A stretch of 64,000 bases of DNA from the NCBI RefSeq assembly GCF_013299175.1, contig NZ_JAAFKF010000007.1, positions 1 through 64,000 of the forward strand. Reading direction: 5' to 3'. This document shows positions 1 through 64,000 of the stretch, piece by piece (the stretch's first letter is position 1; the number at the start of each line of letters is the position of its first letter). The stretch is from Sphaerotilus sp. Lineage in GTDB: Bacteria; Pseudomonadota; Gammaproteobacteria; Burkholderiales; Burkholderiaceae_C. The translations under genes were made by a program, and so were the position numbers. A model generated the notes under the pieces. That model saw only the letters and a program-made list of their open reading frames with translations. It was not told where the DNA came from and searched no databases.

Positions 1-3000
1 ACCCAGTCCACCCTCACGACCACGCTCCAGGACGACACCGGCCCCAGAGGCCCCGAGGACACCTGCCTCGTCTCCATCACCGGCCCCGGCTCCGTCGTCG
101 AAGGCGAAGTCGCCTCCGGCTACACCATCACGCTGTCACAGGCAGCCACGAGCAGCGTCACCGTGCAACTGAGCTACTCGGGCACGGCCGAAAGCGGCGC
201 GGATTACACCAAGGTGGCGTCGGTGACGATTCCGGCGGGCGTCACGTCCTACTCGTTCGGCATCGCCACCACCGACGATGCACTGGCCGAAGGAACCGAG
301 CAGTTCGCGGTCACGCTGGGCGCCATCAGCGGCGGCTCGTTCGAGGCCATCGCGACAGATCCGGCGCATGCCTCGGTCACGACCTGCATCCTCGACGACA
401 CCGGCCCGCTGGCGCCGAATGGCCCCGGCACACCAGATGACGCCGACCGCGTGCTGGTGTCCATCACCGGACCCGACAGCGTGGTCGAAGGCGAAACCAC
501 CGGCGGCTACACCGTCTCGCTGAGCCAGCCTGCCGTCACCGATGTCGTCGTGCGGCTGGTCTACTCCGGCACCGCCACCGACGGCACGGACTATGTCAAG
601 ACCAGCAATGTGACGATCCCGGCCGGCCAATCGTCGGCCACGTTTCACATCGCAACGATTGACGATGCGCTCGCCGAAGGCACCGAAACCATCACCGTGG
701 CACTCGGCCAGATCTCCGGTGGCGGGTTCGAGTCCATCGCCGGCAACCCGGCCCAAGCCTCGGTCACGACCCTGCTGCACGACGACGCCGGCCCGCAAGC
801 CCCCGGCGGTGGCCACCCGCCCGACGCCCACGACACCGTGCTGGTGTCGCTCACCGGCCCAGGTTCGGTGATCGAAGGTGAAACCGCCAGCGGCTACACC
901 GTCACGCTGTCGCAGCCAGCCCAGACCGATGTGCAGATCACGCTGACCTACGCCGGCACTGCCACCGCGGGCACGGACTACACCCCGGTGCTGACCATCA
1001 CGGTACCGGCCGGCCAGACCTCGGCCCACTTCGACCTGCCCACCCGCGACGACGCACTCGCCGAAGGCACGGAAAACATCGTCGTCGCCCTCGGCGCGAT
1101 CACCGGTGGAGGCTTCGAATCCGTGCTGGCCCATCCGCTGGCCACCTCCGTCACCACCAGCCTGGTCGATGATGTCGGCCCCGGTGGCGCCACGCCCGGT
1201 GGCGAAGACACGGTGCAGGTTTCGCTCGCCGGTCCCGGCCATGTCCTCGAAGGTGAAGTCGCCGCCGGCTACACCGTCACGCTGTCGCAGGCTGCCATCA
1301 CCGACGTGGTGATCAAGCTCCACTACGCCGGCACCGCCACCGACGGCACCGACTACACCCGCGTCACCACGGTCACGGTCCCCGCCGGCCAGACCAGCGC
1401 CCACTTCGACATCGCCACCCTGCCCGATGCCGCAGCCGAGGGCACCGAGACCTTCACCATCACCCTGGGCACCCTCTCGGGCGGCGGCTTCGAGGCCATC
1501 CGCGGCAATCCCTCGGCCTACGCCGTGACGACCAGCATCACCGACACCGCCCACGCCCCCACGCCACAGGCCGATGTCGGCACCACCCGCGAAGACCAGC
1601 CGCTGCACGGCAACGTCCTGTCCAACGACAGCGACCCCGACGGCGATCCGCTGAGCGTGACCGGCTACACCTGGGGCGATGTCCACCACCCGGTCGGCAC
1701 CACCGCGACGCTGCCCGGCATCGGCACCCTGGTGGTCGAAGCCGACGGCCGCTACACCTTCACCCCGGACAAGGACTACGCCGGCCCGGTGCCCGAGGTC
1801 TCGTGCAGCATCAGCGATGGCGCGCTCACCACCGTCTCGCACCTCACGCTGTCGATCACGCCGGTCAACGATGCCCCGACCCTGCACGGCGCCACCGCCG
1901 CCGTCAGCGAGGAAGGGCTGGCCGGTGGACACCCCGACTCGGCCACCGAATCCCACGCCACCCACGCCAGCGGCACCCTGCAGTTCAGCGACGTGGACAG
2001 CCCCAGCCTCACCTTCACGCTGGAAGCGCCCACCGGCCTGTACGCCAGCGGCGGCAAGGCGCTGACCTGGAGCGGCGACGGCTCGGCCGACCACCCGCTG
2101 GTCGGCATGGCGGGCGGTCAGGTGGTCCTGAGCGCCACCATCGACACGCAGGGTCACTACACAGTCGATCTGCAGGCCCCGCTCGACCACCCGGTGCGCA
2201 ACACCGAGGACACGCTCACGCTGTCGCTGGGCGTGCAGGTCAGCGACGGCCAGTCCACCAGCACGGCCACGCTCGACGTGACGGTGCGCGACGACTCGCC
2301 GACGCCGTTCTGCACCGCCCGCAGCGCCGACCTGAGCCTGGTGCAGAACAACCTGCTGATCACGCTGGACGTGTCCGGCTCGATGAACACCTGCGACGGC
2401 ATCAACGGCGCAACCCGCCTGCAAAGCGCCATCCAGTCCATCACCAAGCTGATCGACTCCTACGACAACCAGGGCGAGGTGGCGGTGCGGCTGGTGACGT
2501 TCTCGACCACCGGCGCCGAACGCGGCGACCACTGGATGACGGCAGCCGAGGCGAAATCCACCCTGGCGTCACTGTCCGCCAGTGGCAACACCAACTACGA
2601 CGCCGCCCTCGACACCGCCCGCAGTGCCTTCACCGATCCCGGCCACCTCGACGGCGGCCACAACGTCGCGTACTTCTTCTCCGACGGACGGCCGAACCTG
2701 CCGACCAGCGACGTGGGCATCGACACCGGCGAGCAGCAGGTCTGGCAGAGTTTCCTCGACCAGCATGACATCCAGTCGTATGCCATCGGGCTGGGCAAGG
2801 ACGTGCCGGTGTCGGCGCTGGAGCCGGTGGCGTGGAACGGACTCACGGGCACCGACGACCTCTCGCCGCTGCTCATCACCAGCTTCACGCAACTGGATGC
2901 CGTCCTGGCGCACACCGTGGCGCCAGCCATCACGGGGGATGTGGTCGATGGCGGCCTGCACAGCGTCACCGGCGCGGACGGCGGCCACCTGAGCGACATC

Positions 3001-3690
3001 GTCGTCAACGGTGTCCACCACGCCTGGGATCCGGCCACGAGCGTCTCCGACACGGTCACGTTCAAGACGGCGACCGGCGGCGAGTTCACCTTCGACATGG
3101 AGACCGGCCACTACACCTACCAGGCCCCGGCCGGCGCACGGGCGGACTACCAGGAAGTGCTGTCCTTCACCGTCACCGACCGCGACGGCGACACCCGCGG
3201 CGGCCAGATGACCCTGAGCGTCAACGCCGACGGCAGCGCGTCGTTCAACGGCACCTGCGCACCAGCGCCCACGCCTGCGCCCGCACCGGAACCGACGCCC
3301 GCACACACCGATACGCCCTCCTGTCTCAGTGGTGGCGTGCTGTCCTGGACACTGGCGGATCACCACAGCGACCCCAGTGGCGGCAGCAACACCAGCGCAG
3401 ACACAAGCACAGGCACAGGCACGACCGGCACCTGCGGCAGCAACTCCAATCTGCACCTGGGTGACGTGCTGGGCAGCGGTAGCAGCCACGACGCGCTGGC
3501 AAACTGGAGCAGCACAGGCTGTGGCAGCACGTCCTCCACATCCGCGCCGGCCGCGGCCCCTGCACCGCCGGCACCTGCCTGCGGCACCTCGTCCGGCCCG
3601 GCGGATTGCCTGGGTGGCGGCACCTCGATCGATGCACACCTGGCCCAGACGCTCATCCAGCAGCACGCCGACGCGCTGCACACCTGCTGA
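1..3690 (+). CDS. Large type I secreted adhesin (RTX/LapA-like): Calx-beta repeats, cadherin-like domain, von Willebrand A domain; 5' end lies outside the window
   Basis: Open frame from position 1 to the TGA at 3690; repeated VSxxGPGSVxEGExxxGYTVTLSQ...DDALAEGTE units; VWA MIDAS motif LLITLDVSGSMNT; C-terminal VLSWTLAD...LHLGDVL resembling T1SS C-terminal target domains. Confidence 0.85.
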   Translation, partial: TQSTLTTTLQDDTGPRGPEDTCLVSITGPGSVVEGEVASGYTITLSQAATSSVTVQLSYSGTAESGADYTKVASVTIPAGVTSYSFGIATTDDALAEGTEQFAVTLGAISGGSFEAIATDPAHASVTTCILDDTGPLAPNGPGTPDDADRVLVSITGPDSVVEGETTGGYTVSLSQPAVTDVVVRLVYSGTATDGTDYVKTSNVTIPAGQSSATFHIATIDDALAEGTETITVALGQISGGGFESIAGNPAQASVTTLLHDDAGPQAPGGGHPPDAHDTVLVSLTGPGSVIEGETASGYTVTLSQPAQTDVQITLTYAGTATAGTDYTPVLTITVPAGQTSAHFDLPTRDDALAEGTENIVVALGAITGGGFESVLAHPLATSVTTSLVDDVGPGGATPGGEDTVQVSLAGPGHVLEGEVAAGYTVTLSQAAITDVVIKLHYAGTATDGTDYTRVTTVTVPAGQTSAHFDIATLPDAAAEGTETFTITLGTLSGGGFEAIRGNPSAYAVTTSITDTAHAPTPQADVGTTREDQPLHGNVLSNDSDPDGDPLSVTGYTWGDVHHPVGTTATLPGIGTLVVEADGRYTFTPDKDYAGPVPEVSCSISDGALTTVSHLTLSITPVNDAPTLHGATAAVSEEGLAGGHPDSATESHATHASGTLQFSDVDSPSLTFTLEAPTGLYASGGKALTWSGDGSADHPLVGMAGGQVVLSATIDTQGHYTVDLQAPLDHPVRNTEDTLTLSLGVQVSDGQSTSTATLDVTVRDDSPTPFCTARSADLSLVQNNLLITLDVSGSMNTCDGINGATRLQSAIQSITKLIDSYDNQGEVAVRLVTFSTTGAERGDHWMTAAEAKSTLASLSASGNTNYDAALDTARSAFTDPGHLDGGHNVAYFFSDGRPNLPTSDVGIDTGEQQVWQSFLDQHDIQSYAIGLGKDVPVSALEPVAWNGLTGTDDLSPLLITSFTQLDAVLAHTVAPAITGDVVDGGLHSVTGADGGHLSDIVVNGVHHAWDPATSVSDTVTFKTATGGEFTFDMETGHYTYQAPAGARADYQEVLSFTVTDRDGDTRGGQMTLSVNADGSASFNGTCAPAPTPAPAPEPTPAHTDTPSCLSGGVLSWTLADHHSDPSGGSNTSADTSTGTGTTGTCGSNSNLHLGDVLGSGSSHDALANWSSTGCGSTSSTSAPAAAPAPPAPACGTSSGPADCLGGGTSIDAHLAQTLIQQHADALHTC
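70..1557 (+). repeat. Four tandem Calx-beta-type repeats encoded in the adhesin gene
   Basis: Repeat motif V-S-I/L-T/A-G-P begins at nt 70, 457, 844 and 1219 (periods 387, 387, 375 bp). Confidence 0.8.
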
Positions 3691-3696
3691 GCCGCA

Positions 3697-4926
3697 TCAG
3701 CTCCGGTAGTCGGCGTTGATCGTGACGTACTCGTGCGAGAAATCGCAGGTCCAGACCGTGGCGGCGGCGTCACCACGGTTCAGCCCGACGCGCACCGTGA
3801 TCTCGGCTTGCTGCATCACGCGCTGGCCGTCTTCTTCGCGGTACGCGGCGCGGCGCCCGCCCTGGTGGACGACATGCACCTCGTCGAGGTACAGGTCGAT
3901 CCGCGTCTGGTCGAGGTCGGCGATGCCCGCATAGCCGACGGCGGCCAGGATGCGGCCGAGGTTCGGGTCGCTGGCGAAGAATGCGGTCTTGACCAGCGGC
4001 GAATGGGCGATGGCGTAGGCGGCCTGCAGGCACTCGTCCTCGGTGCGACCACCTTCGATGCACACGGTGATGAACTTGGTGGCGCCCTCGCCGTCGCGCA
4101 CGATGGCCTGCGCGAGTTGCTGCGACACGGCAACGACCGCAGCGCGCAGCGCCTGGCCATCCACCGAGTCCAGCGCGGTGATGGCCGGGTTGCCGGCCTG
4201 GTGCGTGGCGATCAGCAGGAAGCTGTCGTTGGTGGACGTGTCGCCGTCGATGGTGATGCGGTTGAAGCTGCGGTTGGCGGCCTCCGTCACCAGCGGCTGC
4301 AGCAGCGCGGGGTCGATCGCGGCGTCGGTGGCGACGAAACCGAGCATGGTGGCCATGTTCGGGCGGATCATGCCGGCGCCCTTGCTGATGCCGGTCACGG
4401 TCACGGTCTTGCCGCCGATCACGACCTGCCGCGACGCCGCCTTGGGCAAGGTGTCGGTGGTCATGATGCCGGCGGCGGCTTCGGCCCAGTGGTCCGGCCG
4501 CGCATCGGCCAGCGCCGCCGGCAGACCGGCGAGGATGCGCTCGCTCGGCAGCGTCTCCATGATCACGCCGGTCGAGAACGGCAGCACCTCCTCGGGCGCG
4601 ATGTCCAGCATCTGCGCGAGCGCCACGCACACGGTGCGGGCGCGGACCAGGCCGTCGTCGCCCGTGCCGGCGTTGGCGTTGCCGGTGTTGATGACGATGG
4701 CGCGCTTGGCGGGGCCGGCGGCGAGGTGGTCGCGGCAGATCTGCACCGGTGCGGCACAGAAGCGGTTCTTGGTGAACACCCCCGCGACACTGCTGCCGGG
4801 CTCCAGCAGCACGACAGTCAGGTCACGGCGGTTGGCCTTGCGCACGCCGGCCATGGTGGTGCCGAGCTGCACGCCGGCGACCGGGTGCAAGTCCTGGGGG
4901 TTGGGAGCGGTGAGGTTGACGGGCAT
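3697..4926 (-). CDS. argJ: Bifunctional glutamate N-acetyltransferase / amino-acid acetyltransferase ArgJ
   Basis: Starts [35 protein letters not shown] autoprocessing region; [17 protein letters not shown] track start at 5175 is too far upstream. Confidence 0.95.
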
Positions 4927-4985
4927 GGCACTCTGACAGTCGAAGCAAGAGGAGCGCAGACGCGGCCCCCGCTTGCCGATCAGTG

Positions 4986-5594
4986 TCAGGCAGTGGCCAC
5001 GCTGTCGCGCGAAACGGCGATTGTAGGGAGGCTGTCGGTGGACAGGCGGGCCAGCAGGTGCTGGTCGCACAACTGGCCACGCGCGTCGCGCTCCACCTTG
5101 CGCATGAGACCTTCGCGCTGCAAGCCCAGACTCTCGGTGAACGCCAGCGCGCGCGTGTTGCGCACGTCGCACCACACCTCGATGCGCGCCATGCCGCGGT
5201 TGTAGGCCCAGTCCATGAGCGCCAGCGCCGCGTCGCGCATCAGGCCGCGTCCACGCTGGCGGCTGCAGCCAACGAAGCCAAGCTGACAGCGTGGGACGCC
5301 GAAATCGGCGCTGTGCAGATCGACACAGCCCACGTAGGTGCCGGTGTCGTACTCGAAGGCCAGGTACATCACGCCCTCGCCTTCGCTGTCCACCCAGTCG
5401 CGCTGGCGCTCGCAGTGTTCGAGTGCGGCGACAGCGTTCCAGTGGTGGTGGCCCCAGGCGACGAAGTCCAGATCGACCATCGAACGCTGCACGCTGGCAT
5501 GGAAGGCCGGAGCGTGGCGGGGGTGGATCTTCTCCAGGCGGACGCGGCGACCCGGAATGGTTTCCGGGCTTCGGCGAAAGGTATCAGGCGTCAT
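4986..5594 (-). CDS. GNAT family N-acetyltransferase (RimJ/RimL-like)
   Basis: [29 protein letters not shown]...[47 protein letters not shown] pattern. Confidence 0.85.
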
Positions 5595-5621
5595 GGGCTT
5601 CTCGGCGCGGGCGGCCAAGGT

Positions 5622-8378
<2,757 letters not shown>

Positions 8379-8530
8379 GAAGTGGACGCAGAGGCAGCAA
8401 ACCCGCGGCGGTTCAGCCCATGTCGCGGGTGGGGATCGGAAGGAGGTGAGGTGCGGCCGGATGAACAGCAGCGTCGGCAGGCCAGGCCGGCACGCGGGTC
8501 AGGCGTGCCCTCGGACAACTTTTGAGTTTA

Positions 8531-9562
8531 TCACCGGGACTTGCGGCGCCGGACCTGCGGGGTCACCGCAGCCGAAGCCCGCTCGGCAGCGCCGAGACTT
8601 TCACCGCGGGCGAGGAACTTCGCGGGATCCTGGGGCACGTCCTCCAGCAGCACCTCGAAGTGCAGATGGGGTCCGGTGGAGCGGCCGGTGCTGCCGACCA
8701 GGGCCACCTGCTGGCCACGGCGCACCAGATCGCCGGGCTTCACGAGGATCTGCGAGGTGTGGCCGTAGCGGGTGACCAGGCCGTTGCCGTGGTCGATCTG
8801 CAGTGCCATGCCATAGGCGCCGTCCCGTTCGGCCTCGATCACGCGGCCACCCGCGGCGGCGTGGATCGGTGTGCCAGTGGGTGCGGGAAAGTCCAGTCCG
8901 GTGTGCAGCGCGGCGCGGCGGTTGAAGGGATCGATGCGGAAACCGAAACCCGACCCCACGGGTCCGTCCACCGGCGAGATGCTGGGCACCATGAGCAACT
9001 CCAGACGCCGCGCCAGCAGGCGGGACTCGACCAGCACGAACACATCACCCGAGCGATCCGCCTGTGCATCCAGCAGACCCATGAGCTGGTCGATCTGCGC
9101 ACCGGATCGACCCGACGCCGGCACGAACGGCCCGCCACGGGCGCCCGTGCCCGCTGCGGTCGGATGGGCCAGCGGTGTGGCCGCACCCGGTGCCTTGCCC
9201 GCATCGTCCAGCGCCCGCAGCTCCTCGGGCTTGATGCCGGCCAGCCCGGACACGCGTTCGCCGACCGCTTCGAGCTTGAGCAGCTTGGCCTGCAGCTCGC
9301 CCACCTTCTGGGCCATGGCATCGAGATTCTCGCGGGTGTAACGCTCGCGCTGCACGGCGTCCCGGCCCAGCACCGGCCCGACGATCTGGCTCACCACCGG
9401 CCAGCCATCGCGCACGGCCTTGAGGAAGACGAAGTGGTAGACGGTGCCCGACAGCAGGAGCATCGTGGCCACGAGCGCCGACAGGATCAGCCACAATTGC
9501 ACCGGCCGCACATGCATGGAGCGCGTGCGCGCCAAGCCGCCATGGGTGATCAGAATATCCAT
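8531..9562 (-). CDS. M23 family metallopeptidase
   Basis: C-terminal LytM domain HTGLDFPAPTGTPIHAAAGGRVIEAERDGAYGMALQIDHGNGLVTRYGHTSQI...STGRSTGPHLHFEV; N-terminal TM segment. Confidence 0.92.
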   Translation of the reverse strand: MDILITHGGLARTRSMHVRPVQLWLILSALVATMLLLSGTVYHFVFLKAVRDGWPVVSQIVGPVLGRDAVQRERYTRENLDAMAQKVGELQAKLLKLEAVGERVSGLAGIKPEELRALDDAGKAPGAATPLAHPTAAGTGARGGPFVPASGRSGAQIDQLMGLLDAQADRSGDVFVLVESRLLARRLELLMVPSISPVDGPVGSGFGFRIDPFNRRAALHTGLDFPAPTGTPIHAAAGGRVIEAERDGAYGMALQIDHGNGLVTRYGHTSQILVKPGDLVRRGQQVALVGSTGRSTGPHLHFEVLLEDVPQDPAKFLARGESLGAAERASAAVTPQVRRRKSR

Positions 9563-9904
9563 CGTCGCTTCATTCCTCTTGCGAAACCGGCTGCAGCCGC
9601 TGCAGTGCCGGACGCTGTGCCCCTGGGTCAGGTACTGGACCGCTGCGAACCCCTGCTGCGCTTGCAGCAACGGCTGGCCGCCGCCAATGCCCACATGAAC
9701 GCCGTGCGCCCGTTCCTGCCGCCGGCCCTGGCCCAGCACGTCCGGTCGGGTCCGACCGACCAGGAAAGCTGGACCTTGCTGGTGGCCAACCCGGCCGTCG
9801 CCGCCAAGCTGCGGCAGTTGCTGCCCCGGCTGGAGCAGGCGCTGCGGCAGCAGGGTTGCACAGCCCGCACCATCAAGATCCGCGTGCAGGCACCATCTTT
9901 GTGA
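9542..9904 (+). CDS. DUF721 / DciA-like protein
   Basis: MGDQNIHRRFIPLAKP...VPLGQVLDRCEPLLRLQQRL...VRPFLPPALAQHVRSGP...LLVANPAVAAKLRQLLPRLEQAL. Confidence 0.7.
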   Translation: MGDQNIHRRFIPLAKPAAAAAVPDAVPLGQVLDRCEPLLRLQQRLAAANAHMNAVRPFLPPALAQHVRSGPTDQESWTLLVANPAVAAKLRQLLPRLEQALRQQGCTARTIKIRVQAPSL

Positions 9905-9974
9905 GATTTTGCACGCAATGGCAGGGCCTGCCTTTCAAGGCCCTGAGCAAACACCAGTGCAGCGTTCGGAGATC

Positions 9975-10718
9975 TCAGGCTTTGCCCTGATTGGCCACGG
10001 CAGCGGCGGCCTTGGCAGCGGCTTCGGCATCGCCGAGGTAGTAGCTGCGGATGGGCTTGAGATCGGCGTCGAGTTCGTAGACCAGCGGAATGCCGTTGGG
10101 GATGTTGACACCCACGATGTCGTCGTCACCGATGTTGTCGAGGTACTTCACCAGGGCGCGGATCGAGTTGCCGTGGGCGGCGATGACGATGCGCTGACCC
10201 GATCGGATCGCGGGCGCGACCGACTCGTTCCAGAACGGCATCACGCGGGCGACCGTGTCCTTGAGGCATTCGGTCAGCGGAATCTGGTCGGGCTGGAGCT
10301 TGCTGTAGCGCACGTCCTGGCGCTGACCGCGCGGATCGTCGGCCTCCAGCGACGGCGGTGGCGTGTCGTAGCTGCGACGCCAGACCAGCACCTGCGCATC
10401 GCCGTATTGTTTGGCCATGTCGCCCTTGTTCAGGCCCTGCAATGCGCCGTAGTGGCGCTCATTGAGGCGCCAGTCATGCACCACGGGCAGCCAGGTGCGA
10501 TCCATCTGGTCGAGCGCGTGCCACAACGTCCACACGGCGCGCTTGAGGACCGAGGTGTAGGCCACGTCGAAGTCGTAGCCCGCTTCCTTGAGGAGGCGGC
10601 CGGCTTGCCTGGCCTGTTCGACGCCGGTGGGGGTGAGTTCCACGTCGGTCCAGCCGGTGAAGCGGTTTTCCAGATTCCAGGTCGATTCGCCGTGGCGGAT
10701 CAGAACGAGCTTGTACAT
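9975..10718 (-). CDS. gpmA: 2,3-bisphosphoglycerate-dependent phosphoglycerate mutase
   Basis: [51 protein letters not shown]. Confidence 0.97.
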
Positions 10719-10785
10719 GGCAGCAGCGGCCGGGCAGGCCGAGTTGAGAGAGAGACGGGCAAGGCGGAAGAATTGGCGCGAATTC

Positions 10786-10791
10786 TATAAT
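10786..10791 (+). promoter_or_regulatory. Possible -10 box (TATAAT) upstream of the rhodanese-grxC genes
   Basis: Perfect TATAAT in the divergent gpmA/rhodanese intergenic region; no convincing -35. Confidence 0.35.
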
Positions 10792-10839
10792 CGGCGTCCT
10801 GAGCAACCTTGGCCGGCGGCCCGCCGGCGCCCACACCCT

Positions 10840-11250
10840 GTGAACTTCCTCTTCGACAACTGGATCTGGCTGCTGACGGCTGCGGCCTCGGGTGGTGCGT
10901 TGCTGTGGCCCATGCTGGGCAAGGGTGGCGGCGCGGACGCCGTGACCCCGGCCGAAACCGTGCAGATGATCAACCGCGAAAAGGCCGTGGTGATCGACGT
11001 GTGCGAGAGCGCCGAGTTCAGCGCCGGCCACGTCGTCGGCGCCCGCAGCGTGCCCCTGGCGACGCTGGAAGGCAGCAAGAGCCTGCCCACCAACAAGACG
11101 CTGCCCGTGGTGCTGGTCTGTGCATCGGGCGCCCGCGCGCGCCGCGCCGCCACCACCGTGCGCGGACTCGGACACCAGCGCGTGCATGTGCTGCAAGGCG
11201 GCATGGCCGGCTGGCGCGAGGCTGGTCTGCCGATCGAGAAATCCGCCTGA
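10840..11250 (+). CDS. Rhodanese-like domain protein with N-terminal membrane anchor
   Basis: GTG start; VNFLFDNWIWLLTAAASGGALLWP; VVIDVCESAEFSAGHVVGARSVPL; LVCASGARAR active-site loop. Confidence 0.88.
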   Translation: MNFLFDNWIWLLTAAASGGALLWPMLGKGGGADAVTPAETVQMINREKAVVIDVCESAEFSAGHVVGARSVPLATLEGSKSLPTNKTLPVVLVCASGARARRAATTVRGLGHQRVHVLQGGMAGWREAGLPIEKSA

Positions 11251-11275
11251 CACCGCAACGCAAGGACGCACCACC

Positions 11276-11533
11276 ATGAAGCCCGTGAAGATGTACACCA
11301 CGCAGGTCTGCCCCTACTGCGTGCGCGCCAAGATGCTGCTCAAGCAACGCGGCGTGGCCGAGATCGACGAGGTCCGCATCGACCTGCACCCCGACCAGCA
11401 AGCGCAGATGATGGCCTTGACCGGCCGCCGCTCGGTGCCGCAGATCTTCATCGGCGACACCCACATCGGCGGCTGCGACGACCTGATGGCACTCGACAGC
11501 GCGGGCGGACTGCTGCCGCTTTTGCACGCCTGA
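11276..11533 (+). CDS. grxC: Glutaredoxin 3
   Basis: MKPVKMYTTQVCPYCVRAKMLLKQRG; CPYC motif; RSVPQIFIGDTHIGGCDDL. Confidence 0.95.
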   Translation: MKPVKMYTTQVCPYCVRAKMLLKQRGVAEIDEVRIDLHPDQQAQMMALTGRRSVPQIFIGDTHIGGCDDLMALDSAGGLLPLLHA

Positions 11534-11659
11534 GTCCGCGTCGGCACCGCCACTGACGGCCGCAGGCAACACCTGCTGGCCGCCTTCAGCGCAAGGTGCA
11601 AGGCTTTTGCGAGGGGCAGGCGCACAATCCGCGGTTTTGACTCAAGGCGAATCTCACGA

Positions 11660-13561
11660 TTGGCCCGCCTTCCGGTGACCTCCGCACACTCGCAGCGCGC
11701 CACGCCACGCGACCTCGCTGCCCTGACCCTCGGCGCCCTGGGCGTCGTCTACGGCGACATCGGCACCAGCCCGCTGTACGCCCTCAAGGAAGTCTTCCAC
11801 GCCGGGCATGTCCCGACCACGCCAGACAACATCCTCGGCGTGCTCTCCCTGATCTTCTGGACCATGACGGTCATCGTGTCGCTGAAGTACGTGCTGCTCA
11901 TCCTGCGCGCGGACAACAACGGCGAAGGCGGCCTGATCGCCATGCTCGCGCTGGCCACCCACGCCGTGCGCGACCGCCCGCGGCTGCACCGCACGCTGAT
12001 GGGCGTGGGCATGTTCGGCACCGCCATCTTCTACGGCGACGGCGTCATCACCCCGGCCATCTCGGTGCTCTCGGCGATCGAGGGACTGGAGATCGCTTCG
12101 CCGAGCCTGCACCCCTTCGTGCTGCCGCTGACGCTGCTCGTGCTGACCGGCCTGTTCGCCGTGCAGCGTTTCGGCACCGGTGGCATCGGCAAGGCGTTCG
12201 GGCCGGTGACGCTGGTGTGGTTCGGCGTGCTGGTGGCGCTCGGGCTGCCCTACATCATCGACAACCCTGGCGTGCTGGTGGCGCTCAACCCGCTGTATGC
12301 GTTCCACTTCTTCGCCGCGCAGCCCATGGTGGCCTTTGTCGGCCTGGGCGCGGTGGTGCTGTGCGTGACTGGCGGCGAGGCGCTCTACGCCGACATGGGC
12401 CACTTCGGCAAGCAGCCCATCCGCATCGCCTGGTACGCCTTCGTGATGCCCGCGCTGGTGGTCAACTACTTCGGCCAGGGCGCGATGCTGCTGAAAAACC
12501 CGGAAGCCATCGAGAACCCCTTCTTCCTGATGGCACCGAAGTGGGCTGCGCTGCCGCTGGTGTTCCTGGCGACCGCCGCCACCGTGATCGCCTCGCAGGC
12601 ACTGATCACGGCGGCGTTCTCGGTGACGCGGCAGGCGGTGCAGCTCGGTCTGCTGCCACGGATGCGGATCGTCCACACCTCCGTGCGCGACCTCGGCCAG
12701 ATCTACGTGCCCTTCGTCAACTGGGGGTTGTTCGCGTTCATCGTGCTGGCGGTGGCGCTGTTCAAGACCTCCACCAACCTCGCATCGGCCTATGGCATCG
12801 CGGTGACGCTGGACATGACGATCACCACGATCATGACCTTCTACGTCATCCGCCACGGCTGGAAGTACCCGCTGTGGCTGAGCCTGATGTCCACCGGCTT
12901 CTTCTTCGTCATCGACCTCGCCTTCTTTTCCTCGAACATGCTCAAGCTGTTCGGTGGCGGCTGGTTCCCGCTGGTGATCGGCGTCGCGATGTTCACGCTG
13001 ATGCTGACCTGGCAGCAGGGCCGTGCCCTGATGAGCGACCGGCTGCGCGACGAAGCCATCGACCTGAAGTCCTTCCTGGAGGCCATCTTCGTGCATCCGC
13101 CGGTGCGCGTGTCCGGCACGGCGGTGTTCCTGTCGTCCGAGCCGGGCCTGACGCCCAATGCGCTCATGCACAACCTCAAGCACAACAAGGTGCTGCACGC
13201 GCACAACCTGTTCGTCACGGTGCGCCACCACGACATCCCCTGGGTCGGCTTCGAGCAGCGCATCAGCATGGAGCCACTCGGCCACGACTGCTGGCAGGTG
13301 ACGCTGAACTTCGGCTTCAAGAACGAACCGGACGTGCCGCAGGCGCTGCAGTTGCTCGCCGGACGCGGCGTGCCGCTCGACGAGATGGACACCAGCTACT
13401 TCCTGTCGCGCGACATCGTGATGCCCACGATCGGCGCCGGCATGTCGCTGTGGCGCGAGAAGCTGTTCGCCAACATGCACCGCAATGCCGCCGCGGCGGC
13501 CGACTTCCTCAACCTGCCGACGAACCGGGTGGTGGAGCTGGGGTCGAAGGTCGAGATCTGA
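11660..13561 (+). CDS. kup: KUP/HAK/KT family low-affinity potassium transporter
   Basis: TTG start; [25 protein letters not shown]; multiple TM segments; C-terminal [12 protein letters not shown]. Confidence 0.96.
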
Positions 13562-14147
13562 CCAGCAGCAGTGCCGCCAGCACGCCGCAAACGGTGCCGC
13601 TGGCGTGGGCGAGCGGCGCGACCGCGATGTCCCAGCCGGGCGGCGTGACCAGCGTGTGCGCCCAGGCCCGCTCGCCCAGCACCTTGGCGCACAACCCCGC
13701 CAGCAGCAGCGCCCCGAGCACCCGCTCCCGCCGCAGCGGCGCCGTGCGCAGCAAGGCCACCGCTGCCACCGCCACACCGGCGTGCAGCACACCCGACAGC
13801 CCGCCGTAGCGCAGCAACGCCGGCTGCAGCAGCAAGCCCAGGTGCGTCAGCGGCCACGCCAGCCCCCAGGCCCAGGCGGCTTCGCGTGGCAGCCGCGCCA
13901 CCCCACCCAGCAGCAGCACGAGTGCCGCACCCGCCAGATTGGCCAGCAGATGCAGCCCGCTCAGGTGGACCCAGGCCGCGCTCCACCAACGCCACGGCTC
14001 GCTCCACGCCAGCGCCGGCACCCATGCCAGCACCAGCCGCGCCAGACCGGGCCGCAGCGCGACCCCCAGACTCGGCAGCACCAGCAGCAGCCCCACGCCC
14101 AGCCAGGCATGGTGCAGCGAGGGCCTCAGCCGAACACCGCGCGCCAC
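13509..14147 (-). CDS. rrtA: Rhombosortase-type rhomboid intramembrane serine protease
   Basis: [32 protein letters not shown] (GxSG nucleophile); [12 protein letters not shown]; small multi-TM protein. Confidence 0.7.
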
Positions 14148-16891
14148 AGCGCCAGCACGGCGTCGCGGTGCGACCGCAGGGGACCGAGGTCCACCATGTC
14201 CACCTGCGTCGGGGCTTCGTCGAGCCGCGCCCGGTGCTGCACGCGGCGCAATTCACGGTAGGCATCGGCGGCGGCCACGCCCACGCCGGCGGACAGCAGC
14301 CCCGCCTGCTCGGCCCGCTGCAGCAGCGCGATGTTGCCGGCGTTGTCCTGCAGCGCCGGGTGCGCGGCGCTGTGGGCCAGCACCAGCCACTGCACGGCAA
14401 ACTCCGCGTCCATCATCCCGCCACGGCTGTGCTTCACGTCGAAGCGCGTCGGCCGCACGGCATGGGCGTCGCGCACCCGCTCGCGCATGGCAGCGATCTC
14501 GCGCTTCAGCGCCTCCAGATCCCGCGGCGCCGTCAGCACGGCACGCCGTGTCGCCTCGAACCGCTCGGCCAGCGCGGGCGCACCAGCGCACCAGCGCGCC
14601 CGCGTGATCGCCTGGTGTTCCCAGGTCCACGCCGTGTTGCTGCCACGGCCCTGCTGGTAACGCGCGAAGGCAGCGACCGACGTGACCAGCAGCCCGGCGT
14701 TGCCGTTCGGGCGCAGCGCGGTGTCGATCTCGTAGAGGGCGCCCGCCGCCGTGCGCAGGGACAGCCAGGTGATGAGCTTGCGGGCGAAGGCGGCGTAGAC
14801 CTCGCTGGCGCGGGTGTCCTCGTCGTCGTAGAGGAAGACGATGTCAAGGTCGCTGCCGTAACCAAGCTCTTTACCACCGAGCTTGCCGTAGGCGACCACG
14901 GCGAAGCAGGGCGTCTCGCGGTGACGGGTGCGCAGGTGGTGCCAGGCCCAGTGCAGCGTGCGCTCCAGCGTCGCATCGGCCAGCGCGGAGAGGTCGTCGG
15001 CGACCTGCTCGACGGTGATCTCGGCCTCGACATCGCGCACCAGCGTGCGGAACGTCTCGGCCTGGTGGGCGCGGCGCAGCGTGTCGAGCAGCGCCCCCTC
15101 GTCGGCCTCGCCAGCGCGTATCCAGGCCTGGTGGCGATCCTCCAGGTCGCGGGCATAGGCGGTGGCGTCAAACCGTTCGTGCATCAGCCGTGCGTCGGCC
15201 AGTTCGTCGATCACGCCGGGGTGCTGCATGAGGTAGCGCATCGGCCACCGCGCCAGTCCCAGCAGGTGCAGCAGCCGCCCCAGCACCTCGCCCCGCTCCG
15301 CCAGCAGCGCCAGATAGCTCTCGCGGCGCAGCAGCGGCTCCAGCCAGTCGATGAAGCGCAACAGCGCACCCTCACCCGCGCCTGCCGGCGCCAGCGCCAG
15401 CCGATGCGCCCGCAGCAGCAGCCGCACCAGCCGCGCGCGCCCCTCGTCGCGCAGCAGCGCCACCCGCGGCGACGCCACCAGCAGCCGCAGCCGCTCCGCC
15501 AGCGCCGCGGTCAGCTCGGGCGCCTGCGGCAATTGCTCCAGCGTCGGTGGTGCGCCGGTGCAGCGGCTGCAACTGCCCGTGCCTGCCCGCGCGGGGGTGC
15601 TGCGTCCTTCGTGCAGCAAGGCATCGAACTCGGTCGCCACCAGCTCGCGGTGGGTACACAAGGCGTCGAGCAGCTCGCAGGTGTCGGCAGTGCAGGCCGC
15701 CAGCCCCATCGAGGCCGCGATCCAGCGCAGATCGGCGTCCACCGTAGGCAGCAGGTGGGTCTGCTGGTCGTCGAGGTACTGGATGCGGTGCTCGATCCGG
15801 CGCAGGAAGGTGTAGGCCGCGGCCAGCTTGTCGGCCGTCTCGGGCGGGATCAGGCCGACACCGGCCAGCCGCTGCAGTGCCTTGGGCGTCGGGCGGGTGC
15901 GGATCTCGGGAAACTGACCACCACGCACCACCTGCAGCAACTGCACGATGAACTCGATCTCGCGGATGCCACCCCGCGAAAGCTTCACGTCGTTGGCGCG
16001 CTCGGGGCGGCCGGCGGCGCGCCGGTTGGCCTCGTCGCGCACCTTCTGGTGCAACTGGCGCAGGCCCTCGAAGACGCCGTAGTCGAGGTAGCGCCGGTAC
16101 ACGAACGGCGTCACCACCTCGCCCAGCGCCCGCGCCCGGCCCGACGCGATGGCGTCCTGCGGCGCGACGACCCGGCTCTTGAGCCACGCGAACCGCTCCC
16201 ACTCGCGCCCCTGCACCAGGAAATACTCTTCGAGCATCGCCAGACTCACCACGGGCGGGCCGGAGTTGCCGTTGGGCCGCAGCGCCAGATCGACACGGAA
16301 GACGAAGCCATCCTCGGTCACGTCGCCGATCAGCGCCCGCAGCGAGCGCGCCACCAGCGAGAAGTATTCGTGCGCCGACAGCACACCGCCCCCCTGCGGG
16401 CGCCCGACAGTCTGGCCATCCGCCTCGTAGACGTAGACCAGGTCGATGTCGGAGGACACGTTCAGCTCGCGCGCACCGAGCTTGCCCATGCCAACGATCC
16501 AGAAATCGATCGGGGCACCATCGGCGGTGCGCGGGGTGCCGTGCAGGGCGTCCTGCTCCGCGCGGGCGGCGGCCAGCGCAGCGTCGAGCGTCACTTCGGC
16601 CAGCTCGGTCATCGCGCGGGTGACGACCTCGACCTCGGCCTGCTGCTCGACATCCAGCACCACCAGCCGCTCCATCACCAACTGCCGCGTCAGCCGCAGC
16701 GCAGAGGCGAGGCTGCGGCCCCGCGCCAGCCAGGCGTCGAGCGTGGACTGGATGGTGTGCCGCTGCGGCGCGCCTTCGGCCAGCAGCGCCAGATCGGCAC
16801 CGCGCACCCGGCGCACCCGCTGCACGTAGCGGCTGTGGTCAGCACCGGCGGAGGTGACGGAGGTCACGGCCGTCTCGGAGGGGGTCTGCAT
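14126..16891 (-). CDS. glnE: Bifunctional [glutamine synthetase] adenylyltransferase/deadenylyltransferase
   Basis: MGKLGARELNVSSDIDLVYVYEADG; GGIREIEFIVQLLQVVRGG; AYGKLGGKELGYGSDLDIVFLYDD; start set at MQTPSETAV (16891). Confidence 0.96.
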   Translation of the reverse strand: MQTPSETAVTSVTSAGADHSRYVQRVRRVRGADLALLAEGAPQRHTIQSTLDAWLARGRSLASALRLTRQLVMERLVVLDVEQQAEVEVVTRAMTELAEVTLDAALAAARAEQDALHGTPRTADGAPIDFWIVGMGKLGARELNVSSDIDLVYVYEADGQTVGRPQGGGVLSAHEYFSLVARSLRALIGDVTEDGFVFRVDLALRPNGNSGPPVVSLAMLEEYFLVQGREWERFAWLKSRVVAPQDAIASGRARALGEVVTPFVYRRYLDYGVFEGLRQLHQKVRDEANRRAAGRPERANDVKLSRGGIREIEFIVQLLQVVRGGQFPEIRTRPTPKALQRLAGVGLIPPETADKLAAAYTFLRRIEHRIQYLDDQQTHLLPTVDADLRWIAASMGLAACTADTCELLDALCTHRELVATEFDALLHEGRSTPARAGTGSCSRCTGAPPTLEQLPQAPELTAALAERLRLLVASPRVALLRDEGRARLVRLLLRAHRLALAPAGAGEGALLRFIDWLEPLLRRESYLALLAERGEVLGRLLHLLGLARWPMRYLMQHPGVIDELADARLMHERFDATAYARDLEDRHQAWIRAGEADEGALLDTLRRAHQAETFRTLVRDVEAEITVEQVADDLSALADATLERTLHWAWHHLRTRHRETPCFAVVAYGKLGGKELGYGSDLDIVFLYDDEDTRASEVYAAFARKLITWLSLRTAAGALYEIDTALRPNGNAGLLVTSVAAFARYQQGRGSNTAWTWEHQAITRARWCAGAPALAERFEATRRAVLTAPRDLEALKREIAAMRERVRDAHAVRPTRFDVKHSRGGMMDAEFAVQWLVLAHSAAHPALQDNAGNIALLQRAEQAGLLSAGVGVAAADAYRELRRVQHRARLDEAPTQVDMVDLGPLRSHRDAVLALWRAVFG

Positions 16892-16958
16892 GGCATTCTT
16901 TCGGGTCTGTGCTAGCTTCGCTGTGTTCCGTTCACCGGCGCCTGGTTCGGCTGCATTC

Positions 16959-19900
16959 ATGCCTGTGGTTCCCTGGTCATCCGATCTGCTGCACTGGAGC
17001 CGGCGTGCCGGCGGGTTGCTGCTGCGCGTCGCATTCTGGAGCATGGCTGCCCTGGCTGCCCTGACGTTGACCGCGTGGCTGATCCTGCAGTGGGGGATTT
17101 TGCCGCGCCTGGCGCATTGGAAACCTGAGCTGCAAGCCTGGGCGAGCCACTCGCTGGGGCTGGAGGTGCGGCTGGGCGGGCTGCAGGTCACGGGCAATGC
17201 GTGGGCGCCGGTGGTGACGCTGCACGACCTGCGCCTGGTCGATGCACGGGGACAGGAGGCGCTGCGCCTGGCGCGGGTCGAGGCCGTGATCACGCCCGGT
17301 TCGCTCTTGCCGCGTTCGCCCACGCGCTGGCTACCGCATGTGCAGCGGCTGGCCTTCGACGCGCTGCACCTGGCGGTGCGCCGCGACGTGCGCGGACGGG
17401 TGTTCCTCGCCGGTCTGCCGCTGGAGCGCACCGACGCGGTGGACGGTGGCGGACAGGTGGCCGACTGGCTCTTCAGCCAGTCCGAGATCCGGCTGCACGG
17501 GGCCAGCCTGTCGTGGCAGGACGAGCAGCGCGGTGCAGAGCCGCTGGTGCTGACGGGCGTGGACCTGGACCTGCGCAACCCGCTGGGCCGCCACGTCCTC
17601 CACCTGAGCGCCACGCCGCCGCAGGGCTGGGGCAGCCGCTTCACCGTCAGCGCCGAGATGACCCACCCGCTGCGCACGCTGCTGTCGATGGCCGGGCTGC
17701 AGCACCCCGGCGACTGGCGCCAGTGGGAGGGCGCCGTGCAGGCCGACTGGCCGCTGGTCGATGTGAGCCAGTTGCGTCGGCATGTGGATCTGCCGTTCGA
17801 CCTGCTGGAAGGCCGTGGCCGCCTGGCCACCCGCATCGACGTGGCACAGGGCCGCCTGTCCGGCGCCACCGCGGACCTGCAGTTGCAGGCGGTCACGCTG
17901 CGGGTCGCCAAGGGGCTGCCGCCGGTGGCGCTGCGGCGCATTGCCGGGCAACTGGAGGTGCGCCATGGCGACCAGGGCAGCGTGGTGCGGGCGCACCAGC
18001 TCTCGTTCCAGTCACAGCCACCTGCCGACGCCACGGCCACCACCGCCACCCCCGACCCGAGCGCATGGCCCGCCACCGACCTGGAGCTGACCCTGCGCGG
18101 CGCTCCCGGCGCGTGGACGGGTGGCACGTTCACGGCATCACTGGTCGATCTGGGCTTGCTGGCGCAGTCGGCGGCGCATGTGCCGCTGGCCGAGCCGGTG
18201 CGGCGGCTGCTGGACGCCACCCGCCCGCGCGGCCAGGTGCGCCAGCTCGCCTGCGAATGGACCGGCGACGTGGAGCGCCCCGACCACTGGCGCGCCCGCG
18301 GTGCGGCCGATGCGCTGCAACTGGCGGCAGCCCCCGTCACCGCCGCCCTCACCGCGACCGCCACGCCGGGTCGCCCCGGCCTGCGCGGCGGCCACGTGCG
18401 CTTCGACGCCACGGACCTCGGCGGCCAGGCCGATCTGCGCATCCATGCGGGCGAACTCGACTTCCCCGGCGTGTTCGAACAGCCCCGCGTCGCGCTCGAC
18501 CACCTGCAGGCCGACGTGCGCTGGCAACTGCACCGCCCGCGCAATGCAGCGCCGGGTACGCGCCCGGCCATCGAGGTCGCGGTGCGACACGCCGTCTTTG
18601 CCAACGCCGACGGGGACGGCGCGTTCTCCGGTCACTGGCGCAGCGGCCCGCCGGGTGGTCCGACCTTCGGCCGCAGTGGCTGGCTGCCCGGCACGCTGGA
18701 CCTCGACGCCACCGTCCACCAGCTCCGCGCCGACCGCATCCACCGCTACCTGCCGCTGGGTCTGGCGGCCTCGGTGCGCGACTACGTGCGGGCCGCGGTG
18801 CTGAGCGGATCGGCGCAGAACGTGCGCGCACGGGTACGCGGTCCCGTGCTCGACTTTCCCTACCCGGCGCCGGAGCAGGGCGAGTTCGCCCTCGGCGGCC
18901 ACTTCGAGGGCGTCACCCTCGACGCCGTGCCCGGCAGCGCCTGGCCGCACTGGACCGATGGCGCCGGCCAGCTCGTCATCGACGGCCAGCGCCTGCGGCT
19001 GCTGCAGACCCGTGCGCGGCTCGGCCAGACCGGCGGTGGTCGCTTCGCGCTGGAGGCGATCGAGGGCAGCATCGACAACCTCGGCCACGACCCCGTGCTG
19101 CACCTGCGCGGCCACGGCCACGGTCCCGTCACCGACACGCTGCACTACCTGCGCACCAGCCCGATCGACGGGTGGCTGGACCACGCCTTCGCGCCCGCCC
19201 AGGGCGATGGACTCGCCCGGCTGGCACTGCAACTCGCCGTGCCGCTGCAGCGGGCCGGGGACACCACCGTGCAGGGCCACGTCGATCTGGCCGACACGCG
19301 GCTGCAGATGCGCCCGGACACACCCGCGCTCGACCACCTGCAAGCACAGCTCGACTTCACCGAACACAGTTTCCGGCTCTCGCAGGGCGTGGCCCAGGTG
19401 GCGGGCGGCCCGCTCGCCTTCGAGGGGCACCTGGACGACACCGGCGTGCTGCGTTTCGCCGGCCATGGCAGCGCGACCGCACAGGGCCTGCGCACGCTCG
19501 ACACGGTCGCCCCTGTCGCACGGCTGGCGCACGCATTCGATGGACAAGCCGACTACCGGCTCCAGCTCGACCTCACCCCGGGTGGTCCGACCGTGCAGGT
19601 GGACAGCGACCTCACCGGGCTGACCAGCCGCCTGCCTGCGCCGCTGCGCAAGCCGGCGGCGCAGGCCCTGCCGCTGCGGGTGCGCCTCGCACCGCAGGCC
19701 AACCCGGCACACACCGGGCTGCAGATCGACGCAGGCACGGCCGCAGCACCGGTGCTCCACACCCGGCTGCTGTTCGAGGGCGATCACGGCGATCGGCTGC
19801 TGGGCGGGCGGGTGCAGGTGGGCGCAGCCGATGGCCTGCCGTGGCCGGACAGCGGACTCGGCGTCAGTGTCGTGCTGCCGCGCTTGTCGCTGGACGCGTG

Positions 19901-21128
19901 GCAAGGCTGGCTGGAACAGCAGAGCCAGCCGGCGACCGCGGGCGCGGACAGTGGGCTGGCCGCCGTGCTGCGCCAGGTGCGCCTGCAGGTGGCGGACCTC
20001 ACGCTGCACGGCCACCGCCTGACCGGCGTCCGCGCCCAGCTCCAGCAGACCGGCACGCCCGCTGCCCCGGTCTGGAGCGGTGCCGTAGAAACCGACCAGT
20101 TCGCCGGGCAGCTCACGCGGCGGACGGGCGCGGTGCAGGTGCGGCTCGGGCGTCTGGCGCTGCCGCTGCCCATCGATCCACTGGCCGAGGCGGGCGTCCA
20201 CCGCCCGGCCAGCGCGGAGCCGCTGCCCGCGCTCGACGTGGTGGTCGATGACCTCGTGGTGGGGGAGCGCCACCTCGGCCGACTCGCCTTGCAGGGTGGC
20301 CCCGCCCCGGCGGCTCGGTTGCCCACCACGGCGACCGGGGAATGGCACCTGCAGCAGTTCTCGCTCACGCGTCCCGAAGCGCGGCTGCAGGCGGTGGGCC
20401 AGTGGAACCCCGCCGACCCGGACACCTCCGCCCACGCCGCCACCGATGCAGGTCCGGGCACCAGCCGCCTGACCTTCCGGCTGGAGGTGGACGACGGCGG
20501 GCGGTGGCTCGACCAACTGGGCTGGCCCGGCACGCTGCGCGGCGGGCGCGGCCAGATCGGCGGACAGCTCCACTGGCCCGGCCCGCCCACCGCGCTGGCG
20601 CTGGCGCAACTGGGCGGCGCGGTGCGGCTGGACTTCGCTGGTGGCCAGTGGCTGCAGGCCGATCCCGGTGGTGCTGGCCGCCTGCTGGGCGTGCTCAACC
20701 TGCAATCGCTGACGCGGCGGCTCTCGCTCGACTTCCGCGATCTCTACCAGCAGGGCTTCAGCTTCGACCACCTCGACGGCGACGTGCAGATCCAGCGCGG
20801 CCAGGCCCGCACGCACAACCTGCGGGTGCGCAGCGTGCAGGCCATGGTGCTCGCCGAGGGCAGCACCAGCCTGGGCAGCGCCACGCAGGACGTGCGGGTC
20901 TGGGTGGTGCCGGACCTCAACGCCGGGGCGGCCTCGCTGGCCTATGCCGTGGTGAACCCGGTGGTGGGGCTGGGCACGCTGGTGACCCAGTGGCTGCTGC
21001 AGCGCCCGCTCGCCGAAGCCGCCACCCGCGAATTCCACATCACCGGCCACTGGGACACGCCACTGGTCACGCCCATCGACCGCACCCAAGACGCCCATCC
21101 CCTGCCCCGAAAGGACCAGATGCCATGA
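16959..21128 (+). CDS. yhdP: YhdP family (TIGR02099-like, AsmA-like) envelope protein
   Basis: About 1390 aa; N-terminal TM; VRLGGLQVTGNAWAPVVTLHDLRL; C-terminal RLLGVLNLQSLTRRLSLDFRDLYQQGFSFDHLDGDVQI...VVNPVVGLGTLVTQWLLQRPL. Confidence 0.9.
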   Translation: MPVVPWSSDLLHWSRRAGGLLLRVAFWSMAALAALTLTAWLILQWGILPRLAHWKPELQAWASHSLGLEVRLGGLQVTGNAWAPVVTLHDLRLVDARGQEALRLARVEAVITPGSLLPRSPTRWLPHVQRLAFDALHLAVRRDVRGRVFLAGLPLERTDAVDGGGQVADWLFSQSEIRLHGASLSWQDEQRGAEPLVLTGVDLDLRNPLGRHVLHLSATPPQGWGSRFTVSAEMTHPLRTLLSMAGLQHPGDWRQWEGAVQADWPLVDVSQLRRHVDLPFDLLEGRGRLATRIDVAQGRLSGATADLQLQAVTLRVAKGLPPVALRRIAGQLEVRHGDQGSVVRAHQLSFQSQPPADATATTATPDPSAWPATDLELTLRGAPGAWTGGTFTASLVDLGLLAQSAAHVPLAEPVRRLLDATRPRGQVRQLACEWTGDVERPDHWRARGAADALQLAAAPVTAALTATATPGRPGLRGGHVRFDATDLGGQADLRIHAGELDFPGVFEQPRVALDHLQADVRWQLHRPRNAAPGTRPAIEVAVRHAVFANADGDGAFSGHWRSGPPGGPTFGRSGWLPGTLDLDATVHQLRADRIHRYLPLGLAASVRDYVRAAVLSGSAQNVRARVRGPVLDFPYPAPEQGEFALGGHFEGVTLDAVPGSAWPHWTDGAGQLVIDGQRLRLLQTRARLGQTGGGRFALEAIEGSIDNLGHDPVLHLRGHGHGPVTDTLHYLRTSPIDGWLDHAFAPAQGDGLARLALQLAVPLQRAGDTTVQGHVDLADTRLQMRPDTPALDHLQAQLDFTEHSFRLSQGVAQVAGGPLAFEGHLDDTGVLRFAGHGSATAQGLRTLDTVAPVARLAHAFDGQADYRLQLDLTPGGPTVQVDSDLTGLTSRLPAPLRKPAAQALPLRVRLAPQANPAHTGLQIDAGTAAAPVLHTRLLFEGDHGDRLLGGRVQVGAADGLPWPDSGLGVSVVLPRLSLDAWQGWLEQQSQPATAGADSGLAAVLRQVRLQVADLTLHGHRLTGVRAQLQQTGTPAAPVWSGAVETDQFAGQLTRRTGAVQVRLGRLALPLPIDPLAEAGVHRPASAEPLPALDVVVDDLVVGERHLGRLALQGGPAPAARLPTTATGEWHLQQFSLTRPEARLQAVGQWNPADPDTSAHAATDAGPGTSRLTFRLEVDDGGRWLDQLGWPGTLRGGRGQIGGQLHWPGPPTALALAQLGGAVRLDFAGGQWLQADPGGAGRLLGVLNLQSLTRRLSLDFRDLYQQGFSFDHLDGDVQIQRGQARTHNLRVRSVQAMVLAEGSTSLGSATQDVRVWVVPDLNAGAASLAYAVVNPVVGLGTLVTQWLLQRPLAEAATREFHITGHWDTPLVTPIDRTQDAHPLPRKDQMP

Positions 21129-21943
21129 AAGTCGCCGCCATCCAGATGGTCTCGTCGCCCCGGATCGGCGACAACCTCGCCCGCGCCACCGAACTCGTCA
21201 CCCACGCCGCGCAGCAGGGGGCAGAGCTGGTCGTGTTGCCCGAATACTTCTGCCTGATGGGATGGCAGGACCGCGACAAGCTGGCCGTGGCCGAGCCACC
21301 CGGACACGGCCCGGTCCAGGCCACGCTGGCGGCACTCGCCCGCACGCTGGGGGTGTGGCTGGTGGGCGGCACGCTGCCGATGGCCCTGGATGGCGACCCT
21401 GAACACGCCGCCAACACCTCGCTGGTCCACGGGCCGGACGGTGCGCTCGCGGCCCGCTACGACAAGATCCACCTGTTCCGCTACGACGACGGCGAGCGCC
21501 GCTACGACGAGGCCGCCACCCTGCGGCCGGGCGCGGAGCCGGTGGCTTTCGATGCGGTGGCGCGCGACGGTGGGGTCCACCGGGTGGGGTTGTCGGTCTG
21601 CTATGACCTGCGGTTTCCGGAGCTGTATCGGCGCCTGATGCAGCCACCGTGCAGCGTGCTGGTGGTGCCGGCCGCCTTCACCTGGCCGACCGGGCAGGCG
21701 CATTGGGCGCTGCTGCTGCGCGCCCGGGCGGTGGAAAACCAGTGCTACGTCATCGCCAGCGCCCAGGGCGGACACCACGAAAACGGCCGGCGCACCTGGG
21801 GGCACTCGATGGTCGTGGACCCGTGGGGAACCGTGCTGGCCGAGCTGGACGAGGGCGAGGGCGTCGTGCTGGCCGAGATGGACCCGGTGCTGCTGGACCG
21901 TGTGCGCCGGCAACTGCCGGCGCTGCAGCACCGGCGGCTCTGA
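21125..21943 (+). CDS. Carbon-nitrogen hydrolase (nitrilase/omega-amidase-like)
   Basis: MKVAAIQMVSSPRIGDNLARA; LVVLPEYF (Glu); YDKIHLFRYD (Lys); GLSVCYDLRFPELYR (Cys). Confidence 0.93.
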   Translation: MKVAAIQMVSSPRIGDNLARATELVTHAAQQGAELVVLPEYFCLMGWQDRDKLAVAEPPGHGPVQATLAALARTLGVWLVGGTLPMALDGDPEHAANTSLVHGPDGALAARYDKIHLFRYDDGERRYDEAATLRPGAEPVAFDAVARDGGVHRVGLSVCYDLRFPELYRRLMQPPCSVLVVPAAFTWPTGQAHWALLLRARAVENQCYVIASAQGGHHENGRRTWGHSMVVDPWGTVLAELDEGEGVVLAEMDPVLLDRVRRQLPALQHRRL

Positions 21944-21964
21944 GCCAGTGGCGCTCGGGGGCGC

Positions 21965-23230
21965 TCAGGTCGCGTTCAGGCCCAGCCGGTTGCGCACCCA
22001 GCGGCCACTGCCCTTGCACTTCAGCGCCAGCCAGTCGGCGGTCATCTGCACCGGTGGCCCCATGTCGCCCAGGTCGAACGCGCGGTACACCATGCCCGGC
22101 CGCAGCACCGAGCGCAGGTACGCGCCCCAACCGATGCGGCCCTCGCGCGCCAGCGTGCGGAAGGCGCGGAAGTCGGCCTTGGCATTCAGATAGCGCACGC
22201 CGACACGCCACTCGGCCGGTGCCGCCACGGCCACCGGCCCGCCACACACCTCGTTGTAGACCCGCCACGGCAGGTTGAACCCGGCGCGCGTCAACAGCAG
22301 GCTGTTGCAGCTCAGGCGCGGATTGACCTCCAGCAGCATGAACTGGCCCGTGCAGGCATCGCGCTTGAAGTTCATCACCACCATGCCGCGCAGCTTGAGC
22401 ATGGCCAGGATGTCGCGGGACTCGGACTCCAGGTCCGGCACCGAGACGGTTTCGACGTGGCAGCCCGTGCCGACCTGGACGGGAAAAGTGCGCCACTTGC
22501 GGGTCGTCGCCACCTGCTCGATCTCGCCGTCGCGGCGTATCCAGGCATGGACGCTGTAGTGCAGGTCGTCGCTGCCCGGCACGTAGTCCTGCACGACCAC
22601 CTCCAGTCCGTGCGGCGCAATCCGGCAGCACACGCGCATCAGCTCGTCCGGCGTGTCGATCACCAGGGCCTTGGCGCGGGCGATGGCCGGGTCGAGTCCG
22701 GGGCGCTGCCAGGCGGTCGGATGCGCGGGCTTGAGCACGACCGGGTAGTCCACCACGCGGCTGAGGGCTTCGACGTCCTGGAGCGTGCGCGGGGCGTGCG
22801 TGACCGGCACAGGCAGTCGCAGCGCCTGCGCCAGCGCGGCAAAACGGCGCTTGTCCATCATGCGGTTCACCGTGTCGGGCGACGCCGAGACCCACAGCGC
22901 AGTACCGACCAGATCGGCGTGCAGGGCCACCAGGGCGCGCAGGTCGGTGTCGGCGGTGGGAAACACCGGCAGCGCCTGCCCGTGGCGCACCCGCAGCTCG
23001 CGCAGCACGCGCAGCAGGTGCTCGGGACGGCGCGTGAAGTTGCGGGCGCAGATGTATTCGATGCAGTGGCGCGAGTAGCCCGAGGGCGGAAACTCGTATT
23101 CGCCGATGACGATCACCGGCACCCCTTGCTCGCCCAGGGAGCGCACCAGGTTCAGATCGGCACCTTGGGCGCCGAGGCAGGCCAGGACGACCGCGGGGCG
23201 TTGTGCAGGGGGGTGGTCAGCAGCGTTCAT
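21965..23230 (-). CDS. ATP-grasp domain carboxylate-amine ligase-like protein (paralog A)
   Basis: PAVVLACLGAQGADLNLVRSLGEQGVPVIVIGEYE; YPVVLKPAHP; VVVQDYVPGSDDLHYSVHAWI; GQFMLLEVNPRLSCNSLL. Confidence 0.85.
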   Translation of the reverse strand: MNAADHPPAQRPAVVLACLGAQGADLNLVRSLGEQGVPVIVIGEYEFPPSGYSRHCIEYICARNFTRRPEHLLRVLRELRVRHGQALPVFPTADTDLRALVALHADLVGTALWVSASPDTVNRMMDKRRFAALAQALRLPVPVTHAPRTLQDVEALSRVVDYPVVLKPAHPTAWQRPGLDPAIARAKALVIDTPDELMRVCCRIAPHGLEVVVQDYVPGSDDLHYSVHAWIRRDGEIEQVATTRKWRTFPVQVGTGCHVETVSVPDLESESRDILAMLKLRGMVVMNFKRDACTGQFMLLEVNPRLSCNSLLLTRAGFNLPWRVYNEVCGGPVAVAAPAEWRVGVRYLNAKADFRAFRTLAREGRIGWGAYLRSVLRPGMVYRAFDLGDMGPPVQMTADWLALKCKGSGRWVRNRLGLNAT

Positions 23231-23436
23231 GTGGGGAGGAGGTCCGCTCTAAAAGGCGTTGACTGGAGATGCCTGAAACTTGATCGCATTTTCAGCGGAT
23301 CAGATCCCCTATCGGCGGGCCACCCCTCCCCGCCAACAGGGGGGGCGGACACCCGCCCGCGCAATCCGCACGGTCATCCTGCGCGTGCCGATCGGTACCC
23401 GGAACCACACGGCAGCCAGGCGGCATCAACGCGGCA

Positions 23437-24696
23437 TCAACGCCCGCCGAACATCATCCGCCGCGCCAGCAGCGACCTCAGCGGACCCACCTGTCCCAGC
23501 GCCGCCAGCCCTGCCCCGCGCAGCGTGCTCAAGCCCGGCCACGGCCAGGTGAAGCTGCGTGCCAGGAAATCGGTGGCGGCGATCATGGCCCAGCGGTCGG
23601 GCGCCCGCTGCCACTCGACGCGGCGCAGCGCCTGGTCCACATCGGAGTGGCGGGCCAGCCGCGCCACGAGTTCGTGGGCATCGCGCAGGCCCAGGTTCAA
23701 CCCCTGTCCGGCGACCGGGTGCAGTGTCTGCGCGGCGTTGCCGATCCGCACCGTGCGGCCTTGCACCAGCGTGCGTTCGGCGTTCAGGCCCAGCGCGAAC
23801 GACTTGAGCGGGCTGATCGACACCAGCCGCCCCACCCGCGCCGGCAGCAAGTGGGTCAGCACCGCCAGCCGCTGCGCCTCGGTCAGCGCGGCCACCGCAT
23901 CGTCCCGCTGATCGACGCACCACACCAGCGCCGCACGCCGGCGCACCGTGCGGCCGTCGTCGGCCAGCGTGGTGCCCGGCAACGGCAGCAACGCGACCGG
24001 GCCTTGCGGCGTGAAGCGTTCGTGCGCCACGCCGACCTCGCCCCCCTCCAGCCCGACCGTGCCGACCCAGGCGGTCTGTCCATAGTCACGGGCGATGGCC
24101 TTGCGCGCCTGGTCAGCGAACACGCCTCCCTCGGCGACCACGGCCAGGTCGTGTGGCTCCACCAGCGCACCCGCAGCCCCCCCGACACCGACATCGATCT
24201 CGACGCCACCCGACACCGGGCGGACCCCGCTCACCGCCTCGCCCCAGCGCACGGACAGCCGCTGCGGCGCCTGCGCACACGCCGCCAGCCACGCCGCGCG
24301 CATCGGCGCCGCCAGCGCCCCATAGGGAATCACCGCGCCAAGCTGTGGCACACCCTCGTCCACCGCCCGGATCAGCAGCTCGGGCGCCGGCCCCCCCCCC
24401 AGCAGGTCGAGCAGGCCCGGCTGCTGCTGCGAGACATGCACGGCCTGGATCGGCTCGGCGCGCTCGGCCATCGCGGCCCAGACGCCCAGCCGCTGCAGCG
24501 CCAGCACACTGCCCTGCGACAGCGCCAGCGTGCGTGGATCGCCGCTGACATCGTGGCCGACGGGCAGCCGGTCGTAGACGCACACCTGGGCGGTGGGCAG
24601 CCGGCGCGCCGCCGCCAGCGCCAGGGCCAACCCCACCGGACCCGCACCGATCACCGCCAGCCGCAACCCCGAAGCACCTGCAAGGACAGCAGACAT
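23437..24696 (-). CDS. FAD-dependent UbiH/UbiF/VisC/COQ6 family hydroxylase
   Basis: LRLAVIGAGPVGLALALAAAR; DPRTLALSQGSVLALQRLGVW; RIGNAAQTLHPVAGQGLNLGLRDAHEL. Confidence 0.9.
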   Translation of the reverse strand: MSAVLAGASGLRLAVIGAGPVGLALALAAARRLPTAQVCVYDRLPVGHDVSGDPRTLALSQGSVLALQRLGVWAAMAERAEPIQAVHVSQQQPGLLDLLGGGPAPELLIRAVDEGVPQLGAVIPYGALAAPMRAAWLAACAQAPQRLSVRWGEAVSGVRPVSGGVEIDVGVGGAAGALVEPHDLAVVAEGGVFADQARKAIARDYGQTAWVGTVGLEGGEVGVAHERFTPQGPVALLPLPGTTLADDGRTVRRRAALVWCVDQRDDAVAALTEAQRLAVLTHLLPARVGRLVSISPLKSFALGLNAERTLVQGRTVRIGNAAQTLHPVAGQGLNLGLRDAHELVARLARHSDVDQALRRVEWQRAPDRWAMIAATDFLARSFTWPWPGLSTLRGAGLAALGQVGPLRSLLARRMMFGGR

Positions 24697-24713
24697 CTGG
24701 ACTCCTTCTTCGG

Positions 24714-25946
24714 TCACGACGGCGACCGCAGTCGCATTTTCTCCGCGAACCAGCGCCCGGTCAGGTACAGCGCCGGACCCAGATCATCCCGGCACAGCAC
24801 CTGGTAGACCACCGGCCGCTTCAGCAGCGAGCGCAGATACCCGCCCCAGCTCCACAGCCCCTCGCGCAGGTAGGTGCGGATGGCGCGGAAATCGTTCTTG
24901 CCACTGACGTACCACAGCCCCGTGGAGCGCGGCGGCAGTGGCTGTGGTGAGAGACCGCACACATCCTGGTACGCCAGCCACGGCAGGTTGACCCCCGCCC
25001 GCGTGGTCAGGATCGTCCACTGGCTCACCCGCGCGTTGATCTCCAGCAGCTTGAACTCGCCGGTGAGGCTGTGGCGCTTGAAGTTGAGGTTGGCGATGCC
25101 GCGGTAGTCCAGACGCTGCAGGATGTCGAGGACCAGTGCCTCCAGCACCGGCTCGTGCAGGCTTTCCACGTAGCAGCCACTGCCGACGTGTGGCGGCTGG
25201 ATGCGCCACTTGCGACCGCAGAACGTGGCCCGCGCCACCCCCTGCCGGTCGATGTAGGCGTGAACATCGTAGTGTTCGGCATCGTCGCCCGGCACGTACT
25301 CCTGCAGGATCAGCCCCATCCCCCAGGGCGCCAGCGTGCGGCAGACCTGCAGCAAAGCTTCGCGGGATTCCAGCACGACAGCCTTGGTCGTGCGGAGTTC
25401 GCGTGGCAGCGCGGGGTGCTTCCAGGACGCGGGCAGCGAGGGCTTGGCGATGGCCGGATAGGTCAGCAGGTCCGCGATCCGCTCGGCCTCGTCCAGCGTG
25501 GTGGGGGTGAAGCTGCGGGGCACGGGCAGATCCATGCGCTCTGCCAGGACACTGAAGGCCCGCTTGTCCATCAGCGCCGTCACCAGTGCGGGGGCGGCCA
25601 GCGTCCAGCGCGCATGGGGCCGTGCAGCGTCGCTGAGCTGGTTGAGCACCTCCAGGTCCGGATCTGCCGAAGGAAACACCGGCAGCGGCCCACCATGGCG
25701 CCGGGCCAAGGCCGCCAGGACGCCCAGCAGTGCCTGCGGATGCGCGGTGAAATCGGGAACCTGCACGAACTCGGTGCAGTAGCGCGAGTAGCGGCTGGGC
25801 GGATCGGCGTATTCGCTGACCACGACCACCGGCACGCCTTGCTCCCCCAGCGAGCGCACGACGTTGAGATCCCCCTCGGGCGCCCCGACACAGGCGAGGA
25901 CAACGGCGGGCAGGCGTGCCACCGCCGGAGCGTTGTTGTTGTACAT
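24714..25946 (-). CDS. ATP-grasp domain carboxylate-amine ligase-like protein (paralog B)
   Basis: PAVVLACVGAPEGDLNVVRSLGEQGVPVVVVSEYADPPSRYSRYC; LILQEYVPGDDAEHYDVHAYI; GEFKLLEINARVSQWTIL; clear paralog of 21965..23230. Confidence 0.85.
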   Translation of the reverse strand: MYNNNAPAVARLPAVVLACVGAPEGDLNVVRSLGEQGVPVVVVSEYADPPSRYSRYCTEFVQVPDFTAHPQALLGVLAALARRHGGPLPVFPSADPDLEVLNQLSDAARPHARWTLAAPALVTALMDKRAFSVLAERMDLPVPRSFTPTTLDEAERIADLLTYPAIAKPSLPASWKHPALPRELRTTKAVVLESREALLQVCRTLAPWGMGLILQEYVPGDDAEHYDVHAYIDRQGVARATFCGRKWRIQPPHVGSGCYVESLHEPVLEALVLDILQRLDYRGIANLNFKRHSLTGEFKLLEINARVSQWTILTTRAGVNLPWLAYQDVCGLSPQPLPPRSTGLWYVSGKNDFRAIRTYLREGLWSWGGYLRSLLKRPVVYQVLCRDDLGPALYLTGRWFAEKMRLRSPS

Positions 25947-26012
25947 GCAAGAAGTCAGAGACAGTGGACCAGGTGCGTCGCCACCTGGTACCAGTTCGAC
26001 TCCGGAGAGGAA

Positions 26013-27254
26013 TCAGGCTTTGACCCCTGTGATTATTGCGTCATTTTCCGGCTTCGGCTGCCTGGATTGCCGAGAGTCACGCAGTCGCTTGGTCGCAGTC
26101 AGGGCCAGTGAAGCCAGCCGGCCCGAAGGCATCACCAACATCCCCAGCGAGCGGCTGTCGGGCCAGAGCCGGTTGATGAACGAGTCCGCCGACGCCCCGC
26201 TGTCGAAGGAGAGCAGATCCTCGCAATGCGGGTGGGTGCGGGCGCGCCGGATGAACTCGACCTCGTTGAGCATGCCGGGGCCGAGCTTGCGGTGCTGCGG
26301 ATCCCAGCCCACCTTGAAGGCAAATCCCATGTTGCCGGACACGAAGTTGCACGTGGACGCCACCACCTTGCCACCGAGCCGCAGCTCGGTGAACAGCGCA
26401 CGGTGGCCATCGCGGTCAAAGCGCGCCACCATGTCGTGGAAGAAATCCTTGCCAGCGGTGGTCGAGCGCAGCGAGGTGCCGGACTCGCCCTTCCAGCCCT
26501 GGTGCTCCAGATCCAGAAAGGCATCGATCGATGCGGTGGGGATGCCTTCCTTGCGCAAGCACTCCCACTGCACCTCGCCCAGATCCTCCAACCGGCGCAT
26601 GCAGCGGTTGATCTCGTTGAGCTTCTTGCCCAAGGTGTCGCGCAGCAAGGCTTCCCCGCACTGCGCCAGCGTCAGCATCGAGCGCGGCTGCGGGCCAAGG
26701 ATCTGCACCGGATGACCACGCTGCTTGGACACCACCTGGATCGCCTCGGCCAGGGGTCCGGTGGTGTGGATCTTGGGCAACTCCAGCCCCTTCCAGAGGC
26801 AACTGGCGCGCGACAGGTACGACTGGATTGCCTCGACGACCGGCCGCACCGACTCGCCATCCACCAGCAGCCCGCCCAGGTAGGTGTGCTCCGACTGGTA
26901 GGCGCTCAGGTGGGGCCAGGGAAACACGCGCGTCCCCAGACTGCACTGGAACACCCCGACACCCGCCAGCTCTTTCAGGCCACCCGCCGACCGCTCGATC
27001 CACATCAACACCACCGACGCGCCTGCATCCAGATACGTCAGCGCCGGAAGCACGAAATGCGGTGACATGAAAGCGTTCGGCTCGGCCGCACGCGCTTCGA
27101 GCTTCGCCCAAGCCTGTCGGTCCAGTTCGGTCAGCTCCACCACCGAGCGCAACCTGACTTCCCATGTCGGAACTCCCACGCTCACCCCCTTTGCAACATC
27201 GATCCACGGGACCAGTTTCCCAATTCCACCGCCGTGAAGGCACGGTCCCGGCAC
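26013..27254 (-). CDS. GNAT-fold acyltransferase of the CelD/BioF2-like (FemAB-related) type
   Basis: IDAFLDLEHQGWKGESGTSLRS...FFHDMVARFDRDGHRALFTELRLGGKVVASTCNFVSGNMGFAFKVGWDPQHRKLGPGMLNEVEFIRRA; exact start uncertain. Confidence 0.75.
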   Translation of the reverse strand: MPGPCLHGGGIGKLVPWIDVAKGVSVGVPTWEVRLRSVVELTELDRQAWAKLEARAAEPNAFMSPHFVLPALTYLDAGASVVLMWIERSAGGLKELAGVGVFQCSLGTRVFPWPHLSAYQSEHTYLGGLLVDGESVRPVVEAIQSYLSRASCLWKGLELPKIHTTGPLAEAIQVVSKQRGHPVQILGPQPRSMLTLAQCGEALLRDTLGKKLNEINRCMRRLEDLGEVQWECLRKEGIPTASIDAFLDLEHQGWKGESGTSLRSTTAGKDFFHDMVARFDRDGHRALFTELRLGGKVVASTCNFVSGNMGFAFKVGWDPQHRKLGPGMLNEVEFIRRARTHPHCEDLLSFDSGASADSFINRLWPDSRSLGMLVMPSGRLASLALTATKRLRDSRQSRQPKPENDAIITGVKA

Positions 27255-27365
27255 CGCATCAATCGACGCCGGGTTTTACAGCAATCGTGACCAAATTCTT
27301 GATCAGCGGGAACCCCGCAGCAACCAAATGTGACAATCAATCCAGGGGGTTGGCTATCAGTTGTT

Positions 27366-29516
27366 CTAAATTGAGAGCGGATCAATGTCCAATGACCACC
27401 GAAGAACGCGTGTAGCGGATTCTGAAGACAACGTTTTCAGATCCGGCAGCCACTGCGCCAGCAGCCGGTGCAGCGCAACACGCCCCGAGGCTTCGATGAG
27501 CATCTGCGCCCGCTCGACATCGGCCACCCGGTGGATCGGCGCCGGCACGGGCGGGTAGACGAGCACCTCCTGCGCCCCCGGCAACCGCTGGGCCTGCAGG
27601 GCTGCCGCCTCCAGAAACGCCAGCGCCGCCTCGGGTGTGCGGGCATCGGCGCGCAGCAACGCCTGAAATGAAAACGGCGGCATCCCGGCCGATTCCCGCT
27701 CGGCGAGCTGCGCAGCGGCGAAGGCTTCGTAGTCGTGGCGGCGCAGCGCGGCGTAGAGCGCGTGCTCGGGGTGCCAGGTCTGGATCCACACCTCGCTGCG
27801 CCCGGCCAGTTCGGCGTCCCGGCCGGCCCGGCCACCCGCCTGCATCAGCAGCGAGAACAGCCGCTCCGGCGCCCGGAAGTCGCTGGAAAACAGCGCCGCG
27901 TCCGCCTGCACCGCCGCCACCAGCGTCATGCGGCGAAAGTCATGGCCCTTGGCGACCATCTGCGTGCCGACCAGCACATCGACCTCGCCCGCGTGGACCT
28001 GGGCGAGCTGGGTTTCCAGGCTGCCCTTGGTGCGGGTGCTGTCGGCGTCGATGCGGCCGATGCGGGCGCCGGGCAGCAGGTCGGCGAGCTGCTCCTCCAG
28101 CCGTTCGGTGCCGCGACCCATGGGCTGAATATCCGGGTCGCCGCAGTCGGGACAGGCGCGCGGCACCCGCTCGGTGATGCCGCAATGGTGGCAGCGCAAG
28201 GTGCGGTCGAGCTTGTGGAACACCCGCCAGGCACTGCAGTGCGGACAGGCGCTCTTCCAGCCGCAGTTCGTGCAGTGCAGCACCGGCGCGTAACCGCGGC
28301 GGTTGAGCAGCACGAGGCTTTGCTCGCCACGGTCGAGCCGCTCGCGCAGCGCGGCCAGCAGCGGCGGGGCCAGCGGGTGTTGCCGCAGCGCCTGTTTGCC
28401 GAACTGGGCGGCGATGCGGCTCAGGTCCACCAGCCGCACCGCCGGCAAGTGGCCGCCGCCGATGCGGCTCGGCATCACCAGTCGCCGGTAACGCCCGCCG
28501 CCCGCGTCCACCGGGCCGGCGTTGTACCAGCTCTCCAGCGACGGCGTGGCCGAGCCGAGCAGCACCGGCACCTGTTCGTTCCGCCCGCGCCAGACCGCCA
28601 GATCGCGGGCCGAGTAACGCGCGCCCTCCTGCTGCTTGTAGGACGGGTCGTGTTCCTCGTCGATGACGATCAACCCCAGCCGTGGCATGGAGGCGAACAC
28701 CGCCATGCGCGTCCCCAGCACCAGGTCGGCGTGACCGAGGTGCGCCGACAGCCAGTGCTGCAGGCGCTGCGCCGGGGTCAGGCCGCTGTGCAGCGAGACG
28801 ATGCAGCGGTCGGGGAACCGCTCGGCGAAGCGGGCTTCGAGCTGCGGCGTGAGGTTGATCTCGGGCACCAGGATCAGCGCCTGCCGACCCGCGGCGAGCA
28901 CCCGTTCGGCTTCGCGCAAGTAGACCTCGGTCTTGCCACTGCCCGTCGCGCCGAAGAGCAGGCTGGGCTGTGGCGGACCCTCGGCCACCGTGGCCACGGC
29001 AGCCAGGGTGTCGAGCACGGTCTGCTGCTCGGGCGACAGCGTGGGGCGTTCGGGCGGATGCACCTGCGCCGCTGTCGCCGCCGCCTTCGCAGCAGCCACC
29101 CTCGCCTTGTCCAGCCGCTTGAGGCGGCGCGCCAACTGCACGGCGTCCAGATCCCGCAAGTCCGGCGGCAAGGCGCTCAGGCCCACCTCGCCGGGGCTGC
29201 GCTGGTAGTAGGACGCCGCGAAGCCCACCAGCCGCAGCCAACCGGCGGAGAACGGCGGCAGTGCGGTCAGCGCCTGCGTGACGGCGCGCAAGGTCGGGGC
29301 AGGCGTGTCCGTGGTGTCGGCGCCAGCGTCCGGTGCCTCGGCCAGCCCCCACACGATGCCGCTGACCTCGCGCTTGCCCAGTGGCACCCGCACCAGCGTG
29401 CCTGCCGGCCACGGCTCGGGCGCGAGGTAGTCCAGCACCGCGTCCAGCCGGCTGTGCCGAGGCAGATCGACCAGCACGCGCAGCCGGTAGTCCGCGGGCA
29501 GCGCAGGGATGTCCAC
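27366..29516 (-). CDS. priA: Primosomal replication protein N' (PriA helicase)
   Basis: LLFGATGSGKTEVYL; IDEEHD; zinc motifs CTNCGWKSACPHCSAWRVFHKLDRTLRCHHCG; GTG start at 29516 preferred, an in-frame ATG at 29576 lies inside the IS right end. Confidence 0.93.
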   Translation of the reverse strand: MDIPALPADYRLRVLVDLPRHSRLDAVLDYLAPEPWPAGTLVRVPLGKREVSGIVWGLAEAPDAGADTTDTPAPTLRAVTQALTALPPFSAGWLRLVGFAASYYQRSPGEVGLSALPPDLRDLDAVQLARRLKRLDKARVAAAKAAATAAQVHPPERPTLSPEQQTVLDTLAAVATVAEGPPQPSLLFGATGSGKTEVYLREAERVLAAGRQALILVPEINLTPQLEARFAERFPDRCIVSLHSGLTPAQRLQHWLSAHLGHADLVLGTRMAVFASMPRLGLIVIDEEHDPSYKQQEGARYSARDLAVWRGRNEQVPVLLGSATPSLESWYNAGPVDAGGGRYRRLVMPSRIGGGHLPAVRLVDLSRIAAQFGKQALRQHPLAPPLLAALRERLDRGEQSLVLLNRRGYAPVLHCTNCGWKSACPHCSAWRVFHKLDRTLRCHHCGITERVPRACPDCGDPDIQPMGRGTERLEEQLADLLPGARIGRIDADSTRTKGSLETQLAQVHAGEVDVLVGTQMVAKGHDFRRMTLVAAVQADAALFSSDFRAPERLFSLLMQAGGRAGRDAELAGRSEVWIQTWHPEHALYAALRRHDYEAFAAAQLAERESAGMPPFSFQALLRADARTPEAALAFLEAAALQAQRLPGAQEVLVYPPVPAPIHRVADVERAQMLIEASGRVALHRLLAQWLPDLKTLSSESATRVLRWSLDIDPLSI

Positions 29517-29522
29517 CGAAGC

Positions 29523-29543
29523 TGTGGATAACGTTGTGGACAA
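29523..29543 (-). promoter_or_regulatory. Two tandem DnaA-box-like sequences at the priA 5' end
   Basis: Minus strand TTGTCCACA (29543-29535) and TTATCCACA (29531-29523), 3 bp apart; TTATCCACA is the canonical DnaA box. Confidence 0.6.
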
Positions 29544-29569
29544 GCTGGTTAGCGCACGTTCAAGTGCTT

Positions 29570-29720
29570 TTGACATCCTCCCCGCCCTAAAGGACGGGGA
29601 TTCCTCCTGCGAGACGCGCATGTCCGCGCGCGGCGATGTTCCTGGCGGCGTTCACGTCGCGGTGGTGTTCCGCTCCGCAATCGCAGCATGTCCATCGCCT
29701 CATTCGCAGACCTGTCCTGC
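29570..29720 (-). ncRNA. Predicted omega/reRNA scaffold overlapping the tnpB 3' end and right end (5' limit arbitrary)
   Basis: Conserved right-end hairpin CCCCGTCC-TTTAG-GGCGGGG beside TCAA; by analogy with known TnpB loci. Confidence 0.4.
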
Positions 29721-30657
29721 CTTTCGGACTGCTGGCGGGTATGCCCCCGCAGCGCGAGCAGGTCTGGGTTGTGTAGGCTTCGTTCACCTCTTCAAAGACG
29801 ATGCCAGCCCCATGGCTCTTGTATTCCAGCATCGTTTTCAGCATTGCCCATCCGGCGTCCAGCGTGGACTTCGCCATCTTGGTCTTCACCATCGCTTTCG
29901 CCTGCACGTTCCCGACGAAGATCGCCGCGTTGCGCTCGACCAGCCCGGTGCTGAACTTGTGCATCGCGTCCTTGCGCGTGTTGGCGATCTTCGCGTGGAT
30001 CGCACGCACCCGGTCCTTCTTCCCGGCTCGCTGGGCGATCCCCAGCGCGCCCTCATGCTTGCGGTACAGGCCGGACGCCAGCTCTTCGCCGTCCGAGCAC
30101 GTCGCCGCCGTCTTCAGGCCAAGGTCGATCCCCACCGATCCAGTGCCGGCCGACTTCGGCACGTCCACCTTGACGCACACGTTCAGGTACCACCGGCCGC
30201 GCGCGTCCTGCGAGAACGAGCCAGCGCGCAGATCGAACCGGCTCAGCCCGTAGCTGTCCCACAGACTGAACCTGTGCCCGAGAAAAGCGATCTGCCCGGC
30301 CTTGTACTTCGCGCCGCCCGCCTTGAACGGCACCCAGCCCAGCGAATGCTTCGCCGACTTCGCGTTCGACACCCGCCAGTTCAGCCTCGACTTCTTGAAC
30401 TGCTTGCGCCGGGTGGCGTATTCCTCGCACACCAGTTGCACCGTGGCGCTACCGATCCGCACGCCATCGCACTTCGAGTACCCGGCCGTGAGCTTCTGCA
30501 GGTCGAACCCGCTCAAGAACTCGCGCCGCTCCCGGAGCGCCCGCGCACTCGTCTCGTTGCAGTAGTTCCACACGAAGTTCACCTCACGCGCCATCAAGGA
30601 CAGCACGCCCGCGTGCTTGTCCTTGATGCGCAGCTTGAGGGTCTTCACGGCTTCCAT
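29587..30657 (-). CDS. tnpB: RNA-guided endonuclease TnpB family protein
   Basis: GSVGIDLGLKTAATCSDGE (RuvC-I); CSRCGG...CCDCGAEHHRDVNAARNIAARG (zinc finger/RuvC-III). Confidence 0.93.
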   Translation of the reverse strand: MEAVKTLKLRIKDKHAGVLSLMAREVNFVWNYCNETSARALRERREFLSGFDLQKLTAGYSKCDGVRIGSATVQLVCEEYATRRKQFKKSRLNWRVSNAKSAKHSLGWVPFKAGGAKYKAGQIAFLGHRFSLWDSYGLSRFDLRAGSFSQDARGRWYLNVCVKVDVPKSAGTGSVGIDLGLKTAATCSDGEELASGLYRKHEGALGIAQRAGKKDRVRAIHAKIANTRKDAMHKFSTGLVERNAAIFVGNVQAKAMVKTKMAKSTLDAGWAMLKTMLEYKSHGAGIVFEEVNEAYTTQTCSRCGGIPASSPKGRTGLRMRRWTCCDCGAEHHRDVNAARNIAARGHARLAGGIPVL

Positions 30658-30780
30658 CCGACAACTGTATTTCCATACATGTCGCTTGACAAGCCGTTCC
30701 GGCTTGAACGCTCGACCCCGGGCTGAACCCCGGGGCTTGTCGCTTCGTCCGGGTCACGCCAAGCATTTTCCTAGATTGCC

Positions 30781-31857
<1,077 letters not shown>

Positions 31858-32081
31858 GGCGGGATTGTAGGAGCCACCCGGTGCAGCCTCCTGACGGCAG
31901 CGGCGAGACCGGATGTGCCTCAGCACCCATCCCTACGCACTGTTCACCCCCCGCTCCGCTGAGGTAAGCTCCCGGAGTGCGCAATGCCGTGAAATACGAC
32001 ACATTCTGCTGCCACTGCACGGTCGCTGCACACGCATCATCACCACCCGTCACACGTCGAAGTCTTGGAGGCTCACCCATC

Positions 32082-32702
32082 ATGGTGTTGGAACAACTGG
32101 CTACTTGGATGCGCCGACTCGCCGGCGTGCTCGCCATCGCGGCGCTGACCGGCTGCGGCTACAACGACTTCCAGCGGCTGGACGAGGACGTGAAGGGAAG
32201 CTGGTCCGAGGTGCTCAACCAGTACCAGCGCCGCGCCGACCTCGTGCCCAACCTCGTCGCCACCGTCAAGGGCGAAGCGAATTTCGAGCAGGAAACGCTC
32301 ACCAAGGTGATCGAAGCGCGCTCCAAGGCCACCTCGATCCAGGCCACGCCCGAGCTGATCAACAACCCCGAGGCGTTCAAGAAGTTCCAGGCCGCCCAGG
32401 GTGAACTCAGTGGTGCGCTCAGCCGGCTGCTGGTCGTCACCGAGAACTATCCCAACCTGAAGGCCAACCAGGGCTTCCAGGACCTGCGCGTGCAGCTCGA
32501 AGGCACCGAGAACCGCATCACCGTGGCGCGCAACCGCTACATCAAGACAGTGCAGGGCTACAACGTGCTCGCCCGCAGCTTCCCGACCAACCTGACGGCG
32601 ATGGTCTTCCACTACGAGGTCAAGCCCAACCTGGCGGTGGCGAACGAGGCGCAGATCAGCCTGCCCCCGGCCGTGAGCTTCGACAAGCCCGCCGCCAAGT
32701 AA
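32082..32702 (+). CDS. lemA: LemA family protein
   Basis: GCGYNDFQRLDEDVKGSWSEVLNQYQRRADLVPNLVATVKG; ENRITVARNRYIKTVQGYN. Confidence 0.95.
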   Translation: MVLEQLATWMRRLAGVLAIAALTGCGYNDFQRLDEDVKGSWSEVLNQYQRRADLVPNLVATVKGEANFEQETLTKVIEARSKATSIQATPELINNPEAFKKFQAAQGELSGALSRLLVVTENYPNLKANQGFQDLRVQLEGTENRITVARNRYIKTVQGYNVLARSFPTNLTAMVFHYEVKPNLAVANEAQISLPPAVSFDKPAAK

Positions 32703-32738
32703 CCGCACCACCAACCGCACGAACCGGCACCACGCACC

Positions 32739-33653
32739 ATGACCACCCTCCTGCGAGGTTTGCTGACGCTGGGGCTCTGGCTGCTGGTCGCCTTCGGCAG
32801 CGCGGCCCAGGACATCCTGCCCGTGCCGCCGCTGAACGGCCGGGTGATCGACCAGACCGGTACGCTGCAGCCCGGTCAGCGCCAGGCCCTGACGACCCAG
32901 TTGGAGACGCTGGAGCGCGAGGCGGGGTCGCAGGTGGTCGTGCTGCTCGTGCGCAGCACGCAGCCGGAGGACATCGCCGCCTACGCCCAGCGCGTCGGTG
33001 ATGCGTGGAAGATCGGGCGCCGCACGGTGGGCGACGGGCTGCTGATCGTCGTCGCCACGCAGGACCGCAAGGTGCGCATCGAGGTGGCCAAGACGCTCGA
33101 AGGCGCGATCCCCGACCTGATGGCCAAGCGCGTGATCAACGAGCAGGTCACGCCGGCGTTCCGTCAAGGCGATTACGCGGGCGGGTTGTCGTCGGCCGTG
33201 CGCGTGCTGGGGGGGCTGATCAAGGGCGAGGGTCTGCCCGCGCCGTCGGCCAACGGCCAGAACGGCACAGGCCAGGACAGCCCGGACCCGATGATGTGGA
33301 TCTTGCTCACGGTCGTGATGCTGCCGATGTTCGCCAAGGCCATCGTCGGCGTGTTCGGCCGCAAGCTCGGGCCGCTGCTGACGGGCGCAGGCGCGGGTGG
33401 TGTGACGTGGCTGATGACCGCTAGCCTCGCCGTCGCAGGGATGGCCGCGGTGGTGGGGCTGGTCGTGGCCCTGGTGGTGGGGTTGCTGGGGTTTGTCTCG
33501 CCGGGCGTCACCCGCGGGCGCTCCTTTCCGTCGCCGGGCGGCTGGGGCGGTGGTGGCGGTGGCTGGGGCGGCGGCGGGTCGTCGGGTGGAGGCGGGTTCT
33601 CCTCCGGTGGCGGTGGGGATTTCGGCGGTGGTGGTGCGTCTGGAAGCTGGTGA
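32739..33653 (+). CDS. TPM domain protein (YgcG-like) with Gly-rich C-terminus
   Basis: PPLNGRVIDQTGTLQPGQRQAL...AQRVGDAWKIGRRTVGDGLLIVVATQDRKVRIEV; GGWGGGGSSGGGGFSSGGGGDFGGGGASGSW tail. Confidence 0.9.
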   Translation: MTTLLRGLLTLGLWLLVAFGSAAQDILPVPPLNGRVIDQTGTLQPGQRQALTTQLETLEREAGSQVVVLLVRSTQPEDIAAYAQRVGDAWKIGRRTVGDGLLIVVATQDRKVRIEVAKTLEGAIPDLMAKRVINEQVTPAFRQGDYAGGLSSAVRVLGGLIKGEGLPAPSANGQNGTGQDSPDPMMWILLTVVMLPMFAKAIVGVFGRKLGPLLTGAGAGGVTWLMTASLAVAGMAAVVGLVVALVVGLLGFVSPGVTRGRSFPSPGGWGGGGGGWGGGGSSGGGGFSSGGGGDFGGGGASGSW

Positions 33654-34190
33654 ATGAACAAGACCATGTCTGCTGAACGCTTTCACCGCGCCTGGCGCCA
33701 GTGGCTGCGGCACCTCTGGGCTGACCGCACGGACATCGTCCGGGTGCTCGACGCCGCGGCCCTCGCCCGACTCGAAGCGCGGATCACCACCAGCGAGCTG
33801 GGCCACAGCGGCGAGATCCGGCTGTGCGTCGAGGCGGCGTTGCCGTGGCGCTACCTGCGCAAGGGCGCGAGTCCACGGGAACGGGCGCTGGCGATGTTCG
33901 GCAAGCTGCGCGTCTGGGACACCGAACACAACAACGGCGTGCTGGTCTACTTGCTGCTGGCCGACCGGGCCGTCGAGATCGTGGCCGATCGCGCACTGCA
34001 CCGCCACATCGACCCCGACCAGTGGCGGGCGCTGATCGACGCGATGCAACCCCTGCTGCGTCTGGGGCGGCATGAAACAGCGCTGCAGAACACGCTGTCC
34101 GCGCTCGACGAGGCGCTGCGCCACTGGTTTCCGGTCACGGCCGACCAGCGCAATCCGAACGAGCTGTCCGACCGCGCTGACCTGCGCTGA
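33654..34190 (+). CDS. TPM domain-containing protein (short)
   Basis: LEARITTSELGHSGEIRLCVE...FGKLRVWDTEHNNGVLVYLLLADRAVEIVADRAL; directly follows the first TPM gene. Confidence 0.85.
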   Translation: MNKTMSAERFHRAWRQWLRHLWADRTDIVRVLDAAALARLEARITTSELGHSGEIRLCVEAALPWRYLRKGASPRERALAMFGKLRVWDTEHNNGVLVYLLLADRAVEIVADRALHRHIDPDQWRALIDAMQPLLRLGRHETALQNTLSALDEALRHWFPVTADQRNPNELSDRADLR

Positions 34191-34198
34191 AAGCACCA

Positions 34199-34229
34199 CG
34201 CCCGCCTCAGGCATGAACCTGGGCGGGCG
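34199..34229. terminator. Putative bidirectional hairpin between convergent TPM gene and atpC
   Basis: cgcccgcc...ggcgggcg inverted repeat in the short convergent intergenic region. Confidence 0.45.
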
Positions 34230-34258
34230 CGGGGGCGCTTGAAAAGCAGCGGGGCTGC

Positions 34259-34675
34259 TTACTTGCGGCGGAACTTCTGGATCGCGGCGATCTGGGCGGC
34301 CATGGTGGCGAATTCGCCTTGGGCACGGGCCAGATCGATGTCGCTCTTGGCGTTCTTCATCGCTTCTTCGGCCAGACGCTTGGCTTCGACCGCTTTGGCC
34401 TCGTCCAGATCGTGGCCACGGATGGCGGTGTCGGCCAGCACGGTCACGCGGTCGGGCTGCACTTCGAGAATGCCGCCGGCCACGAACACGAACTCTTCTT
34501 CACCGGTGTCCGCGCGCTGGATGCGCACTGCACCCGGACGGATGCGGGTGATCAGCGGGGTGTGCCGGGGGAGGATGCCCAGCTCGCCGTTTTCGCCCGG
34601 CAGCGCGACGAACTTGGCTTCACCCGAGAAGATCGAGTGTTCTGCCGAGACGACGTCAACGTGGATCGTTGCCAT
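34259..34675 (-). CDS. atpC: ATP synthase epsilon subunit
   Basis: [41 protein letters not shown]. Confidence 0.97.
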
Positions 34676-34753
34676 GTGCTTCCTTCGTGAGGGGTTGAAG
34701 AGGAGTCAGCAAACCAGGGGCGGCGCACCGTGCGGCACGCTGCCCACCGGGGT

Positions 34754-36229
<1,476 letters not shown>

Positions 36230-37111
36230 TCAACCCACCGCCGCCGCACCGCTGACAATCTCGGAGAGTTCCTTGGTGATCGCGGCCTGACGGGTCTTGT
36301 TGTAGACCAGCTTCAGGTCGTTGATCAGCGTGCCGGCGTTGTCGGTCGCGGCCTTCATGGCCACCATGCGCGCCGATTGCTCGGACGCCATGTTCTCGGC
36401 AACCGCCTGGAACACCAGGGCCTCGGCGTAGCGCACCATCAGGTCGTCGATGACCGACTGGGCGTCCGGCTCGTAGAGGTAGTCCCAGCCATGGGCCTGC
36501 TTCTCGGACGCCGACTGCTCCAGACGCTCGGCCGCCAGGGGCAGCAACTGCTCGATCTGCGGTTCCTGCTTCATCGTGTTGAGGAAGCGGGTGTAGCAGA
36601 GGTAGACAGCGTCCAGCTTGCCTTCGGCGTACTGGTCGAGCAGCACCTTGACCGGGCCGATCAGCTTGTCGAGGTGGGGCGTGTCACCCAGATGGGTGAC
36701 ATGCGACACGACCTTGACACCGACGCGGTTCAGGAAGGTGAAGCCCTTGTTGCCGATCGCGACCGCCTGCACCTTGGTGCTGGCGCCTTCGAACTCGCGC
36801 AGCTTGGTCGTCACCGCCCGCAGCACGTTGGTGTTCATCCCGCCGCACAAGCCCTTGTCGGTCGTGACGACGATGACGCCCACCGCACCCGTGCCGCTGT
36901 TCTTGACGACAAACGGATGGTGGTACTCCGGAGTCGCCTGCGACAGGTTGGCCGTGATGTTGCGGATCTTGTCAGCGTACGGACGAGCCGCGCGCATGCG
37001 TTCTTGCGCCTTGCGCATCTTGGACGCGGCCACCATTTCCATGGCCTTGGTGATCTTGCGGGTGTTTTCCACCGACTTGATCTTGCCGCGTATTTCCTTG
37101 CCTGCCGCCAT
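36230..37111 (-). CDS. atpG: ATP synthase gamma subunit
   Basis: [36 protein letters not shown]. Confidence 0.98.
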
Positions 37112-37129
37112 GACGATGCTCCTCGGGCG

Positions 37130-38668
37130 TTAAGCGAAGGACTTCTTGAACGCAGCGATCGCGCCTTGCAGCTCGGTTTCCGCGTCCTTGTCCATCGCCT
37201 TGTTGTCTTCGAGCTTCTTCAGCAGTGCGCCGTGGCTGGTCTTCAGGTACTGGTGCAGGCCGCTTTCGAAGGCAAGAATCCGCTTGACTGCGATGTCGTC
37301 CATGAAGCCCTTGTTGACCGAGTACAGCGTGGCAGCCATGAGGCTGATCGGCTGGGGCGAGTACTGCGCCTGCTTGAGCAGTTCGGTGACGCGGGCGCCA
37401 CGGTCGAGCTGCTTGCGGGTGGACTCGTCCAGGTCCGACGCGAACTGCGCGAACGCGGCCAGCTCACGGTACTGCGCCAGGTCGGTACGGATACCGCCGG
37501 ACAGGCCCTTGATCAGCTTGGTCTGTGCGGCCGAACCCACGCGCGACACCGAGATACCGGCGTTGATGGCGGGACGGATGCCGGCGTTGAACAGGCTGGT
37601 TTCCAGGAAGATCTGACCGTCGGTGATCGAGATCACGTTGGTCGGAACGAAGGCGGACACGTCACCGGCTTGCGTTTCGATGACGGGCAGGGCCGTCAGC
37701 GAACCGGTCTTGCCCTTGACGGCACCCTTGGTGAAGGCTTCGACGTAGTCGGCGTTCACGCGGGCTGCGCGTTCGAGCAGGCGGCTGTGGAGATAGAACA
37801 CGTCGCCTGGGAAGGCTTCGCGGCCCGGAGGACGGCGCAGCAGCAGCGACACTTGGCGGTAGGCCACGGCCTGCTTGGACAAGTCGTCGTACACGATCAA
37901 CGCGTCTTCACCACGGTCGCGGAAGTACTCGCCCATCGTGCAGCCGGTGTAGGCCGAAACGTACTGCATGGCAGCCGACTCGGACGCCGACGCAGCGACG
38001 ACGATGGTGTAGTCCATCGCGCCAGCGGCTTCCAGCGAACGCACCACGTTCTTGATCGACGAAGCCTTCTGGCCGATCGCGACGTAGATGCAGGCCATCT
38101 TCTGGCCCTTCTGGTTGATGATCGCGTCGATCGCCACGGCGGTCTTGCCGGTCTGGCGGTCACCGATGATCAGCTCGCGCTGGCCACGGCCGATCGGCAC
38201 CATCGAGTCGATGGACTTCAGACCGGTCTGCACCGGCTGGTCCACGGACTTGCGGGCGATCACGCCGGGGGCGACCTTCTCGATCACGTCCGTGAGCTTG
38301 GCGTTGATCGGGCCTTTGCCGTCGATCGGCTGGCCGAGGGCGTTGACCACGCGGCCCAGCAGTTCCGGGCCGACGGGCACTTCCAGGATGCGGCCGGTGC
38401 ATTTGACCGTGTCGCCCTCGGAGATGCCTTCGTATTCGCCCAGGATCACGGCGCCGACGGAGTCGCGCTCCAGATTCAGGGCCAGACCGAAGACGTTGCC
38501 CGGGAATTCGAGCATTTCGCCTTGCATGGCATCGCTCAGGCCGTGGACCCGGACGATACCGTCGGTCACGGACACCACAGTGCCTTGGTTGCGAATGTCG
38601 GCGGCGGCGCCAAGACCCTCGATGCGGCTCTTGATCAGTTCAGAAATTTCTGCGGGATTCAATTGCAT
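37130..38668 (-). CDS. atpA: ATP synthase alpha subunit
   Basis: [40 protein letters not shown]. Confidence 0.98.
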
Positions 38669-38736
38669 AGCTTGCTCCCAGTCTGGTCAGAACACCGTTC
38701 CGGCGGAACGGCGGCGGACACAGGGATGAATTCGAT

Positions 38737-39270
38737 TCAAGCGCTCAGCGCCACCTTCATGCGTTCCAGACGGGCCTTGACCGAGGTGTCGAGCACCTCG
38801 TCGCCCACCACCACGCGGATGCCACCGATCAGCTCAGGCTCCAGCACGACGCTGGCGGTGAGCTTGCGACCGAAGCGCTTCTCCAGACTCGACACGACCT
38901 CGGCCAGCGGTGCCGGCTCGATCGGGTAGGGGCTGTAGATGACGGCATCGGACACGCCGGAGGCTGCGCTGACCAGTCCGTGAAACTGCTCGGCGATGGC
39001 CGGCAGCGCCACGAGACGACCGTTGGCCACGACGGTGCGCAGGAAGTTCTGCACACCGGGGGCCAGCGGAAGCTGGGCGGCAGTGGTGACCAGATCGACC
39101 ACCTGGTCCTCCGACGCTTTGGGGCTGTCGGCGAACTGGCGCACTTGCGGATGCTGGGCCACTTGGGCCAGCGCCTCGATCTGCCGCGCCCAAGCCGCCA
39201 CGTCGCCCTGTCGGGCCACCTGGAACAGCGCCTCGGCGTAGGGGCGTGCGATGGTAGTGAGTTCGGCCAT
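38737..39270 (-). CDS. atpH: ATP synthase delta subunit
   Basis: [21 protein letters not shown]; position in atp operon. Confidence 0.96.
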
Positions 39271-39272
39271 GG

Positions 39273-39743
39273 TTACAGCTCCGTCTTCAGGCGGGTCAGC
39301 AGCTCAGCATGGACGCTGGCGTTGACTTCGCGCTTGAGGATCTGTTCTGCGCCCTTGACGGCCAGCCCAGCCACCTGCTCGCGCAGGGACTCACGGGCTT
39401 GGACGGCTTGCTGATCGGCTTCTGCCTTGGCAGCGGACACGATCTTGGCGCCTTCTTCTTCAGCGCGGCGTTTGGCTTCATCGACGATGGCCTGTGCGCG
39501 CTTTTCAGCGTCAGACAGCAGCTTGGCGGTCTCGTTGCGCGATTGGGCAAGCTGTTCCTCGACGCGCTTGTTGGCGCCAGCGAGTTCGAACTTGGCCTTG
39601 TCAGCCGCAGCCAGACCATCCGCGACCTTCTTGGCGCGATCGTCGAGGGCCTTCGTGATCGGCGGCCACACGAACTTCATCGTGAACCACCAGAGGATCG
39701 CGAAAACCACGATCTGCGCCAACAGTGTTGCGTTCAGATTCAC
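39273..39743 (-). CDS. atpF: ATP synthase b subunit
   Basis: [51 protein letters not shown]. Confidence 0.97.
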
Positions 39744-39793
39744 GGCTTCGACCTTTCTCGTTTAGGGGAATGACGTACGACGAGAAAGACCGA

Positions 39794-41072
<1,279 letters not shown>

Positions 41073-41099
41073 CGTCTTCTCTCGAACGTGTGTCTTGTC

Positions 41100-41666
41100 T
41101 TAAGACCGAGTGGTTGTCATCCGACCCTGCCACAGCAGGGCCAGCCAATTCATCTTCATGCAGACCACCAGGGTGATCAGCATGGCCGGCCAGCTCAAGT
41201 CAGGCACGACCTTTGCCGCGGCAGCCAGCATGGCCACCGAGACACCAATTTTCAGAAACTCCCAGAACATGAAGTTGAATGCCGCAACATTCGCTTTCAC
41301 CTCTGACAGCCGGGTCACACGGGACATGCCACGCGCCAGCAAGGCGGTCGGCACAACCACGGTGGCCGCGCCATACAGCGCCGACCAGACCACTTCTCCG
41401 CGACCCGCGACAGCCCAGCTCGCACCGGCCATCACCCCACCCGCAACCGCTTGCGCAGCCACGACCCGCCACGGAGACACCTGCGGAAGTCTTGCGCGAA
41501 GGGCTTGCGCCTCTTCTCGCGTCAGGCTCTTGAAACTTTCTTCACCGTCCTCAACTGCCGAGTCATCCGGATCGACGCGCATTTCGTTGTGCTGAAGTGT
41601 GCGTGGAGTCACGTTGTTCGGAAGCTGTTGCGGCAAAACCATCGAATTGTACGTGGAAACCCCCAC
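41100..41666 (-). CDS. atpI: ATP synthase subunit I (AtpI-like)
   Basis: Small multi-TM protein preceding atpB: VSPWRVVAAQAVAGGVMAGASWAVAGRGEVVWSALYGAATVVVPTALLARG; start uncertain. Confidence 0.8.
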   Translation of the reverse strand: MGVSTYNSMVLPQQLPNNVTPRTLQHNEMRVDPDDSAVEDGEESFKSLTREEAQALRARLPQVSPWRVVAAQAVAGGVMAGASWAVAGRGEVVWSALYGAATVVVPTALLARGMSRVTRLSEVKANVAAFNFMFWEFLKIGVSVAMLAAAAKVVPDLSWPAMLITLVVCMKMNWLALLWQGRMTTTRS

Positions 41667-41830
41667 ATCTCCACCACTGCCTCACGCATTCCACACTTCA
41701 GTTCTGCAACGCACCCGAAACGTGCGGCCCATACAACACTGGGCCATGCCGGTGCGCGACAACGCCACAGCAGCGGGGCGGAGCGAAAGCGAGATTTTGC
41801 GGGCAGCGGATGACGTGGTGCTTGCACCGC

Positions 41831-42730
41831 TCAAGGGCACGCCACATGCGCCGGCAACCCCGGCACCGCCACCCGCAGCGCCAGCACACACCCCGCCAGC
41901 GGCTGCGCGGCCAACTCGTCTGCCGGGCGCTTCTCACAGGCCGTGGTGATGTAGAGCGTCTTCAGGTCCGGACCGCCAAAACATGGCATCGTCGGACACC
42001 GCACCGGCAACCGCACCTCCTGCAGCACCACGCCATCCGGCGACAGGCGCAGCACCCGCTGCCCTTCGAACATCGCCACCCAATAGCAGCCCTCGCTGTC
42101 CACCGCCGCGCCGTCCGGCCGTCCGCCATAGGCATCGAGCGGCTCGTCCGGCGTGCGCTTGGGGAACTCCGCGAAGGTGCGCCGCCTCGACAAACCGCCG
42201 CCAGCGGGATCGAAGTCAAAGGCGTAGACCGCGTGTGCCTTGGTGTCGGACCAGTACATCGTCCGTCCGTCCACACTCCAGGCCAGCCCGTTGGACACCG
42301 TGATGCCCTCGGCGCGGCGGCTCAGCGTGGTGCCATCCCAGCAGTACAGCGCAGCCAGCGCCGGGTCACGCGGCTCGTAGACCGTGCCGACCCAGAAACG
42401 CCCCTGCGGATCGCACTTGCCGTCGTTGAACCGCTCGGTCGCCGGATCGTAGGGCGGCGCGGCCAGCCGTTCGCGCTTGCCGGTCGCCGGATCGAAGCAC
42501 CACAGCCCGTCGCGCATCGCCAGCCGCAGCGTGCCGTCGAGCGCCGGGGCCACGCTGGCCGGCTCGACGGGAAAGTCCCAGTGCTGCGTCTGTCCGGTGG
42601 CGGGATCGAGCCGGTGCAGGCGCCGCCCAGGGATGTCGCACCAGTACAGCACCTGCTCGCGCGGATGCCACATCGGCGATTCGCCCAGGAGACAAGGGGG
42701 ACTGACGGCGCGGATCAGGTCGGCATCCAT
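41831..42730 (-). CDS. SMP-30/gluconolactonase/LRE family protein
   Basis: CLLGESPMWHPREQVLYWCDIPGRRLHRLDP; NGLAWSVDGRTMYWSDTKAHAVYAFDFD; GGRPDGAAVDSEGCYWVAMFEG. Confidence 0.93.
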   Translation of the reverse strand: MDADLIRAVSPPCLLGESPMWHPREQVLYWCDIPGRRLHRLDPATGQTQHWDFPVEPASVAPALDGTLRLAMRDGLWCFDPATGKRERLAAPPYDPATERFNDGKCDPQGRFWVGTVYEPRDPALAALYCWDGTTLSRRAEGITVSNGLAWSVDGRTMYWSDTKAHAVYAFDFDPAGGGLSRRRTFAEFPKRTPDEPLDAYGGRPDGAAVDSEGCYWVAMFEGQRVLRLSPDGVVLQEVRLPVRCPTMPCFGGPDLKTLYITTACEKRPADELAAQPLAGCVLALRVAVPGLPAHVACP

Positions 42731-42806
42731 GGGCGGCTCACAGGGTGGGAAGGGTGGACATTCGGATCGGGGCGCGATGCTAACGCGGTACCCCGCTGTA
42801 ACCCGG

Positions 42807-43316
42807 TCAGTAGCGGCTGTGCAGACCGTCGAGATCGACGCACAGGTAATGCGCGCCCGGCAGCGGGTTGAAATAGAACGGCGGCACCTCGACGAAGCCC
42901 AGCGAGGTGTACAGCTCCCGCGCCGCCTCCATGTCGTCGAGCGTGTCCAGCAGCATCGACGAATAGCGCGCCTGCCGGGCATCGTCGATGAGGGCCTGCG
43001 CCACCTGCCGACCCAATCCGAAACGGCGGTAGGCGCGCCGCACGTACAGGCGCTTCATCTCGCAGGCGTTCGGGTAGTCCACGTCCGTGATGCGGCGGTA
43101 GGCACCGCAGCCGGCCACGGCGCCGTCCACCAGCGCCAGCAGCAGGCGGCCGTTCGGGTCGGCGTATTCGCCCGGCAGGTCCAGCAACTCCTGCGCAAAG
43201 CCCTGGAAGGACAGATCGACTGCCAGACTGGCAGCGTACTCGCGGAAGATGTCGCGCGTGGCCTCGATGAGCGCCGGGGTGTCCGGCACGATCAGGCGGG
43301 TCTCGGGGACGTGCAT
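42807..43316 (-). CDS. GNAT family N-acetyltransferase
   Basis: CEMKRLYVRRAYRRFGLGRQVAQALIDDARQARYSSMLLDTLDDMEAARELYTSLGF. Confidence 0.92.
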   Translation of the reverse strand: MHVPETRLIVPDTPALIEATRDIFREYAASLAVDLSFQGFAQELLDLPGEYADPNGRLLLALVDGAVAGCGAYRRITDVDYPNACEMKRLYVRRAYRRFGLGRQVAQALIDDARQARYSSMLLDTLDDMEAARELYTSLGFVEVPPFYFNPLPGAHYLCVDLDGLHSRY

Positions 43317-43326
43317 GGAGCGCAGT

Positions 43327-44040
43327 CTAGCCGCCCTGTGCCTGCACCCACAATGCCGCGGCAACACCCAGTGACAAGGCGGCCAGCGCCAGCACCCACC
43401 GGCCCGCGTGGTCGGCCGATGCGGGCACTTGCGCGGCCACCGCGGGTGGCAGGTGCTTGTCACCCGCCAGCATCGGCGTGACCAGATCGTGGCGGTGGAC
43501 CACGCGGTACACGGCGATCGCGCACAGGTGCAGCGCCACCAGCCCCAGCAGCAGCCATTGCCCCCAGGACTTGTGCCAGGAGGTCGCCGCCAGCGAGGTG
43601 GCGGACTCGACGAAGCGGATCAGCGGCCCGGTGCTGGCGATCTCGTCGTCGGCCACCAGCCCGGTCGCCACCTGCACCGCCAGCAGCCCCAGCAGCGCGA
43701 ACACCGACAGCGCACCCGTGGGGCTGTGGCCGACATCGAGCCGCTCCTGCGGGTCGGCCAGCCCGCGCGCATAGCGCAGCAGCGTCGTCGGTGCATAGAG
43801 GAAGCTGGTGAAGCGCGACCAGTGCCCGCCGATCACGCCCCACACCAGCCGGAACACCAGCAGCGCCAGCACCGCCAGCCCGAACCGGAAGTGCCACGCC
43901 ATCGCGTTGCCGCCGATCTTGGCGCTCACCACCGCGCCCGTCACGCACAGCACCAGCGCCCAGTGGAACAGCCGTGTCGGCCAATCCCACACCCGCACCG
44001 GGTGCAGCCCCGCAGTGACTGCGTTCCGTGTCGATTCCAT
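43327..44040 (-). CDS. Cytochrome b561-like membrane cytochrome b
   Basis: VRVWDWPTRLFHWALVLCVTGAVVSAKIG...MAWHFRFGLAVLALLVFRLVWGVIGGHWSRF. Confidence 0.9.
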   Translation of the reverse strand: MESTRNAVTAGLHPVRVWDWPTRLFHWALVLCVTGAVVSAKIGGNAMAWHFRFGLAVLALLVFRLVWGVIGGHWSRFTSFLYAPTTLLRYARGLADPQERLDVGHSPTGALSVFALLGLLAVQVATGLVADDEIASTGPLIRFVESATSLAATSWHKSWGQWLLLGLVALHLCAIAVYRVVHRHDLVTPMLAGDKHLPPAVAAQVPASADHAGRWVLALAALSLGVAAALWVQAQGG

Positions 44041-44130
44041 CGCTTCACCTCGCACCCAAATCGGCCATGTCCGCAAGGCTACACTGGCTCGGCGGCCATG
44101 TGGTCGCACCAACCACCCGGAGTTCCGCCG

Positions 44131-44583
44131 ATGAAACGTCTCTGCATCGCCCTGAGTGCCGCCGCCGGCCTGTTCGCCGCCCTGCCCGCCAGCGCACAGT
44201 TCCAGAAGCCCGAAGACGCCATCAAGTACCGCAAGGCCGCCTTCACGGTGATGGCCAACCACTTCGGCCGCGTCGGCGCGATGGCCAGCGGCAAGGTTCC
44301 CTTCGACGCCAAGGTCGCCGCTGAAAACACCGAGCTGTTGACCCACCTGTCCACGCTGCCCGCCGCAGGTTTCATCGCCGGCACCGACAAGGGCGAGACC
44401 CGTGCCAAGCCGGAAATCTGGAGCGAGGCCGACAAGTTCAAGGCCGGCATGGCCAAGATGGGCGAGGAGATGGGCAAGCTCAACGCCGCCGCCAAGACCG
44501 GCGATCTGGCGCAATTGAAGACCGCGTTCGGTGCCGCTGCGCAGACCTGCAAGGCTTGCCACGACAACTACCGCAAGGAGTGA
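44131..44583 (+). CDS. Cytochrome c' (class II)
   Basis: Signal peptide; FQKPEDAIKYRKAAFTVMANHFGRVGAMASGKVPFD; C-terminal CKACHDNYRKE haem motif. Confidence 0.94.
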   Translation: MKRLCIALSAAAGLFAALPASAQFQKPEDAIKYRKAAFTVMANHFGRVGAMASGKVPFDAKVAAENTELLTHLSTLPAAGFIAGTDKGETRAKPEIWSEADKFKAGMAKMGEEMGKLNAAAKTGDLAQLKTAFGAAAQTCKACHDNYRKE

Positions 44584-44616
44584 CGCACCGCTGATGCGCT
44601 GCAGAACGCCTGCGGT

Positions 44617-45483
44617 TCACAGCCGCAGCGTTCCCGCGATGCAGCGCGTCACGTCCCCGGCGATCCACACGCCGGCCAGATCACCCGCGGCGATGTGTTC
44701 GACATGCACCCGGCCATCGCGCCCCAGCGCGTGGCCCTGCCCGGCGACATAGCGCGTCGGCAGCAGACCCGCGCCGATCAGCCACTGCGCCAGACCGGCG
44801 TTCAGGCTGCCCGTCACCGGATCTTCGGGCACCCCCAGGTCCGGCACGAATGCCCGCACCTCCACATCGACGGCACTCCCCGCCGGCCACGCCCCCACCA
44901 CGCCGACGTTCAGCCCGCGCATCGCCGCGAAGTCCGGCACCAGCGCGCGCACCGCCGCCGCGTCGTGCAAACGCACCCCCAGCCAGCCGGGGCCGTTGTC
45001 GATCCAGTTGACCGCCAGCACCGCGTCCGCGCCGATCCGCAGCGCGCGCAGCACCTGCGCCACCACCCCGGCATCGGCCGCGCCACTGCGCCGTAGCGGT
45101 GGCGCAGCGAAGGCCAGTCGGTTCGGTGCGCCATCGATCTGCCGCACCCGCACCAGCCCGACCCCGCATTCCTGCACCACGCTCCCCGTCTGGCGCGGCA
45201 CACCACCCGCATCCAGCCACGCCTGGCAACTGCCCAGCGTCGGATGCCCCGCGAAGGGCAGCTCGCCGCCCGGCGTGAAGATCCGCACCCGGTAGTCGGC
45301 GGCCGGATCGGTCGGCGGCAGAAGGAAGGTCGTTTCGGACAGGTTGGTCCAGCGGGCGTAGGCGGCCATCTGCGCGTCGCTCAAGCCCTCGGCATCGACG
45401 ACGACCGCCAGCGGATTGCCCTTCAGTGGCTCCGCGGTGAAAACATCAAGCACCACGGTGCGGCGGTCGAGGGGTGTCGTCAC
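44617..45483 (-). CDS. PhzF family phenazine biosynthesis-like isomerase
   Basis: LDVFTAEPLKGNPLAVVVDAEGLSDAQMAAYARWTNLSETTFLLPP; FTPGGELPFAGHPTLGS; GTG start. Confidence 0.92.
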   Translation of the reverse strand: MTTPLDRRTVVLDVFTAEPLKGNPLAVVVDAEGLSDAQMAAYARWTNLSETTFLLPPTDPAADYRVRIFTPGGELPFAGHPTLGSCQAWLDAGGVPRQTGSVVQECGVGLVRVRQIDGAPNRLAFAAPPLRRSGAADAGVVAQVLRALRIGADAVLAVNWIDNGPGWLGVRLHDAAAVRALVPDFAAMRGLNVGVVGAWPAGSAVDVEVRAFVPDLGVPEDPVTGSLNAGLAQWLIGAGLLPTRYVAGQGHALGRDGRVHVEHIAAGDLAGVWIAGDVTRCIAGTLRL

Positions 45484-46700
45484 GGCGTCGGCTCCGGCTG
45501 GTCCTCGGTCAGGTGGCGCTTCAGCACCGCGCCGAGAATGGCCACGGCGGTGTGGATCTGGTCCGGTGTCAGCGTCACGAACGACAGCCGCACCGTGCGC
45601 GGATCGGGTACGTGGGCATAGAACGCCGCCCCCGGCACGAAGGCCACCCCTTGCTCCACCGCCTTCGGCAGCAGCGCCACGGCGTCGCAGCCCTCCGGCA
45701 GACGCACCCAGCAGAACATGCCGCCCGTCGGCGCCGTCCACTCGCTGCCTTCGGGCAGATGGCGGGTCAGGGCCTCGCGCATCGCGTCGCGCTGGGCGCG
45801 GTAGCGGTCGCGGATGGTGGGGACATGCTGGTCGAGGAAACCATCGCGGATCACCTCGTACACCACACGCTGGTTGAAGCCCGGCGTGTGCAGATCGGCC
45901 GCCTGCTTGGCCTGCAGCAGCTTGGGGAACAGCTCCCGCGGCGCCACCACATAGCCCAGGCGCAGCCCCGGTGCCAGCACCTTCGAGAACGACCCCAGGT
46001 AGATCACGCCCTCGGGCCAGCGCGCCGCCAGCGTCCTCGGCGGCGGAGTGTCGTACCAGAGGTCGCCGTAGGGGTTGTCCTCGACCAGCGGCACGCGGGC
46101 CTGCTTCGCCGCGGCGATCAGCGCCTCGCGCCGTGCCTCGGGCATGACGCGGCCACTCGGGTTCTGGAAGTTCGGCAGCACGTACATGAACCGCGTGCCG
46201 GGTGCATCGTGGGGCAGCGCCGCCACCGCCTCCGGCAACGGGCCGTCCGCATCGCTCGGGATGCTGGCGAAGATCGGCTCCATCGGCGCGAAGGCTTGCA
46301 GCGCGCCCAGGTAGGTCGGTGCCTCCACGGCGACCGGCGCGCCGGCATCGACCAGCACCTTGGCCACGAGGTCCAGCCCCTGCTGCGAGCCGGTGGTGAT
46401 GAGCACCTGGTCAGCGTCCACGGTCATGCCCTGGCCGCGCAGGTGGTTCGCCACCCACTCGCGCAGCGGCGTGAAGCCCTCGCTGGCGGCGTATTGCAGC
46501 GCCTCGCGGGGCGTCTCGCGCAGCACCTTGTCGCAGGCGGCGCGCATCGCCTCGACCGGGAAGGTGTCCGGCGACGGCAGGCCACCCGCCATCGACAGGA
46601 TGCCCGGCCGGTCGGTGACCTTGAGGATCTCGCGCAGGATGGACGGGTTCATCCGCGCCGCGCGGCGGGCGGGATTCCAGAGGGGGAGTTCGAAAGTCAT
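45480..46700 (-). CDS. PLP-dependent class I/II aminotransferase (2-aminoadipate transaminase-like)
   Basis: LQYAASEGFTPLREWVANHLRGQGM; VEAPTYLGALQAF; YLGSFSKVLAPGLRLGYVVAP. Confidence 0.93.
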   Translation of the reverse strand: MTFELPLWNPARRAARMNPSILREILKVTDRPGILSMAGGLPSPDTFPVEAMRAACDKVLRETPREALQYAASEGFTPLREWVANHLRGQGMTVDADQVLITTGSQQGLDLVAKVLVDAGAPVAVEAPTYLGALQAFAPMEPIFASIPSDADGPLPEAVAALPHDAPGTRFMYVLPNFQNPSGRVMPEARREALIAAAKQARVPLVEDNPYGDLWYDTPPPRTLAARWPEGVIYLGSFSKVLAPGLRLGYVVAPRELFPKLLQAKQAADLHTPGFNQRVVYEVIRDGFLDQHVPTIRDRYRAQRDAMREALTRHLPEGSEWTAPTGGMFCWVRLPEGCDAVALLPKAVEQGVAFVPGAAFYAHVPDPRTVRLSFVTLTPDQIHTAVAILGAVLKRHLTEDQPEPTP

Positions 46701-47614
46701 GCGCGTGGTTCCTTGTGGACTGCCATTCTCTTCCCGATGAACACCACCGCGACCACCGCAGCAGCAAACACCAGCGTCATCACCTGCAACGGTTCACCCA
46801 GCACCGGCACCGCCAACAGCAGCGCGAGGAAGGGCTGCACCATCTGCACCTGGCTGACCCGCACCATGCCGCCCAGCGCCAGCCCGCGGTACCAGGCGAA
46901 GAAACCCAGCCACATCGAGAACACCGTGACGTAGGCGAAGCCGGCCCAGGCGGCGGTGGAAATGTCGCCCGGCACGGCGGGTTGCGTCCACCACGCCACG
47001 GGGGCGGTCAGTGGCAGGCTGATGACCAGCACCCACGAGATGACATGCTCGGCCCGCCAACGCTGCGACAGCTTGGCCCCGGCGACATAGCCGACCGCGG
47101 CACTGCCCATCGCCAGCAGCAGCAGACCGTCCGCCGGCACCAGATGCCCCCCGCCCTGCACGGCAGCGAAGGCCAGCACCAGCACGCAGCCCAGCACCGC
47201 ACACGCCCAGAACCCGTTCGACGGCCGCTGGCGCAGGTGCCACGCCGCCACCGCCGCCGTGAACAGGGGCAGCACGCCGGTGATGACGGCCGCGTGCATC
47301 GCAGGCACCTCGCGCAGCGCCAGCGCGATGAACAGCGGAAAGCCGACCACCGTGCCGAGGGCCGACACCACCAGCGGCAGCACATCGCGCCGTGTCGGCC
47401 AGGATGCGCCTGTCAACCAGAGGTAGACCACGCTCAGCAGCGCCGCCCCGGCCGCTCGGCCCGCGGTGACGAACAGCGGCGGCAGTTGCGGCGCATCGGT
47501 CGGTCCGACCGCCTGCCGTGTCATCGGCAGCGTCAGCGCGAAGATCGCCACCCCGAGCAGGCCCAGCAACAGGCCGCGCTGTTCGGCCGACAAATGCTTC
47601 ATGCCCACGCTCAT
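46697..47614 (-). CDS. EamA/DMT family transporter
   Basis: Ten-TM pattern; MSVGMKHLSAEQRGLLLGLLGVAIFALTLPMTRQAVG...WYRGLALGGMVRVSQVQMVQPFLALLLAVPVLGE. Confidence 0.9.
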   Translation of the reverse strand: MSVGMKHLSAEQRGLLLGLLGVAIFALTLPMTRQAVGPTDAPQLPPLFVTAGRAAGAALLSVVYLWLTGASWPTRRDVLPLVVSALGTVVGFPLFIALALREVPAMHAAVITGVLPLFTAAVAAWHLRQRPSNGFWACAVLGCVLVLAFAAVQGGGHLVPADGLLLLAMGSAAVGYVAGAKLSQRWRAEHVISWVLVISLPLTAPVAWWTQPAVPGDISTAAWAGFAYVTVFSMWLGFFAWYRGLALGGMVRVSQVQMVQPFLALLLAVPVLGEPLQVMTLVFAAAVVAVVFIGKRMAVHKEPRA

Positions 47615-48219
47615 GCTTGCCCCATCCACACGGCGGTCAGCACCAGCACCGCCGCCATCCCCCGGTTGAACCACGCCAGCCGCGCCCCTTGCGCCAGCCA
47701 GCCCCGCAGCAGCGCACCCACCAGCGCATACGTGAAATTGCTCGTGAAGGCGAATGCCACCATCGTCGGCAGCACCACCACCAGCCGCTCGCCCACCGGC
47801 CCCGGCAACACCCAGCCCGCCGACACCGACAGCGCGAACATCCAGCCCTTGATGTTGACGAACTGCAGCGCCACCCCCTGCCAGAAGCCGATCTGCAGGC
47901 GCGCCGGGTCGATCTGCCCGAGCTGTGCCGTGCGCGTGAGCTTCCACGCCAGCCACAGCAGGTAGCCCAGGCCGATCCCCTTGATGCCCAGCCGCAGCAC
48001 CGGCTGGGCCTGGATCGCCGTCCCCAACCCGACGCTGCACAACCCCAGCATCAGCGCCCAGCCCACCGGAACCGCCAGACAAAAGCGCAGTGCCCGCCGC
48101 AACCCGAGGTTGGCGGCCAGCGCGGTGGACAGCGTGGTGTTGGGGCCGGGGGTGAACGACATGGCCGTGCCGAGCGCGAGCAGGGCAAGGTAGTCGGCTG
48201 CGGTGATCGTGGAGAACAT
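47611..48219 (-). CDS. LysE family amino-acid exporter
   Basis: LALLALGTAMSFTPGPNTTLSTALAANLGLRRALRF; QFVNIKGWMFALS. Confidence 0.92.
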   Translation of the reverse strand: MFSTITAADYLALLALGTAMSFTPGPNTTLSTALAANLGLRRALRFCLAVPVGWALMLGLCSVGLGTAIQAQPVLRLGIKGIGLGYLLWLAWKLTRTAQLGQIDPARLQIGFWQGVALQFVNIKGWMFALSVSAGWVLPGPVGERLVVVLPTMVAFAFTSNFTYALVGALLRGWLAQGARLAWFNRGMAAVLVLTAVWMGQA

Positions 48220-48268
48220 GGTGGCCAGTCTAGTGCGCCAAAACAGCACAGTACCAGTACACTTTGCA

Positions 48269-48295
48269 CCAATACTGTCCACCACTGTATTGGTC
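48269..48295. promoter_or_regulatory. Putative MocR operator: ACCAATAC-N11-GTATTGGT
   Basis: Perfect 8-bp inverted repeat in the divergent lysE/mocR intergenic region. Confidence 0.6.
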
Positions 48296-48317
48296 AAGAC
48301 AACGACACAAAGCCACC

Positions 48318-49754
48318 ATGACGACGCCCCAGCTCAGCCGCCACAGCGACCAGACCCTGGCCGAACAGCTCGCCGCCCACTTCGCCCAGCAGATCCGCCA
48401 CCGCCTGCTCTCGCCCGGCGCCCGGCTGCCCTCGGTGCGCGACTGTGCGCAGCGGCACGCGGTCAGCCCGCACACCGTCGTGGCGGCCTACGACCAGTTG
48501 CTCGCGCAAGGGCTGGTCGAAGCGCGCAGGCAACGCGGTTTCTTCGTGCGGGAACTGCGGCGCGATCTGCCGCTGCCCGCCGCCAGCCGCGCCGCCCAGA
48601 CACCCGCACCGCGCACCGTGCCTTTCGACGCCAGCGCGCTCATCCGCGGCATGCTCGGCCGCAACAGCCAGCGCCCCGGCCCCGGCCTGGGCACGCTGCC
48701 GCCGAGCTGGCTCGATCTGCCGATGCTGCACAGCGCGCTGCGCAAGGTGCTGACGGAGGACCGCGGCCGCGGGGATGCCGCGGCGTCGCTGCAGTACGGC
48801 GAGCCGGCGGGTGATCCACGTCTGCGGGCGGCGCTGTCCGACCGGATCGCCGATTTCGGCGTGCGGGCTGCGCCGTCGCAGATCATCACGGCGGTCGGTG
48901 CAACACAGGCACTGGATCTGGTGTCGCGCACACTGCTGACGGCGGGTGATGCGGTGCTGGTGGACGAGCCGGGCTGGTCGGTCGAATACGCGCGGCTGAC
49001 GCACCTCGGGATGCGTTTGCTGCCGGTGCCGCGCGGCCCGGACGGGCCAGATCTCGCAGTGATGGACGCACTGGCGCAGGAACACCGGCCACGGCTGTAC
49101 GTGACCGTCTCGGTGCTGCACAACCCGACGGGCGGGATGCTGAGCTTGTCCACCGCGCACCGGCTGCTGCAGCTCGCGCAGGACCACGACCTGCAGATCC
49201 TGGAGGACGACACCTACGCCCACCTCGCCCCGGCCCACGCACCACGCCTGTCCGCCCTCGATGGCCTGCGCCGCACGTTCTATGTCAGCGGGTTTTCCAA
49301 GATCCTGGCGCCGGGCTGGCGGGTGGGCTATGTCGCGGCGCCCGAAGCACACGTCGAGCGGTTGATCGACGTGAAGCTGCTGTCGAGCCTGACCACGCCG
49401 GCGCTGCTGGAGCAGGCGGTGGCGGTATGCCTGGAGCAGGGGCAACTGCGCCGCCACGCGGAGCGGGTCTGCGCGCGGCTGGACGCGGCGCGCACCCGCA
49501 GCGTGCAACTGGCGCTCGGGGCGGGTTGCACGTTCGTCTGCCCGCCACAGGGGCTGTTCGGCTGGGTCGAGACGGGGGTGGACACCGAGCAGCTCGCCCA
49601 GCGGCTGCTCGACGACGACTGGCTGATGGCGCCCGGCAGCCTGTTCCATGCGCGCCGCCAGCCGTGTACGCAGATGCGGATCAACTTCGCGACGGCGCAG
49701 GATGCAGGGTTCTGGCGGGCGTTCGCTGCGGCACGGAATGCGCTGCAGCGGTGA
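48318..49754 (+). CDS. MocR/PdxR-type GntR-HTH plus aminotransferase-like transcriptional regulator
   Basis: N-terminal wHTH LSPGARLPSVRDCAQRHAVSPHTVVAAYDQLLAQGLVEARRQRGFFV; C-terminal AAT-I fold with YVSGFSKILAPGWRVGYV. Confidence 0.94.
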   Translation: MTTPQLSRHSDQTLAEQLAAHFAQQIRHRLLSPGARLPSVRDCAQRHAVSPHTVVAAYDQLLAQGLVEARRQRGFFVRELRRDLPLPAASRAAQTPAPRTVPFDASALIRGMLGRNSQRPGPGLGTLPPSWLDLPMLHSALRKVLTEDRGRGDAAASLQYGEPAGDPRLRAALSDRIADFGVRAAPSQIITAVGATQALDLVSRTLLTAGDAVLVDEPGWSVEYARLTHLGMRLLPVPRGPDGPDLAVMDALAQEHRPRLYVTVSVLHNPTGGMLSLSTAHRLLQLAQDHDLQILEDDTYAHLAPAHAPRLSALDGLRRTFYVSGFSKILAPGWRVGYVAAPEAHVERLIDVKLLSSLTTPALLEQAVAVCLEQGQLRRHAERVCARLDAARTRSVQLALGAGCTFVCPPQGLFGWVETGVDTEQLAQRLLDDDWLMAPGSLFHARRQPCTQMRINFATAQDAGFWRAFAAARNALQR

Positions 49755-49776
49755 GGCGTGCGGGGTGCAGGCCCGC

Positions 49777-50718
<942 letters not shown>

Positions 50719-50752
50719 AGACTGTGCTTGCGTCCTGGAGTTCCCTTTCAGT

Positions 50753-50779
50753 TTAGCACTCGCACTCAGCGAGTGCTAA
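50753..50779. promoter_or_regulatory. CIRCE element (HrcA operator)
   Basis: TTAGCACTC-GCACTCAGC-GAGTGCTAA: exact consensus with 9-bp spacer. Confidence 0.93.
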
Positions 50780-50814
50780 AGCCAAGAAAGCACGCAAAGG
50801 CCAGACTTGTGACA

Positions 50815-52860
50815 ATGAACGATCGAAAACGAACGCCGCCCATGGACTGGTGGGACGGGGTGAGATTGCTGGTACGGGCGGACTGGATGCTGCTGGTGCG
50901 GGACCGCCGTTTTGCCGTGGCGGTTGCGGGAGCCTTGTTCATTCCGGCGCTGTATGCGCTGATCTACCTGTCGAGCATGTGGGATCCGAGCACGCGCACC
51001 GGCGCGCTCCGGGCGGGTCTGGTCAACGCCGACACGGGCGTGGTGTTCCGCGGCCAGGCCACGCGCATGGGCGAGGAAGTCAGCCAGACGCTGATGCGCC
51101 AGGGGCTGTTCGACTGGCACCGCTTCGACGACACCGAAGCCGCGAAGCTGGCGGTGCGTCGGGGCGAGTTGAACTTTGCGGTGCTGATTCCGCCGAACTT
51201 TAGCGAGCAGGCGCTGCCCGGCCGCGAAGCCGGCGCTGCCAAGCTGGTGATCTACACCTCCGAGGGCAACAGCTACAGCGCCGCCGGCTTCGCCAAGCGT
51301 TTCGCGCCCGAGCTGGCGCACCGCGTCAACGAGGCGCTCAACGAGCGGCGCTGGGACATGGTGCTGGCCTCGGCCGAGGGTTCGAAGCTGAATCTGGCGA
51401 CGCTGCGCGAGCGGGTCGGACAGTTGCGCGACGGCAGCCGGCTGCTGGCCGACGGCGTCCACCAGGCCCGGCAAGGCGTGGCCGAGCTGACGCAGGGCAT
51501 CAACCGGGCCGGCGACGCCACCGCCCAGGCCCAGCGCGGCGCCACGCAGCTCGCGGACGCCGGCACCCAGTTCACGGGCGGCTGGCGGCAGTTGTCCTCC
51601 AGCCTGCGCGCACTCGACGCCCACCGCCCCGCCGCCAACGATTTCGATCCCCTCAAGTCCGGCGTGCAGCGCCTCGCCCAAGGGCAGACCGAGCTGGGCA
51701 AAGGGCTGGAGCAGCTCCAGCAGGGCGCACGCCAGCTCCAGAACGGCGCCCAGACACTGCAGCACAGCGCCGCGCAGATTCCGCTGATCGGCGACGGATT
51801 GTCCGAAGGTGCGCTGGCGCTGGACAACGGCGCAGGGCAGCTCTGGCTGGGCCTGGGCCAGGCGCGGGACAGCAACCAGCGCCTGCTCGGCGGCACCCAG
51901 CAACTCCAGACCGGCCTGCAGACCCTGACCAGCGGATTCACCCAGTTCAGCGGCGCACTGCACCAGATCACCACCGCACTGCCCGACGACAGCCGCCTCG
52001 ACGCCCTGCCCCACGGTGCGCAGCAGCTCGGCAGCGGTCTGCTGACGCTCGGAGACGGATTGCGCAAGCTCCAGGGCGGTGGCAACCAGTTGCACAACGG
52101 ACTCGGGCGGCTGGAGACGGGCAGTGCGCAGTTGCGCGACGGATTGGCCCTGCTCGTGGACGCGCTGCCCGCCGACGTGACGATGCCCGAGGGCAGCGCA
52201 CGCGGGCTGGCCGACTCGGTGGAACCCGCCCTGGAGATCGTGGCGCCCGTGCGCAGCGATGGGGCGGGGTTCGCGCCGAACTTCGTGCCGATGGCGCTGT
52301 GGATCGGGGCGGTGTCGGCGGCGCTGCTGTTCAAGCTGCGCCGCCTGCCCCACACCGCCGCGCCGCTGTGGCGCACGGCGCAAGTGACGGGCAAGCTGGT
52401 CTGGCCCGCCATGGTGGTACTGGGACAGTCGGCGGTGATGGTGGTCATGATGGTGGGCGTGCTCCACATCCGCGTCCACGACATCGGCCCCTTCGTCGCC
52501 ACCGTGACCGCCGCGTCGCTGACCTTCCTGATGATCCTGTTCGCGCTGATCCGCTGGTTCGGCGAGCTGGGCAAGGTGCTGGGCATCCTCCTGCTGATCG
52601 TGCAGTTGTCCTCGGCCGGGGCGACGCTGCCCATCGAGCTGACCACGCCCTTCTTCCAGACGCTGCACCCTTACCTGCCCTTCACCTGGGTCGTGCGGGC
52701 CTTCCGGGCCAGCATGTTCGGGGCCTATGACGGCCAGTGGCTGGCGCACTGGACGGTGGTCGCCGTCTGTGGCGGCACGGCGCTGCTGGGGGCGATGCTG
52801 GCGGGCCGCTGGACGGTCATCCCGGCGGCGGACTACCGCCCCGGCATCGACTTCGACTGA
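50815..52860 (+). CDS. YhgE/Pip domain membrane protein (ABC-2-like)
   Basis: N-terminal TM then ALRAGLVNADTGVVFRG; long LxxGxxxLxxG coiled repeats; C-terminal TM block; start at MNDRKRTPP. Confidence 0.85.
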   Translation: MNDRKRTPPMDWWDGVRLLVRADWMLLVRDRRFAVAVAGALFIPALYALIYLSSMWDPSTRTGALRAGLVNADTGVVFRGQATRMGEEVSQTLMRQGLFDWHRFDDTEAAKLAVRRGELNFAVLIPPNFSEQALPGREAGAAKLVIYTSEGNSYSAAGFAKRFAPELAHRVNEALNERRWDMVLASAEGSKLNLATLRERVGQLRDGSRLLADGVHQARQGVAELTQGINRAGDATAQAQRGATQLADAGTQFTGGWRQLSSSLRALDAHRPAANDFDPLKSGVQRLAQGQTELGKGLEQLQQGARQLQNGAQTLQHSAAQIPLIGDGLSEGALALDNGAGQLWLGLGQARDSNQRLLGGTQQLQTGLQTLTSGFTQFSGALHQITTALPDDSRLDALPHGAQQLGSGLLTLGDGLRKLQGGGNQLHNGLGRLETGSAQLRDGLALLVDALPADVTMPEGSARGLADSVEPALEIVAPVRSDGAGFAPNFVPMALWIGAVSAALLFKLRRLPHTAAPLWRTAQVTGKLVWPAMVVLGQSAVMVVMMVGVLHIRVHDIGPFVATVTAASLTFLMILFALIRWFGELGKVLGILLLIVQLSSAGATLPIELTTPFFQTLHPYLPFTWVVRAFRASMFGAYDGQWLAHWTVVAVCGGTALLGAMLAGRWTVIPAADYRPGIDFD

Positions 52861-52861
52861 G

Positions 52862-53040
52862 CCGCCGCCGGCATACCCGCCAGCACGCCCTGCGCCTCGA
52901 AGCTGCGCACCAACCGCGGCAGCGTCTCCGGCGTCATGGCGCGCCGCTGGGCGATGTCATCGGCATGGGCAGCAGCATGGGCAGCAATCGGCATTTGCCG
53001 GCACTGTCGCCCATCTCCTGCGTCAGGCGCTTGCGACAAG
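52862..53040 (-). pseudogene. C-terminal remnant of a Crp/Fnr-type regulator (frameshifted)
   Basis: Minus strand reads RLTQEMGDSAGKCRLLPMLLPMPM in one frame then DDIAQRRAMTPETLPRLVRSFEAQGVL in another, resembling a Crp/Fnr HTH. Confidence 0.45.
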
Positions 53041-53072
53041 TCAAACTTCGGCGCCCCGCCGACCCCGCGCGC

Positions 53073-54560
53073 TCACTCCAGCCCGAGTTCCTGGATCTTG
53101 CGGGTGATCGTGTTGCGTCCGATGCCGAGCTTGTGCGCAGCCTCGATGCGCCGACCCTTGGTGACGGCCAGCGCGGTCTGGATCAGCCGGCCCTCGAAGC
53201 ACCGGGTCAGATCGTCCCAGACCTGCGGGTGGCCCTGCTCCAGCAGTGCGCGGGCTTCGCGCTCCAGGCCATCGAGCCAGGCATCGACGGATGCGGATGT
53301 AGTGGCGACTGCCGGTGCCGTCAGGGCCACCGGCACTGGAGTCGATGCCGCCGTCGCCACCGGCAACACCGCCAATCCGGCGGCAGACTGCGCCGCCAGC
53401 GCGTGGACATGCGCCTGGATCTCGGGCGGCAAGTCCTTGGGGTCGATGGTCTGCGCGGGCGCCATCACGGTCAGCCAGTGGCAGAGGTTCTCCAGTTGCC
53501 GCACGTTGCCGGGAAAGTCGAACAGCGCGATCTGCTGCAGCGCGATCTCCGAGAGGCGCTTGGACTCGACGCCCAGCTCCTTGGCGCTGCGCTGCATGAA
53601 GTGGCGGGCCAGCGCAGGAATGTCCTCGCGCCGCTCGCGCAAGGCGGGCAGGCGCAGGCGGATGACGTTGAGCCGGTGGAACAGGTCTTCGCGGAAGGCG
53701 CCGTCGCGCACGCGCTCTTCGAGGTGCTGGTGGGTCGCCGCGATCACGCGCACGTTCGACTTCAGCGGCTGGTGGCCGCCGACGCGGTAGAACTGGCCGT
53801 CCGAGAGCACCCGCAGCAGCCGCGTCTGCAGATCGAACGGCATGTCGCCGATCTCGTCGAGGAACAGCGTGCCCCCTTCGGCCTGCTCGAAACGGCCGCG
53901 GCGCGTGGCCTGTGCACCGGTGAAGGCACCGCGTTCGTGGCCGAAGAGTTCGCTCTCCAGCAAGTCCTTGGGGATCGCCGCGGTGTTGATCGCCACGAAC
54001 GGGCCGCCCGCGCGCAGGCTGTGCTTGTGCAGCGCCCGCGCCACCAGCTCCTTGCCCGAACCGGACTCGCCCGTGATCAGCACGGTGACGTTGCTCTGGC
54101 TCAGGCGACCGATGGCGCGGAACACGTCCTGCATCGCCGGCGCCTGACCCAGCATCTCGGGCACCACGGCCGTGGCCTCATCGACGCTTTCCTCGCGCAG
54201 GCTCTCGTCCACGGCGCGGCGGATCAGCGCCACGGCCTTGGGCAGGTCGAACGGTTTGGGCAGGTACTCGAAGGCGCCGCTCTGGAAGGCCGAGACGGCG
54301 CTGTCCAGGTCCGAGTACGCCGTCATGATGATCACCGGCAGGCCGGGGTAGCGGGCCTTGACCTTGGTGAGCAGGTCGATGCCGCTGCCCCCAGGCATCC
54401 GGATGTCGCTGACCAGCACTTGCGGGGCATCGTCCTCCAGTGCGGTCAGCACGTCGCGCGGGTTGGTGAAGCTGCGCACCGGCAGGTCTTCACGGGCGAG
54501 CGCCTTCTCCAGCACGAAGCGGATGGATTGGTCGTCGTCAACGATCCAGATGGGTTTCAT
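53073..54560 (-). CDS. ntrC: Nitrogen regulation response regulator NtrC
   Basis: IWIVDDDQSIRFVLEKAL; ESELFGHERGAFTGA; C-terminal Fis-type HTH AAHKLGIGRNTITRKIQELGLE. Confidence 0.97.
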   Translation of the reverse strand: MKPIWIVDDDQSIRFVLEKALAREDLPVRSFTNPRDVLTALEDDAPQVLVSDIRMPGGSGIDLLTKVKARYPGLPVIIMTAYSDLDSAVSAFQSGAFEYLPKPFDLPKAVALIRRAVDESLREESVDEATAVVPEMLGQAPAMQDVFRAIGRLSQSNVTVLITGESGSGKELVARALHKHSLRAGGPFVAINTAAIPKDLLESELFGHERGAFTGAQATRRGRFEQAEGGTLFLDEIGDMPFDLQTRLLRVLSDGQFYRVGGHQPLKSNVRVIAATHQHLEERVRDGAFREDLFHRLNVIRLRLPALRERREDIPALARHFMQRSAKELGVESKRLSEIALQQIALFDFPGNVRQLENLCHWLTVMAPAQTIDPKDLPPEIQAHVHALAAQSAAGLAVLPVATAASTPVPVALTAPAVATTSASVDAWLDGLEREARALLEQGHPQVWDDLTRCFEGRLIQTALAVTKGRRIEAAHKLGIGRNTITRKIQELGLE

Positions 54561-54583
54561 GGGCGGTGTTGGGCGGTGTGCGC

Positions 54584-55675
54584 TCAGGGCAGAGGAATCT
54601 GTATCTTGAACAGCGTGCGCCCGGCTTCGCTCTCGCATTCGATCAGGCCGTGGTGCTGCTGGATGAAGTCCTGTGCCAGCGTCAGTCCGAGGCCCGAGCC
54701 TCCTTCCCGTCCGGAAACCAGCGGGAAGAAGATGCGATCACGGATCTCGGGCGGCACGCCGGGTCCGTTGTCTTCGATATGCAATTCCAGTGCCAGCCGA
54801 TACCGCTGCCGCCCGATCGTCACCTGCCGCGCCGCACGGGTGCGCATGACGATGCGGGCATCGCCGTCGTCCAGCCGCCGCGCGGTCAGCGCCTGGGCGG
54901 CGTTGTGGGTGATGTTGAGCACGACCTGGATGAGCTGCTCGCGGTCGCCCCGGAACTCGGGCAACGAGATGTCGTAGTCGCGCTGCACCACCAGTCCCTT
55001 GGGGAACTCGGCCAGGATCAGCGCCCGCACCCGCTCCAGCACCTCGTGGATGTTCACGTCGGCCACCATGTGCGGGCGGCGGTGCGGGGCCAGCAACCGG
55101 TCCACCAGCGCCTGCAGCCGGTCGGCCTCGTGGATGATGACTTGCGTGTATTCGCGCAGCGCCTTGCTCTCCAGGTCCATCTCCAGCAACTGCGCCGCGC
55201 CCCGGATGCCGCCCAGCGGGTTCTTGATCTCGTGGGCGAGGTTGCGGATCAGCTCCTTGGTGACACGGGCCTGGTCGAGCGTGCGGGCCTCGCGGTCCTG
55301 GCGGGTCTGCTGCTCGATCTCGACGAGTTCCAGCAGCACCTGCTCGCCGTGGTCGATCTGCGTGACGATGGCGTGGACCGGCAGCGGATCGGCCGTGGTC
55401 GCGCTGGGCGGGCGGCGCAGCAGGGCTTCGAGCCGTGCGGTGGCGAATTCGTTGGCCACCACCGCGTCGAAGGTCACCTTGAGCGTGGCCGGATCGACGA
55501 ACCAGTCGAACACCCGACCGCGCTGCAAGGCCCGCCGCGGCAGCCCCAGGGTCGTCTCGAAGGCCGCATTCACATAGACGCAGCGTCCATCCGGTCGCAG
55601 CACCGCCACCATCGTGGCCAAGTGATCGAAGGCGTCGAAGGCGTGGCCGGAGGTGGGGGATTTGAGCAGTTTCAC
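54584..55675 (-). CDS. ntrB: Nitrogen regulation sensor kinase NtrB
   Basis: LIRNLAHEIKNPLGGIRGAAQLLEMDL; LHIEDNGPGVPPEIRDRIFFPLVSGREGGSGLGLTLAQDFIQQHHG. Confidence 0.97.
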   Translation of the reverse strand: MKLLKSPTSGHAFDAFDHLATMVAVLRPDGRCVYVNAAFETTLGLPRRALQRGRVFDWFVDPATLKVTFDAVVANEFATARLEALLRRPPSATTADPLPVHAIVTQIDHGEQVLLELVEIEQQTRQDREARTLDQARVTKELIRNLAHEIKNPLGGIRGAAQLLEMDLESKALREYTQVIIHEADRLQALVDRLLAPHRRPHMVADVNIHEVLERVRALILAEFPKGLVVQRDYDISLPEFRGDREQLIQVVLNITHNAAQALTARRLDDGDARIVMRTRAARQVTIGRQRYRLALELHIEDNGPGVPPEIRDRIFFPLVSGREGGSGLGLTLAQDFIQQHHGLIECESEAGRTLFKIQIPLP

Positions 55676-56232
55676 AGGGCGGGCAGTTTGGTGAGTTCGC
55701 GCTTGAGGGCGGCGATGTCGGCTTCCTTGCGGGCGATGGCGGACTTCATCTCGGCCACGCGCTCCTGGTAGCGGGCAAAGTTGCGTTCGTCGCCGCGGCG
55801 CTCCGGCTCGCCGTTGTTGTAGTCCTTGCGCAGGGCGGCCAGCCGCTCCTCCTCCTTGGCCAGCTCGGCGTCGAGGATGCGCCGGGCGTCGCTGTCGCGG
55901 CTGCGCTGCTGGACCGGATCAACGCGCATCTCGCCGCTGGCGCGGCCGGCCGGCGCGGCACCGCTGGACGACCGGGCACCACCACCCTCTCCGCCGCCGC
56001 CACCGCCCCCACCGGCCGGACGCCGCACCGACGACTGCACCACCGTCACCGGCGCACCGTCCAGCGTCTTGCAGCCCAGCTCCGCCGCTTCCTTGGCGCT
56101 GTACTGGTCGGTGTAGAGGTTGCCAGGGCAGCGGTAGACCGGCCGCTCCTGGGCGCTGGCCGTTGTGGCACCGGCCACCAGGGCAAGAAAGGTCGCCGTG
56201 CGCAGCGTGCGGTGAAGGAAAGTCGTGCTCAT
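55672..56232 (-). CDS. Small secreted/periplasmic hypothetical protein (DUF4124-like) between glnA and ntrB
   Basis: Signal peptide; VYRCPGNLYTDQYSAKEAAELGCKTLDGAPVTVVQS; overlaps ntrB start by 4 bp. Confidence 0.8.
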   Translation of the reverse strand: MSTTFLHRTLRTATFLALVAGATTASAQERPVYRCPGNLYTDQYSAKEAAELGCKTLDGAPVTVVQSSVRRPAGGGGGGGGEGGGARSSSGAAPAGRASGEMRVDPVQQRSRDSDARRILDAELAKEEERLAALRKDYNNGEPERRGDERNFARYQERVAEMKSAIARKEADIAALKRELTKLPAL

Positions 56233-56251
56233 CGCCGCAGTATCCCCCATG

Positions 56252-56275
56252 AAAAAGGCGGCCCGGAGGCCGCCT
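56252..56275 (-). terminator. Intrinsic terminator downstream of glnA
   Basis: Minus strand AGGCGGCC-TCCG-GGCCGCCT followed by TTTT. Confidence 0.75.
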
Positions 56276-56329
56276 CTGCATCGCACCAGACCCGATCGGG
56301 GATCAGGTCACGGCGACATCACAGCAAAA

Positions 56330-57745
56330 TCACAGCGTGTAGTACATGTCGAATTCGATCGGATGGGTCGTCATGCGCATGCGCTGGACTTCCTGCATCT
56401 TCAGATCGATGTACGCGTCGATGTACGAGTCGGTGAACACGCCACCCTTGGTCAGGAACGCACGGCCCTTGTCCAGGTATTCCAGCGCCTGTTCGAGGCT
56501 GGAGCAGACGGTCGGGATCAGCGCGTCTTCTTCCGGCGGCAGGTGGTACAGATCCTTCGTGGCGGCTTCGCCCGGGTGGATCTTGTTTTCCACGCCGTCC
56601 AGACCGGCCATCAGCAGCGCGGCGAAACCCAGGTACGGGTTCATCAGCGGGTCCGGGAAACGCGCTTCGACGCGGCGGCCCTTCGGGTTCGCCACATACG
56701 GAATGCGGATCGAGGCCGAGCGGTTCTTGGCCGAGTAGGCCAGCTTCACCGGGGCTTCGTAGCCCGGGACCAGGCGCTTGTAGCTGTTGGTGCCGGGGTT
56801 GGTGATCGCGTTCAGCGCACGGGCGTGCTTGATGATGCCGCCGATGTAGTACAGCGCGAAGTCCGACAGGCCGGCGTAGCCGTCACCGGCGAACAGGTTG
56901 ACGCCATCCTTCCACACCGACTGGTGGACGTGCATGCCCGAACCGTTGTCGCCGACGATCGGCTTCGGCATGAACGTGGCGGTCTTGCCGTAGGCGCCCG
57001 CGACGTTGTGGATGATGTACTTCTGCAGTTGCACCCAGTCGGCGCGCTGGATCAGCGTGCTGAAACGGGTGCCGATTTCCATCTGGCCGGCGTTCGCCAC
57101 TTCGTGGTGGTGGACTTCGACCGGGATGCCCATCGATTCGAGGATCAGGCACATCTCCGAGCGCATGTCCTGGCCCGAATCCACCGGCGGCACGGGGAAG
57201 TAACCCCCCTTGACGGTCGGGCGGAAGCCCTTGTTGCCGTGCTCGTAGTCCTTGCCGGTGTTCCAGGCGGCTTCTTCCGACTCGATCGAGCAGAAAGAAC
57301 CCGACATGTCCGCACCCCAGCGCACGCTGTCGAACACGAAGAACTCGGGTTCCGGGCCGAAGAAGGCGGTGTCGCCCAGGCCGGTGGACTTCATGTACGC
57401 CTCGGCGCGCTTGGCCAGCGAACGCGGGTCGCGCTCGTAGGGCTTGCCGTCGGCCGGATCGATGACGTCGCACGTCATGATCATCGTCGTCTCTTCGAAG
57501 AAGGGATCGATGTTGGCCGTGTTGGCGTCGGGCATGAGCTGCATGTCCGAAGCTTCGATGCCCTTCCAGCCCGCGATCGACGAGCCGTCGAAGGCGTGAC
57601 CCGACGTGAACTTGTCTTCATCGAAGTGGGAAACGGGCACGGTGACGTGCTGTTCCTTGCCACGGGTGTCGGTGAAACGGAAGTCAACGAACTTGACTTC
57701 GTTTTCCTTCACCATCTTCATCACGTCGGCGACGGTCTTGGCCAT
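56330..57745 (-). CDS. glnA: Type I glutamine synthetase
   Basis: [37 protein letters not shown]; adenylylation-site region NLYHLPPEE. Confidence 0.98.
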
Positions 57746-57917
57746 CAGGAGGCTCCTAGCGAGTAGCGAGATCAGAAAAAGGGGAGTGTTTTTGGATCCC
57801 CAGCCAAGCTGAGAACCGCCGAGCAATGTAGCAGAATCCATGCCCACGCTCACCACGGGACGGCCGCTTTGCACGTTGTGGCAGGTTCAGGCATTGCCAT
57901 GCGCCACCAGCCAATAC

Positions 57918-57954
57918 GCACAAAACTGGTGCAATCAACGCACCATTTCAGGGC
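57918..57954 (-). promoter_or_regulatory. Tandem NtrC-like binding sites upstream of glnA
   Basis: Minus strand GCACCAGTTTTGTGC (57932-57918; GCAC-N7-GTGC) and GCCCTGAAATGGTGC (57954-57940; one mismatch), centres 22 bp apart. Confidence 0.6.
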
Positions 57955-58732
57955 CTGTCTCGATATGGGGCGCCTGCAAGCCCGCACGCAGGGCGGCGTA
58001 GGCACGCAGCAGGTGCTCGCCCGGCGGGCCCTTGACGCCGAGTTCGATGTGCCGGCCATGCACGGGATGGTCCACGCTGGGCAGGCTGAAGACCTTGATG
58101 CCGTCAAAGCGGGCCTCGATGTCGATCATCAGCGGCGTGAGGCTGGCCTCCATCGAGCCGTAGACGATGATCGACCGCTCCTCCTGCACCCCGGCGCCGT
58201 GCAGGTGCGCGTAGCGGGTGTCGAGCAGGGCCTCGATCATCGGGTGCGCCATCACCGGGAAGCCCGGCACGAAATGCACCTCGCCGACCGTGAAGCCGGG
58301 GATCTTGTTGTACGGGTTCGGGATGATCTGGGCGCCGACGGGGAACACGCCCATGTTGGTGCGGTGGATGGTGTCGGGGTGGGTTGGGTCGTCGCTCCAG
58401 CCTTTTTCGATCGCCATCTGGCGCACGCGCTCCATGATGAGTTCGTACGCCTCGGGGTGGAGTTCGAGCGGCACGCCCAGCGCCGCGGCCGCGCACTGGC
58501 GCGTGTGGTCGTCCGGGGTCGCGCCGATGCCGCCGCAGGAAAACACCACGTCGCCGCTGGCAAACGCCGTGCGCAGCGTCTCGGTGATGCGGCGCGGGTC
58601 GTCGCCGACGTAGGTGCTCCAGGCCAGCGACAGCCCGCGGGCCGACAGCAGTTCGATGACCTTGGCGAGGTGCTTGTCCTGGCGTTTGCCCGAGAGGATC
58701 TCGTCGCCGATGATGATGAGGCCGAAGTTCAT
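57935..58732 (-). CDS. Competence/damage-inducible protein A (CinA/MoaB-like molybdopterin-binding domain)
   Basis: MNFGLIIIGDEILSGKRQDKHLAKVIELL; VVFSCGGIGATPDDHTRQC. Confidence 0.92.
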   Translation of the reverse strand: MNFGLIIIGDEILSGKRQDKHLAKVIELLSARGLSLAWSTYVGDDPRRITETLRTAFASGDVVFSCGGIGATPDDHTRQCAAAALGVPLELHPEAYELIMERVRQMAIEKGWSDDPTHPDTIHRTNMGVFPVGAQIIPNPYNKIPGFTVGEVHFVPGFPVMAHPMIEALLDTRYAHLHGAGVQEERSIIVYGSMEASLTPLMIDIEARFDGIKVFSLPSVDHPVHGRHIELGVKGPPGEHLLRAYAALRAGLQAPHIETGPEMVR

Positions 58733-59631
58733 GGGAGGGCGATGGGTGGGAAGGAATCGGAGCCGGTGGTCGGTCCACCCGGCAAGACAGGTGCGGCAGG
58801 CGCCGGCGTCACCACCGGCGGCAGCACCTCGACGGCCTGTTGGCGGCGCATCGCGTCGAGCGCCGCCAGGCTGTAATGCGTGAACCACAGCGACGCCAGC
58901 ACGAACACCAGCGTGTACAGCCAGACGAACACCGGGATCAGCAGCGGCATCATCGGCAGCGCCAGCGCCCCCATCGCCCAGACCAGCGACGGCGCCGCGC
59001 CCAGGTAGCCCGACACGATGCCGATGACCAGCAGCGGGGCACGGTGGCGGCGCATCAGGGTCAGGCGCTCGTCGTGGGTGGCGTGGTCGGCGAGCGCGTC
59101 GTACACCATCACGCGGTAGGTCAGCCAGCCCCAGATCAGCGGCGGCACCAGCAAGGCCAGTGGCGGAATCACCCACAGCGGCAGGCTCACCACCATCACC
59201 ACCAGCGCCGCCACGGTCGAACCGAACGACCACCACAGCGCCTGCCACCAGCGCCCGCCGTGGCGGCGCTCCAGCGTCTCGAACCGGCGGCGGGCAACCA
59301 GGCCCACCACCGTGGACCCCATGAACGTGGACACCAGCAGCAGCGACGCCACGATCATCACCGGCACCGTCAGCGCCACCACGACCAGCGGCCCGATCAC
59401 GCTGCGGAAGGCGCCGCCGGTGAACTTGTCGATCCACGCGGTGACGGGCGCGAGCATCGGCGTGTTCAGCAGAAACTGCCGCACGCCCTCGACCGCGGGA
59501 TCCCAGAAGAACCACGCCAGCCCGAAGGCCAGTCCGCCGAGCAGCAGCACCGGCAACAGCGACAGGAAGATCACGCGCGGCAGCAGGCAATAGCCCAGTG
59601 CGCGCCAGAAAGCATCAAGGACTTTGGACAT
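58729..59631 (-). CDS. EI24 domain-containing membrane protein
   Basis: MSKVLDAFWRALGYCLLPRVIFLSLLPVLL; GWLTYRVMVYDALADHATHDER. Confidence 0.88.
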   Translation of the reverse strand: MSKVLDAFWRALGYCLLPRVIFLSLLPVLLLGGLAFGLAWFFWDPAVEGVRQFLLNTPMLAPVTAWIDKFTGGAFRSVIGPLVVVALTVPVMIVASLLLVSTFMGSTVVGLVARRRFETLERRHGGRWWQALWWSFGSTVAALVVMVVSLPLWVIPPLALLVPPLIWGWLTYRVMVYDALADHATHDERLTLMRRHRAPLLVIGIVSGYLGAAPSLVWAMGALALPMMPLLIPVFVWLYTLVFVLASLWFTHYSLAALDAMRRQQAVEVLPPVVTPAPAAPVLPGGPTTGSDSFPPIALP

Positions 59632-59677
59632 GGGCGCCAGCATAGCGACTTGGCGCCCGCCGCGCTGATGCCCCGGC

Positions 59678-60661
59678 TCAGGCCCGCCCGACCAGCCGCA
59701 GCAGCCCCAGCCGCTGCTGCGCCCAGAACCCGCGCCCGTAATCGCGCCCGCCCTCCTCGGGGAGCTGGTCGCGGATGCCGGTCGCCGTGTCACCGGGCCG
59801 GCCCTCGAAGCGCGCCGTGCCGAACAGCATGTCCCACACCGGCAGCAGCACCGCGAAGTTGTGCCCGCCCAGCGTGCCCTTGCCGCCGGATTCGTGGCCG
59901 ATGCCCAGACTGTGGTGGATGCGGTGGAAGTGCGGGCTGACCAGCAGCCGCTCGCCCAGCCAGCCGAAGCGCAGCCGCACATTGGCGTGCGAGAGGTTCT
60001 CGACGAGCTGCGACAGCGCCACCACCGCCACGAACTGCCCCGGCGCCACCCCGATCGCGTGGCCGAGCTGCACCAGCACCAGATCGACGACCACCGAGTC
60101 GAGCAGGTGGTTGCGGTTGTCGGTCCACATCGTCATCTGGCGCTGGCTGTGGTGCAGCGCGTGCAGCGCCCACCACCAGTCGAACTGGTGCTGGGCACGG
60201 TGGATGAGGTAGTTGGCGCAATCAAACACCACGAGGTAGAGGACAAAGGCCCCCAGCGCCGTGTCGCTCACCCCCGGCCAGAGCGGGGCGACCAGCGTGT
60301 CGAGCTGCCAGCCCGTGACGCCCTGCACCGCCAGCCAGCCGCGCAGGCTGTCCCACAGCGGATCCACCGCGAAGAACAGCGCCACCCGGAACAGCCCGAG
60401 CCGGTGGATCAGCGTGTAGAGCACATCCACCCGCACGGCGGCCCGATCCGCCAGCGGCTCCACCGGCCGCCAGCGTTGCAGCGGCCCGATCACCGCCAGC
60501 ATCACCGCGATCTGCAGCAACCCGACCAGCAGCCAGCCAGTGGCGTTATAGGCATCCTCCAGGATCGAACCACCGCCGAGCGCGAACACGACCGGCTGCA
60601 CGGCGGTTTCGTACAACCACTGCTGGGCCAGCCCGAAGGCGTCGAGGAGCGTGTCGATCAT
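59678..60661 (-). CDS. Sterol desaturase / fatty acid hydroxylase family membrane protein
   Basis: His-box motifs HRAQH, HALHH, HRIHH in a multi-TM protein. Confidence 0.93.
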   Translation of the reverse strand: MIDTLLDAFGLAQQWLYETAVQPVVFALGGGSILEDAYNATGWLLVGLLQIAVMLAVIGPLQRWRPVEPLADRAAVRVDVLYTLIHRLGLFRVALFFAVDPLWDSLRGWLAVQGVTGWQLDTLVAPLWPGVSDTALGAFVLYLVVFDCANYLIHRAQHQFDWWWALHALHHSQRQMTMWTDNRNHLLDSVVVDLVLVQLGHAIGVAPGQFVAVVALSQLVENLSHANVRLRFGWLGERLLVSPHFHRIHHSLGIGHESGGKGTLGGHNFAVLLPVWDMLFGTARFEGRPGDTATGIRDQLPEEGGRDYGRGFWAQQRLGLLRLVGRA

Positions 60662-61452
60662 GGTCGGGTCGGCGTGGTGCGCAGGGTGTCGCGGTAGGCG
60701 GGGTGCTCGGCCAGCGTGGCGAAGCAATGGCCGCGCTGCTTCAACCCGGTGATCAACGGCTCCAGCACGGCCGGCGCCCACGGATCTTGCCGCGACCAGA
60801 TGCCCAGGTGCGCCAGCAGGATGTCACCGGGGCGGATATCGCGCAACGCCTTGGCCAGCAGCGCGGCGTTGGGGAATTTCTCGCTCGACAGCTCGTCGCC
60901 GAGGAAGCCCGCCGGACTCCACGGCACATGCGCCCAGCCGCAGCGCGCAGCCGCCGCCAGCAGCGCGGGTGAGGTCTTGCCGCCCGGTGCGCGGAACAGC
61001 GGCGCCATGCGCTGGCCGGTCATCTCGGTGAAGCGGGTCGCCGGGCGTTGCAGTTCCGCGCAGTAGGCGGCGGCGTCCATCGGCACCGTCCGGTTCGCCT
61101 GCGGGCCGAAGGTCGGGCGCATGTCGAAGCCGCCGTCGGTGCGGTCGGCGCGCCAATACACATGGTCGAAGGTGTGCGAACCGAACAGGTGCCCCTCCTG
61201 CGCCCGCGCCTTCCACCACGGCGCCCACTGCGCATCAAGGCTGCTGCCGTCGGTCAGCGTCCGCTCGTTGGCCAGGAAAAACGTCGCCTTCACCTGCTGG
61301 CGTGCCAAGACCTCGGCCACCAGCGGCGCCACGCCCATGTGGCCGGTGTCGAAGGTCAGGAACAGCGGTTTGTCGCAGACCGCCGACTGCACGCTGCCGG
61401 CGGTCAGCACCAACGCAGCCGCCACCAGACCTTGCGCGATCGGGAGCTTCAT
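60658..61452 (-). CDS. Polysaccharide deacetylase (NodB homology) family protein
   Basis: FLTFDTGHMGVAPLVAEVL; GHLFGSHTFDHVYW; FRAPGGKTSPAL; signal peptide. Confidence 0.9.
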   Translation of the reverse strand: MKLPIAQGLVAAALVLTAGSVQSAVCDKPLFLTFDTGHMGVAPLVAEVLARQQVKATFFLANERTLTDGSSLDAQWAPWWKARAQEGHLFGSHTFDHVYWRADRTDGGFDMRPTFGPQANRTVPMDAAAYCAELQRPATRFTEMTGQRMAPLFRAPGGKTSPALLAAAARCGWAHVPWSPAGFLGDELSSEKFPNAALLAKALRDIRPGDILLAHLGIWSRQDPWAPAVLEPLITGLKQRGHCFATLAEHPAYRDTLRTTPTRP

Positions 61453-61459
61453 CACGTCT

Positions 61460-62524
61460 TCACAGCCGCCCGGCGTGCTCCAGCGTCCACACGCCATGCG
61501 GCGACTTGCCGACGTTGACCTGCCGGACCACCTTTTTCTGCACGGTGTCGATCACCGTCAGCTTGCCGGCCCAGCGCGAGGCGACATAGAGGAGCTTGCG
61601 GTCGGGCGAGAGGTCCATGCAGTCCGGGCCGCTCGGCGCGGGGTAGGTGTCCACCACGGCGAGGGTCTGGATGTCGATGCGGCTGATGGTGTTGGCCACG
61701 CGGTTGCTGACCAGCACATGCCGCTGGTCGCCCCAGGCGCGGAAGGCGTGGGCGCCGGCGCCGGTCGGGATGCGCTTGATCAGCTTGGGCGGGTTGACGC
61801 TCACGTCATACGCCTCGACCACCTCGTCGCCCGTCAGACCGACCAGCAGCGTCTTGTCGTCCGCGCTCAGGAACACGTCGGCGGGCATCTTGCCGGACGG
61901 CACGGTCCAGCGCGTGGTCTGGGTGGCCAGGTCGATGGCGGTGATCTGGTTGTCGTCCTGCACGCTGGCGTAGACCACGCTGGACTTGGTGTCGATGATG
62001 ACGTGGCTGGGGGTCTTGCCGGTGGACAGGCGCTTGGCCAGGGCCAGCTCGAACCCACCCGTGGCCGGGCGCGTGACGCGGTAGAGGTCGATGTGGTTGA
62101 GCCGGTTGGCCGCGGTGACGAACCACTTCATGTCGGGCGAGAACCGCAACTGGTACGGGTCGATGATGTCCGTCATCGTGCGCTGGATCTGGCCGGTGCG
62201 CGGATCGACCAGCGTGATCGTGTTGCCGACCGCGTTGGCGATCAGCAGCGACTTCTCGTCCGGCGAGAGGTAGAGGTGGTGCGGCTCCTTGCCGGTGGGC
62301 AGGCGGCGCAGCTCGGTCAGGCTCACCGGGTCGATCACGCTGACGGTGGCGTCCAGCGAGTTGAGCACGAAGATCGGCGGGCGGCCTGCCGCCACAGGAA
62401 CGGAAGCCGCCGGAGCCGAAGCCGGCGCACTGGCGGCCGGCGCGGCAGCCTGGGTGGACAGGGATGCGGTACACGCCAGCAGCACGGCGAGGAGCGGGAA
62501 AAAGCGGCAGCGGCGCGAGGTCAT
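61460..62524 (-). CDS. YncE/YVTN-family beta-propeller protein
   Basis: Signal peptide; repeats VSVIDPVSLTELRRLPTGKEPHHLYLSPDEKSLLIAN...TVIDTVQKKVVRQVNVGKSPHGVW. Confidence 0.9.
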   Translation of the reverse strand: MTSRRCRFFPLLAVLLACTASLSTQAAAPAASAPASAPAASVPVAAGRPPIFVLNSLDATVSVIDPVSLTELRRLPTGKEPHHLYLSPDEKSLLIANAVGNTITLVDPRTGQIQRTMTDIIDPYQLRFSPDMKWFVTAANRLNHIDLYRVTRPATGGFELALAKRLSTGKTPSHVIIDTKSSVVYASVQDDNQITAIDLATQTTRWTVPSGKMPADVFLSADDKTLLVGLTGDEVVEAYDVSVNPPKLIKRIPTGAGAHAFRAWGDQRHVLVSNRVANTISRIDIQTLAVVDTYPAPSGPDCMDLSPDRKLLYVASRWAGKLTVIDTVQKKVVRQVNVGKSPHGVWTLEHAGRL

Positions 62525-62636
62525 GCGGGAGGGAATCCTGAAAGCGGTGCGGCAGTGTACTGGCGACGCCTGAAGCGGATTCCGGCGTCCGCCCCCTGCT
62601 TGACCGCGATCAATCGGGGGGAGCCGCTCTGCCGAT

Positions 62637-63524
62637 TCAGGCCACGCCGTTCGCCTTGAACCACGCCACGCAGCGCGCCCAGCCGTCCTGCGCGGCGGCG
62701 GGGCGGAAGCTGGGGCGGTAGTCGGCGTGGAAGGCGTGCGGCGCATCCGGGTAGACGACGAACTCGGAACGCTGCGCCGCCACGCTGCCAGCGGCGAGCG
62801 CGGTCTTCATCTTCTCGACCGTGTCCAGCGGAATGCCGCCGTCCTGGCCGCCGTAGAGGCCGAGCACCGCGCCCTGGAGTTCACGCGCCAGCTCGACCGG
62901 GTGCCGCGGCGTCAGCGCCGTCGCGTTGCCGACCAGCCGGCCGTACCACGCCACGCCGGCCTTGACCTTGGGGTTGTGCGCGGCATAGAGCCAGGTGATG
63001 CGCCCGCCCCAGCAGAAGCCGGTGACGCCCAGCCGCGCCGTGTCGCCGCCATTGGCCGCCGCCCAGGCGACGGTGGCGTCCAGATCGCCCAGCACCTGCG
63101 CATCCGGCACCTTGCCGATGACCTCGCTCATCAGCTTGGCCATTTCACCGTAGCTGCCCGCGTCGCCCTGGCGCACGAACAGCTCCGGCGCGATGGCCAG
63201 ATAGCCCAGCCGCGCAAACCGCTTGGCGACATCGGCGATGTGCTCGTGGACGCCGAAGATCTCGCTGAGCACCAGCACCACCGGCAGGTTCTTGCCGCCA
63301 GCAGGCGCCGCACGGTAGGCGGGCATCTTGAAACCGTTCACGTCGATCGTCACCTCGCCGACCATCAGCCCATCGGCCGGCGTGTTGATGACGTTCTGCG
63401 CCATGACCGGCAATACCGCGGCGGCAAATCCGCTGCCGATGGCGGTCTGGACAAAGCTGCGCCGGGAGAACTCCTGGGTGGGGGTGAGGCTGTCGAATTC
63501 GGCACGGTTCACGGGGTCGGTCAT
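62637..63524 (-). CDS. Dienelactone hydrolase family protein with Tat-type signal
   Basis: FSRRSFVQTAIGSGFAAAVLP; VLVLSEIFGVHEHIADVAKRFARLGYLAIAPELF; GVTGFCWGGRITW. Confidence 0.93.
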   Translation of the reverse strand: MTDPVNRAEFDSLTPTQEFSRRSFVQTAIGSGFAAAVLPVMAQNVINTPADGLMVGEVTIDVNGFKMPAYRAAPAGGKNLPVVLVLSEIFGVHEHIADVAKRFARLGYLAIAPELFVRQGDAGSYGEMAKLMSEVIGKVPDAQVLGDLDATVAWAAANGGDTARLGVTGFCWGGRITWLYAAHNPKVKAGVAWYGRLVGNATALTPRHPVELARELQGAVLGLYGGQDGGIPLDTVEKMKTALAAGSVAAQRSEFVVYPDAPHAFHADYRPSFRPAAAQDGWARCVAWFKANGVA

Positions 63525-63576
63525 GGGCGGTCTCCTGTTCGGGGTGGACCCGCATTCTAGGAACGCACGGACACCG

Positions 63577-64000
63577 TTGACATCCTCCCCGCCCTAAAGG
63601 ACGGGGATTCCTCCTGCGAGACGCGCATGTCCGCGCGCGGCGATGTTCCTGGCGGCGTTCACGTCGCGGTGGTGTTCCGCGCCGCAATCGCAGCATGTCC
63701 ATCGCCTCATTCGCAGACCTGTCCTGCCTTTCGGACTGCTGGCGGGTATGCCCCCGCAGCGCGAGCAGGTCTGGGTTGTGTAGGCTTCATTCACCTCCTC
63801 GAACACGATGCCGGCCTGATGGCTCTTGTATTCCAGCATCGTCTTCATCATCGACCACCCGGCGTCCAGCGTGGATTTCGCCATCCGAGTCTTCACCATC
63901 GCGCCGGCCTGCACGTTCCCGACGAAGATCGCCGCGTTGCGCTCGACCAGCCCGGTGCTGAACTTGTGCATCGCGTCCTTGCGCGTGTTGGCGATCTTCG
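63577..64000 (-). mobile_element. Second IS200/IS605-type tnpB element, truncated by the window end
   Basis: Right end identical to that at 29570 (ttgacatcctccccgccctaaaggacggggattcctcctgcgagacgcgcatgtccgcgcgcggcgatgttcc). Confidence 0.85.
63594..64000 (-). CDS. tnpB: RNA-guided endonuclease TnpB family protein, C-terminal part (5' end outside window)
   Basis: ...MHKFSTGLVERNAAIFVGNVQAGAMVKTRMAKSTLDAGWSMMKTMLEYKSHQAGIVFEEVNEAYTTQTCSRCGG; near-identical to 29587..30657. Confidence 0.92.
   Translation of the reverse strand, partial: KIANTRKDAMHKFSTGLVERNAAIFVGNVQAGAMVKTRMAKSTLDAGWSMMKTMLEYKSHQAGIVFEEVNEAYTTQTCSRCGGIPASSPKGRTGLRMRRWTCCDCGAEHHRDVNAARNIAARGHARLAGGIPVL

Follow-up and report, generated by a model that had tools for sequence, protein, structure and literature searches.

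An exact CIRCE element before rpoH in Sphaerotilus sp., a predicted HrcA operator conserved across the Burkholderiales

In Sphaerotilus sp. the gene rpoH, encoding the heat-shock sigma factor sigma-32, is preceded by an exact CIRCE palindrome, TTAGCACTC-N9-GAGTGCTAA, the nine-nucleotide loop being GCACTCAGC (TTAGCACTC-GCACTCAGC-GAGTGCTAA). With a probability of roughly 0.8 this element would be a functional HrcA operator through which rpoH is repressed by occlusion of its -10 region, in which case rpoH and groESL would be derepressed jointly. The window, i.e. the whole stretch of 64,000 nucleotides analyzed, contains no second match with up to three mismatches, none was expected from 100 shuffles, and a chance origin of the element is excluded. 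The adjacent minus-strand gene, which reads away from the CIRCE element, was assigned to rpoH by its TIGR02392 score (Table 1). An earlier note on this DNA had described a perfect CIRCE element 35 bp upstream of the rpoH start; the perfect match and its position before rpoH were confirmed, and the distance has to be corrected to a gap of 34 nt from the annotated ATG. A second in-frame ATG is separated from the element by 43 nt.

Table 1. Features around the CIRCE element, in coordinates of the window.
Feature	Position	Strand	Basis or detail
rpoH, heat-shock sigma factor sigma-32	49777-50718	-	TIGR02392, 393 bits (cut-off 323); Pfam sigma-70 regions 2 and 4
Second in-frame rpoH ATG	50707-50709	-	Only ATG in loci L041, L085, L105 and L123
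Predicted sigma-E-like promoter, GGAAC-N18-TCTAT	50717-50744	-	-35 at 50744-50740, -10 at 50721-50717
Predicted extended -10 (TGC-TAAACT) of a housekeeping-type rpoH promoter	50750-50758	-	Conserved T; function inferred
CIRCE, predicted HrcA operator	50753-50779	no strand	Exact match and conservation before rpoH
Divergent YhgE/Pip family gene	50815-52860	+	TIGR03061, TIGR03062

Rather than being a local oddity, the CIRCE element before rpoH is a conserved, order-wide rule. When rpoH loci from the genus, the family and the order were compared, the operator was present upstream in 30 of 30 (own genome included), with at most two mismatches in 29 and with four in one locus (L050), although this and the other conservation counts given here overstate the number of independent cases because the genomes are related. 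Named relatives with enough upstream sequence, including Comamonas, Acidovorax, Variovorax, Rhodoferax, Roseateles, Methylibium, Rubrivivax and Aquincola, carried it before rpoH with no more than two mismatches in all 79 cases. CIRCE was found in 107 of 120 genomes of the order, usually in two copies, and the 30 CIRCE loci examined in the order, that of the window included, divided into 15 rpoH and 15 groES loci, no other gene being represented. The idea of the earlier note that rpoH is an unusual CIRCE target is therefore not supported for this order. Outside the order but within the class, the operator was present with at most two mismatches at 19 of 29 rpoH loci; among the rpoH loci of further classes of the phylum, no CIRCE reached this threshold, the best candidate (L213) having four mismatches.

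The window's assembly (3,998,019 bases in 201 contigs, 94.8% complete) encodes one HrcA. Its C-terminal domain scores 208.5 bits (PF01628) and its winged-helix domain 27.4 bits (PF03444), each above the cut-off. Among the checks that the earlier note had named are the presence of hrcA in the genome and conservation of the element across the Burkholderiales, and on both of these its proposal was borne out. In a genome scan of this incomplete assembly the rpoH element was the single CIRCE, and groES was found neither there nor in the incomplete genome of the nearest relative (G123). Each of the 16 further genomes searched from genus and family has groES with a CIRCE element, and the lack of the gene in the two incomplete genomes probably reflects gaps in their assemblies. 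As groES, the usual bearer of the other CIRCE, is missing from the assembly of the window, the count of one is probably explained most simply by such a gap.

Presence of the operator and presence of its repressor go together. HrcA was detected in 19 of 19 order genomes with CIRCE and was absent from 11 of 13 without it; of the remaining two CIRCE-less genomes, one (G083) has an HrcA fragment with a stop and the other (G029) has HrcA, its rpoH not being found. Comparison of 19/19 with 2/13 gives a Fisher p of 6e-7, a value that overstates the strength of the evidence because the genomes are related. The operator disappears where hrcA has been lost, and one genus offers a close view of this. Two of its members (G077 and G118) have perfect operators, and in a third (G033), where HrcA is not detectable, the operator (L222) has decayed to five mismatches. 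Despite this decay, an embedded GGAAC-N18-TCATA and a TAAAAT survive in L222, showing that the operator is separable from the promoter. The link between HrcA and rpoH can also be lost, as G162, from the same class, has HrcA but no CIRCE before its rpoH (L170).

Bases flanking the operator suggest how HrcA could act at rpoH. On the rpoH side of the operator, all 107 loci have T as the third base and 98 have A as the second base after it, whereas the third base after groES operators is T in only 2 of 31, and nothing comparable to the conserved T was seen on the left side of the operator. Together with these flanking bases, the TGC-TAA of the operator forms an extended -10, TGC-TAANNT; six bases of the predicted -10 in the window fall inside the right arm of the operator. 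That the conserved NAT merely extends the operator was also considered and rejected, because these bases are seldom present at groES and have no mirror image on the left. The -35 of the predicted housekeeping-type promoter is weak, and a simple scan of the intergenic region for sigma-70 and terminator consensus sequences found no promoter because the rpoH -10 is atypical. Since the right arm of the operator forms part of the extended -10, HrcA should block RNA polymerase directly, by occlusion of the -10. In unstressed cells, bound HrcA would exclude RNA polymerase from the housekeeping-type rpoH promoter; heat, or titration of the chaperone GroE, would inactivate HrcA and relieve rpoH and groESL at the same time, after which sigma-32 would raise the wider heat-shock regulon. 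Such GroE titration logic is known from other HrcA systems.

A second promoter-like motif occurs at these loci in two placements. In 35 of 107 loci, against 0.08 expected from shuffles, GGAAC-N18-TCnnW begins 12-16 nt before the operator and has its sigma-E-like -10 inside it; with the first base left free, the number rises to 46 of 106. In 17 of 107 loci, including the window and against 0.06 expected, the motif is located downstream of the operator, and no locus has both forms. In the downstream form the -10 ends 6-7 nt ahead of an in-frame ATG, also in loci whose spacers are unrelated (L085, L105, L113, L123); in the window the second rpoH ATG sits 7 nt after this -10. A rough FastTree phylogeny places the downstream form in the region that holds Rubrivivax, Roseateles, Aquincola and the genus of the window; the operator-overlapping form occurs in Comamonadaceae and outer families. 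At the rpoH start, two in-frame ATGs lie within 50707-50718, and because several relatives have the second alone, translation may really begin there, three codons after the annotated start.

The earlier note had named an rpoH promoter downstream of the element and unaffected by HrcA as evidence against its proposal, and the sigma-E-like motif is a candidate for such a promoter: it lies downstream of CIRCE in this genus, so that HrcA control of rpoH may be partial. Carried further, this leads to the reading that HrcA represses one rpoH promoter only and that a main, sigma-E-like promoter downstream of the operator leaves rpoH largely free of HrcA here, a view that we regard as a serious but less probable one. 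It draws on the identical placement of GGAAC-N18-TCTAT and its relatives in 17 loci with unrelated spacers, on the RpoE encoded in the window's assembly (TIGR02939, 258 bits, above the cut-off), and on Burkholderia pseudomallei, where RpoE drives a heat-inducible rpoH promoter (PMC5994319). The motif is good in many relatives; however, the window's copy on its own is not above chance and its -10 is an imperfect TCTAT instead of TCTRA. Furthermore, no site with the strict sigma-E consensus was found in the Sphaerotilus genome, the motif is absent from the 4.7 kb upstream of the organism's own rpoE (the true operon start being uncertain), and the operator has nevertheless been kept intact. The own rpoE (L239) apparently follows acpP- and fabF-like reading frames; a short frame lies in between, and rpoE overlaps the end of it. 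Several start sites have been reported for rpoH of Cupriavidus metallidurans (PMC7563307). In the window's clade, a sigma-E-type promoter may transcribe rpoH beside the operator, and the downstream element possibly gives a leaderless transcript that escapes HrcA. Tentatively, one HrcA operator in Burkholderiales might cover both the housekeeping and the sigma-E -10 of rpoH, and the Sphaerotilus/Rubrivivax-like clade might have moved the sigma-E promoter to the start codon.

For some groE leaders, CIRCE has been proposed to act as an RNA stem-loop, and a transcript starting further upstream would likewise include the palindrome at rpoH. That the element acts as a stem-loop in the rpoH leader and not as a DNA operator is nevertheless quite improbable, as transcription from the conserved -10 at its right-hand border should begin only past the palindrome and as the site is lost along with hrcA. 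Still less credible is an operator serving the divergent YhgE/Pip gene instead of rpoH: this gene also starts 35 nt from the element, on the opposite side, but it adjoins rpoH in only six other loci, all from the same genus and all with the operator kept, while the operator stands beside rpoH in all loci, so that the element as a control site of yhgE was rejected on neighbourhood comparison and the gene is probably not its target.

HrcA control of rpoH, as preferred here, would employ the same operator and repressor as the control of groESL, and genus mates also have CIRCE at groES. In the groES loci of the genus (L145-L157), the right arm of the operator is GAGTGCTAG, and it is preceded by a promoter-like CTTGAA...CCTATAAT that resembles a sigma-32/sigma-70 hybrid. 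This promoter lies wholly upstream of the groES operator, whereas the rpoH operator contains part of the -10. In E. coli, the rpoH promoter P3 is sigma-E-dependent, the consensus having a GGAACTT-like -35 and a TCnnA-like -10. The sigma-E-like motif, whose -10 is imperfect in the window, resembles P3 and the B. pseudomallei promoter (PMC5994319) in both boxes and in its E. coli-like spacing, but differs from them in that its -10 is inside the HrcA operator in Comamonadaceae and some other families, and downstream of the operator near the start codon in the window's clade. The literature searched held no report of the combined rpoH promoter or of the shift of the sigma-E-like motif.

CIRCE upstream of rpoH has been published for Geobacter sulfurreducens, and the parts of that paper considered here (PMC545781) describe a perfect consensus near the rpoH start, at position -51, as well as HrcA and sigma-32 in one genome, as in Sphaerotilus. 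The targets given there are rpoH, hrcA-grpE-dnaKJ and groESL, whereas only groES and rpoH were found here, and a promoter overlap at rpoH is not described in those parts. They cite a 2003 survey of beta-, gamma- and epsilon-proteobacteria, and this survey (Permina and Gelfand) may well already list the rpoH CIRCE for this order. The earlier note had put rpoH under HrcA and had treated CIRCE before rpoH as unusual. The first part gains from the hrcA gene, the conservation, the -10 overlap and the joint loss, and the second is not supported, given the CIRCE loci of this order and the Geobacter case; the HrcA reading of rpoH is right in substance, yet ordinary for the order.

Heat-shock control based on the repressor HrcA and control based on sigma-32 are often presented as alternatives. 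The arrangement suggested by these sequences would place HrcA above sigma-32 throughout the order and, probably, across much of the class, and a small HrcA regulon consisting of groESL and rpoH would reach the entire heat-shock response via sigma-32. As the sigma-E-like motif of a locus lies either inside or outside the operator, never both, the logic by which two stresses are integrated becomes directly testable. If the sigma-E promoter has indeed been moved in the Sphaerotilus/Rubrivivax-like clade, envelope stress would produce leaderless rpoH mRNA independently of HrcA in these bacteria, and the shift would represent a natural rewiring of the integration of heat and envelope stress.
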